Below, piece by piece: positions 1 to 42,687 of a DNA stretch of 42,687 bases (the first letter of the stretch is position 1; the number at the start of each line of letters is the position of its first letter). A program made the translations under genes and the position numbers. The notes under the pieces are model-generated. The model had not been told where the DNA came from, ran no database searches, and saw nothing but the letters and a program-made list of their open reading frames with translations. Source of the DNA: Candidatus Nanoarchaeia archaeon (lineage in GTDB: Archaea > Nanobdellota > Nanobdellia > Woesearchaeales > JAQUVJ01); contig JAQUVJ010000007.1 in the NCBI GenBank assembly GCA_028693395.1, forward strand, positions 2,803 through 45,489, read 5' to 3'.

Positions 1-606
1 GTATTTACAGAACAAGGAGTCTCGATGCTTTCAGCTGTTTTACACTCTAAAATTGCAATACATATTAGCATACAAATCATTAATGCATTCGTTCAAATGA
101 GAAGATTTCTTGAATCTAATCAAGACACATTCAAAAGATTAAACATTGTTGAAACAAAACTATTAGAACACGATGATAATTTTAAAGAAATATTTAAACA
201 ATTAAATAAAAATCAAGAACTCACAAAAGGAATCTTTTTCGATGGACAATTTTTTGATTCATATCAATTTGTTTTAGATTTAATTAGAAAAGTAAAGAAA
301 CAAATCATATTAATTGATAATTATGTTGATGAAAGAACCTTAAATTTATTTAAAAAAACAAAAATAAAAGTAGATATTTACACAAAAAACATCACAAAAG
401 ATCTAATAGATGATTTAGAAAAATACAATTCACAATATAAACAAATAAATTTAATTCACTTTGAAAAATCACACGACAGATTTTTGATAATTGATGATGA
501 AACATATCACATAGGTTCATCGTTAAAAGATTTAGGAAAAAAGTGGTTTGCTTTCTCAAAAATAGACATAACAAAAGAAATCAAAGATAGGTTAAAAGGA
601 AATTAA
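1..606 (+). CDS. ORF6N domain protein with PLD-like C-terminus (5' truncated)
   Basis: The reading frame is open from the first base of the window, so the gene begins upstream. The first residues, VFTEQGVSMLSAVLHS, and the following IQIINAFVQMRRFL match the end of the ORF6N domain, a DNA-binding domain of phage antirepressors that is also common in chromosomal proteins. A short coiled segment follows. The C-terminal part has strand-helix alternation and ends in SHDRFLIIDDETYHIGSSL, like the H-x-(K/R) strand of a phospholipase-D-like fold, followed by KDLGKKWFAFSKID. Known family members pair ORF6N with such a domain. The function is unknown; a DNA-binding regulator or defence-related protein is possible. 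Identity of the ORF6N end is fairly sure, the PLD-like assignment moderately so. Confidence 0.75.
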   Translation, partial: VFTEQGVSMLSAVLHSKIAIHISIQIINAFVQMRRFLESNQDTFKRLNIVETKLLEHDDNFKEIFKQLNKNQELTKGIFFDGQFFDSYQFVLDLIRKVKKQIILIDNYVDERTLNLFKKTKIKVDIYTKNITKDLIDDLEKYNSQYKQINLIHFEKSHDRFLIIDDETYHIGSSLKDLGKKWFAFSKIDITKEIKDRLKGN

Positions 607-619
607 ATAAATTAAAAAA

Positions 620-1252
620 TTATAAAATTTTGAAATTTTCATGTTTAAGTTCAAATCCATATATAGAATAAAATAAATGCGAAAATTTGTTTTTTGTAAT
701 ATTATTATTAGATTTTTTTATGAGTTCAAATATTTTTTCTTTTCCATAAATATCAATTAAATATTTAACAGCAAATCCAGATTCAGAATATGTGTAATTA
801 TTTAAATTTTCAAATGAATCTATAAATCCTAGATATTGTTCTGGTTTTTTTTTATCTTCATATTGTTTTGAACAATAAATAGCAATACCTTCAATTAACC
901 AAAGAGGTTTTTTAAAGTTGCTGTTTAAAATATAACAAAAAGAATGAGTTAATTCGTGTTTTAATAATTTAAAATATTTCTCATCAGAATATTTATGATT
1001 ACTTTCTTGTTCAAAATTTTCAGGATTTAAGAGAAATACATCAGAATTAGACCATCCAACAATCCAATTTTCAGTAATTTCACCTCTTAATTTATTAATC
1101 ATTTTTCTATCTTTTATAAGATAAACATTGGGTTTATTTCTATTCCAATTAATTTCAAAAAATGATATGAGTTCTTTCATAGATTTTTCATAAAAAGAAT
1201 CTAATTTTTTATTCAATTCTTCATTTTTTATTTCACGGATTTCAAATGCCAT
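620..1252 (-). CDS. Gluzincin-type metalloprotease-like protein
   Basis: A 210-residue soluble protein with no signal peptide or membrane segment. It contains LKHELTHSF, an HExxH zinc-binding motif, near residue 117, and WLIEGIAIYCS about 20 residues later, which supplies the third zinc ligand (Glu) as in gluzincin 'peptidase MA-like' proteins. The substrate is unknown. It faces the next gene divergently across about 100 bases of AT-rich DNA that would hold both promoters. The ATG start is the only plausible one and follows an AT-rich leader without a clear ribosome binding site, so transcription is probably leaderless. Family assignment rests on the motif pair; it might be a non-proteolytic relative. 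Confidence 0.7.
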   Translation of the reverse strand: MAFEIREIKNEELNKKLDSFYEKSMKELISFFEINWNRNKPNVYLIKDRKMINKLRGEITENWIVGWSNSDVFLLNPENFEQESNHKYSDEKYFKLLKHELTHSFCYILNSNFKKPLWLIEGIAIYCSKQYEDKKKPEQYLGFIDSFENLNNYTYSESGFAVKYLIDIYGKEKIFELIKKSNNNITKNKFSHLFYSIYGFELKHENFKIL

Positions 1253-1354
1253 ATTTAAAAATGGTTAGTTAAATATAAAAATATTGTGTTTCTTATTCTT
1301 TATAAAGTATAAAAAATAGAAAAGAATATAAATATAAATTTATAAAATAATTTT

Positions 1355-2620
1355 ATGAATTATAAAATAAAGAAAAATACAATAATCTTTCTTTTTTTTT
1401 TAACATTATTTTTTTTTTCAGGATGTAGTAAATATTTCGACTATAATCAAAATGGAAATGTTAGAGTTAGTTATAAACCAAAAGAAATTGATTCATTTTG
1501 TGGAAATAATATAAAGGAATTTGGAGAATCTTGTTCTAATTGTCCTGAAGATGTAAGATGTTTGGAAAATGAAACATGTTGTTATGGAAGATGTGAAAAA
1601 ATTAATTGTTATGTTGATAGTGATTGTGAAGATGAAAAAGCTTTTTCAATAAATTATTGTTTTTCAAAAGGAACTTGTGATTCAAAATGTTATTTTAATT
1701 ATTCAGAAGAATTTATAGATGAAATAGTAGTAATATATGAAGAAGAAGAAAAAAGATATTTTTCATATGATGAAGGATATTTTGATTTTAAAGAAGTTAA
1801 TTTTTTATCTGATTTTTATAAAGAACATGAAGATATTTATGATTTTTTAATAGTAGCACCACAAAAGGAAAAACTTTCATCTAGTTATCATTATAAGGTA
1901 AATTCTTTAGTTGAAAATATTGGATTTCCAATATACAATGATTCAAATTATAAATTTCTAAAATCACTTAATTTTTTGAGTTTTTATAACTCATATAAAG
2001 CAAATTTAAACAATAAAAATAAAAATAGATATAGTGAATTGATTTTAAGTATAGTTTTTCATGAAGTTGGACATCAATGGTGTTGTTATTTAGAAGGTTT
2101 GGGAAATTTTGAATATGCGTTACCTGGACATTGGACAAATAACTTGGATCTTTTTTCGGGTAATGAAAAAAATATAGACATTATGTCAACAAATCAATGG
2201 ATTAAAAAGGATGATGAAATGATTTGTAATGATATAAATTTTGTATCAAGAGGATTTTCAAATTTAACAATGTATTTAGCTGGATTTATTTCAAAAGATG
2301 AAGTAGGTCCACTTTATTTACATAGATTTCAAAGTTATAATAATAGTTCTAGGGATACTTGGGGACCTAGTTGTTATGATGATGTAAATTTTACAAAAAC
2401 AGAAATAATAACAATTGAAGATATAATTCAAAAAAATGGAGAAAGAATTCCAAGTTATAAAACAAGTCAAAAAGATTTTTATTTCAAATATGTAATTGTA
2501 GTTCCTTATGGAGATACTTTAAATACAGATTTTTTAGAATATATTAATATATATTTGACTCAAACACCACAATTATGGTCTGAGTATACAAATAATAAAT
2601 CAACAGCAAGAATTAGATGA
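1355..2620 (+). CDS. Exported Cys-rich lipoprotein with HExxH metalloprotease motif
   Basis: A 421-residue protein. The N-terminus has a basic start, a hydrophobic stretch and the lipobox-like FFSGC (Cys about residue 24), so it is probably a surface-anchored lipoprotein. Residues about 48-110 are Cys-rich (CGNNIKEFGESCSNCPED and similar), a pattern seen in many DPANN secreted proteins. Near residue 235 lies VFHEVGHQWCC, an HExxH zinc motif, followed by a Gly/Asp-rich region. This supports an extracellular zinc metalloprotease. Several N-x-S/T sites would suit archaeal glycosylation. It lies divergent to another HExxH protein; a shared role is possible but not shown. Substrate unknown. Confidence 0.7.
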   Translation: MNYKIKKNTIIFLFFLTLFFFSGCSKYFDYNQNGNVRVSYKPKEIDSFCGNNIKEFGESCSNCPEDVRCLENETCCYGRCEKINCYVDSDCEDEKAFSINYCFSKGTCDSKCYFNYSEEFIDEIVVIYEEEEKRYFSYDEGYFDFKEVNFLSDFYKEHEDIYDFLIVAPQKEKLSSSYHYKVNSLVENIGFPIYNDSNYKFLKSLNFLSFYNSYKANLNNKNKNRYSELILSIVFHEVGHQWCCYLEGLGNFEYALPGHWTNNLDLFSGNEKNIDIMSTNQWIKKDDEMICNDINFVSRGFSNLTMYLAGFISKDEVGPLYLHRFQSYNNSSRDTWGPSCYDDVNFTKTEIITIEDIIQKNGERIPSYKTSQKDFYFKYVIVVPYGDTLNTDFLEYINIYLTQTPQLWSEYTNNKSTARIR

Positions 2621-2710
2621 ATTATATATTTTATAAATATTAAATATAATATATTAAATATAAGGAATAATTAAAAATATTTATAAATTAAAAAAATATA
2701 AAAAATAAAA

Positions 2711-3418
2711 ATGGAAAAAATCTTATTAAATTTAAGAAAAGAATTGATTGAAAATATCGATGAAAAAACAAAAAATAGTGCTCAAAGATTTTTTAAAGAA
2801 AAGGTTGATTTTTATGGAGTTAAAACATCATTTGTAGGTAAAATCTCAAAAAATTATTTTAACGAAATAAAAGATTTATCAAAAGAAAAAATTTTTGAAA
2901 TGTGTGAAGAATTATTTATATCAAAAATATTAGAAGAATCTTTTATCGCATGTGATTGGTCTTATAAATTAGAAAAACAATATGAGCAAGAAGACTTTTT
3001 TGTTTTTGAAAAATGGTTAAAAAAATATGTGAATAATTGGGCAACATGTGATACACTTTGTAATCATACAATAGGAAGTTTTGTAGAAAAATATCCAAAA
3101 TATATAAATAAATTAAAGGATTGGACAGAATCTAAAAATCGTTGGGTAAAAAGAGGTGCAGCTGTAACATTAATTATTCCAGCAAGAAAAGGAAAATTCT
3201 TAGATGATATTTTTGAAATATCAGATCTTTTATTACAAGACAAAGATGATTTAGTTCAAAAAGGTTATGGATGGATGTTGAAGGCGTCAAGTGAATTTTA
3301 TCAAAAGGAAGTTTTTGACTATGTTATGAAAAATAAAAATAAAATGCCAAGAACTTCTTTAAGATATGCAATAGAAAAAATGCCAATTGATTTGAGAAAA
3401 AAAGCAATGGAAAAGTAG
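2711..3418 (+). CDS. AlkD-like DNA alkylation repair protein
   Basis: A 235-residue, all-helical protein of the DNA alkylation repair (AlkC/AlkD) HEAT-like family, whose members remove bulky or cationic alkylated bases without flipping them. The functional residues of Bacillus cereus AlkD (Trp109, Asp113, Arg148, Trp187) all have counterparts here: Trp110 and Asp114 in NNWATCDTLCNH, Arg148 in WVKRGA, and Trp188 in KGYGWMLK. Length matches the family. It starts at an ATG preceded by an A/T-only leader, consistent with leaderless expression. It appears monocistronic or leads into the small gene downstream after about 30 bases. Family confidence is high; lesion specificity cannot be read from the sequence. 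Confidence 0.88.
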   Translation: MEKILLNLRKELIENIDEKTKNSAQRFFKEKVDFYGVKTSFVGKISKNYFNEIKDLSKEKIFEMCEELFISKILEESFIACDWSYKLEKQYEQEDFFVFEKWLKKYVNNWATCDTLCNHTIGSFVEKYPKYINKLKDWTESKNRWVKRGAAVTLIIPARKGKFLDDIFEISDLLLQDKDDLVQKGYGWMLKASSEFYQKEVFDYVMKNKNKMPRTSLRYAIEKMPIDLRKKAMEK

Positions 3419-3447
3419 TTTATTAATATAAATAAAAATTATTTTTA

Positions 3448-3720
3448 ATGATTATTATGGAAAAGCATCCAAAAACGATAAAAGACTTTGAAGGAACATT
3501 TGAGGAATTAGCCAAATCAATAGGTAATATGTCATACGATCAGACATCATTATTTATTGAAAAATTAGCTGATGATATAAAAAATCAAGCAGATGCAGAT
3601 TCTAAAAGAGGAAGAAAACAATTGTCAGATAAATTATATAAAACATCACAAGAATTATACAAAGCAAAAGATGAAATGTTAAAAGCTTGGAAAATTTGTA
3701 AATCACATATGAAAAAATGA
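3448..3720 (+). CDS. Small helical hypothetical protein
   Basis: A 90-residue, highly charged, probably all-helical protein with no membrane segment or recognised motif. The start could also be the ATG three codons downstream (MEKHPKTIKDFEG). It follows the AlkD-like gene by 29 bases on the same strand and may share its transcript. Its last codons overlap by ATGA with a short ORF at 3717-3842. I do not recognise a family. The length, a good start region and the absence of low-complexity sequence make it a plausible real gene. Confidence 0.55.
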   Translation: MIIMEKHPKTIKDFEGTFEELAKSIGNMSYDQTSLFIEKLADDIKNQADADSKRGRKQLSDKLYKTSQELYKAKDEMLKAWKICKSHMKK

Positions 3721-3842
3721 TAAACATTGATGATAATATATTAAATTTAATAGAGATAATAAAAAATTTTTTTTTGTCCCCATTTGATAATGTTTCTACT
3801 ATTATTATTGCATGGAATTTTATACAGAAAGTAAAATCTTGA
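3717..3842 (+). CDS. Possible 41-residue ORF or remnant, overlapping upstream gene by ATGA
   Basis: It starts at an ATG that overlaps the TGA of the preceding gene (ATGA), the usual signature of translational coupling, and encodes 41 residues (MINIDDNILNLIEIIKNF, then LSPFDNVSTIIIAWNF). It runs into a second reading frame that carries on the similarity-like composition (see 3812-4090), so the two may be remnants of one gene separated by a frameshift. No family is recognised. It may equally be a real small protein. Confidence 0.25.
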   Translation: MINIDDNILNLIEIIKNFFLSPFDNVSTIIIAWNFIQKVKS

Positions 3843-4090
3843 TATTTAATACTGATGTTGATTATAATTTCAATAATAAATTAGAAGAAGTTATTAAAAT
3901 TATAAGTGAAAAATTTAATATTGATAGTTTTATTATTGATGTTGTTTAGGTAGGTAAAAAAAGTCTTGATTTGAATATAATTTTAAACTTATTAAAATTA
4001 GAAAATGAAAAAAATGTTGAAATTATTGATTTTATTAAAGAAAGATTTCATGAATCAAAAAATTGGATTATTGAAAAATCTAACAAATAA
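3812..4090 (+). pseudogene. ORF interrupted by an in-frame TAG; probable gene remnant
   Basis: From the ATG at 3812 a frame reads 45 codons, meets TAG at 3947-3949, and stays open for another 46 codons to a TAA at 4088-4090. Both halves have the same Lys/Asn/Ile-rich, well-formed helical composition (LEEVIKIISEKFNIDSFIID before the stop; LNIILNLLKLENEKNVEIID after it), which suggests one coding sequence with a single nonsense codon. It converges on the minus-strand gene that ends at 4080, overlapping it by 11 bases. Alternatives are two unrelated short ORFs by chance, or recoding of the amber codon, for which nothing else in the window argues. Confidence 0.35.
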
Positions 4091-4958
4091 TTGGATTTTC
4101 AGCATCACTTGAACAAACAATCATATTTTGTAAAATATAAAAAGAATCTATACTTGAATCATCGATTTTTGCTTTACAACAAATATTTCTAGCAGTATTT
4201 TGAGCTAAAATATTATATTTTTCTTCTGCTTGAATTTTTGAAAACTCCGCACTCTGTAAATCAGATTCTAATTCGGTCTTTTCATTCATAATTAAATTTA
4301 CTTCTGTTTGTATTTTTTTTTCACATTCTTGATTTATTTGAGAAATTTGAAAAATATAATTATTTATTTCATCTTTATGTGCTATTTCTTTTTCACTTAT
4401 ATTTATTTTGAATTCTTTGTTTAAATTAGTTAATTCTTGTTCTAAATTTTTTGATTTTTCTTTATATTCGAAACTTTCATTTTTTGTTTTTTCTAAATTT
4501 TCACTAATTATTTTATTCATAGAATCTAGATTTTTTACTTCTTCTAATAATTCTTTATTTTTATTTTCTAATTCAGTTAATTTTGCAAAGTATTCATCAG
4601 AACTCATTTCTTGCCCATTAAATTGTTTAATAGTATGATATCCTGCATTTAATAAAGGTAATATTACTGATATTACTATGATTAAGAAAGCACATATTAT
4701 AATAAAAACAGTGCTGTGTTCATGTGTAAAATTTTCAATAATATTAAATTCAAGCCCTTTAAATTTTTTTTTAGAATTGTTTTTATCATTTTTGAAATTA
4801 TTTTTTTCAATGTTATTATCATTTTTATTTGAGTTGTTTTCATTTGATAAATCAATAGATTCTTCAAAAGAATGTTTAAGATTTGAATCATAAGTTCTAT
4901 TTTTACTTTTTTTTTCTAAATGTTTATCAAGATCTTTGTTAATATCAAATTTTTTCAT
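4080..4958 (-). CDS. Membrane-anchored coiled-coil protein
   Basis: A 292-residue protein. Residues 1-80 are hydrophilic, rich in Lys, Asn and Asp; one transmembrane helix follows (about 84-107, VFIIICAFLIIVISVILPLL). Next is a long heptad-like coiled coil (about 125-245, Glu/Lys/Leu/Asn). The short C-terminal module contains NICCKAKID and IVCSSDAENPIIC, with several cysteines. Similar TM plus coiled coil plus Cys-tail proteins occur in DPANN genomes without assigned function. By topology the coiled coil is probably outside the cell, but orientation is inferred only from charge distribution. It is convergent with the decayed ORF at its 3' end. Confidence 0.65.
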   Translation of the reverse strand: MKKFDINKDLDKHLEKKSKNRTYDSNLKHSFEESIDLSNENNSNKNDNNIEKNNFKNDKNNSKKKFKGLEFNIIENFTHEHSTVFIIICAFLIIVISVILPLLNAGYHTIKQFNGQEMSSDEYFAKLTELENKNKELLEEVKNLDSMNKIISENLEKTKNESFEYKEKSKNLEQELTNLNKEFKINISEKEIAHKDEINNYIFQISQINQECEKKIQTEVNLIMNEKTELESDLQSAEFSKIQAEEKYNILAQNTARNICCKAKIDDSSIDSFYILQNMIVCSSDAENPIIC

Positions 4959-5062
4959 ATCATTTCTAAATATTTTGTGTTTTTAAATGTTACTATTTTG
5001 TTTAGAAAATAAGAAAAAAAATAGAAAAAGAAATTAAAAAATAAAATACAAAAAAAATAAAA

Positions 5063-7690
5063 TTATTTATTATTTTTTATTGTTGATTGTGCTGCTGCAA
5101 GTCTTGCAATTGGAACTCTAAAAGGAGAACAACTTACATAATTTAATCCAACTTTTTCACAAAAATCTATTGATTTTGGGTTTCCTCCATGTTCTCCACA
5201 GATTCCTAATTTGAAATCCGGTTTTTCATTTCTAGATTTTATTACAGCCATTTCAACTAATTGTCCAGGACCTTCTGTATCTAATGATTCAAAAGGATCT
5301 TCTTCGATTATATTTTTGTCTAAATAATATCCTAAGAATTTTCCTACATCATCTCTTGAAAATCCTAAAGTCATTTGAGTTAAATCGTTTGTTCCAAAAG
5401 AAAAGAAGTCAGCTTCTTTTACAATTTTATCAGCACAAAGAGCAGCTCTTGGAGTTTCAATCATCGTTCCTATTTTGTAATCTATTGTTTTTGATTTTTC
5501 TTCAAAGACTTTATTTATTGTTTCAATTATAATGTTTTTTTGGTTTGTTAATTCATTAACATTTCCAATTAAAGGGACCATTATTTCTGGAACAATGTTT
5601 ATATTTTTTTCAATTGATACTTCAATTGCAGCTTCCATAATTGCTCTTATTTGCATTTCTGTAATTTCTGGATATGTTATTCCAAGTCTACATCCTCTAT
5701 GTCCCATCATTGGATTTACTTCTTCTAATTTTTCCATGTTTATTCTGATTTCTTCAATTGCTATGTTTAATGATTTTGCTAAATCTTCAATTTCAGATTC
5801 TTCATTTGGTAAAAATTCGTGTAAAGGAGGATCTAACAATCTTATTGTTACAGGTTTTTCTAACATTAAAGAATAGATTCCTTTGAAATCAGATTTTTGA
5901 AATGGTAAAACTTTTTTAAGAGCAATTTCTCTTTGTTCTTTTGTTTTTGATAAAATCATTTCTCTTACAGCTTTAATTCTTTCTTTTCCAAAAAACATAT
6001 GTTCTGTTCTGCAAAGTCCAATTCCTTGTGCACCAAAATTTAAAGCAGTTTGTGCATCTTTTGGAGTGTCTGCATTTGTTCTAATTTGAAGTCTTCTATA
6101 TTTATCTGCAATTTTCATTAATTTTTCAAAATTTCCTGATAATGTTGGTTCTTCAAGTTCAAGTTCGCAATTATAAACAGCACCAGTAGTTCCATTTAAA
6201 GTAATAAAATCTCCTTCTTTTAACACAATATTTTTTACAGTTATTGTTTTTGTTTCTTCATCAATATTTAATTCACTACATCCAGCAACACAACACTTAC
6301 CCATTCCTCTAGCAACAACCGCAGCATGTGATGTCATTCCTCCTCTTGCTGTTAATATTCCTTGAGAAGCATCCATTCCAATTATGTCTTCAGGTGAAGT
6401 TTCGTTTCTAACTAAAATAACTTTTTCTCCACTTTCTGATGCACTTTTTGCATCCATTGCATTAAAAACAATCTTTCCAACGGCTGCTCCTGGTGATGCA
6501 GGTAATCCTTTAGCTATTATATTTGCATTTATTGCTTTATTTTCATTAATTTGTTTATGTAAAAGTTGATTTAATGAATTAGGATCAATTCTTAAAATTG
6601 CTTCTTCTTCTGAGATTTTTCCTTCTTCTAGTAAGTCTATAGCAATATTTACAGCTGCATTTCCTGTTCTTTTTCCATTTCTTGTTTGTAAAATGTATAA
6701 TTTTCCTTCTTGAATTGTAAATTCGATATCTTGCATATCTTTATAGTGATTTTCAAGTTTTTCTCTAATATCAACTAATTCATTATAGATTTCAGGCATA
6801 ATTTCTTTTAATTCTTCAATTGATTGTGGAGTTCTAATTCCTGCAACAACATCTTCACCTTGTGCATTTATTAAAAATTCTCCATAAAATTTATTTTCTC
6901 CATTTGATGGATTTCTTGTAAAACAAACACCAGTTCCACTAGTATTTCCCATATTTCCAAATACCATTGCTTGAACATTTACAGCAGTTCCTAAAAGACC
7001 TTTTATATTATTTAATTTTCTATAAAAAATAGCTCTTTCATTATTCCATGAGTTAAAAACTGCATCAATTGCCATTTGTAATTGTTCTCTTGGATTTTGT
7101 GGAAAATCATATCCTTTTGTATCTCTAATTACTTTTTTATAACTTTCAATTACTTCTTTTAAATCTTGAGAATTTAATTCAACATCTGTTGCAACATTTC
7201 TTTCTTTTTTTTTGTTTTCTAAAATTTCTTCAAATTTTGAATGTGAAACTTCCATAACAACATCTCCAAACATTTGAATAAATCTTCTATAAGCATCAAG
7301 AGCAAATCTTTCATTATTTGTTTTTGTAGCAAGTCCTATAACAGAATTATCATTTAAACCTAAATTCAAAACGGTATCCATCATTCCAGGCATTGAAACT
7401 GCAGCACCTGATCTAACAGAAACAAGTAAAGGATCACTTTCATCTCCTAATTTTTTACCCATTTCTTCTTCTAATTTAGCAAGATTTTCATTTATTTGAT
7501 TAATTACTTCAATTGGATGTGATTTATTATTTTTGTAATAAATATCACAAGCTTGTGTTGTAATTGTGAAACCTGATGAAACAGGTAGTCCAATTTTTTT
7601 CATTTCAGCAAGGTTTGCACCTTTTCCTCCTAGTAACTGCTTTTGTTCTTTACTTCCTTCATAAAAACTATAGACAAATTTTTCTTCCAT
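5063..7690 (-). CDS. ppdK: Pyruvate, phosphate dikinase
   Basis: Interconverts pyruvate + ATP + Pi and phosphoenolpyruvate + AMP + PPi in the cytoplasm, linking lower glycolysis and gluconeogenesis. The chosen start, the ATG at 7690, gives 875 residues, close to the 874 of the Clostridium symbiosum enzyme. It sits eight bases after a GGTG ribosome-binding-like motif; a GTG three codons upstream is less likely. The N-terminal ATP-grasp domain begins LLGGKGANLAEM. The swivelling phosphohistidine domain has GGMTSHAAVVARGM with His455, the number it has in C. symbiosum. The C-terminal PEP/pyruvate TIM barrel has FSFGTNDLTQMTLGFSRDD and LGICGEHGG, with the catalytic Cys. All domains are intact. 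It appears monocistronic, with T-rich DNA (minus strand) downstream at 4990-5060. Confidence 0.97.
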   Translation of the reverse strand: MEEKFVYSFYEGSKEQKQLLGGKGANLAEMKKIGLPVSSGFTITTQACDIYYKNNKSHPIEVINQINENLAKLEEEMGKKLGDESDPLLVSVRSGAAVSMPGMMDTVLNLGLNDNSVIGLATKTNNERFALDAYRRFIQMFGDVVMEVSHSKFEEILENKKKERNVATDVELNSQDLKEVIESYKKVIRDTKGYDFPQNPREQLQMAIDAVFNSWNNERAIFYRKLNNIKGLLGTAVNVQAMVFGNMGNTSGTGVCFTRNPSNGENKFYGEFLINAQGEDVVAGIRTPQSIEELKEIMPEIYNELVDIREKLENHYKDMQDIEFTIQEGKLYILQTRNGKRTGNAAVNIAIDLLEEGKISEEEAILRIDPNSLNQLLHKQINENKAINANIIAKGLPASPGAAVGKIVFNAMDAKSASESGEKVILVRNETSPEDIIGMDASQGILTARGGMTSHAAVVARGMGKCCVAGCSELNIDEETKTITVKNIVLKEGDFITLNGTTGAVYNCELELEEPTLSGNFEKLMKIADKYRRLQIRTNADTPKDAQTALNFGAQGIGLCRTEHMFFGKERIKAVREMILSKTKEQREIALKKVLPFQKSDFKGIYSLMLEKPVTIRLLDPPLHEFLPNEESEIEDLAKSLNIAIEEIRINMEKLEEVNPMMGHRGCRLGITYPEITEMQIRAIMEAAIEVSIEKNINIVPEIMVPLIGNVNELTNQKNIIIETINKVFEEKSKTIDYKIGTMIETPRAALCADKIVKEADFFSFGTNDLTQMTLGFSRDDVGKFLGYYLDKNIIEEDPFESLDTEGPGQLVEMAVIKSRNEKPDFKLGICGEHGGNPKSIDFCEKVGLNYVSCSPFRVPIARLAAAQSTIKNNK

Positions 7691-7864
7691 ATAATACACC
7701 TAAACTTTGTGTTATTTAAAATATCATTTTTATTAAAATAATCTAATTATTATTAAAACTCTTTGTTTGTTTTTTTTTAGAATAAAAAAAACTCTTTAAA
7801 ATATATGTGTTACTTTTTAGTTATTTTTTTATTTTATTTTATTATATATCTAATTATATAATTA

Positions 7865-8569
7865 CTATTTATTATAAATATCAAAATCATAACTTTCTTT
7901 TTTATTTAAAATAATTGCATTATAAGTTTTTTTTAAAGATGAAAAATAATATTTCATTCTTCCTTCTTTTTGTAATCTTCTTGTATCGTAATAATATCTT
8001 TTTGAAATTAGTGTTTTTGTTTTAAAATGTTTTGAAATAGAATTTGTAAAATTGCTATCTTCTGCAAAGATTAGATTTTCATTAAATCCTCTCACTTTTT
8101 CAAATGATTTTTTAGTGCAAATAATGTTAGCACCAATACTTAAAGCATATATTGGTTTTGTTATAAAAATAAATAAAGATGCAATATCAAAAGAAATTTT
8201 ATCAAAGATATTTTTTGTGTTTGCTTTTGGAGTAGGAATAATACATTCAATTTTTTTTCTTTTCATTAAATTAATTATGTCATAAATATAAGTATTGGAA
8301 ATTAATCTAACATCAGCATCAAAAAACACTAAGAATTTTCCTTGTGCAATTTTTCCTCCATTGTTTCTTGCTTTTGAAGGAAGTCCTCCATCGACAATTT
8401 TACAATTAAATTTTTCTGCAATTTTTCTTGTTTTATCTGTTGAATTGTTATCTGAAACAATGATTTCATAATTTTCTAGTTTTTCTTGTTTTATTATATC
8501 TTTTAATAAAAATGGTAGATGTTTTTCTTCATTTTTTGTTGGTATTATTATAGATATTTCAGTTGCCAT
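7865..8569 (-). CDS. Family 2 glycosyltransferase
   Basis: A 234-residue GT-A fold glycosyltransferase. The start MATEISIIIPTKNEEKHL is the typical first strand and nucleotide-binding loop. NYEIIVSDNNSTDKT is the second motif, and VFFDADVRL (Asp84-x-Asp86) is the metal-binding DxD motif. There is no transmembrane segment at the C-terminus, though hydrophobic stretches at about 110-150 could associate with the membrane. It probably transfers a sugar to a lipid carrier, glycan or surface protein; donor and acceptor cannot be inferred. A GGTAATAC motif precedes the ATG. It is transcribed in the same direction as ppdK but separated from it by about 175 AT-rich bases. Confidence 0.88.
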   Translation of the reverse strand: MATEISIIIPTKNEEKHLPFLLKDIIKQEKLENYEIIVSDNNSTDKTRKIAEKFNCKIVDGGLPSKARNNGGKIAQGKFLVFFDADVRLISNTYIYDIINLMKRKKIECIIPTPKANTKNIFDKISFDIASLFIFITKPIYALSIGANIICTKKSFEKVRGFNENLIFAEDSNFTNSISKHFKTKTLISKRYYYDTRRLQKEGRMKYYFSSLKKTYNAIILNKKESYDFDIYNK

Positions 8570-8764
8570 TGTATTACCTTTTTTTTATATTGATTGTTAT
8601 TAATATTTTTTAAAGTTATATTAAGATTACTAATTTTTAAGATTTATAAAGATTTTTTTGTTTTATTATGTTTTTTTAATAATAGAATTTAATTTATTTA
8701 ATATGATAAATTTTAATTAATTTAAAAGTATAAAAAATAAGAAAAACAAAAAAAATAAAAAGAA

Positions 8765-9454
8765 TTAAACCAAAAAGTGAACTTCTTTTTTGGATTCTTT
8801 TCCATCAATTATTAAATCAAGTTTGATTATTCCTTTTCTTTTTGCAAGTCTTGCCATTTCAACAGGATCTAAACTTTCATCAGCAATTATATCAGTAATT
8901 TCAAAGATTTGTTTTGTTGAAATAGTTTTATAAGTATTTGCAAAAAAAGAAGAAAATTCTTTATCAAATTCTTTCATTATTTTTTCATCACTAATATTTA
9001 ATCTACAAAAACCTTCAATTATACTACCTGGTTGTCCAAGTGAAGTTTTGGATTTTAGTTCTGTTTTTTTTGATTTTAAGGATAATAATATATTATCGTT
9101 TTTTAATTCATCGTAAAGTTTTTGTAATTTTTCATTAGAAATAACATAATCTAAATCAATTTTATCTCCTTTAGCAGTAGATTTTTTGATTTTTATTTCA
9201 AGATTTTCCATAGTTGATTTTGCTTTTTTTGCTAGAATTTTTCCTTTGATTTCAAATTCAGGACTATCATCATTTTTTATTATGAATTCTAATAAATCAT
9301 TTAAAAGATTAGGTCCTCCTTTTATTGTGATTTTTTTTGCTGTTTTTTTTATTTCGATTGTTTCTTTTTCGAAAATGCCTCTACTATATCTTCTAAATAT
9401 TTTGTGTAAGAATTCGTTTTCTACTTTGTTTTCTAGATCTTTTATGTAAAACAT
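8765..9454 (-). CDS. Unknown soluble alpha/beta protein
   Basis: A 229-residue protein of unknown family with an excellent ribosome binding site (GGTGAT five bases before the ATG). The N-terminal half alternates short strands and lysine-rich helices (FEIKGKILAKKAKSTMENLE). The middle has TSLGQPGSIIEGFCRLNISD, the most conserved-looking segment. The C-terminus ends with MARLAKRKGIIKLDLIIDGK and a beta hairpin. There is no signal peptide, membrane segment or metal motif. The basic charge would suit nucleic-acid binding, but that is a guess. Single-gene context, with no informative neighbour. Confidence 0.6.
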   Translation of the reverse strand: MFYIKDLENKVENEFLHKIFRRYSRGIFEKETIEIKKTAKKITIKGGPNLLNDLLEFIIKNDDSPEFEIKGKILAKKAKSTMENLEIKIKKSTAKGDKIDLDYVISNEKLQKLYDELKNDNILLSLKSKKTELKSKTSLGQPGSIIEGFCRLNISDEKIMKEFDKEFSSFFANTYKTISTKQIFEITDIIADESLDPVEMARLAKRKGIIKLDLIIDGKESKKEVHFLV

Positions 9455-9658
9455 TTTATCACCTGTTCTTTAGTTTTTAATTTTTATAATATGTAATTAA
9501 AGTAATTTAATTATTATTTAAAACTTTATATTTATTAATAAGGATAATAATTTTATATTTTTTATTTATTAATAGAAGAAAAAATAAAAGTATTAATTAA
9601 ATAATATTAAACAAGTAAATAATTAAACATCTAAAAAATAGAGTTGAATAAATCTCTT

Positions 9659-10327
9659 CTATTTTCTTAAAATCTTACTTGTTTTGTTTCTTTCAAAGAT
9701 TGTTCCTATGAAAAAACCTGTTAGTAAAACAAAAATTAAACTTCCAATATATAATGAAATCTCTTTTATTTTTCCTATTAATTTTTCTTTTTCGAAATCT
9801 TTTTCAAAATCATTGTTAAAATCACTATTTTCATCTATTCCTAAAGCCATTATTTCAGGAACTGCACATGAATTTTCTTCACAATTTTCTTCAGTATCTA
9901 AAAAAGAATTTACTTCAGACATTTTATTAAACGTTCTTGCGCTCATTAAATCTTGAGATTGTAATAAACCTAATGAATCAAAATCAATTAAATTATATGA
10001 AAATATAGTTAAAAATGATAAAAGAATTGTTGCAAATAAAATAAAAATCGTTTTATTTTCTCTTTTGTTTGCAATTCTATTTCCTTTTCTTGTTAATGAA
10101 TAGTATTTCCATTTTCTATCAGTTTTTTCTTTTTCTATTAAACTAACTTCTATTAACTTTTCAAGATGTTCTTTTGTTGTTGAATTAGCAAGATTTAATT
10201 CTTTTGCTATTTCTGAAAGAGTATGATCTCTTTTACTTAATAATTGTAAAATTTTTATTCTAGTATCTACAGATAAGACTTTAATCGTTTGATTATCAAT
10301 AATCATTTCTGGTTGTGTTGATATCAT
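9659..10327 (-). CDS. Membrane-tethered winged-helix (ArsR-like) regulator
   Basis: A 222-residue protein. Residues about 12-90 form a winged helix-turn-helix (VLSVDTRIKILQLLSKRDHT; LSEIAKELNLANSTTKEHLE; then a KWKYYSLTRKG wing) of the ArsR/MarR-like archaeal type. A transmembrane helix at about 92-112 (TIFILFATILLSFLTIFSYN) is followed by an extracytoplasmic loop with the pair CEENSC (about residues 150-155). A second helix at about 197-216 (IGSLIFVLLTGFFIGTIFER) returns the tail to the cytoplasm. Such proteins probably regulate genes from the membrane in response to an external or redox signal; the target is unknown. It is divergent from nrdR across a long T-rich spacer. Confidence 0.75.
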   Translation of the reverse strand: MISTQPEMIIDNQTIKVLSVDTRIKILQLLSKRDHTLSEIAKELNLANSTTKEHLEKLIEVSLIEKEKTDRKWKYYSLTRKGNRIANKRENKTIFILFATILLSFLTIFSYNLIDFDSLGLLQSQDLMSARTFNKMSEVNSFLDTEENCEENSCAVPEIMALGIDENSDFNNDFEKDFEKEKLIGKIKEISLYIGSLIFVLLTGFFIGTIFERNKTSKILRK

Positions 10328-10687
10328 ATTTCTTTTACAATTTATTGTTATATTTAAATTATTTGAATTGTTTAGGTTTGTTTTTTTTTGTTTTCTTTCT
10401 TATTTTTTTTAATTTTTTTATTTTCGTATTATTTTTTCATTATTTTTTTTATTTTTTTTATTTTTTTTATATTATTTTATTTTTTTTATATTTTTTATTT
10501 AATTTTTATTTATTTTTTTATATTATTTTCTTTATTTTTTTTACTTTATTTTCTTTGTATTTTATCTAATTTAACTAATAAATCTATTATCTTTTTTTAG
10601 TATATTTTTCAATACTTTTTTTTAGAAATATATATTTAAGAAGTACAAAATTTATAAATGAAATTATCCAATTTAATTAAAATGCAT
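10328..10687. other. Gene-free spacer with a long T-rich tract
   Basis: Divergent intergenic region between the membrane regulator and nrdR. From about 10381 to 10560 the plus strand is almost pure T with scattered A and a few C, and has almost no G. It reads as irregular runs of T(5-9) separated by A or TA. Open frames across it would encode only Phe/Ile/Tyr strings and are not credible genes. The tract could impose stiff DNA or chromatin exclusion, or be a slipped low-complexity expansion. No tRNA-like or GC-rich RNA element is visible. Confidence 0.6.
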
Positions 10688-10703
10688 CATCAAGATGTAG
10701 TGT
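10688..10703 (+). promoter_or_regulatory. NrdR-box-like site 1 (distal)
   Basis: CATCAAGATGTAGTGT agrees with the bacterial NrdR-box consensus acaCwAtATaTwGtgt at most positions, including the core C, A, AT, T, GTGT. Its start lies 31 bases before that of site 2, three helical turns, the spacing typical of paired NrdR boxes. It lies just upstream of the probable TATA box of nrdR. Confidence 0.6.
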
Positions 10704-10718
10704 TTCTTTAAAATTGAA

Positions 10719-10734
10719 ACACAATATGTAGTGG
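10719..10734 (+). promoter_or_regulatory. NrdR-box-like site 2 (proximal)
   Basis: ACACAATATGTAGTGG matches the NrdR-box consensus at nearly every position and ends six bases before the nrdR start codon. A TATA-like TTTAAAATT at 10707-10715 places transcription start near 10737-10740, so this box would cover the start of a leaderless transcript and block it when NrdR is bound. This implies autoregulation of nrdR together with nrdD. Confidence 0.7.
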
Positions 10735-10739
10735 TATCT

Positions 10740-11186
10740 ATGAACTGTCCATATTGCAACTCGGAAAATACTTTAGTAATCGATTCAAGAGAAAATAAAG
10801 GAGGAAGAGCAATAAGGAGAAGAAGAGAATGTGTTATTTGTAAAAAAAGATTTACCACATCAGAAACAATTTTATCAGATGATTTCTTTGTTATAAAAAA
10901 AGATGGTAAAAGAGAACTTTATGATCCTAAAAAATTAGAAAAGGGAGTTTTTACTGCTTTTAACAAATTAGAAGTTCCTGTTGATACAATAGAAAAAGTA
11001 ATTAGATTAATTGAAGATGAAATAAAATCAGGAAGTAAAAAAGAGATGACATCAGTAGAAATAGGAAATGTTGTTTTATCTTATTTAAGAGAAGTTAGTT
11101 TGGTTGCATATATTAGATTTGCATCCGTATATAAGCAATTTCAAACAAAAGAAGATTTTATTAACGAATTGGATGCTTTTAGGTGA
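10740..11186 (+). CDS. nrdR: Transcriptional repressor NrdR
   Basis: A 148-residue regulator of ribonucleotide reductase genes. It senses (d)ATP through an ATP-cone and binds DNA through a zinc ribbon. The ATG at 10740 gives MNCPYCNSEN with zinc ligands Cys3, Cys6, Cys31 and Cys34 (CVICKKRF), the usual NrdR arrangement; a GTG three codons upstream is unlikely. After RAIRRRREC, the ATP-cone runs about residues 45-135 (VIKKDGKRELYDPKKLEKGV). Two NrdR-box-like sites sit immediately upstream. The stop is four bases before the nrdD start, with GGTGAT overlapping the end of the gene, so the two are cotranscribed. NrdR is mostly known from bacteria, with some archaeal representatives. Confidence 0.95.
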   Translation: MNCPYCNSENTLVIDSRENKGGRAIRRRRECVICKKRFTTSETILSDDFFVIKKDGKRELYDPKKLEKGVFTAFNKLEVPVDTIEKVIRLIEDEIKSGSKKEMTSVEIGNVVLSYLREVSLVAYIRFASVYKQFQTKEDFINELDAFR

Positions 11187-11190
11187 TATA

Positions 11191-13239
11191 ATGATAAATT
11201 TTGTAATAAAAAGAGACGGAAGATTGGAAAGATACGATAGAGAGAAAATAAGCAATGCTATATCAAAAGGTTTTAAGAGTATAGGATGTTATAGTGAAGG
11301 ATTATCAAATCAAATATCATTAATTGTAGAAGAAAGATTGAATGAATTAAATAAATCTAATATTTCAATTGAAGATATTCAAAATAATGTTGAAGATGTT
11401 TTAATTGAACAAAATTTTGTTCAAGTTGCAAAAAATTATATTAAATATAGAGAAAAAAGAAGAGAATCAAGAAGTATGAATGATGCTATTGATGTTTCTA
11501 AACAAATTATTGATAATTATATTCAAAATTCACATTGGAAAATAAAGGAAAATGCAAACAGATCTTTTTCACTTCAAGGTTTGAATTGTTGTATTGTAAG
11601 TGATATTGTTTCTACTTATTGGCTAGAAAAAATTTATCCAAAAGAAATTGGTGATGCTCATAAAGATGGAGATATTCATATTCACGATTTAAGTTCACTT
11701 AGTACATATTGTATGGGATGGGATTTAAAAGATTTCTTAAAATTAGGATTTGGTGGAGTTAGAGGAAAAATTGAAAGTGCACCTCCAAAACATTTAAGGA
11801 CTGCTCTTGGACAATTAGTAAATATTCTTTTTACTTTGCAACATGAAAGTGCTGGAGCACAAGCAGTAAGTAGTTTTGATACATATCTAGCTCCTTTTGT
11901 TAGATTTGATAATTTAACATATAAACAAGTAAAACAAGCAATTCAAGAATTCGTTTATAATATGAATGTTCCAACAAGAGTTGGATTTGAAACTCCATTT
12001 TCAAATATAACCATGGATTTAACAATTCCAAGTAATATTGCAAAAGAAAAAGTTATTTATGCAGGAAAAGAAAGAGAAGAAACTTATGGAGAATTTCAAG
12101 AAGAAGTAAATATAATTAATAAGGCATTTTGCGAAGTTATGCTTGAAGGAGACGCTAAGGGAAGAATCTTTACTTTTCCAATTCCAACATACAATGTTTC
12201 TAAAAATTTTGATTGGAACAATCCAATAATTAAAGACGTAATGAAAATAACATCAAAGTATGGAATACCTTATTTTGCTAATTATGTAAACTCAGAAATG
12301 GATCCAGAAGATGCAAGAAGTATGTGTTGTAGATTAAGATTAGATAATAGAGAATTAAGAAAGAGAGGAGGAGGTTTGTTTGGAGCAAATCCATTAACAG
12401 GAAGTATTGGTGTTGTAACAATGAATCTACCAAGAATCGCTTATTTATCATCTTCAAAAGAAGAATTCTTTGATAGATTGGAGCACTTAATGAATTTAGC
12501 AAAAGAATCCCTTGAAATAAAGAGAAAAGTTATTACAAAATTAATGGATGCAGAATTATATCCATATTCAAAAAGATATTTAAGGCAAATATATGAAACA
12601 ACGGGAAATTATTGGTCAAATCATTTTTCAACAATCGGATTAATTGGAATGAATGAAGCATGTTTGAATTTGTTAGGAGAACCAATTTATACAGAAAATT
12701 CAATGAATTTTTCAAAAGAAGTAATGGATTTTATGAGAAATGTTATTTCAGGATTTCAAGAAGAAACAAAGATAATGTATAATTTAGAAGCAACTCCAGC
12801 AGAAGGTACAACTTTTAGACTTGCAAAATTAGATAAACAAAAATTTCCAGATATAATTGTTGCAAATGAGAAAAATTTTAGAGCATTAAATGTTGCTCCA
12901 TATTACACAAATTCAACACAACTTCCTGTAAATTATACAAATGATATTTTCAAAGCATTAGAAATACAAGATCAATTACAAATAAAATATACAGGAGGAA
13001 CTGTTCATCATATATATTTAGGAGAAAGTTTAGCAGATTTAGGTAGTCTAAAATTATTAATAAGAAAAATTTGTGAAAATTATGAATTACCTTATTTTAC
13101 CATATCTCCAATTTTTAGTATTTGTCCTATTCACGGATATATTCCAGGAGCCCATGAATATTGTCCAATATGTGAAGAAAGTGAAGAAAAAGCAATCGAA
13201 CAAAAACCAGTAGATAAATTAAATTTGATATTAAATTAG
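11191..13239 (+). CDS. nrdD: Anaerobic (class III) ribonucleoside-triphosphate reductase, catalytic subunit lacking its glycyl-radical end
   Basis: Reduces ribonucleotides to deoxyribonucleotides without oxygen. The start ATG follows GGTGAT; 682 residues. The N-terminal ATP-cone (about 1-95) provides allosteric control. The ten-stranded barrel carries HKDGDIHIHDL (157-166), QHESAGAQAVSSFDTYLAPF (from 217), SMCCRLRLD with the probable thiyl Cys379/Cys380, and FGANPLTGSIGVVTMNLPR. The C-terminal zinc site has CPIH (645-648) and CPIC (658-661). In ordinary NrdD the glycyl-radical motif follows the zinc site after a few residues. Here a 21-residue charged tail leads to a stop, and the motif is encoded by the next small gene. 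On its own this polypeptide would be inactive. Confidence 0.95.
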   Translation: MINFVIKRDGRLERYDREKISNAISKGFKSIGCYSEGLSNQISLIVEERLNELNKSNISIEDIQNNVEDVLIEQNFVQVAKNYIKYREKRRESRSMNDAIDVSKQIIDNYIQNSHWKIKENANRSFSLQGLNCCIVSDIVSTYWLEKIYPKEIGDAHKDGDIHIHDLSSLSTYCMGWDLKDFLKLGFGGVRGKIESAPPKHLRTALGQLVNILFTLQHESAGAQAVSSFDTYLAPFVRFDNLTYKQVKQAIQEFVYNMNVPTRVGFETPFSNITMDLTIPSNIAKEKVIYAGKEREETYGEFQEEVNIINKAFCEVMLEGDAKGRIFTFPIPTYNVSKNFDWNNPIIKDVMKITSKYGIPYFANYVNSEMDPEDARSMCCRLRLDNRELRKRGGGLFGANPLTGSIGVVTMNLPRIAYLSSSKEEFFDRLEHLMNLAKESLEIKRKVITKLMDAELYPYSKRYLRQIYETTGNYWSNHFSTIGLIGMNEACLNLLGEPIYTENSMNFSKEVMDFMRNVISGFQEETKIMYNLEATPAEGTTFRLAKLDKQKFPDIIVANEKNFRALNVAPYYTNSTQLPVNYTNDIFKALEIQDQLQIKYTGGTVHHIYLGESLADLGSLKLLIRKICENYELPYFTISPIFSICPIHGYIPGAHEYCPICEESEEKAIEQKPVDKLNLILN

Positions 13240-13252
13240 GTGATGAAAGAAA

Positions 13253-13369
13253 ATGAAAACAAAATGTGAAGTTTACGCAAGAGTTGTAGGATTTATAAGA
13301 CCTGTTGAAGGATTTAATGATGCAAAGTTTCAAGAATTCAACGATAGAGTTTTGTTTGAATTAAATTAA
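13253..13369 (+). CDS. Separate glycyl-radical peptide of class III ribonucleotide reductase (38 aa)
   Basis: A 38-codon gene, MKTKCEVYARVVGFIRPVEG then FNDAKFQEFNDRVLFELN. It matches the extreme C-terminus of class III reductases (typically CEVYSRVVGYLRPVQNWN-like), with the radical Gly at residue 13 in RVVGF. It lies in another frame from nrdD (+1), starts at an ATG eight bases after GGTGAT at 13239-13244, and is followed by a T-rich terminator-like stretch. It is therefore an independently initiated gene and not an obvious one-base sequencing slip. It presumably docks its Gly loop into the NrdD barrel near Cys379/380 and needs a radical-SAM activase (NrdG), which is not in this window. Match to the family is clear; function in trans is inferred. 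Confidence 0.85.
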   Translation: MKTKCEVYARVVGFIRPVEGFNDAKFQEFNDRVLFELN

Positions 13370-13402
13370 TTTTTTATTTTTTTTCTTTAATTTTGTTTTT
13401 AT
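13370..13402 (+). terminator. T-rich terminator-like tract after the nrd genes
   Basis: Directly after the stop of the glycyl-radical gene the plus strand reads as runs of T broken by A and C, typical of archaeal U-tract termination. Its position after the 38-codon gene, and the lack of any such tract between it and nrdD, supports one nrdR-nrdD-peptide transcript. Confidence 0.5.
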
Positions 13403-13426
13403 AGATATATTTTTGTTTCTTAGTTT

Positions 13427-13657
13427 TTAAATTTCGCTTAATTTTTTATTTAAGGTTTTTAAATCATTAGAATTTGCTATTATTTTATGATCTTTAAAAA
13501 CTTTTATGGTAATATCTTCGATTTTTATTTGAGTAAAAAATTTATTTTTTAAAGTAATATTATCATTTACTTTTTCCAAAAAAGAATTTAAATTAGTGTC
13601 TTTTAGTTTTATTTCGTAGGTTTTTTCACAAATCTGAACAATATTAAATTCCATCAT
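13427..13657 (-). CDS. Separate C-terminal domain of an E1-like adenylyltransferase
   Basis: A protein of about 75 residues starting at the ATG at 13657 (or 13654), inside the last codons of the upstream E1-like gene (14-base overlap). The sequence NIVQICEKTYEIKLKDTNL, followed by DITIKVFKDHKIIANSND and a terminal helix, resembles the tail domain that follows the second CxxC pair in archaeal MoeB/HesA-type E1 proteins. That domain has a QLCG-like segment and ends in FPDGRAIIKGT plus a helix. Here it is a separate reading frame. It could be a natural split made by overlapping genes, or a single-base frameshift. Its role would be to complete the E1 fold and hold the ubiquitin-like partner. Confidence 0.6.
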   Translation of the reverse strand: MMEFNIVQICEKTYEIKLKDTNLNSFLEKVNDNITLKNKFFTQIKIEDITIKVFKDHKIIANSNDLKTLNKKLSEI

Positions 13658-14471
13658 TACAAACCTCACATTTATTATTTTTATTAAACTTTATTTTTGT
13701 TATATTTATATTTGCAAAATCAAATCTAAGAATAGTATTTATGAATTTTTCTTCATTTTTTTTATTTTTAAATATTTCATAAATAATATTTAAAGCATTT
13801 AAACTCACAATTGTAGGAATTGTAGGAATTACACCGACTTGTTTTAATTTTATGTGAGAATCATTTTTTTTGTTGTAAAAACAATTAAAACAAGAAGATT
13901 CTTTTGAATAATTAGTGAAAAATATTTCTCCAATATTTGAATAAGCAGAAAGAAAAATTGTAGGAATTTTTAATGAATAAGAAATTTCATTTATTTTCTT
14001 TTTACTTTCCATGTTATCTGTTGCAACAACAATGAAGTCACTTTCATCTAATATATCTTGAAGATTTTCATATTTTGTTACATCAATATTATAATTTTCA
14101 ATTGAAATAGATTTATTTATTTTTTTTATTTTTTTCTTTAAACAATCAGTTTTATTTTTGTTTAAATCTTTAATATTGTAATTTTGTCTTTCAAGATTTG
14201 TAAAATCAACTTTATCTTTGTCAATTAAAATTAAATTAATATTACTTCTTGCAATGAATTCAGCCATGTAAGATCCAATTCCTCCACAACCAATTATTGT
14301 TATTGTTTTTGAATTGAAAAGATTTCTTATTTTTGTATCAGAAAAATAAGATCCACATATTCCACAATTTTTATTGTTTTCGTTGATGTTAAAAAAAGGA
14401 ATATTATTTTTATAATTTTTATTATTTTCATAATCTTTTTCTTTTTTTATTTTTAGTTGCATTTTTATCAT
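13644..14471 (-). CDS. ThiF/MoeB-type E1-like adenylyltransferase
   Basis: Activates the C-terminus of a ubiquitin-like sulfur-carrier protein (ThiS/MoaD/SAMP type) by adenylation. It has 275 residues. After a Lys/Asn-rich leader with CGICG (36-40), the Rossmann nucleotide loop TIIGCGGIGSYMAEF lies at 57-72. VDFTNLERQNY supplies the Arg finger, and VVATDNMESK the Asp of the ATP site. Structural zinc is held by CFNC (194-197) and KCEVC near the C-terminus. The protein stops five residues after that last Cys, where homologues continue with another domain; that domain is found in the overlapping downstream gene. Start choice (MIKMQL or MQL) is uncertain. No ThiS/MoaD partner is in the window. 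Confidence 0.88.
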   Translation of the reverse strand: MIKMQLKIKKEKDYENNKNYKNNIPFFNINENNKNCGICGSYFSDTKIRNLFNSKTITIIGCGGIGSYMAEFIARSNINLILIDKDKVDFTNLERQNYNIKDLNKNKTDCLKKKIKKINKSISIENYNIDVTKYENLQDILDESDFIVVATDNMESKKKINEISYSLKIPTIFLSAYSNIGEIFFTNYSKESSCFNCFYNKKNDSHIKLKQVGVIPTIPTIVSLNALNIIYEIFKNKKNEEKFINTILRFDFANINITKIKFNKNNKCEVCNDGI

Positions 14472-14594
14472 TTATTTTATTTTTATTTTATTTTATTTTT
14501 TATTTTATTATTATTATTATTATATATCTTGTAGTAAATTGGATTATTTAATTATTTCCTAATTAACTAAAATTATTTTTAAGAAATTAAGAAA

Positions 14595-14603
14595 TTTTAT
14601 AAA
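14595..14603 (+). promoter_or_regulatory. TATA box of the pilin-like gene
   Basis: TTTTATAAA, about 26 bases upstream of the ATG at 14626, fits a leaderless archaeal promoter and favours that ATG over the one at 14605. The divergent spacer to the left contains an ATT microsatellite (about 14507-14524). Confidence 0.45.
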
Positions 14604-14625
14604 TTTGAATGAATTTTATAAAAAT

Positions 14626-15165
14626 ATGATAAGAAAAATGAATAAAAAAGCAATTGAATTAAGTATTAATTTTATTGTAATTATGGTTATATCATTAATT
14701 GTTTTTGTTTTAGCAATTGGAATTTTAGGAATGATTCGAAACAGTGCAAATGATCAAATTTTAATGTCTGAATCTCAATTTAAGGCAGAAATAGAAAAAA
14801 TGCTTACTGATACTGATGATTCATTTGCAATTCCTTTTGCAGTTGTTGAATTAAAATCTAACAAAGCTTATGTTTTAGAAACAGGAATAAAAAATAAGAT
14901 TGTTGATAATCTTTATTTTAATATATCTGTTGAATTGTTTAAAGCAATTGATTTTAATGGAGATACAATAACAGATAATCCAGAGATTACTTATGGTAAA
15001 GATTTAGTTCATTTAGATAAAAACGAAATAGTTCAAAGAAAAATAATGTTTTCAAAAATGACACAGAAAGGAAGTTATATATACCAATTAAATTTATCGA
15101 ATAGTAATGATGGTTCTAATTTTAATCATCAAGAAAGTCATTTATTTACAATAACCGTAAATTAA
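14626..15165 (+). CDS. Prepilin-like protein
   Basis: About 179 residues from the ATG at 14626 (MIRKMNKKAIELSINF); an ATG at 14605 would add seven. A short basic N-terminus is followed directly by a hydrophobic helix (AIELSINFIVIMVISLIVFVL). The acidic residue close to the start of the helix is the layout of archaeal type IV prepilins, which are processed after the basic stretch. The rest is a hydrophilic, probably extracellular beta-rich domain (ITYGKDLVHLDKNEIVQRK). It probably acts as a pilin or pilin-like subunit with the assembly ATPase at 34.3 kb. Followed after about 28 bases by aIF2 beta. Confidence 0.65.
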   Translation: MIRKMNKKAIELSINFIVIMVISLIVFVLAIGILGMIRNSANDQILMSESQFKAEIEKMLTDTDDSFAIPFAVVELKSNKAYVLETGIKNKIVDNLYFNISVELFKAIDFNGDTITDNPEITYGKDLVHLDKNEIVQRKIMFSKMTQKGSYIYQLNLSNSNDGSNFNHQESHLFTITVN

Positions 15166-15193
15166 TTAAATTTATAGAAATCATGGTGATAAT

Positions 15194-15613
15194 ATGGATG
15201 ATAAAGAATATAATAAATTATTAGAAAAAGCTCTAAATGAAATACCTGTAGATGCAATATCAAAAGAAAGATTTGAAATTCCAAAAGTAACAGGTCATCT
15301 AAGAGGAAATAATACAGTTGTAACAAATATACAACAAGTTTCAAAAGATCTAAATAGAGAGATGGATCAATTATTAAAATTTTTATTAAAGGAATTAGCA
15401 ACTAGTGCAAAATTTCAAGGAAACTCTTTGGTTTTTAATAGGAGGATTCCAGCATCTTCATTAAATGAAAAAATAAAAAAGTTTGCTGATGTTTTTGTTT
15501 TATGTAAAACATGTGGAAAACCAGATACAGAGATTATAAAAGAAAGAAATCTTACATTTATTAAGTGTAATGCATGTGGTGCAAAATCTCCATTAAATTA
15601 TAGTTTCAAGTAG
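15194..15613 (+). CDS. eif2b: Translation initiation factor aIF2, beta subunit
   Basis: The beta subunit of the heterotrimer that brings initiator Met-tRNA to the ribosome. It has 139 residues, the usual archaeal length. The N-terminal helix is followed by the alpha/beta core (about 30-100), including GNNTVVTNIQQVSKDLNR, which contacts the gamma subunit. The C-terminal zinc ribbon has ligands Cys104, Cys107, Cys125 and Cys128 (CKTC, CNAC). The ATG follows GGTGATAAT. It lies between prepilin-like genes, an unusual neighbourhood for this factor, and is followed by a T-rich terminator-like region. Confidence 0.96.
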   Translation: MDDKEYNKLLEKALNEIPVDAISKERFEIPKVTGHLRGNNTVVTNIQQVSKDLNREMDQLLKFLLKELATSAKFQGNSLVFNRRIPASSLNEKIKKFADVFVLCKTCGKPDTEIIKERNLTFIKCNACGAKSPLNYSFK

Positions 15614-15655
15614 ATTTTTGTTTTTATTTCTTTATTTTTTGTTTATTTTTTTCAA
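15614..15655 (+). terminator. T-rich terminator-like tract after aIF2 beta
   Basis: Runs of T5 to T7 separated by single A, G or C begin directly after the stop codon. This is the usual appearance of an archaeal U-rich terminator. Confidence 0.45.
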
Positions 15656-15706
15656 TTATTTCTAAAACAAATCTTTAAATAATATTAATCCATTTATTTT
15701 TCTAAG

Positions 15707-17245
15707 ATGTCAAAAAAATGTGTTTCACCATTAATAGCTACCGTTTTATTAATTGCATTTACAGTTGCAATTGGATCAGTGGTAATGAATTGGGGAACAA
15801 CTTATATAAAATCTGAACAAGAATCTGCAACAAGCACATCTGATGTAAGATTAAAATGTGCAACAGATGTTAATCTAAAATTAATGAAAATCAAAGGAAT
15901 GCAAGATTATTGTTACACAAATGATTCAGAAAACGTAACAATTTCAGTAAGATTAACAAAAGGAAATGAAAACTTAAAAGGAATTAGAGCAAATATAATT
16001 TCAAATGAAGAAAGTCAATCATCTAATTACAATAAAGAAATAGATGAATTAAATTTTCAAATAAATTTAGGAGGATTTTCTATAGATATAATTAAAAATG
16101 ATTTAATAGAATATTTAGAATTAGTTCCATATATAGATAATAATGGATTAGATTATTATTGTAGTGGATCAAGGTTAGTAATAAGTGATTTATATTCTTG
16201 TGATTTTGAAATTAATAATCCATATACTCCAAATGAAATAGAAGATCCAGAAGATCCAGAAGATCCAGAACAAACAGGTGATTGCACAACATATTTAGAT
16301 TGTCCAAGTGGTCAATTTTGTGATATTTATGGTTTTAACAATCCAGCAGGAACATGTGTAGATTTTTGTCAAGGAGGTCCAGAAAAAATAGATAAAAAAG
16401 TTTGGGGAATACAAAGTGGTGAAATTAGAATAGGTTTGGAATATACTCAATCATTTTTTGGATCAAATTTTACAATTGATTCAGATTGGAATTATAGCTG
16501 TCAAAGTTATGGAACAACATTAAACGATGATTTATGTCCCGAAGAAATGGCATTTATAAATAAATTGGGAGGATATTGTATAGACAAATACGAAGCCCAT
16601 GCAATAAATATGACTACAAATGAGTCTTTAGTTTTAACAACTTTTTTAAATGATACTACAGCATTAATGGCAGGTTCTTCTGTTAATAAGAGTCCATGGG
16701 TTAATATTAATTTGTCACAAGCACAACAAGCTTGTGAAAATGCTGGAAAATATTTATGCACAAATTCGCAGTGGCAAGGTGCAGCAAACTTAAATGGACA
16801 ATTACATAATTTAGATACAATGGATACTTATGGATGTGTAGTCAGTAGTTTAACATATTGTATTAACGGAAATTATTATGCTAATTTAGGTTCTGGGACC
16901 TATGCTTGTAAAACAGGATATAATAAAAATGGACCAAATAATTGTGTATCATATGAGGGAGTATATGATTTATTTGGAAATGTATATGACACGGTAAATG
17001 ATACGATAGATCGTGAAGGTTCTAATATTTGGAATTTTGTAAGTGATGAAGGTTATTGGATTAGTGAAGAAGAAGATATTTATCAAGGAGCTGTTTTTTT
17101 TTGGATATCCAATATGGCTTCTGTTAGACGTGGTGGTTGTTGGTCTACTGGTACAAATGCAGGCCCATTCTGTGGACATTTGTTTTATCAAGGATCTATT
17201 TATCAAAATTATTATGGTTTTAGATGTTGTAGTGATATTAAATAG
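15707..17245 (+). CDS. Prepilin-like protein fused to an FGE/SUMF1-type C-type-lectin-like domain
   Basis: A 512-residue protein. The N-terminus MSKKCVSPLIATVLLIAFTV is the class of archaeal pilin/archaellin start in which a short basic leader precedes a membrane helix. A beta-rich stalk follows. An EDP repeat linker (three copies of gaagatcca at 16241-16267) leads to a Cys-rich knob (CTTYLDCPSGQFCD), then an FGE-sulfatase (SUMF1-like) domain from about residue 275. That domain contains GGYCIDKYEAHAIN, QAQQACENAGKYLCTNSQWQ, YDLFGNVYD and the terminal RRGGCWSTGTNAGPF to YGFRCC. The Cys arrangement of true formylglycine-generating enzymes is not evident, so the domain is more likely a displayed ligand-binding module. 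The end resembles retroelement-diversified proteins (see findings). Confidence 0.85.
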   Translation: MSKKCVSPLIATVLLIAFTVAIGSVVMNWGTTYIKSEQESATSTSDVRLKCATDVNLKLMKIKGMQDYCYTNDSENVTISVRLTKGNENLKGIRANIISNEESQSSNYNKEIDELNFQINLGGFSIDIIKNDLIEYLELVPYIDNNGLDYYCSGSRLVISDLYSCDFEINNPYTPNEIEDPEDPEDPEQTGDCTTYLDCPSGQFCDIYGFNNPAGTCVDFCQGGPEKIDKKVWGIQSGEIRIGLEYTQSFFGSNFTIDSDWNYSCQSYGTTLNDDLCPEEMAFINKLGGYCIDKYEAHAINMTTNESLVLTTFLNDTTALMAGSSVNKSPWVNINLSQAQQACENAGKYLCTNSQWQGAANLNGQLHNLDTMDTYGCVVSSLTYCINGNYYANLGSGTYACKTGYNKNGPNNCVSYEGVYDLFGNVYDTVNDTIDREGSNIWNFVSDEGYWISEEEDIYQGAVFFWISNMASVRRGGCWSTGTNAGPFCGHLFYQGSIYQNYYGFRCCSDIK

Positions 17246-17356
17246 TTTTAAAATAATTTTTATACAATTTAAATTATTATTATATTAAATATATTTCATA
17301 TTTTTACATAACAGTATAAAGATAAATTTTTATAATCTTTCTTTCTAATAATTAAT

Positions 17357-18583
17357 ATGTTTAATAAAAAATCAAATGTTCACTTAGATTGGATATTATC
17401 TTTTTTCCTTTTTTTTGGATTTGTTGTTTTTGCAATGACTTTTTTTGTTCCAAAAATAACAGGTGAAAAACAAGGAGAAATTACATATATTTCCAGAATA
17501 AAAGAATTTCTTGGAGAAAAAGTTGCTATTCAGGAAGTTTATTTAAGTGATATGACAAATTCTTCTTTTCTTGTTACATATGCTAATTCTATTGATATAG
17601 GAGAATATGATCTAGTTGAAAAAGATATGGTAAATGATTATTTTTACTACGATGATTTGTTATTTATAAAAAAGAAAAATGAAACAAAAAATGTTATTTT
17701 GAAAATAAATAATCCTATATATTCTTATGAATTAAATAATGAATATCAAATATATTATAGCGAAAATTTAACTTATAATAATTATTTTCAAATTTATAAT
17801 AATGAGGATAATCTTACAATTGATTTTGATGATTTTGATCTTATTTTTGATAATGGACATTTAATTCAAAATATTAATACAGGAAAAGAAAAATTTATAG
17901 GATTTTTTGATGTAAATTATTCATCTTATACAAGAAAATTTTTTATGAGTGATGATGAAACAATAAAAAGTTTTTATTATATAAATGAAGGAAATGAAGC
18001 AGTTTTTGAAAAAAAACAAATGAAGTATGTTTATTCAAAATCAGAAAATGTAAAAATAAATGGAATTTCAGTATCAAATAATATGACTTATTCTGTAGAA
18101 GGAACTACAAGTTATGTAATAGAAATAAATGGAATAACACATATTTTTTCACAAAAAGAGAAATCTGGTCTTTTAAAAATTGATTTTTATTTTGATGATG
18201 AATTTTATTATATTATTGAGTTTCAAACTTTAAAAGGTGCAATTATAGCAGAAAGTTTTAGTAAATCAAATACGAAAGGTAGTGATTATGATTTTCTAAA
18301 TAGGGGTTTTATTGAAACTAAAGATTCAGTTTTTAAAACATCAGAAAACTTTGCTAGTTTAGATTATAAAATAGTTAGTGAAGAATTAGGTTATAATTTT
18401 GCTCTTGTAATTTGGCAAGGAGGAGTTATGGATTCTTTTAATTTGTCTAATCAACCATTTTATAAATATAACATGGAAAAATTAGGAAATAATGGTTATA
18501 TTTTTTCAGATAGATTTGCAATGCATCATGTAGATAAATATGGTAATGATGAGATATTGACAATTTATTCAATACTATGGTGA
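17357..18583 (+). CDS. Large prepilin-like extracellular protein
   Basis: 408 residues. A basic start (MFNKKSNVHLDW) is followed by a strongly hydrophobic helix (ILSFFLFFGFVVFAMTFFV) and a long Asn/Tyr/Asp-rich domain with many N-x-S/T sequons, consistent with an extracellular glycoprotein anchored by a pilin-like helix. No enzyme motif is visible. The end overlaps the next prepilin-like gene by seven bases, so the two are translationally coupled and probably assembled together. Exact family unknown; minor pilin or adhesin is the best guess. Confidence 0.6.
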   Translation: MFNKKSNVHLDWILSFFLFFGFVVFAMTFFVPKITGEKQGEITYISRIKEFLGEKVAIQEVYLSDMTNSSFLVTYANSIDIGEYDLVEKDMVNDYFYYDDLLFIKKKNETKNVILKINNPIYSYELNNEYQIYYSENLTYNNYFQIYNNEDNLTIDFDDFDLIFDNGHLIQNINTGKEKFIGFFDVNYSSYTRKFFMSDDETIKSFYYINEGNEAVFEKKQMKYVYSKSENVKINGISVSNNMTYSVEGTTSYVIEINGITHIFSQKEKSGLLKIDFYFDDEFYYIIEFQTLKGAIIAESFSKSNTKGSDYDFLNRGFIETKDSVFKTSENFASLDYKIVSEELGYNFALVIWQGGVMDSFNLSNQPFYKYNMEKLGNNGYIFSDRFAMHHVDKYGNDEILTIYSILW

Positions 18584-18981
18584 TAAATATAAAAATAAAA
18601 AGTAAGAAAGGAGGAATTGTTATAATTGAAACATTTTTGTCAATTTTTATTCTATTTGTTTTTTTTATAGTATTTGCAGATATATCTCAAAAAGAAAATT
18701 TTATGTATGAATCAAGCTATGAATTCGCAAAAGAAGTGTTTAATGATCAAATACTAAGAGAATGTTTTGATTCGTTGGATTTTGGTTGTTATGAACATAT
18801 GCAAGGTTGTCTAAGTCGAGTTAATGAATTTTATTCAGGGGATGTAATTATTTGTGTAATGGATGATTATGTTTACCCAAATTTACCACCAAAAGAAGTT
18901 TCTAGTTTTAGATTATACAAATCTATGAAAAAAGGAGAATTTAAACCTCATGAAATAGGATTATATTTAATAAAAGATTAA
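18577..18981 (+). CDS. Small prepilin-like protein
   Basis: 134 residues. A basic leader ending KSKKGG precedes a hydrophobic helix (IVIIETFLSIFILFVFFIVF) with Glu at the sixth residue after the GG, very like a class III / type IV prepilin cleavage site and its conserved Glu. The small mature domain has several cysteines (ECFDSLDFGCYEHMQGC). It overlaps the upstream gene through ATGGTGATAA; the ribosome-binding-like GGTGAT lies within the start, so the true start could be slightly later. Probably a minor pilin co-assembled with the upstream protein. Confidence 0.6.
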   Translation: MVINIKIKSKKGGIVIIETFLSIFILFVFFIVFADISQKENFMYESSYEFAKEVFNDQILRECFDSLDFGCYEHMQGCLSRVNEFYSGDVIICVMDDYVYPNLPPKEVSSFRLYKSMKKGEFKPHEIGLYLIKD

Positions 18982-19086
18982 TTTCTTGTATTTATTTGTA
19001 TTATATTGTATTTATATTACATTTATATTTATATTTAATATCTGTTTAAATAATACATGAAAGGTTATTAACATATTATCGTTATA

Positions 19087-19095
19087 TTTATATAC
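19087..19095 (+). promoter_or_regulatory. Promoter of the LSm-L37e operon
   Basis: TTTATATAC is a good TATA box. Initiation about 25 bases downstream (near 19116) would leave a short leader carrying GAGGT, a ribosome binding site, before the ATG at 19131. Confidence 0.5.
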
Positions 19096-19130
19096 AAATT
19101 CAATCTTTCTAAGATTTAGAGGTTTTTATC

Positions 19131-19364
19131 ATGGCCGAAAATATAAGTAATAGACCGTTAGATTCATTAAATGACGCAAGAGGAAAAAGAATTATCGTTG
19201 AATTAAAAAACGGTAAAGAGTACGTAGGTAAATTAGAAGCATTTGATATTCATATAAATATTGTTTTAGTCGAAACTGAAGAACACGAAAATAAAGAACT
19301 TCAAAGAAAAATGGGAAGAGTGTTTGTCAGAGGAGATACAATTACAATGATATCTTTACAATAA
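19131..19364 (+). CDS. Sm-like RNA-binding protein (LSm/SmAP)
   Basis: A 77-residue archaeal Sm protein that forms a heptameric ring binding U-rich RNA. The Sm1 motif spans RGKRIIVELKNGKEYVGKLE and AFDIHINIVLVETEEH, with the conserved Asp and Asn of the RNA pocket. The Sm2 motif is GRVFVRGDTITMISL, with the RG pair. It is followed 15 bases later by L37e, a gene pair widely conserved in archaea. GAGGT precedes the start. Confidence 0.96.
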   Translation: MAENISNRPLDSLNDARGKRIIVELKNGKEYVGKLEAFDIHINIVLVETEEHENKELQRKMGRVFVRGDTITMISLQ

Positions 19365-19379
19365 ATAGTGTGATTAAAA

Positions 19380-19538
19380 ATGAAAGGAACACCATCAATG
19401 GGTAAACATTCAAGAGGAAAAACACATATTATTTGTAGAAGATGTGGAAAAAGAACATTCCATGCAGCTCACAAAGTATGCAGCTCTTGTGGTTTTGGTG
19501 GAAGTGCTAAGCTTAGATCATATGCTTGGCAAAAATAA
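19380..19538 (+). CDS. rpl37e: 50S ribosomal protein L37e
   Basis: A 52-residue zinc-ribbon ribosomal protein: [20 protein letters not shown] then [20 protein letters not shown]. Zinc ligands are Cys19, Cys22, Cys34 and Cys37. The ATG follows GTGATTAAAA, a ribosome binding site in the spacer after the LSm gene, so the two are cotranscribed. Full length for the family, ending SYAWQK. Confidence 0.96.
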
Positions 19539-19540
19539 TT

Positions 19541-19587
19541 ACATTTTTTCTTTTTTCTTTTTTAATATTTCATTTTTTCTTTTTTAA
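19541..19587 (+). terminator. Double T-tract terminator after L37e
   Basis: Two blocks of T6 runs separated by C (TTTTTTCTTTTTTC-type) follow the L37e stop. Their U-rich transcript fits aCPSF1-type termination in archaea. The rest of the spacer to 19788 is AT-rich with no further gene seen. Confidence 0.55.
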
Positions 19588-19788
19588 AAATTTACTTTAA
19601 ATTATATAAATCAGTTTGGAATTTTACTTTGGAATTTTATTTTAGAATTTTATTTTGAAAATTCATTTTAAAAAATTACAGTAATTTTTAATAAAGCGAT
19701 ATAAAATTCAGTCTGTATTAATTAAAAATAATAAGTAACCGATAAATAACAACAATAGTTTAAAAATAAAAATAAATAGTTTCTAATT

Positions 19789-21390
19789 ATGGTTTTAAAA
19801 AATGTTGTTGATTTTGGATTCGAACAACAAACTGCACAGATAAACCCTGATTATGAATATATAACTAATGAACCAAAATCAGATTATCGAAAACATTTTT
19901 ATTTCATGGATTATTCTTTAAATGTAGAGAAACTATATTATAAAATTGTTGAATTTTTAAAAGAAGAAAAAGATTTTAATGAAATCGATAAAATATTTGA
20001 CACTTTTACAGCATCAGAATCATCTTCTTATTGGGGTACAATTCAACAAAGATTATCGATTCAACAAGAGAAGTTACATCAATATTTAGCATCTATTGGT
20101 ACATTATTAAAAGAATTAATGACAATTGTTAAAGATATGAGAATATTAAAAGAAAAATTAAAGAATTACGAAGATGCTTGTGAATTTACAACAATTGGAA
20201 AGAATCCTAAAAAAGTAGGAAAAAAAATAACTCATAAAAACAAAGCAGAAAAAAATGAAGAACACGAATATAATGCAGCAGAAATTGCACTAAAAGGTTA
20301 TTGGGTTGATTATATAGAAGGTGGAGCTCAAAATCCAGGTTCAGTTTATGGTTTACAAAAAAACTTAAATTACGTTTCTTTACCAGATTTATTTTTTTCC
20401 GTTCATGTTACAAGTTTAGATGAAATAGATTCACGAATAAAAGAATTAAAATACAATGAATCTGTTAAAACTGTTTTAGCAAGAAAATTAAGAGCTTATA
20501 TGAATTGGAAGGTTCATACATATGATGAATTAACAAAAGCATTAATGTTTTCTAAACAATATTTAATACAACATCACAGAAAAATTTTAATGTATTTAGA
20601 ATGGGTAAAACCTTATTTGAAAACTGTTAAAAGATTATCTCCTAATACAAAAAAATTAGATGATATTGATTTAATATCTGCTTTTGAAGCAAGTATTCTA
20701 GAAATTGAATTTTTAGCTAAGAAAAAAACAGGAAAAAAGAATGAAAAAGATGAAGACTTGTATTATTGTGTTTTGATAGATATATTATCAAAAACAAAAC
20801 CAGAAATGGGATTTCAAGGAAAAGAATATGGAAAAAATGGTCCAATACACTTAGGAAGTGTAGAATTAACAATTAATTCTTATTTGTGGAGTGAAGAACA
20901 AATAAAAAAATTCAAGAGATTAAGATTATTTCAAGATTTTCAAATATTAGGTGAAATTAATAAAACTATTCAAACAACAATTCAAACATTAGGAGATGAA
21001 ATTGGAGATATAATAAATGATGAAGAATTAGATGAATTAGTTGATATTTTTGGAGATAAAGATAAAAACAAAGATTCTAAAGATAAAGAAAATAAAGATA
21101 GCAAAGATAAAAAAGATGATGATAAAAGTGATAAAAAAGATCAAAATTTATCAAAAGAATTAAGGAAAAGGTTAAATCCATTTTTTCCAATTGAAATGCT
21201 GTTAACAGGTTTTATTGACTTGTTTAAATTTTTAAGTCCTAATTTAAGTATGAAAAAGAAAATTGAAGAAGCAAAAAACAAAGATGAAGAATTAAAAGAA
21301 AACATTAAAGAATTAAAGAAGAATCTTTCAGATATTACAAAAGATTTATACAAAGATTCAAAAAAATTAGTTGGTGCAATAAATGAATAA
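19789..21390 (+). CDS. Large helical protein of unknown function
   Basis: 533 residues, soluble and predominantly helical. Residues about 80-140 form a likely coiled coil (IQQRLSIQQEKLHQYLASIG). A central block contains GYWVDYIEGGAQNPGSVYGL and NYVSLPDLFFSVHVTSLDEI. A stretch of Lys/Asp low complexity (about 420-455, DKDKNKDSKDKENKDSKDKK) is followed by a second coiled coil at the end (MKKKIEEAKNKDEELKENIK). There is no signal peptide and no catalytic motif I recognise. It overlaps map by eight bases, so the two are translated together, suggesting a housekeeping role. It looks well conserved in form and is probably a lineage-specific family. Confidence 0.7.
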   Translation: MVLKNVVDFGFEQQTAQINPDYEYITNEPKSDYRKHFYFMDYSLNVEKLYYKIVEFLKEEKDFNEIDKIFDTFTASESSSYWGTIQQRLSIQQEKLHQYLASIGTLLKELMTIVKDMRILKEKLKNYEDACEFTTIGKNPKKVGKKITHKNKAEKNEEHEYNAAEIALKGYWVDYIEGGAQNPGSVYGLQKNLNYVSLPDLFFSVHVTSLDEIDSRIKELKYNESVKTVLARKLRAYMNWKVHTYDELTKALMFSKQYLIQHHRKILMYLEWVKPYLKTVKRLSPNTKKLDDIDLISAFEASILEIEFLAKKKTGKKNEKDEDLYYCVLIDILSKTKPEMGFQGKEYGKNGPIHLGSVELTINSYLWSEEQIKKFKRLRLFQDFQILGEINKTIQTTIQTLGDEIGDIINDEELDELVDIFGDKDKNKDSKDKENKDSKDKKDDDKSDKKDQNLSKELRKRLNPFFPIEMLLTGFIDLFKFLSPNLSMKKKIEEAKNKDEELKENIKELKKNLSDITKDLYKDSKKLVGAINE

Positions 21391-22276
21391 TTTAAATGTT
21401 GATGATTGGATTGAGGCAGGAAGAAGAAGTTTTGAAGTTTTAAATTATGCAAAGACCCTTGTAAAAGAAGACAAGTTGGTAATAGATATTATTTGTGAAA
21501 TTGAAGAATATGCTTTTAAAAAAGATTATGATTTTGCATTTCCACCACAAATTTCAATTAATGAAATTGCGGCACATTATTATCCAAAAATTAATGACAA
21601 ATTAAGAGTTGGAAAAGATGATATTCTTAAAATTGATGTAGGTATTGAATATAATGGAGCAATAGGAGATAATGCATTAAGTGTTCAATTATCAAAGAAA
21701 AATAATGATTTATTGATGGCAAGTAAAATTGCACTTGAAACTGTAACAAAAGAATTGAAAGTAGGTATGAAAGTTTCTGAAATAGGAAAAATAATTGAAG
21801 CAACAATAAAATCTTTAGGATTTAAACCTGTTGAAAATTTGTCAGGTCACGGTCTTGGTTTATATTTAATTCATTGTGAACCTTCAATACCAAATGTAAA
21901 TACATACACAAGAAGAACATTGGATCCAGGAATGGCATTTGCTATAGAACCATTTGCAACAAATGGTAAAGGAGAGATAAAAGATAGTAATTTATTTGCA
22001 ACAATTTTTTCTTTAACACAAAAAGAACCACAATCACAAGATTTAAAAGAATTTTATAATTATTTATCTGAAAGTTTTTCAACTCTTCCTTTTTCTTATA
22101 ATTGGTTATTAAATGATTATAATGAAGATGATTTAAATGAAAAATTAAACAGATTAGAAAGAGAAGATGTTATTGACAAATATCCTCCATTAATTGAAGT
22201 GAGAAAAGGCTTAGTTTCACAACATGAGTATTCTTTTATTGTTACAGAAAAAGAAGTAATTAGGATTACAAAATAA
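21383..22276 (+). CDS. map: Type II methionine aminopeptidase
   Basis: Removes the initiator methionine from new proteins. 297 residues, the archaeal type II length, with the helical insertion that distinguishes type II enzymes. The five metal ligands are Asp85 (KIDVG), Asp96 (IGDNALS), His156 (LSGHGLG), Glu189 (FAIEPFAT) and Glu282 (SQHEYSF). The substrate-pocket FPPQISINEIAAHY (His65) is present. The ATG overlaps the end of the upstream gene by eight bases, with GGTG six bases before it. A perfect 20-base palindrome begins within its stop codon. Confidence 0.96.
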   Translation: MNNLNVDDWIEAGRRSFEVLNYAKTLVKEDKLVIDIICEIEEYAFKKDYDFAFPPQISINEIAAHYYPKINDKLRVGKDDILKIDVGIEYNGAIGDNALSVQLSKKNNDLLMASKIALETVTKELKVGMKVSEIGKIIEATIKSLGFKPVENLSGHGLGLYLIHCEPSIPNVNTYTRRTLDPGMAFAIEPFATNGKGEIKDSNLFATIFSLTQKEPQSQDLKEFYNYLSESFSTLPFSYNWLLNDYNEDDLNEKLNRLEREDVIDKYPPLIEVRKGLVSQHEYSFIVTEKEVIRITK

Positions 22277-22294
22277 TTGTTTCATGAAACAATT
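22275..22294. repeat. Perfect 20-base palindrome (TGTTTCATGAAACA core)
   Basis: AATTGTTTCATGAAACAATT starts in the map stop codon. It could form a hairpin or be a dimeric protein site. The same 14-base core recurs as a perfect palindrome at 28781-28798, downstream of sufC. Confidence 0.6.
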
Positions 22295-22372
22295 TTAAAT
22301 AATAAGATATCAAGATAGCAAAAATAAAATTATATTTATTATTTGTAAATTTATTTATAAGAAAGAATAAAA

Positions 22373-22897
22373 ATGAAAAAAAAATCAGATCAAACAGGAG
22401 AAGTTTTAATTTGGTTACTTAGATTAATCTTAATATCAATTTTAGCAATAGGAATAAGAACTTTTCTTGCATCTAATTCACAATATTATGAATTTGAAAA
22501 TGATTTATTTTTAAGAAGAATTCTTTTTTCTAGTGATAGTTTCATGAAATATAATTCAGATTTTAAGAGTCAATATTTTTATATAATTGAAACTGATAAG
22601 GTTTTTTATGAAAAACAGGTTGAAAATTCATTTAATAAGATATTTTCATCAAAAGATGATATAGGAATTTATTTTGAAGTTATTTGTGAAGATAAAAGTG
22701 GTTCTTATAGAGGATATTTTAATGAAGATTTTTATAAAACAAGAAGATTATTTACATCAAATTATTTTAGAAATGATTATGAAATTCAAGTTTTATGTGA
22801 AAATGAAAAAAATGATTATTATTATTTTACTAAAGGTGTTATGAAAATAGAGATATTGAGTAAATTTAGAATAAGTCAACTTTCTTATAATACATAA
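22373..22897 (+). CDS. Single-pass membrane protein, possibly pilin-like
   Basis: 174 residues. A hydrophilic MKKKSDQTGE is followed by one membrane helix (VLIWLLRLILISILAIGIRT) and a Tyr/Phe/Asp-rich extracellular domain (residues 40-174) with two cysteines. The layout resembles the pilin-like proteins at 14.6-19 kb, but the helix lacks a clear cleavage motif. A TATA-like TTTATAAG about 25 bases upstream suggests a leaderless transcript. No family recognised. Separated from the suf regulator by its own promoter region. Confidence 0.55.
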   Translation: MKKKSDQTGEVLIWLLRLILISILAIGIRTFLASNSQYYEFENDLFLRRILFSSDSFMKYNSDFKSQYFYIIETDKVFYEKQVENSFNKIFSSKDDIGIYFEVICEDKSGSYRGYFNEDFYKTRRLFTSNYFRNDYEIQVLCENEKNDYYYFTKGVMKIEILSKFRISQLSYNT

Positions 22898-22925
22898 TGA
22901 TATTAATAAAAATATCTTGATTAAA

Positions 22926-22958
22926 TTTATATATGAGACGTAATTAACAATTGTTAAT
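22926..22958 (+). promoter_or_regulatory. suf operon promoter and palindromic operator
   Basis: A TATA box, TTTATATAT (22926-22934), is followed by the perfect 16-base palindrome ATTAACAATTGTTAAT (22943-22958), which touches the ATG at 22959. The predicted transcription start (about 22956) lies inside the palindrome, so a dimeric repressor there would block initiation. The adjacent helix-turn-helix gene is the obvious candidate. Confidence 0.6.
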
Positions 22959-23354
22959 ATGGAAAAACAATTTGATTTTAAAAACATTAATCTTGCAAAA
23001 ATAACAAATTCTCAAGAAATAAGATTATGGATTTTGATTCCTGCAATAAAAAAAGAAATGGCTACATATTTAGTAAATGAAAAAAGTGTTTCACAAAAAA
23101 AAATTGCAGAAATATTAAATTTAACTCCAGCAGCAATATCGCAATATGTTAATGATAAAAGAGCAAATATTGTAAATTTCAATGAAGATATTAGAAATAA
23201 AATATATGAAAGTGCAAATAAGATATATGAAAAAAAATCTTTAGCAAAGATAGAAATTGCAAATCTCTTATATTATGATGAAATTAAAAAATTAGTTTGC
23301 AAGATTCATAAATCAATTGATCCAGATTTTAAAAATTGTTCTATAGAATATTAG
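22959..23354 (+). CDS. Helix-turn-helix regulator of the suf operon
   Basis: 131 residues, resembling the archaeal predicted regulators of the COG2522 type. The helix-turn-helix lies at about 43-75 (SVSQKKIAEILNLTPAAISQ, YVNDKR). The C-terminal segment LVCKIHKSIDPDFKNC carries two cysteines that could hold a metal or Fe-S cluster or act as a redox switch. It is the first gene of the suf cluster, ten bases before sufB, with a perfect palindrome at its own start. Autoregulated control of Fe-S cluster assembly is the likely role; ligand and cluster binding are inferences. Confidence 0.75.
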   Translation: MEKQFDFKNINLAKITNSQEIRLWILIPAIKKEMATYLVNEKSVSQKKIAEILNLTPAAISQYVNDKRANIVNFNEDIRNKIYESANKIYEKKSLAKIEIANLLYYDEIKKLVCKIHKSIDPDFKNCSIEY

Positions 23355-23363
23355 GTTTTAATA

Positions 23364-24704
23364 ATGATAGATTTAAAGAGTAATAAAGAAAATATGTTTG
23401 GAATTAGCAGTGAAATTGTTAAATACATTTCTAAAATTAAAAAAGAATCTCAATGGATGTTAGATTTTAGACTAGATGCATTAGAAAAATATTTTAAAAT
23501 GGATTTTCCAAAAGAAATTGATATTAAAGATTTTGATTTTAAAGAAATTGTTACATATGTAAAAAATGATTTTTCTAAAATATTGAATAATGAAGATTTA
23601 CCTAGTGAAATAAAACACATATATGATAAATTAGGTTTGAAAAAAGCAGAAGAAGAAAGTCTTGGTGCAACAGGTTTTCAATATCAATCAAGTATGATAT
23701 ATAGTAAGATTAAAGATTATTGGGCAAAAAAGGGAGTTATTTTTTTAAATTCAAATGATGCTTTAATTGAATATGAAGATTTATTTAGAAATTATTTTTC
23801 AAAATCAATACAAAGAGATATGAATAAACTCTCACTTTTACATTATGCTTTTTGGAGTGGAGGTACTTTTATTTATGTTCCAGAAGGTGTGAAAGTTAAA
23901 GCCCCATTGCAATCTTATTATTATATGGAAGGAGAAAATATGGGACAATTTGAACATACTATTATTATTGCTGATAAAGATAGTGAAGTTCAATTTATTG
24001 AAGGTTGTAGTGCTCCAATGTATAAAACTTCAAATGTTCATGTAGGAGTTGTTGAATTATTTTTAAAAGAAAATTCAAAACTAAAATTTTCCACAATACA
24101 AAACTGGTCAAAAAATGTTTATAATTTAGGATTTAAAAAAGCAATTGTAGAAAAAGATGCATTGATAGAATGGGTATCTGGTTCTTTTGGAAGTAAGTAT
24201 TCTATGCTTTATCCTTGTGTTGAATTAATTGGAGATAATTCAAAATCAGACGCTTTTTTTGTATCTGTAACAAATAAAGATCAATTTTTAGATTCTGGAT
24301 TTAAAGCAATTCATTTAGGAAAAAACACATCATCAAAAGTAAAATCAAAATCAATTGTTATGAATGGTGGAGAATCGATATATAAAGGTAAAGTTTATGT
24401 TGATGAAAAAGCAATAAATTCGAAAGATTATGTAGATTGTGACTCATTGATTCTTGATAAAGATTCAGTATCGAAATCATTTCCACTAATAAATTCACAA
24501 AATTCAGATTCAATAATTTCTCATGAAGCAAAGATAGGTGAGATTGGTGAAGAAGAATTATTTTATTTAATGTCTAGAGGAATAAAAAAAGAACGTGCAA
24601 AAGAAATAATAATTAACGGATTTATAGAGCCAATTGTTAGAGAATTACCAATGGAATATGCAGTTGAATTAAATAGAATTGTTGCAGAAGAATTAGATAG
24701 TTAA
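23364..24704 (+). CDS. sufB: Fe-S cluster scaffold subunit SufB
   Basis: 446 residues; the scaffold component of the SufBCD complex. The core beta-helix is well conserved: EESLGATGFQYQSSMIYSKI, AFWSGGTFIYVPEGV, GQFEHTIIIADKDSEVQFIEG. The residues corresponding to E. coli Cys405 and Glu434 are Cys359 (DYVDCDSL) and Glu388 (ISHEAKIG), followed by the family end motif YLMSRGIKKERAKEIIINGF. The start follows TAGGTTTTAATA. It is in the second position of an apparent regulator-B-D-S-U-C operon. Confidence 0.96.
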   Translation: MIDLKSNKENMFGISSEIVKYISKIKKESQWMLDFRLDALEKYFKMDFPKEIDIKDFDFKEIVTYVKNDFSKILNNEDLPSEIKHIYDKLGLKKAEEESLGATGFQYQSSMIYSKIKDYWAKKGVIFLNSNDALIEYEDLFRNYFSKSIQRDMNKLSLLHYAFWSGGTFIYVPEGVKVKAPLQSYYYMEGENMGQFEHTIIIADKDSEVQFIEGCSAPMYKTSNVHVGVVELFLKENSKLKFSTIQNWSKNVYNLGFKKAIVEKDALIEWVSGSFGSKYSMLYPCVELIGDNSKSDAFFVSVTNKDQFLDSGFKAIHLGKNTSSKVKSKSIVMNGGESIYKGKVYVDEKAINSKDYVDCDSLILDKDSVSKSFPLINSQNSDSIISHEAKIGEIGEEELFYLMSRGIKKERAKEIIINGFIEPIVRELPMEYAVELNRIVAEELDS

Positions 24705-24754
24705 AGTTATTTTAAAATATACATAATAGAATAAGACACAATAAGAGATGTAAA

Positions 24755-26104
24755 ATGGAAATCAATAATAATGAAAATATAAATAAAAATGTTAATATAA
24801 ATGAGAATGAAAATTTTAATAAATTTTCCAATTCATATTTAAGTTTCTTTTTTAATAACTTTTTAGAATCAAAATTTTTAGAAAAAGAAATATCTAAAAA
24901 TATTTTTTTTAACGAATTGTTTCATGAAAAAGATATTTTAGAAGATTTGAATGAATTTTCTGAAGAAAAAAATTATGAATTAGATTTTGAAATAAAAGAA
25001 AATAAAAAAATAATCAATGTAAATTTTTTATCAAATATTAAAGAAAAATTTCAAAAAAATCAAAACAATCAAAACAATCAAAACGATAAAAATAATCAAG
25101 AAAATCAGGAAAATCAAGAAAAAAACATAAAAAATGATAAAAAAACAACAAAAATTAATTTAATTAAGATAAATATAGAAAATGATGCTGTTTTTTTCGA
25201 TGAAAGATATGTAAAAATTGAAGATAATTTAGAAGAAATAATAATTTTGTTTAAAAATTCCTTAAAAAACACAAAAAAAGAAGAAAATCAAAAAAAAAAC
25301 ATAGAAAAAAATCAAGTGATTTGTGTAGATATTTTTGGGAAAATAAAAGATAAAAATATAAATTTATTTTTTAATTCAGACGAGAAAATGATGTTAAACG
25401 TCGATATGTTATATGAAACAGAATTGAGTTTTAATGAAAATTATAATGAAATTAATTATGACGAAGATGATTTTGATTATATTTCAAATAAAATAATAAA
25501 AGATAAAGATAATGATAACAGCAATAATAAAAATAATAATCATAATAACAGCAAAAATAAAGAAGAAAAAAATATCAGTAAGAATCATCTAAATGTTTTC
25601 ATGAAACAACAAAAAAACATAACATCAATGTTAATAAATAATAATAAAGAATTAAAAGATTTAGACATTAATTATTTTGTTTTATCAAAAGATAAAGAAA
25701 ATGAATCAATAAATGAAATAAATATAATAAATAATAGTAAAAATACAAACTTAAATATGAAAACATATGGTCTAGTAAAAGATCCAAAAAACATTTCAAA
25801 TTTAACAAATGTATCTTCAAGCGTTTTAAATGAAAATTCTAAAATAGAAGAAGAAATTAAAATAGTAGATATAGGAACAAAAAACTTTAGAAATGTAATG
25901 ATACCGATGTTTGATGTAAACAACAATACATCTACTTGTAATCATAAAGCTCAATTGATTAAATTGAATGAAAAAAATCTATATTACATAATGACAAGAG
26001 GTTTTGATTTTAACACTTCAAAAAAGATCATATTAAAATCTATGTTAAAAAATTATATCGATTTCTTAGATAATAATGAAATTGAAAATTTATTAGATAA
26101 TTAA
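24755..26104 (+). CDS. Highly diverged SufD-like protein with Asn-rich insertions
   Basis: 449 residues in the sufD position. Most of it is Asn/Lys/Glu low-complexity sequence (NQNNQNNQNDKNNQENQENQ; NSNNKNNNHNNSKNK). The C-terminus keeps the SufB/SufD end signature: NNTSTCNHKAQLIKLNEKNL, then YYIMTRGFDFNTSKKIIL. His397 is at the position of the conserved SufD His in CSHG-like motifs. The central segment retains short beta-like strands (INLIKINIENDAVFFDE) that could belong to the beta-helix. It is probably a SufD partner for SufB that has lost most recognisable sequence. Position and C-terminus support this; the rest cannot be aligned by eye. Confidence 0.7.
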   Translation: MEINNNENINKNVNINENENFNKFSNSYLSFFFNNFLESKFLEKEISKNIFFNELFHEKDILEDLNEFSEEKNYELDFEIKENKKIINVNFLSNIKEKFQKNQNNQNNQNDKNNQENQENQEKNIKNDKKTTKINLIKINIENDAVFFDERYVKIEDNLEEIIILFKNSLKNTKKEENQKKNIEKNQVICVDIFGKIKDKNINLFFNSDEKMMLNVDMLYETELSFNENYNEINYDEDDFDYISNKIIKDKDNDNSNNKNNNHNNSKNKEEKNISKNHLNVFMKQQKNITSMLINNNKELKDLDINYFVLSKDKENESINEINIINNSKNTNLNMKTYGLVKDPKNISNLTNVSSSVLNENSKIEEEIKIVDIGTKNFRNVMIPMFDVNNNTSTCNHKAQLIKLNEKNLYYIMTRGFDFNTSKKIILKSMLKNYIDFLDNNEIENLLDN

Positions 26105-26129
26105 AATATAAATTATAAAGGTAAAAAAA

Positions 26130-27428
26130 ATGCAAAAAGGATATAATTATGATAAATTTATGATAAAAGATAAATTATTTAGTGAAAAAGTGAGAATATC
26201 AAATAATTTAAAAAAAGATTTTCCAATTTTTAAAAATAATAAAAAATTAATATATTTAGATAATGCAGCAACTACTCAAAAACCAAATTCTGTTTTAAAA
26301 AATTATATTGAATATTATGAGAAATATAATTCAAATATTCATAGAGGAATTTATGATTTAAGCGAAATGTCTTCATTGATATATGAATATTCAAAAGAAA
26401 ATATATCAAATTTTTTTAATATAAATAGTGAAGAATTAGTGTTTACTAAAGGAACAACTGATTCTTTGAATCAAATTAGTAGAATGCTTGAATCAAAATG
26501 TGAATTAAATGATGAGATTTTAATAACAATTGATCAACATCATTCAAATTTAATACCATGGCAAAAATTATCTCAAAGAAAAGGAATGAATTTGAAATTT
26601 GTATATTTAGATGAAAATTTTGAAATAGACAATGAAGATTTATTAAAAAAGATATCACAAAATACTAAGATAATTGTTTTATCTCATGTTTCAAATGTTA
26701 CAGGAAAAATTCATCCGATAAAAGAAATCGTTGAGACAATTAAAGATTCTTTGAAAATTTACAACAATTCACTTTATTTTGTTATAGATGGAGCTCAAGC
26801 TGTTGCACATTTAGATGTTGATATAAACGATTTAAATGTAGATTTTTATGCTTTTTCCTCTCATAAAATGTATGGTCCAATGGGAATAGGAGGTTTTTAT
26901 ATTAATAAAAATATAAAAAATGACTTTGAACCTGTTATTTATGGAGGAGATGCAATAGAAGATGTTACAGAATTATCTGTTAAATATTTAGAAGCACCTC
27001 AAAAATATGAACCAGGAACTCAAAATGTTGCAGGTGCATATGGTTTATCATTAGCTGTTGATTTTTTAAGAAAAAATAGAAAGAAAAATAGTATAGAAAA
27101 AAAAGAAAAAGAATTATTTAATTATTTATACGATTCATTATTAGAAATTGAAGATATTAAGATAATAGGTGATAAAAAAAATAAAATATCACTTCTCACT
27201 TTTTCGCATAAAAAAATACATTCTCATGATTTATCCTATTATTTAAGTACTAATAATATAGCTGTTAGATCAGGAATGCATTGTGCTTATCCTTTGTATA
27301 AAAAATATAATTTAGAATCAAGCATAAGAGTTTCAATAGGATGTTATAATACAAAAAAAGAAATAGATTATTTCATAAAGAAGATAAAAGATTCAATAAG
27401 TTTTTTTAATAATTTAGATGATAAATAA
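26130..27428 (+). CDS. sufS: Cysteine desulfurase SufS
   Basis: A PLP enzyme that takes sulfur from cysteine for Fe-S assembly. It has 432 residues, slightly longer than usual at the N-terminus. Motifs are YLDNAATTQKP, SNIHRGIYDLS, FTKGTTDSLN, His137 in DQHHSN, and the PLP Lys246 in SSHKMYGPMG. The persulfide Cys385 lies in RSGMHCAYPL, the group II pattern of SufS and not IscS. A ribosome binding site (AAAGGT) precedes the ATG. Its partner scaffold is the next gene. Confidence 0.96.
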   Translation: MQKGYNYDKFMIKDKLFSEKVRISNNLKKDFPIFKNNKKLIYLDNAATTQKPNSVLKNYIEYYEKYNSNIHRGIYDLSEMSSLIYEYSKENISNFFNINSEELVFTKGTTDSLNQISRMLESKCELNDEILITIDQHHSNLIPWQKLSQRKGMNLKFVYLDENFEIDNEDLLKKISQNTKIIVLSHVSNVTGKIHPIKEIVETIKDSLKIYNNSLYFVIDGAQAVAHLDVDINDLNVDFYAFSSHKMYGPMGIGGFYINKNIKNDFEPVIYGGDAIEDVTELSVKYLEAPQKYEPGTQNVAGAYGLSLAVDFLRKNRKKNSIEKKEKELFNYLYDSLLEIEDIKIIGDKKNKISLLTFSHKKIHSHDLSYYLSTNNIAVRSGMHCAYPLYKKYNLESSIRVSIGCYNTKKEIDYFIKKIKDSISFFNNLDDK

Positions 27429-27522
27429 AAAATAAAAAATAAAAAAACAAGAAAACAAAAAAACAAAAAACAAGAAAACAAAAAAACAAAAAAATAAATT
27501 AAATATAAAAAACAAAAATACA
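27429..27522. repeat. A-rich CAAGAAAAC/CAAAAAAAC repeats between sufS and sufU
   Basis: About 90 bases built from runs of A separated by single C or G (AAAACAAGAAAACAAAAAAAC-like units). No gene. Purine-rich leader RNA before sufU, possibly a slippage product or an unstructured translation enhancer. Confidence 0.4.
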
Positions 27523-27526
27523 AGAT

Positions 27527-27919
27527 ATGATTAAAATGGATATGTATAGACAGATTATTATGGATAATTATAAATATCCTAAAAACACAGGAAAATTAGA
27601 AAAATTCAATATTGAAAATAAATCTTCAAATATTTCTTGTGGAGATGAAATTGAAATATTTTTAGATATACAAGATAATTTAATTAAAGATATAAGTTAT
27701 TTAGCAAAAGGTTGTGCAATGAGTGTTGCTTCCATGTCTTTATTTTCAGATAAAATTAAAGGAAAAAGTATAGAGTATGTTTTAAATTTATCAGAAGAAG
27801 AGTATTTTGAATTAATAAATATTTTTCCAACTATTTCAAGAGTTAAATGTGTATTATTAGGATTAAAAACATTAAAAGAAGCAATAATACAATTTAAATC
27901 TCAAAATAAATTTAATTAA
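27527..27919 (+). CDS. sufU: SufU/IscU-type Fe-S scaffold or sulfurtransfer protein
   Basis: 130 residues (start could be MDMYRQII, three codons in). The three ligand cysteines are Cys38 (ISCGDE, with Asp40), Cys63 (AKGCAMS) and Cys108 (SRVKCVLLG). The 45-residue gap between the second and third Cys is IscU-like; bacterial SufU has an insertion of about 18-21 residues there. The IscU chaperone motif LPPVK is absent, however (FPTISRVKC), as in SufU. It receives sulfur from SufS or offers a transient cluster site. Lies between sufS and sufC. Confidence 0.9.
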   Translation: MIKMDMYRQIIMDNYKYPKNTGKLEKFNIENKSSNISCGDEIEIFLDIQDNLIKDISYLAKGCAMSVASMSLFSDKIKGKSIEYVLNLSEEEYFELINIFPTISRVKCVLLGLKTLKEAIIQFKSQNKFN

Positions 27920-28002
27920 AAATAATGTATAGTAAAATAATAAATAAAGAGATAAGAATTAAAAAATTAAAAAATATAAAAAAATAATCATAAGTGAGAG
28001 AA

Positions 28003-28677
28003 ATGGAAAAAAGTAAGATAATAATAAAAGATTTAATGGTAAAATCAGAAGATAAAATTATATTAGAAAATGTAAATATTGAATTTGAATTTCCAGGAAT
28101 AAATTTACTTAGTGGAGAAAATGGAAGTGGAAAAAGTACTTTATTACATGCAATATTTAATAATCCAAATTATGAAAAAAGTGGAAGTATTATTTATGAA
28201 ACAAATGGAAAATCAATTAACTTAATGGAATTAAAAACAAATGAAATTTCAAAATTGGGATTATTTTTAAGTTTTCAAAATCCAATTGAAATACCAGGTT
28301 TAATTTTAAGAGATTTTTTATGGATAATTTATAAAGAAAAATTTAATGAAAGTAAAATTGACATTTACGAATTTAATAAAATAATAGAAGATCATTGTGA
28401 AAAATTAGAACTTAAAAAAGAACTATTAGATAGAGAATTAAACAAAAATTATTCAGGTGGAGAAAAGAAAAAAGTTGAATTGTTGCAAATATTAATATTA
28501 GATCCAGAAATATTGTTTTTAGATGAAATTGATACAGGAGTTGATATAAAATCAATAGATTTTTTCATAGAAAAAATAAAATCAATGAAAGATAAAGGGA
28601 TAGTAATTGTTACACATAATAAAAGTTTTATAACTTTATTTGATATAAAAAAAGAGTATAACATGAGTAATCTATAA
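28003..28677 (+). CDS. sufC: SUF system ATPase SufC
   Basis: The ABC-type ATPase of SufBCD, 224 residues from the ATG at 28003, which follows GTGAG; a GTG three codons upstream is possible. Walker A is GENGSGKS (38-45), the Q-loop SFQNPIEIPG, the signature SGGEKKK (151-157), Walker B LFLDEIDTGVD (171-181), and the switch His205 lies in VIVTHNKS. No membrane partner, as expected of SufC. Last gene of the operon, followed by T-rich repeats. Confidence 0.96.
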   Translation: MEKSKIIIKDLMVKSEDKIILENVNIEFEFPGINLLSGENGSGKSTLLHAIFNNPNYEKSGSIIYETNGKSINLMELKTNEISKLGLFLSFQNPIEIPGLILRDFLWIIYKEKFNESKIDIYEFNKIIEDHCEKLELKKELLDRELNKNYSGGEKKKVELLQILILDPEILFLDEIDTGVDIKSIDFFIEKIKSMKDKGIVIVTHNKSFITLFDIKKEYNMSNL

Positions 28678-28689
28678 TCTTAATAATTA

Positions 28690-28735
28690 TTTTTTTATTC
28701 ATTTTTATTCGTTTTTATTCGTTTTTATATATTTT
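28690..28735 (+). terminator. T-rich terminator-like repeats after sufC
   Basis: A T7 run and then three near-identical ten-base units (ATTTTTATTC, GTTTTTATTC, GTTTTTATAT at 28701-28730) follow the sufC stop. U-rich composition suits termination; the ten-base periodicity suggests tandem duplication. Confidence 0.45.
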
Positions 28736-28780
28736 AAAGTTTTAATTCAATTAGTTGTTTATAATTATTATTTTTATATT

Positions 28781-28798
28781 AATGTTTCATGAAACATT
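28781..28798. repeat. Perfect 18-base palindrome, second TGTTTCATGAAACA site
   Basis: AATGTTTCATGAAACATT lies between sufC and the glycosyltransferase gene. It shares a 14-base core with the palindrome at 22275-22294, so the two sites bracket the suf cluster. Confidence 0.6.
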
Positions 28799-28907
28799 TC
28801 TTATTTTTAAATTATAATTTAATTTTTTTTAAGTATATTTTAATTGTATTTTTTTACTTTTTTATCATATTTTATATTTGTATAATGTATTTTCTTAAGG
28901 TTTCAAA

Positions 28908-29624
28908 ATGAGTTTACCACTAGATTATAGTTATAAACTTTTAAGATGTTTTAAAATTAGTTGTAAGATAATGAATGTTTTGATGATTGGATGGGAATTC
29001 CCTCCCATAGTTGCAGGGGGATTAGGGAAAGCTTGTCACGGACTAGCTAAATCTATGGCCAAATTAGGCGTAAACTTAAATTTTATTATTCCTAAAGCTC
29101 CTTATGAGATGGATTGTGATTTTTTGAATCTAAGAGTTGCTTCATTTTATCAAAAAGAAGGAATTATGGTTAGAAGAATTAATTCATTAATTAATCCATA
29201 TGTAACAGAAGAAATGTATAGTGATTACATAAAAAAAATATCAAAAGTTACAAAAACTGCTGAAGTTTATGGAAAGAATTTAATAGAAGAAGTATATCTA
29301 TTTTCTCATAATGTAATTGATGCAAGTGAAGATTTAGATTTTGATTTAATTCATGTTCATGATTGGGTAACATTTCCAGCAGGAATTACATTAAAAAGAA
29401 GATATAAAAAACCATTATTTGTACATGTTCATGCATGTGAATTTAATAGAACAAATAATTCACCAGATCCAAAAAGATATGAAATTGAAAGATCAGGATT
29501 TATGGTTGCAGATAAGGTAATTACAATAAGCGAATTAATGAAAAATTTGATTCATGAAAAATATGATATACCTTTAGAAAAAATAGAAGTTGTTCATAAT
29601 GGACTTGCAGACGAAGCATTGTAA
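28908..29624 (+). CDS. Glycogen-synthase-like glycosyltransferase, N-terminal half (frameshifted)
   Basis: The N-terminal Rossmann domain of a GT4/GT5 glucosyltransferase: NVLMIGWEFPPIVAGGLGKA is the classic nucleotide-sugar glycine loop, and DLIHVHDWVTFPAGI the acceptor-side motif. The start may be ATG 28908 (after AAGGTTT) or ATG 28971, where homologues begin (MNVLMIGWEFPP). The frame ends HNGLADEAL-stop exactly where the linker to the C-terminal domain should be, and the rest follows in another frame (29590-30159). A missing T in GCATTG would restore the fusion. So this is probably one gene with a single-base frameshift, real or from sequencing. Confidence 0.85.
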   Translation: MSLPLDYSYKLLRCFKISCKIMNVLMIGWEFPPIVAGGLGKACHGLAKSMAKLGVNLNFIIPKAPYEMDCDFLNLRVASFYQKEGIMVRRINSLINPYVTEEMYSDYIKKISKVTKTAEVYGKNLIEEVYLFSHNVIDASEDLDFDLIHVHDWVTFPAGITLKRRYKKPLFVHVHACEFNRTNNSPDPKRYEIERSGFMVADKVITISELMKNLIHEKYDIPLEKIEVVHNGLADEAL

Positions 29625-30159
29625 AACATTTAAAATATTATACCTTGGAAGAATAACAGTTCAAAAAGGGATAGAATACTTGATAAATACTGCAAAAATT
29701 GTATGTGACTATGAGAAAAATGTACAATTTGTTATAGTCGGTGAAGGAGATTTGATGCAGTATATGATTGATAGAGTAATTGAATTAAAAATTGAAGATA
29801 AATTCATTTTTACAGGTTGGTTGAAAGGACAAGAAGTTGAAGATGCTTATTCTATGTCAGACATTCATATTTTGCCTTCATTTTCAGAACCCTTTGGTTT
29901 AACTCCTTTAGAAGCAAGTAGAAAAGGTTGTGTAAATGTCATCACAAAACAATCAGGTGTTGCAGAAGTATTTAATAATTGTTTAAAAATGGATTATTGG
30001 GACACACAAGAAGCTGCAAACAAAATAATTTCTTTAATTCGATATTCAGAACTAAGAGAAGAAATGAAAGAAAAAGCTTATGAAGAATTAAAAGGATTTA
30101 GTTGGGACAAACCTGCTAAAAAAGTTATTAATATTTATAAAAAAGTTTTAGGTGTCTAA
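29590..30159 (+). CDS. Glycogen-synthase-like glycosyltransferase, C-terminal half (frameshifted)
   Basis: The C-terminal nucleotide-sugar-binding domain: KTFKILYLGRITVQKGIEYL, QFVIVGEGDL, then the donor-site motif SFSEPFGLTPLEASRKG with the conserved E-x7-E pair. It ends SWDKPAKKVINIYKKVLG, as in archaeal glucan synthases. The frame has only a TTG (29590) or an internal ATG (29599) as starts, without a ribosome binding site, so independent translation is doubtful. It is followed two bases later by a GH57 enzyme. Together the two halves make a complete glucosyltransferase of about 415 residues. Confidence 0.85.
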   Translation: MFIMDLQTKHCKTFKILYLGRITVQKGIEYLINTAKIVCDYEKNVQFVIVGEGDLMQYMIDRVIELKIEDKFIFTGWLKGQEVEDAYSMSDIHILPSFSEPFGLTPLEASRKGCVNVITKQSGVAEVFNNCLKMDYWDTQEAANKIISLIRYSELREEMKEKAYEELKGFSWDKPAKKVINIYKKVLGV

Positions 30160-30161
30160 TT

Positions 30162-31334
30162 ATGGCTTTTATAAATTTTTATTTTAATGTCCATCAACCA
30201 ATAAGAATAAGACATTATAGAATATTTGATATAGGAAAAAATCACAATTATTTTAATGACGGATTAAATAGAGAAGTTTTTGAAAGAATAGAAAAACTAT
30301 GTTATATCCCGATGAATTCTTTATTAATGAAATTAAATAAAAAATACCAAGATAAATTTAAAGTAAATTTTGGAGTAACTGGAAGTTTCTTAGAACAATT
30401 AGAAGAATATGGAACAAATGAATTGAAAGCATCTTTTAAAGAGTTGTTATCAAGTAATTTTGTTGAAATTGTTTCAGAAACTTATTATCATAGTTTGTCT
30501 AGTTTGTATTCTGAAAAAGAATTTGTCGAACAAATAAAACATCATTATAATGAAATAGAAAGAAAATTTCAAAAAAAACCAAGAATTTTTAGAAATACAG
30601 AATTAATATTAAATAAAGAAATTTTAGATGTAATTGAAAATTTAGGATATGATGGATTTTTATGTGAAGGTAAAAAAAGTATATTAAAAGAAAAAACAGA
30701 AAATTCAATATATTCTTTAAAAGATAGTGAAATGAAAGTTTTCTTTAGAAATTGCGAATTATCTGATGATTTAGCATATAAATTCATAGATAGAAATTCA
30801 AAGGATTATCCACTTAACCCTTCTAAATATATTAAAAAAATAGAACAATTGGATGGAGAAATTTTTAATATTTTTATAGATTACGAAACTTTTGGTGAGC
30901 ACATAAAAGATGAAGATGGTGTTTTTAATTTCTTTGAAGAATTTGTTGAAAAATTCATTGAATTAGGAAATGAATTTAAAAATTTCTCAGATTACACAAA
31001 AAAACCAAAGTATTCAATTCAAATAAATGAAAATGTTTCATGGGCTGACAAAGAAAAAGATCATAGTGCTTGGTGTGAAAATAGAATGCAGCAAAGTGCT
31101 TTAGAAGCTTATTATGATTTAGAAGATAAAATAAAAAAAACAAAAGATCAAAATTTATTAGAAAATTGGAGGAAATTAGGTGTTAGTGATAATTTTTATT
31201 ATATGAGTACAAAAACAAATGATGATGATCAAGAAGTTCATTCATATTTTAGCCATTATGATGTGCCTTATGATGCTTATATTGATTTTAGAAATATATT
31301 ATCAGACTTGCAAGAGGAAATAAATGACAAATAA
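30162..31334 (+). CDS. GH57 family glycoside hydrolase / alpha-glucan-acting enzyme
   Basis: 390 residues. GH57 landmarks: HQP at 11-13 (motif 1), NFGVTGSFLEQL (motif 2), the nucleophile Glu147 in FRNTELIL (motif 3) and the acid/base Asp240 in FIDYETFGEH (motif 4). The final motif region is SWADKEKDHSAWCENRMQ. The closest described group is the alpha-amylase-like GH57 enzymes adjacent to glycogen synthase genes. The spacing of two bases from the synthase gene implies one operon for making and trimming an alpha-glucan. Exact activity (hydrolysis or transfer) is not readable. Confidence 0.92.
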   Translation: MAFINFYFNVHQPIRIRHYRIFDIGKNHNYFNDGLNREVFERIEKLCYIPMNSLLMKLNKKYQDKFKVNFGVTGSFLEQLEEYGTNELKASFKELLSSNFVEIVSETYYHSLSSLYSEKEFVEQIKHHYNEIERKFQKKPRIFRNTELILNKEILDVIENLGYDGFLCEGKKSILKEKTENSIYSLKDSEMKVFFRNCELSDDLAYKFIDRNSKDYPLNPSKYIKKIEQLDGEIFNIFIDYETFGEHIKDEDGVFNFFEEFVEKFIELGNEFKNFSDYTKKPKYSIQINENVSWADKEKDHSAWCENRMQQSALEAYYDLEDKIKKTKDQNLLENWRKLGVSDNFYYMSTKTNDDDQEVHSYFSHYDVPYDAYIDFRNILSDLQEEINDK

Positions 31335-31436
31335 TCTTTATATTTTCTATTAATTTTATATTAATTTCTATTAAATTTTTATTAAATTTACTTTATCTTT
31401 ATTCTATTAATTTCTTATTATTAATTTATTTTTATA

Positions 31437-31513
31437 ATGTTATTCTCATGTTATTCTCATGTTATTCTTATGATATTCTTATGATATTCTTATGATATTA
31501 TTATGTTATTATT
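31437..31513. repeat. Seven 11-base tandem repeats
   Basis: Units ATGTTATTCTC, ATGTTATTCTC, ATGTTATTCTT, ATGATATTCTT, ATGATATTCTT, ATGATATTATT, ATGTTATTATT run head to tail, then decay into ATAATAATGTT. They lie in the spacer between the GH57 gene and the Lon-like protease, about 100 bases before the latter's start. Confidence 0.75.
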
Positions 31514-31615
31514 ATAATAATGTTATAATAGTTATAATTTTGTTTTTAATTATATCTTTAAATAATGATTCTTGTTTTTAATAATATTTATTAAGTATTG
31601 AATTTTACTTTTCTT

Positions 31616-34129
31616 ATGAAAACTGATAATTTTGTAGTAATAAAGAGAAGTATTTTTCTAATAATCTTGTTTATAATTGTTTCAATGATTTTTTTTTATA
31701 ATGTACCACTAAAAAATGAAGTAAATTTAGTAGCTGTAAATTTAAATGAAGATAATAATATTACAGGTGGAAGTGTTATTAAATTTGAAATAGAAATGAA
31801 AAACGGTGAAGGAAAAAATTATTTAGATATTGCATCTTTAACAAAATTTGACACTCAATATTCATTAAGATATGCAAAAAATTTTGCATGTGAAATATTA
31901 AATAAAAATTGTGAATCATATGATTTTTATTACAAAATTAATGCAAATTCTGGTATAATAGGAGGTCCAAGTGCAGGTTCTGCAATGACATTAGCATTTT
32001 TATCGACAATTAATTCAAAGAAAATTCCAAAAGATGTTGCAATTACAGGGTTTATATCAGCAGGAGGTTGGATTGGTCCAGTTGGTGGAATAGAAGAAAA
32101 AATAAAAGCTTCTAAAAAAGAAAATATGACAAGAATATTTATACCAAAATCTGAAAGAATTATTGATGGAAAAGATTTAGTTGATGAATATTCTAATAAA
32201 GATTTTAAAGTAATACCAGTAGAGAATATATTTGAATTGTATAGAGAAATATTTGATGAAGAAGTTGTCGTTTTTGAAAAAAAAATACATGAAGAACCTT
32301 ACGTAAAACAATTAAAAATTATATCAGAAGATATATGTAGTATATCTGAAAAATTATTAAATGAAATTAATAGTTCTAAATATAAAGAAATAAATGATTT
32401 TTTTAAAGAATCTTCAATAAAAAGAGAATCAATATCTGAACTATTAAATTTTTATTCTTTTTATTATGTTGATTTATATGAAAAATCAGAAATTGTTAAT
32501 ATTTATTTTAAAAATATATCATATAAAAAACATAATGATTTTTTTTGTAGTTTAGAAAACCTATCATTTACAAATACAACTTATTATAAAGATTTTTGTC
32601 TACCAAATAATATTTTAAAGATAGACGAAATGATTTATAAAAGTGAATTAAGACCTTATAAAGAAATAAATATAACATTTATAGAAGAATATCAAAAAGA
32701 TAAAATTGTAAATTTAACAAAATCATTTAAAGATAATTATGATTATTATATTTTACAAAAAACAAATAGGAGTTTATTTGAAGAAAAAATATTAAAATTA
32801 ACAAGACTTTCAAATATTTATAGTTATTACAAAGAAGGGGTTAGTTTAATTCAAAGAGGAGATAAATTCTTTAATCAAGATTATTATTATGCAAGTTCAT
32901 CTTCATGTTTTGGTGCAAATCTAGATTTAGATTATTATAATTATGTTCTAGAGATTTTTGATGATAAATTATTTAATATTTCTAGTAAAGATTTCTCTAA
33001 TCAAGCAATATATTTTAAATTAAATATGATATTAAGAGATATTGAATTTGATTTACTTTCATATAAAATAGATTTAGGTTTGAGCATTGAAAATCCACAG
33101 ATTGATTATGTAATAAATTCAAGATATCAAGATGCTTTAAGTTCATTTTACAAAGTAAGAGATAAGATTAATGAATTAAATGTTTCAAAATATGAAAATC
33201 AAACAATTTATACGATGTTTTTGGATATAAGCAGTATAATTTATGATTTAACATATTCAAAAAATAGATTTTTAACATCTAAACAATGGTCTAAATTTAA
33301 AGATTTAGAAGAATATAATAATGAAAGTGAAAAAATATCTTATTTTGATTTATATAATTCATGTAATGATGCTTATAATTATGCAAAAATAGATTTTGAA
33401 TATATCAAAGAAAATTCGGGTTCAGAAATATATAAAGAAGATTTAAACACAATAAAAGAAAACATGGATAATGGATTATTTTACTCTTGTATTTTTAATT
33501 CAATAAATTTAAGAAGTATTTATAGCAATTTAATGGCTATTTCTGCAACTAAAGATTTAGAGCAATTATTTAATGAAAAAGAAGCATTAGCTTATTATTA
33601 TTTAAATAAAAATCAAAATGAATTCCCATTGTTATCTTATAGTTATTTAGAATATGCAAGAGCATTAAAAGATCAAGATATTTATTCAGCATTAAATTAT
33701 CTTGAAGAATCAATAGGATTTAATAATATTGATATTTATTCAAAGGATATATTAGATCTTGTAAATAAAAGTGAGAAAGATAAAACAGAAAATCAATATT
33801 TTAGAAATATGAAAATTATAATAATGAAATATGAAAAATTATTTTATTTTTTAATCATTTTGTCGTTAATATTGGAATTATTGTTTTATAACTTAAATAG
33901 ATATGATAGAAATCAAAACAATAAAATAAAAAACAAAATAAATAACAAATTAGATAACGAATTAAATAATAAAATAAATAATGAAACAAATAATGAAATA
34001 AAAAGTGAAAATGATTTTGAAAATTATTTGTTAAAAAATAACTTTATAAAAGAAAGAAAATATAACGTAATAAAAAAAAATATAAATAAAAATATAATAA
34101 ATAATAATGATAAGAAAAATAAAAAATAA
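31616..34129 (+). CDS. Membrane-anchored Lon-like (S16) serine protease
   Basis: 837 residues from the ATG at 31616 (a TTG six codons upstream is less likely). The N-terminal membrane helix (FLIILFIIVSMIFFY) is followed by a Lon proteolytic domain: GGPSAGSAMTL with catalytic Ser120, and GPVGGIEEKIKASK with Lys162, the Ser-Lys dyad of S16 proteases. There is no AAA+ domain. A helical region of about 600 residues with N-x-S/T sites follows, then a second membrane helix (FYFLIILSLILELLFYNL) and an Asn/Lys-rich tail (LNNKINNETNNEIKSENDFE). The topology puts protease and helical region outside the cell, which is unusual and suggests processing of surface proteins. Substrate unknown. Confidence 0.85.
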   Translation: MKTDNFVVIKRSIFLIILFIIVSMIFFYNVPLKNEVNLVAVNLNEDNNITGGSVIKFEIEMKNGEGKNYLDIASLTKFDTQYSLRYAKNFACEILNKNCESYDFYYKINANSGIIGGPSAGSAMTLAFLSTINSKKIPKDVAITGFISAGGWIGPVGGIEEKIKASKKENMTRIFIPKSERIIDGKDLVDEYSNKDFKVIPVENIFELYREIFDEEVVVFEKKIHEEPYVKQLKIISEDICSISEKLLNEINSSKYKEINDFFKESSIKRESISELLNFYSFYYVDLYEKSEIVNIYFKNISYKKHNDFFCSLENLSFTNTTYYKDFCLPNNILKIDEMIYKSELRPYKEINITFIEEYQKDKIVNLTKSFKDNYDYYILQKTNRSLFEEKILKLTRLSNIYSYYKEGVSLIQRGDKFFNQDYYYASSSSCFGANLDLDYYNYVLEIFDDKLFNISSKDFSNQAIYFKLNMILRDIEFDLLSYKIDLGLSIENPQIDYVINSRYQDALSSFYKVRDKINELNVSKYENQTIYTMFLDISSIIYDLTYSKNRFLTSKQWSKFKDLEEYNNESEKISYFDLYNSCNDAYNYAKIDFEYIKENSGSEIYKEDLNTIKENMDNGLFYSCIFNSINLRSIYSNLMAISATKDLEQLFNEKEALAYYYLNKNQNEFPLLSYSYLEYARALKDQDIYSALNYLEESIGFNNIDIYSKDILDLVNKSEKDKTENQYFRNMKIIIMKYEKLFYFLIILSLILELLFYNLNRYDRNQNNKIKNKINNKLDNELNNKINNETNNEIKSENDFENYLLKNNFIKERKYNVIKKNINKNIINNNDKKNKK

Positions 34130-34327
34130 ATAATAAAAAACAATCTTATTATAGATTTTATTTTAAATTTATATTTAGTTTTGTTTGAGATTTTTTTTTG
34201 TTTTAAATAACAAAATCACTAAAAGCTTATATTTATCAATAGAATAAATATTAGAATAAATATTATAATAAATATTATAATAAATAATTAGAAAATAAAA
34301 ATAATTAGTAAATAATTAAGAAAAAAA

Positions 34328-36643
34328 ATGGATAAAAAAATACCTACTTATGGATTTGAATTAGTTGAAGAATCTGAAGGACAAACATTGTGGATAAATT
34401 ATGAAGGTTCTCATATAATTCCTTTAATTGAAGATAGTCAAATATGTATGTCTAGAACTATAGATATATTATCAGGAATTTCTCATTTAAATAAAATGAT
34501 TTTCTATCAAAGAAGAGATTATGAATATGATTCCTTCCAGACAGAAATGTTACTTGAAGTTGCTCAAGTTTACAAAAAATTAGTAAATAATAGAGAATTG
34601 TTTTCATATAATTCCATGGCTAATGATTATCAAAGTCGAGAAATAAAAAGAACTTATGTTTATATTAAAGATTTAATTTATAATAAATTAAAAGAAGATC
34701 CTATTGGTTGTTATGTTCAAATAAGAAGAGATATAAGAGATAAGAAAATAGAATTGGATTTGATAATAGAAAAAAGTTATAAAGATAAAAAATCAAAAAT
34801 ATTAAACATTTTACAATACATAAAAGTTTTACTTGAAAGAACAAAACTAATTCTTATGGCGACTCCATATCTTGAAGGATATGAAATGGGTGATAGAGAG
34901 ATTTATAGAAGATTTTTTTCACCAACAATTAAGCCAGATTTTATTTATACAAAATTATTAAGTACCTATCCTGCTGATGCAATCGAGTTGGATAGTTATT
35001 ATGTAGGAAGTACTGAAGTTGCTATTTTTAAATTACAAGATACAGTTCAATATTTGTATCATATTATTCCTCCAGAATATAATTTAGATGAAGAAAGATA
35101 TGAAATATTAGATATTGCAAGAAATGTATTGGCTGAGCATCAACCAACAGAAAAACAATTTACAAACATAAAAAAAATTAGAGAAATTTTTTATAATATT
35201 GGAAGTGATTTAATAAGAGACCTTGCTTTAAATAAAGATTTAAAATTATCTGAAGAAGAGGTTCATGAATTAGTTCAAATTTTAGTAAGATATACAATTG
35301 GTTTTGGACCAATAGAATTATTATTGGAAGATGAAAATGTTCAAGATATTTCAGTAAATAGTCCTTCAGGAAAATCTCCAATTTTTATTGTACACTCAGA
35401 ATATGACGATTGTAAAACAAATATTATTCCAACAGAAAGTGAAACAGATTCATGGGCAACAAAGTTGAAAATGATTTCAGGAAGACCACTTGATGAATCA
35501 AATCAATTATTGGATACTGAAATAGATGTTGAAAATGCAAGAGCAAGAGTTTCAACAATTACTAAACCATTAAATCCTTCAGGACTTGCTTTTTCATTTA
35601 GAAGACATAGATCAAAACCATGGACATTACCATTATTTTTAAAATATAGAACATTAACTCCACTTGCAGCAGGATTTTTAAGTTTTGTTATTGATGGAGC
35701 AAGAACAATCCTTGTTTGTGGTACAAGATCATCAGGTAAAAGCAGTCTTTTAAGTAGTTTTCTTGTTGAATTAATGAGAAAATTTAGAATAATAACAGTA
35801 GAAGATACATTGGAATTACCAGCAGAATATTTGAGAGATTTAGGATACAATATACAACAATTAAAAGTAGGTTCTGCATTAATAAAAGGTGGTTCTGAAA
35901 TGTCTGCATCAGATGGAATTAGATCAACATTAAGACTTGGAGATTCTGCTTTAATCGTTGGAGAAGTAAGAGGAGAAGAAGCTGTTGCACTTTACGAAGC
36001 AATGAGAGTTGGAGCAGCCGCAAATCTTGTTTCAGGAACAATCCATGCAGATAGTCCATATGGTGTATATGATAGATTAGTTCATGATATAGGTATTCCA
36101 AAAACATCATTTAAAGCAACAGATTTAATAGTCATTGTAAACCCGATAAAAACAGCATCAGGATTAAAAAAACAAAGAAGAGTTTTAGAAATTACTGAAG
36201 TTAGAAAACATTGGAATGATGATCCTGTAGCAGAAAATGGATTTGTAAAATTATTCGAATATGATGCAAAAGAAGACATGTTAAAACCAACAGAAGATTT
36301 ATTAAATGGAGATTCAGAAATATTAAAAAGCATTGCATCTAAAATACAACAATATTCCGGAAATTGGGATGCTTTATGGGAGAATATTGAATTAAGAGGA
36401 AAAATAAAAGAAACTCTTACAAATCATTCAATTAAAAATAAATTACCTGAGATTTTAGAAGCAGATTTTATTGTATTGTCAAATGATAAATTTCATATGA
36501 TAAGTGATGATGTTATTGTTGAAAAAGGATATGCAGATAGTGATTCAATTTACGAAAAATGGTATCAATGGTTTTTAGAAGAATCAGAAAAATACATAAA
36601 AGTTTTAAGAATGCAATCTAATAAAAATTTTAAAAATGATTAG
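34328..36643 (+). CDS. Type IV pilus / type II secretion assembly ATPase
   Basis: A 771-residue hexameric motor ATPase of the archaeal GspE/TadA family, longer than most because of an N-terminal domain of about 330 residues. Walker A is GTRSSGKSSLLSS (about 465-477). An Asp box near ITVEDTLELP, Walker B (GDSALIVGEVRGEEAVALYE) and the His box SGTIHADSPYGVYDRLVHDI are all present. A C-terminal extension (about 650-771) is helical. It would power assembly of the prepilin-like proteins at 14.6-19 kb. The platform protein (TadC/PilC type) and prepilin peptidase are not in the window. Confidence 0.93.
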   Translation: MDKKIPTYGFELVEESEGQTLWINYEGSHIIPLIEDSQICMSRTIDILSGISHLNKMIFYQRRDYEYDSFQTEMLLEVAQVYKKLVNNRELFSYNSMANDYQSREIKRTYVYIKDLIYNKLKEDPIGCYVQIRRDIRDKKIELDLIIEKSYKDKKSKILNILQYIKVLLERTKLILMATPYLEGYEMGDREIYRRFFSPTIKPDFIYTKLLSTYPADAIELDSYYVGSTEVAIFKLQDTVQYLYHIIPPEYNLDEERYEILDIARNVLAEHQPTEKQFTNIKKIREIFYNIGSDLIRDLALNKDLKLSEEEVHELVQILVRYTIGFGPIELLLEDENVQDISVNSPSGKSPIFIVHSEYDDCKTNIIPTESETDSWATKLKMISGRPLDESNQLLDTEIDVENARARVSTITKPLNPSGLAFSFRRHRSKPWTLPLFLKYRTLTPLAAGFLSFVIDGARTILVCGTRSSGKSSLLSSFLVELMRKFRIITVEDTLELPAEYLRDLGYNIQQLKVGSALIKGGSEMSASDGIRSTLRLGDSALIVGEVRGEEAVALYEAMRVGAAANLVSGTIHADSPYGVYDRLVHDIGIPKTSFKATDLIVIVNPIKTASGLKKQRRVLEITEVRKHWNDDPVAENGFVKLFEYDAKEDMLKPTEDLLNGDSEILKSIASKIQQYSGNWDALWENIELRGKIKETLTNHSIKNKLPEILEADFIVLSNDKFHMISDDVIVEKGYADSDSIYEKWYQWFLEESEKYIKVLRMQSNKNFKND

Positions 36644-36651
36644 TGATATTA

Positions 36652-37836
36652 ATGCCATTTAAAAAATATAAAAATATAATAAAGATATTGAAATGTATTT
36701 TTATTTTAATTTTCTTTTATTTCTTAATAAAAAGAATTGATTTTGTTGAATCTTTAAATTTATTAAAAAAAATTAATTTATATATTTTTGTATATATTTT
36801 TTTTGTCATATTAGTTTTATTTTTTGTTACAATTAGATGGAAAATAATATTAAAAACAAAAAATGTAAATACAAAAATAAAAGATTTGTTTTTTTATAAA
36901 TTATCAGAATTGTATATGAATTATATAACTCCAGCGGCTTTTGTTGGAGGTGAACCTGTAAAAGCATTTTTGTTAAATAAAAAATATAAAGTAAATTTTA
37001 CAAAAGGATTATCAACTGCAATAATTGATAAATCTTTTGATATTGCAATAAATGTATTTTTAGGAATGGTTGTTTTTTTATTATTTTTGTTGAATTTTTT
37101 AAAAGAATTTGGAATTGTTTTATTTATGTTTATTTTTGTTTTATTGTTATTTGTACTATTTGCTTTTTTTTACATTTTAAAACATTATTTAAATGGAAAA
37201 AAAATAATAAAAAAGAAACTAAAATTTCTATCAAAAGAATATAGAGAAGAAAAAAGATTAAAGAAATTTAAGAAATTTAATAATAACAATAACAATAATA
37301 GTAATGATATCAATAATAATATAAATAATATAAATAATATAAATAATATAAATGATATAAATGATAATGATATTGCATTGAAATTGGAGATTAAGAAACA
37401 CAAAAAAAAAGACAATCTTTTGAATCATATTTATTTAATATTATGTGATTTTGAAGAACATATTGTAGATTTTTTTCATAAAAATAAAGAAGGATTATTT
37501 AAGAGTGTTTTAGTTTCAATTATTATATCTATAACAATGTATTTAGAGTATTTTTTTATGTTAAAGTCTTTGGGAATTCCTTTAGTAAGTGTTTTCTTTC
37601 CATTAATTGTTTTGAGTATGTTAGGAATTGCATATTTAATTCCAGTTCCTGCTGCTATGGGTTCACTTGAATTGTTTGAAGCAATGGTTTTTGTGATGTT
37701 TAGACTACCAATAGAAGCATCAATTGCTTTTGTTATTTTATTGAGATTAAAAGATGTTACTTTAGCTTTGATAGGAGTATTGTATTTATTTTTCAATGGT
37801 ATTAATATAAAAAAGATAAATATAGGTAATAAATAA
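36652..37836 (+). CDS. Flippase-like integral membrane protein (LPG synthase TM family)
   Basis: 394 residues from the ATG at 36652, which follows GTGATATTA overlapping the stop of the ATPase gene, so the two are coupled. At least seven membrane helices. The family motif YITPAAFVGGEPVKAFLLNK and the C-terminal YLIPVPAAMGSLELFEAMVF with LLRLKDVTLALIGVLYL identify the lysylphosphatidylglycerol-synthase-TM / AglD-like (UPF0104) family, often linked to lipid-carried glycans. A cytoplasmic loop (about residues 205-245) is expanded by Asn-rich repeats. A role in translocating or transferring lipid-linked sugars for surface glycosylation is inferred. Confidence 0.85.
   Translation: MPFKKYKNIIKILKCIFILIFFYFLIKRIDFVESLNLLKKINLYIFVYIFFVILVLFFVTIRWKIILKTKNVNTKIKDLFFYKLSELYMNYITPAAFVGGEPVKAFLLNKKYKVNFTKGLSTAIIDKSFDIAINVFLGMVVFLLFLLNFLKEFGIVLFMFIFVLLLFVLFAFFYILKHYLNGKKIIKKKLKFLSKEYREEKRLKKFKKFNNNNNNNSNDINNNINNINNINNINDINDNDIALKLEIKKHKKKDNLLNHIYLILCDFEEHIVDFFHKNKEGLFKSVLVSIIISITMYLEYFFMLKSLGIPLVSVFFPLIVLSMLGIAYLIPVPAAMGSLELFEAMVFVMFRLPIEASIAFVILLRLKDVTLALIGVLYLFFNGINIKKINIGNK
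37321..37365. repeat. 9-base coding microsatellite (ATAAATAAT)
   Basis: Five in-frame 9-base units (three ATAAATAAT, two ATAAATGAT) encode INN/IND repeats in a loop of the flippase-like protein. They are preceded by AAT/AAC runs encoding poly-Asn. Copy number can change without a frameshift. Confidence 0.7.
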
Positions 37837-38117
37837 TAAAACAAAATAAAATAAAGATAAAATGTAAAATAAAAATTTAATAAGGATTTAAATAAATATA
37901 TAAAATAAAAGTTAGAAAAGTAAATATTATATAATCAATAATGATGTAAATAAATATTGTAATAAATATTATAGTAAATAGAACAATAAAATTTATAGTT
38001 AAAATTTATAGTTAAAATCATATTTTAAGATTAAATATTTTAATATGTTTATACATTAGTTAATTCAAAATAAAAATGTAATAAATTGTGAAATTAATAG
38101 TAAAAGAGAGTGAGAAT

Positions 38118-39812
38118 ATGAAAAAAAAAGAAAATAAATATTATCTTTATTTATCAATATTTATATTGTTAAATTTCTTTTTTTTGATATTTTTTGTAGA
38201 AAATTCTTTTGCAATTGATGATGATAATGAAGATGTTGTTTTATATTCTCAAACAAAAATAAATAGTGAAAAAATTTATACAAATGTTTTTTATTATCTT
38301 TATAAATTTCCATATATCAAAATTATAATGGAATTGTCAAAAATACAAAATGATGAAATAATTTTTGAAAATAATTTAAACAATGAAATTATATATTTTT
38401 TAGAATTAAAAGATAGATGTTCTAAAATCAATAAAAATTGTTTTATTAAAGATATAAATAATGATGAATTTAGATTTTCTAAATCTTTTTTTGAAGAAAT
38501 ATTAGTAAAAGAAAAAGATTTTTTATTGAATGTTTTTGAAGAAGAAAATAAAGAAATAAATAAAGAAGAAGAATTGATATCATTTAATTTAAAAAAATAT
38601 AAATATGATTTTAAAATAGATGAAAATATAGGAACAAATATTGACAAAATAAAATTAGGTTGCATTGATTCAAAATTGTATTTTTATGATAATAATAGTA
38701 TCTTTGATGATGAAAGTTCAGAATATTATATTAAAAATCAGTGCTTTTTTCAAACTCAAAAATATTCTCCAATCTTTTTTGAAAAATATAATTTGGATTT
38801 GATCTTTTTAAAAAACTTAACAAACAATAAAAATGAGAAAAATGATAAAATTTCATTTATTAATTATTATATTGTAAATAATTCTCCTATTATTTTCTTA
38901 AAATATAAAGTAAATGATTTAGATATTTCTAAGATACAAGTTAAATCATTATCATCAAATTTTAAAGAAATTATACAAAATTCTCAAGTTAAAAATTATT
39001 CATTATTTTTAGAAGATGGTTTTTATGATGATTTAGATTCCAATTCAAAAAACATTAGTTTTTATTTTTCTAAAGATAATAGAAAAACAATAAAATTGAT
39101 ATCAAATTATGATAATTTAAATTTTAGTGAATTATATTATAATAAAGAAAATAATGAAATATTGATTCCTATAATATATAATGATGTAATAAAAAGAGAA
39201 TTATTAAATTTAGAAATCGTTTTTTATGATTTAGATGAAAATCCATATGTTTTTACAAATTCGATATATAGTGATGATATTTTTAAATTAAATCCTATAT
39301 ATAATATTTCAATAATTGAATTAAATATAAATAATGATTTTAATAATGAATTATCAATTGAAGATATTTCAATGAAATTAGAATTAAATTTATATGATAA
39401 TGAAAATATTGATATGAAAAATATTTTTCCAGAAAAAACAAAAAGTTTTTCTTTATTTATTATCAATAAAAGAGATGACGGTTTAAATAATTTTAATGAA
39501 GTTTTCTTTTATAAAAAATTTAAAACGTTTTCAAAAGAAGATGATGATAAAATCTATGTTATAGATGATTTTAGAAATGAAATATCAGGAAGAATAAATT
39601 ATATTTGTAGGGATAATATAGATAATGAGTTAAATAATGAAAAATCAAATTCTTATCTTGATTTTTTAATGTTGGATAGTGATATTGTTGATTATTATAA
39701 TATAAATCAATATAATTTGAAAGATTTTTATGAAATCTTTGATAATATGGGATTAATATATAAATATGGAAATGATGGAAAAATTGATGATATTTGTGAT
39801 AAAATGAAGTAA
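38118..39812 (+). CDS. Exported protein of unknown function
   Basis: 565 residues from the ATG at 38118, after GAGTGAGAAT. A basic start (MKKKENKYY) and hydrophobic helix (LYLSIFILLNFFFLIFFV) end at ENSFA-IDD, a good signal-peptide cleavage site. The rest is a hydrophilic, Asn/Asp/Ile-rich extracellular region with short beta-like strands (EDGFYDDLDSNSKNISFYFS) and scattered cysteines (CSKINKNC, CRD, DDICDK). No family recognised. It stands alone between the flippase and the proteasome gene; surface protein is the safest description. Confidence 0.6.
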   Translation: MKKKENKYYLYLSIFILLNFFFLIFFVENSFAIDDDNEDVVLYSQTKINSEKIYTNVFYYLYKFPYIKIIMELSKIQNDEIIFENNLNNEIIYFLELKDRCSKINKNCFIKDINNDEFRFSKSFFEEILVKEKDFLLNVFEEENKEINKEEELISFNLKKYKYDFKIDENIGTNIDKIKLGCIDSKLYFYDNNSIFDDESSEYYIKNQCFFQTQKYSPIFFEKYNLDLIFLKNLTNNKNEKNDKISFINYYIVNNSPIIFLKYKVNDLDISKIQVKSLSSNFKEIIQNSQVKNYSLFLEDGFYDDLDSNSKNISFYFSKDNRKTIKLISNYDNLNFSELYYNKENNEILIPIIYNDVIKRELLNLEIVFYDLDENPYVFTNSIYSDDIFKLNPIYNISIIELNINNDFNNELSIEDISMKLELNLYDNENIDMKNIFPEKTKSFSLFIINKRDDGLNNFNEVFFYKKFKTFSKEDDDKIYVIDDFRNEISGRINYICRDNIDNELNNEKSNSYLDFLMLDSDIVDYYNINQYNLKDFYEIFDNMGLIYKYGNDGKIDDICDKMK

Positions 39813-39899
39813 AATTTACAATAAATTTATAAATAAAATATCATTCCTATTTGTATTAATTCTTTAATATTAGTGTTAAATTTTTAAAAGGTTTTTTTT

Positions 39900-40508
39900 A
39901 TGGGAGAAGTTCTTAAGACTGGAACAACAATAATAGGTTTAAAATACAAAGATGGAGTTATTTTAGGAGCGGATAGAAGAATGACTATGGGACACATGAT
40001 TGCAAATAGTGGTGTAGAAAAAATTGTTAAATTAACAGATTTTTTAGTAACAGCATTTGCAGGAACTGTTTCTGATATTCAAATGCTTGTTGATGTTTTA
40101 AAATCAAATTTTAGTTATTTTGAAAAAGATAGATCAAGAAAAATAACAACAAAAGAGGCTGCTTCTTTTATGAGTAATCAAATGAGATCTCACATTAGAG
40201 GTGCTGCAATAGGACCTGTTGGTTTTATTTTGGGTGGATTTGATAAGGTTCCTGGTTTATTTGAAATATTCTCTGATGGAACATTAACTGAGTATAATAC
40301 ATATGTAACAGATGGTTCAGGTAGTGTTTTTGCAATGGGAGTTTTAGAAAGCGAATATAAAGATAATATGACAAAAGACGAAGCTATTAATTTAGTTAGA
40401 AAATCATTAAAGATTGCAATGAAAAAAGATAGTGCATCTGGAGATGGTTATTTTGTTTATAATATTGATGCACTTGGTGCAGATGTCGTCATAGACGAAA
40501 AATTATAA
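39900..40508 (+). CDS. psmB: Proteasome subunit beta
   Basis: The catalytic subunit of the archaeal 20S proteasome, 202 residues. A short propeptide MGEVLKTG is removed before Thr9 (TTIIGLKYKDG), giving the N-terminal nucleophile. The partner residues Asp25 (GADRR, mature Asp17) and Lys41 (SGVEKIVK, mature Lys33) are present, as is DGSGSVFAMGVLE near the end with the SGDG motif. AAAAGG lies upstream of the ATG. It is followed after 51 bases by aCPSF1, an arrangement seen in many archaea. The alpha subunit is not in the window. Confidence 0.97.
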   Translation: MGEVLKTGTTIIGLKYKDGVILGADRRMTMGHMIANSGVEKIVKLTDFLVTAFAGTVSDIQMLVDVLKSNFSYFEKDRSRKITTKEAASFMSNQMRSHIRGAAIGPVGFILGGFDKVPGLFEIFSDGTLTEYNTYVTDGSGSVFAMGVLESEYKDNMTKDEAINLVRKSLKIAMKKDSASGDGYFVYNIDALGADVVIDEKL

Positions 40509-40559
40509 TTTTTTTATTTATTACTTTTTATTCTCATTTAATTTTTATAGGTTTTTTCG

Positions 40560-42449
40560 ATGGTTTCAGAAATAATTAAAGTAATTTTATCAAAGTTGCC
40601 TGAAGATATTGTCTCAGCAGCTAGTTTTGAAGGTGCAAATATAGTTTTATATACTAAAAGCAGAGATTATTATATAAATCATAGAGATGATATTAAAAAA
40701 ATAGTAAAGGAAATTAAAAAGAGAATCGAGCTAAGGCCAGATCCTTCTATTTCTGAAGAACAAGAGAAAACTAAAAAATATATTGAAGAATTAATTGATA
40801 AAGAAGCTGAGTTATCTTTAATTAGATTTGATCCACAAAGATCTATTGTTAGAATAGAATGTAAAAAACCAGGAGTTGCTATAGGAAAAAATGGAGCAAA
40901 TCTTAATTTAATAAGAGATAAAACTTTTTGGATTCCTGAAATAAAAAGAAGTGCGGCTATTAAATCTACAATTATTGATAATATTAGAGAAGTATTATAT
41001 CAAAATAATGATTTTAGAAGAAATTTTCTTAATAATGTAGGAGAAAGAATTTACAATGGATGGACAAGAACTAAAAGAGAAGAATGGGTTAGATTGTCTT
41101 TTCTTGGAGGAGGAAATCAAGTTGGAAGAAGCTCAATTTTATTGCAAACTCCAGAATCAAGAATTTTATTAGATTTTGGAATTGATGTTTCATCGGAAAA
41201 TTCAATGTATCCATTAATGGATTCACCTGATTTTGATGTTGGAGAATTAGATGCAGTTATTATATCACATGCTCATGTAGATCATACAGGAGCAATTCCT
41301 TTGTTATATAAATATGGATATAGAGGTCCAATCTATTGTACAGAACCAACAAGAGATATCATGAGTTTATTACAATTAGATGTTGTAAAAATAGCAAAAA
41401 TGTCAGGAAAAGATTATCCATACAATTCTGATGATATAAAAGAAATGGTAAAACATTGTATTACTTTAAATTATGAAGAAGTTACAGATGTAACACCTGA
41501 TGTAAGAATTACACTTTATAATTCAGGTCATATCTTAGGAAGTGCAATGGTTCATATACATATTGGAAATGGATTACATAATTTTTTGTATACAGGAGAT
41601 TTGAAATTTAAAAATACAAAATTGTTACAAAGGGCAAATTATATTTTCCCAAGATTAGAAAGTGTTTTAATGGAATCAACATATGGAGGTCCAAATGATA
41701 TAATGCCACCATTATCTGTTGGAGATGCTGAATTATTAGATAAAGTTACAGAAATTGCTCAAAGCGGTGGAAAAATATTATTTCCAGTTCTTGGTTCAGG
41801 AAGAGGTCAAGAAATTATGATGATGCTTGAACAACTTATGCGTGAGGGCAGTATTCCAAAAGTAGATATTTATTTAGATGGAATGGTTTGGGATATTTGT
41901 GCAATATATACTGCATACCCAGAATATTTGAGTTCAAGTATTAAATCATTAATTTTTAATAAAGGAGAAAATCCTTTTTTATCAGATATTTTTAAAAGAG
42001 TTGGAAGTAATCAAGAAAGAGAAGAATTGATGAATAAAGATGGACCCTTTATTGTATTAGCAACATCAGGAATGCTTACAGGAGGACCAAGTGTTGAATA
42101 TTTTAAGAGATTTGCTGATGATTCAAGAAATAAAATTATTTTTAATTGTTATCAAGCACCAAATTCATTAGGTGCAAGAATTTCTAAGGGAGAAAAAGAA
42201 TTTACTTTTAAAAGTGGAGATGAAACAAAATTCATAGAAGTAAAAATGGAAGTGGGTAGTGTAAGAGTTTCAAATCATGCAGATAGAAGAGAATTATTAT
42301 CTTTTGTAAACCATATGAAACCAAGACCAAAAACAATCATTTTAAACCATGGAGATCCTATTAAAATTTCAAATTTAGCAAATGCAATATCAAAAATGAA
42401 ATTTAAGGTAAAGGTTCCAAAGAATTTAGAATCTATTAGATTAGTTTGA
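40560..42449 (+). CDS. fttA: aCPSF1/FttA: KH and beta-CASP ribonuclease
   Basis: 629 residues, the usual archaeal length (about 636). It has N-terminal KH domains (about 1-145, with PGVAIGKNGANLNLI as the KH loop), then a metallo-beta-lactamase domain with the zinc signature SHAHVDHTGAIPLL (His237, His239, Asp241, His242) and LYNSGHILGSAMVHI. A beta-CASP domain and the C-terminal motifs GMLTGGP, SNHAD and LNHGDP follow. It cuts RNA after U-rich tracts and is the general termination factor of archaea. All catalytic motifs are intact. A ribosome binding site (TAGGTTTTTTCG) precedes the ATG. Confidence 0.96.
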   Translation: MVSEIIKVILSKLPEDIVSAASFEGANIVLYTKSRDYYINHRDDIKKIVKEIKKRIELRPDPSISEEQEKTKKYIEELIDKEAELSLIRFDPQRSIVRIECKKPGVAIGKNGANLNLIRDKTFWIPEIKRSAAIKSTIIDNIREVLYQNNDFRRNFLNNVGERIYNGWTRTKREEWVRLSFLGGGNQVGRSSILLQTPESRILLDFGIDVSSENSMYPLMDSPDFDVGELDAVIISHAHVDHTGAIPLLYKYGYRGPIYCTEPTRDIMSLLQLDVVKIAKMSGKDYPYNSDDIKEMVKHCITLNYEEVTDVTPDVRITLYNSGHILGSAMVHIHIGNGLHNFLYTGDLKFKNTKLLQRANYIFPRLESVLMESTYGGPNDIMPPLSVGDAELLDKVTEIAQSGGKILFPVLGSGRGQEIMMMLEQLMREGSIPKVDIYLDGMVWDICAIYTAYPEYLSSSIKSLIFNKGENPFLSDIFKRVGSNQEREELMNKDGPFIVLATSGMLTGGPSVEYFKRFADDSRNKIIFNCYQAPNSLGARISKGEKEFTFKSGDETKFIEVKMEVGSVRVSNHADRRELLSFVNHMKPRPKTIILNHGDPIKISNLANAISKMKFKVKVPKNLESIRLV

Positions 42450-42561
42450 TTTTTAACATTTATTTATATTTAAATAAATTAGATAATAATTATAATTATA
42501 GTATTAAAAATTAATTTTATTATATTTATTTAATTTTCTATTAATTATTTAGTTGATTTCT

Positions 42562-42578
42562 GAGAAAGATTTATATAT
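42562..42578 (+). promoter_or_regulatory. Promoter of the gene at the right edge
   Basis: GAGAAAGA followed by TTTATATAT (42570-42578) has the form of an archaeal BRE plus TATA box. Initiation near 42600 would leave a leader with GTGGTAA before the ATG at 42618. Confidence 0.5.
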
Positions 42579-42617
42579 CATTATAATTTTACTACTTATT
42601 AGTAACTCGTGGTAAAT

Positions 42618-42687
42618 ATGAGATATGAAAAAATTGAAAATCCTCAAGGAATCCAAGGAAACTTTGTTATGGATAAAAAAAAGGGAT
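42618..42687 (+). CDS. Start of an unidentified gene (3' truncated)
   Basis: An ATG after CGTGGTAAAT opens a frame that runs to the window edge: MRYEKIENPQGIQGNFVMDK, then KKG. A good promoter lies upstream. Only 23 codons are visible and no family can be named. Confidence 0.5.
   Translation, partial: MRYEKIENPQGIQGNFVMDKKKG

Follow-up and report, generated by a model that had tools for sequence, protein, structure and literature searches.

Within a 42,687-nucleotide window (the whole stretch of archaeal DNA that was analyzed), one open reading frame raises the question of whether a pilin-type protein ends in a variable region (VR) written by a diversity-generating retroelement (DGR), and whether that region is still being rewritten. 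A first-pass annotation had read the gene as a pilin-FGE fusion whose C terminus looks like such a region. We examined its domains, paralogs, and tail, and searched for the reverse transcriptase (RT) and template repeat (TR) of a DGR.

An FGE domain on a pilin-type stalk

The pilin-FGE gene lies on contig C23 of the source assembly (G000), which comprises 1.12 Mb in 48 contigs and is 88.5% complete, so that about 11.5% of the genome is missing. Its features and those of two neighbors are as follows.

15707..17245, + strand: pilin-FGE fusion ORF, 512 amino acids (translation; PF03781 and TIGR02537 matches)
15707..16276, + strand: N-terminal pilin-type module, ~190 amino acids, starting MSKKC followed by VSPLIATVLLIAF (paralog matches to residues 1-195; TIGR02537, E=4e-4)
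16238..16282, + strand: linker EIEDPEDPEDPEQTG (translation)
16529..17233, + strand: FGE/SUMF1-like (CLec-class) domain (PF03781, E=5.5e-6; profile matches to SUMF2, FGE, and CalU17 structures)
17129..17224, + strand: VR-like segment RGGCWSTGTNAGPFCGHLFYQGSIYQNYYGFR (gapless alignment to the DGR templates of relatives; codon analysis)
14605..15165, + strand: small neighbor protein with a pilin-like N-terminal hydrophobic helix (MNKKAIELSINFIVIMVISLIVFVLAIGIL), read from the sequence; without family match
18577..18981, + strand: small neighbor protein with a pilin-like N-terminal hydrophobic helix, likewise read from the sequence; without convincing family match

The C-terminal FGE domain proposed in the first-pass annotation was recovered at residues 325 to 508, which match PF03781 (FGE-sulfatase) with 26.7 bits against a gathering score of 23.3 (E=5.5e-6). 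A profile built from this domain and its relatives (A4) matched the structures of SUMF2, FGE, and CalU17, with E values down to 2e-9. The proposed pilin-type N terminus held as a resemblance: the N-terminal sequence MSKKCVSPLIATVLLIAFTVAIGSVVMNWG is archaellin/type IV pilin-like and matched the corresponding model, TIGR02537, at E=4e-4, but its 19.8 bits fall short of the cutoff of 20, whereas a paralog bearing the same module clears that model with 23.5 bits. The UpsA model also matched (E=2e-4), far under its own cutoff. At residue -1 of the expected pilin-peptidase cleavage site, the alignment places Cys in the pilin-FGE protein versus Gly or Ser in the paralogs. Structure prediction for the full protein (7 sequences) gave a mean pLDDT of 36.3 and was unusable except for the N-terminal helix. 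Other neighbors of the gene include IF2-beta/IF5-type, Sm-like, and ThiF-family genes (profile matches). The genome encodes the archaellum motor ATPase FlaI (L024:2049-4847), in which a weak internal match to an intein N-terminal model (TIGR01445, E=0.022) is consistent with an inserted intein.

Residues 1 to 190 of the protein were found again, at 65 to 70% identity, in at least seven other genes of the genome, with paralogs of the stalk module on contigs C43, C26, C16, and C46. Their passengers are PKD-like domains and DUF285/PARCEL repeats (PF03382, TIGR02167), not FGE. Because these paralogs share the stalk and carry other passengers, the pilin-FGE gene is the FGE-bearing member of a stalk-plus-passenger surface-protein family. 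About eight surface genes combining the same pilin-type N terminus with DUF285/PARCEL repeats were located (L024:12363-15887, L025:5132-12507, L026:4234-10393, and L027:7499-11707), encoding about 390 to 1402 amino acids where complete. Tandem pairs on C16 and on C43 are near-identical across hundreds of codons, a similarity that suggests recent duplication or gene conversion. The closest paralog of the pilin-FGE stalk, 90.6% identical in DNA across 233 bp that include upstream sequence, lies at the end of contig C36 (L028:1-185); it is interrupted at codon 61 by the contig end, and its passenger domain is unassembled. Contigs C36 and C9 both stop inside further stalk-module copies. No close ortholog of the pilin-FGE gene was found among 241 order-mates or by a single-sequence scan of genome contigs, and no viral relative of the pilin module was found.

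The FGE subfamily includes DGR targets

We scanned 60 RT loci from the same order for near-repeats differing almost solely at A in one copy, seeking TRs up to 6 kb from the VR. TR/VR pairs were present at about 40 of the 60 loci, and the TRs detected lay within about 3 kb of the VR. Most VRs of the order are of a different type, ending in RxxGI/V, which resembles the RFxGV motif of AvpA (PMC5006420). The pilin-FGE protein instead ends in YYGFRCC, with no AvpA-type RFxGV end.

By tblastn, the closest whole-domain homologs of the FGE domain were L160 and L162 (both Pacearchaeota), L161, and the viral contig L144, at 38 to 42% identity. Comparison of each TR with its own VR gave 17 A mismatches and 0 others for L161 (template RGGNWNNGANAGPFSANLNNGPTDTNNNIGFRCC) and 13 A mismatches and 2 others for L162 (template RGGNWNNWANAGPFYANLNNDPSNVNNNIGFRCC). 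RTs are present in the genomes of both; none was found in those of L160 and L163. These data support placing the pilin-FGE domain in an FGE subfamily of which some members, L161 and L162 from Pacearchaeota and related bins, are real DGR targets. In the domain tree, the branch of the pilin-FGE domain is long (1.7); its nearest neighbors are L160, L144, and L162, but it does not fall firmly within the DGR-bearing clade. In L070 (G181), from the same order as the pilin-FGE genome, the TR is of FGE type (RGGNWDNGANAGVFTSNLNNGPTNSNSNIGFRCV), and the VR-bearing protein begins with the pilin-type sequence RRGQAALEFLTTYGWAF, as read from the sequence. Within L070:1768-5189, the VR (2871-2986) is followed downstream by the TR (3928-4043) and the RT (4239-5189). 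This DGR is apparently complete, with a pilin-type/FGE fusion as its target, and L070 is a clearer retroelement-diversified archaeal pilin-type protein than the pilin-FGE gene. Together, L161, L162, and L070 bear out the earlier statement that FGE-type domains serve as DGR targets.

The contig carrying L161 is binned as Babeliales yet bears an archaeal-type FGE DGR; the label probably reflects a binning error or gene transfer. On the 40.8-kb viral contig L144, where no RT was found, positions 1659-5762 encode a 1367-amino-acid protein with CBM96 and FGE domains. Set against the L161 template, its tail is a near-perfect DGR VR, differing at 17 of 25 A sites and 1 of 43 others. In sequenced phages, no FGE domain was found.

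The tail is collinear with DGR templates

The 32-codon segment at 17129-17224 aligned without gaps to the TRs of its relatives (RGGCWSTGTNAGPFCGHLFYQGSIYQNYYGFRCC), retaining the RGG, W, G, N, AGPF, L, and GFRCC of the L161 and L162 TRs. Differences were scored at codon positions 1 and 2, which comprise 25 TR-adenine sites and 43 others. Relative to the L161 TR, 16 of the 25 adenine sites and 10 of the 43 others differed (p=0.0011); relative to the L162 TR, the counts were 14 of 25 and 10 of 43 (p=0.0071). We rejected the share of changed TR-A sites as a discriminator because all FGE proteins tested change 12 to 23 of the 25. Only a low number of non-A changes and A-depletion discriminate, and both are intermediate in this segment. 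Close VRs, active or probably active, set against a foreign subfamily TR showed 1 to 4 non-A differences in 43 (1 and 4 for L144, 4 for L161 against the L162 TR, and 4 for L162 against the L161 TR), and the RT-less L160 showed 8 of 43. The Gln (CAA) codons and the lost conserved Pro in the tail are not A-to-N products. A hairpin following the VR proved uninformative as a marker: AT-rich inverted repeats occur in the window, and active controls also have no clear hairpin.

Adenine is depleted in the tail

The first-pass annotation had emphasized NNT codons at the positions expected to vary. These codons are present as quoted, but they are weak evidence. Throughout the window, T is the last base in 81 to 94% of Cys, His, Phe, Tyr, and Asn codons, which are therefore nearly uninformative. 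Four informative codons remain (Ser TCT, Thr ACT, Ser TCT, and Ile ATT; 0.53 x 0.29 x 0.53 x 0.50 = 0.04), and the NNT pattern by itself, at about p=0.04, was rejected as decisive. The accompanying statement that Ser mostly uses TCA was overstated, as TCA makes up only 40% of Ser codons.

A stronger signal than the NNT pattern, and one absent from the first-pass annotation, comes from the conserved residues of the tail, which are encoded by A-free codons seldom used in the genome: Arg CGT (1%), Gly GGC (1%), and Leu TTG (13%). GGT replaces GGA at conserved Gly, whereas the usual GGA encodes the two Gly residues outside the conserved positions. The segment contains 23 A, whereas its amino acid composition predicts 29.7 (p=0.0018); this depletion (z=-3.44) falls in the lowest 0.19% of 39,791 overlapping 32-codon segments from the genome's genes. 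Active VRs are more strongly depleted (11 versus 21.5, 13 versus 22.8, and 12 versus 22.7, observed versus expected), and the RT-less L160 is intermediate (20 versus 24.6). When each gene's own codon usage was taken as the reference, the pilin-FGE segment gave z=-2.8. On this scale, AT-rich VRs that are active or likely to be so scored -3.2 to -5.2, and clean non-VR FGE tails scored +0.9 to -1.9; L114 and L119, whose own tails resemble DGR VRs, were dropped as negative controls. The depletion peaks in the VR, and the rest of the FGE domain shows ordinary third-position T (z=0.15).

No reverse transcriptase or template repeat in the assembly

The window contains neither an RT nor a TR, confirming the earlier reading, and we extended the search to the rest of the assembly. 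PF00078 (RVT_1), positive in 64 of 241 genomes of the order, detected no RT in G000. A profile of six DGR RTs from the order likewise detected none there at E<=10, not even a degraded one, and found two RTs in G181 and three in G449. When a TR was sought in G000 by DNA near-copy, TR-like peptide, and domain profile, only the pilin-FGE gene itself matched, aside from short AT-rich chance matches in the near-copy search. The domain-profile search retrieves the TRs of G449 and G181 as separate matches. Because the same searches find both elements in relatives, the absence of RT and TR from G000 is informative. The available assembly (88.5% complete) thus holds neither a DGR-type RT nor a TR differing at adenines, the components of a complete cassette. 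A search of the genome for an RT and a near-copy was part of the refutation test named in the first-pass annotation; with its negative outcome in this assembly, the claim that the tail is under diversification now is unsupported.

Interpretation of the tail

On balance, we lean toward the reading that the tail, mounted on a pilin stalk, is a DGR variable region left orphaned and probably in decay, its RT/TR cassette now absent. The product would be a surface protein that joins an anchor of archaellin/type IV pilin type to a C-terminal FGE/C-type-lectin ligand-binding domain, and it may act as a host-binding pilus tip, as the first-pass annotation had envisaged. The last 32 FGE codons would descend from a DGR variable region that adenine-mutagenic retrohoming wrote in the past, either in this lineage or in its donor, with a template resembling RGGNWNNGxNAGPFxxNLNN...NNNIGFRCC as the source. 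The RT and TR cassette may then have been lost, or may never have been transferred along with the domain; with the cassette absent, the binding face would therefore now be fixed and drifting as ordinary sequence. A variable region that its retroelement has ceased to refresh would match this graded evidence. Decay is suggested by the 10 of 43 non-A differences (versus 1 to 4 of 43), the long branch of 1.7, the absence of an RT at E<=10, and the absence of a TR. The earlier description of the C terminus as VR-like was largely right as to homology with DGR targets and a partial DGR footprint, and it fits less well with the excess of non-A changes. Against a relic variable region stands the observation that these ligand-facing sites vary in non-DGR FGE domains as well.

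Less probably, the tail belongs to an ordinary FGE-like binding domain that was never a DGR target, with RGG...GFRCC belonging to the FGE fold and the codons reflecting foreign origin or chance. Many Myxococcota and other bacterial FGE-like proteins (L166-L174) carry KYEA...GFRCC without a VR signature, L163 (Undinarchaeales) ends in GFRCC with neither A-depletion nor an RT, CGT occurs once more elsewhere in the FGE domain, and the failure to find an RT or TR in this genome points the same way. However, the tail matches the DGR subfamily exactly in its 32-residue length and AGPF...GFRCC pattern, a combination missing from the non-VR relatives in bacteria, and A-depletion is maximal in the VR, with third-position T ordinary (z=0.15) in the remaining domain. 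It is improbable that the tail is an active target diversified in trans, with the RT and TR in the ~11.5% of the genome that is unassembled (for example, beside the C36 paralog) or carried by a virus or plasmid. In favor of such a target, many genomes of the order (64 of 241) have an RT, the assembly is 88.5% complete, C36 opens partway through an N-module that matches the pilin-FGE gene at 90.6% DNA identity and lacks its passenger, the L162 TR lies 3.2 kb away, and remote targets exist, as acknowledged in a large DGR survey in which targets remote from the RT go undetected (PMC8144416). Nevertheless, the TRs found here lie within about 3 kb of the VR, the intact 25 kb downstream of the gene contains no TR, and the segment has more non-A differences than close active VRs. 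We thus see only a slim chance that a trans-acting RT is still rewriting the binding tip of an archaellum/type IV pilus-like fiber in this presumed symbiotic DPANN-type archaeon.

Comparison with known systems

It was already known that DPANN-type archaea have DGRs and that the targets of these DGRs adopt a CLec fold (PMC5006420). DUF1566-linked putative pilins have been mentioned among DGR targets (PMC6642488), as has homology of a DGR target to a Bacteroides pilin tip (PMC6199706). An archaeal pilin-FGE DGR target was not described anywhere in the literature searched, which did not cover the 2017 survey PMC5436926. The orphan variable region favored here would apparently represent an end state of a DGR target, in which a diversified binding domain is retained on a pilin stalk after the retroelement is gone; L070 offers a same-order precedent for a pilin-type protein as a DGR target. 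If the pili of small archaea are diversified in this manner, host attachment would be comparable to receptor switching in phages. Graded A-depletion at invariant codons also provides a simple way to seek orphan VRs in incomplete genomes.

The pilin-FGE protein shares with the FGE-type DGR target described in PMC5006420 an FGE-type domain, a C-terminal VR-like segment, an invariant GFR end strand, and a putative ligand-binding face; unlike that target, it is encoded without a TR or RT, and its VR-like segment contains non-A changes. AvpA-type archaeal DGR proteins (PMC5006420) also have a CLec fold, and AvpA is an archaeal DGR target, but it belongs to a distinct CLec subclass with an RFxGV end; similar ends are commoner in this order and differ from the pilin-FGE tail. 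L162 (JAPLYB010000041) and L161 (JAIPGS010000062) are closer, with 43 to 45% FGE-domain identity in alignments and an AGPF...GFRCC tail of equal length. In contrast to the pilin-FGE gene, both have a TR and RT, and in place of the pilin module their N-terminal parts are a beta-helix protein (L162) and a short membrane anchor (L161). The nearest FGE homolog, L160 (Pacearchaeota JAFCEL010000001, a 511-kb contig), has an AGPFC...GFRCC tail with intermediate A-depletion and, as in G000, no RT in its ~500-kb genome, although its N terminus is not a pilin module. L070 likewise fuses a pilin-type N terminus to an FGE VR; it differs from the pilin-FGE gene in having a complete DGR downstream and a different pilin type, and the FGE domains of the two are only 29% identical.
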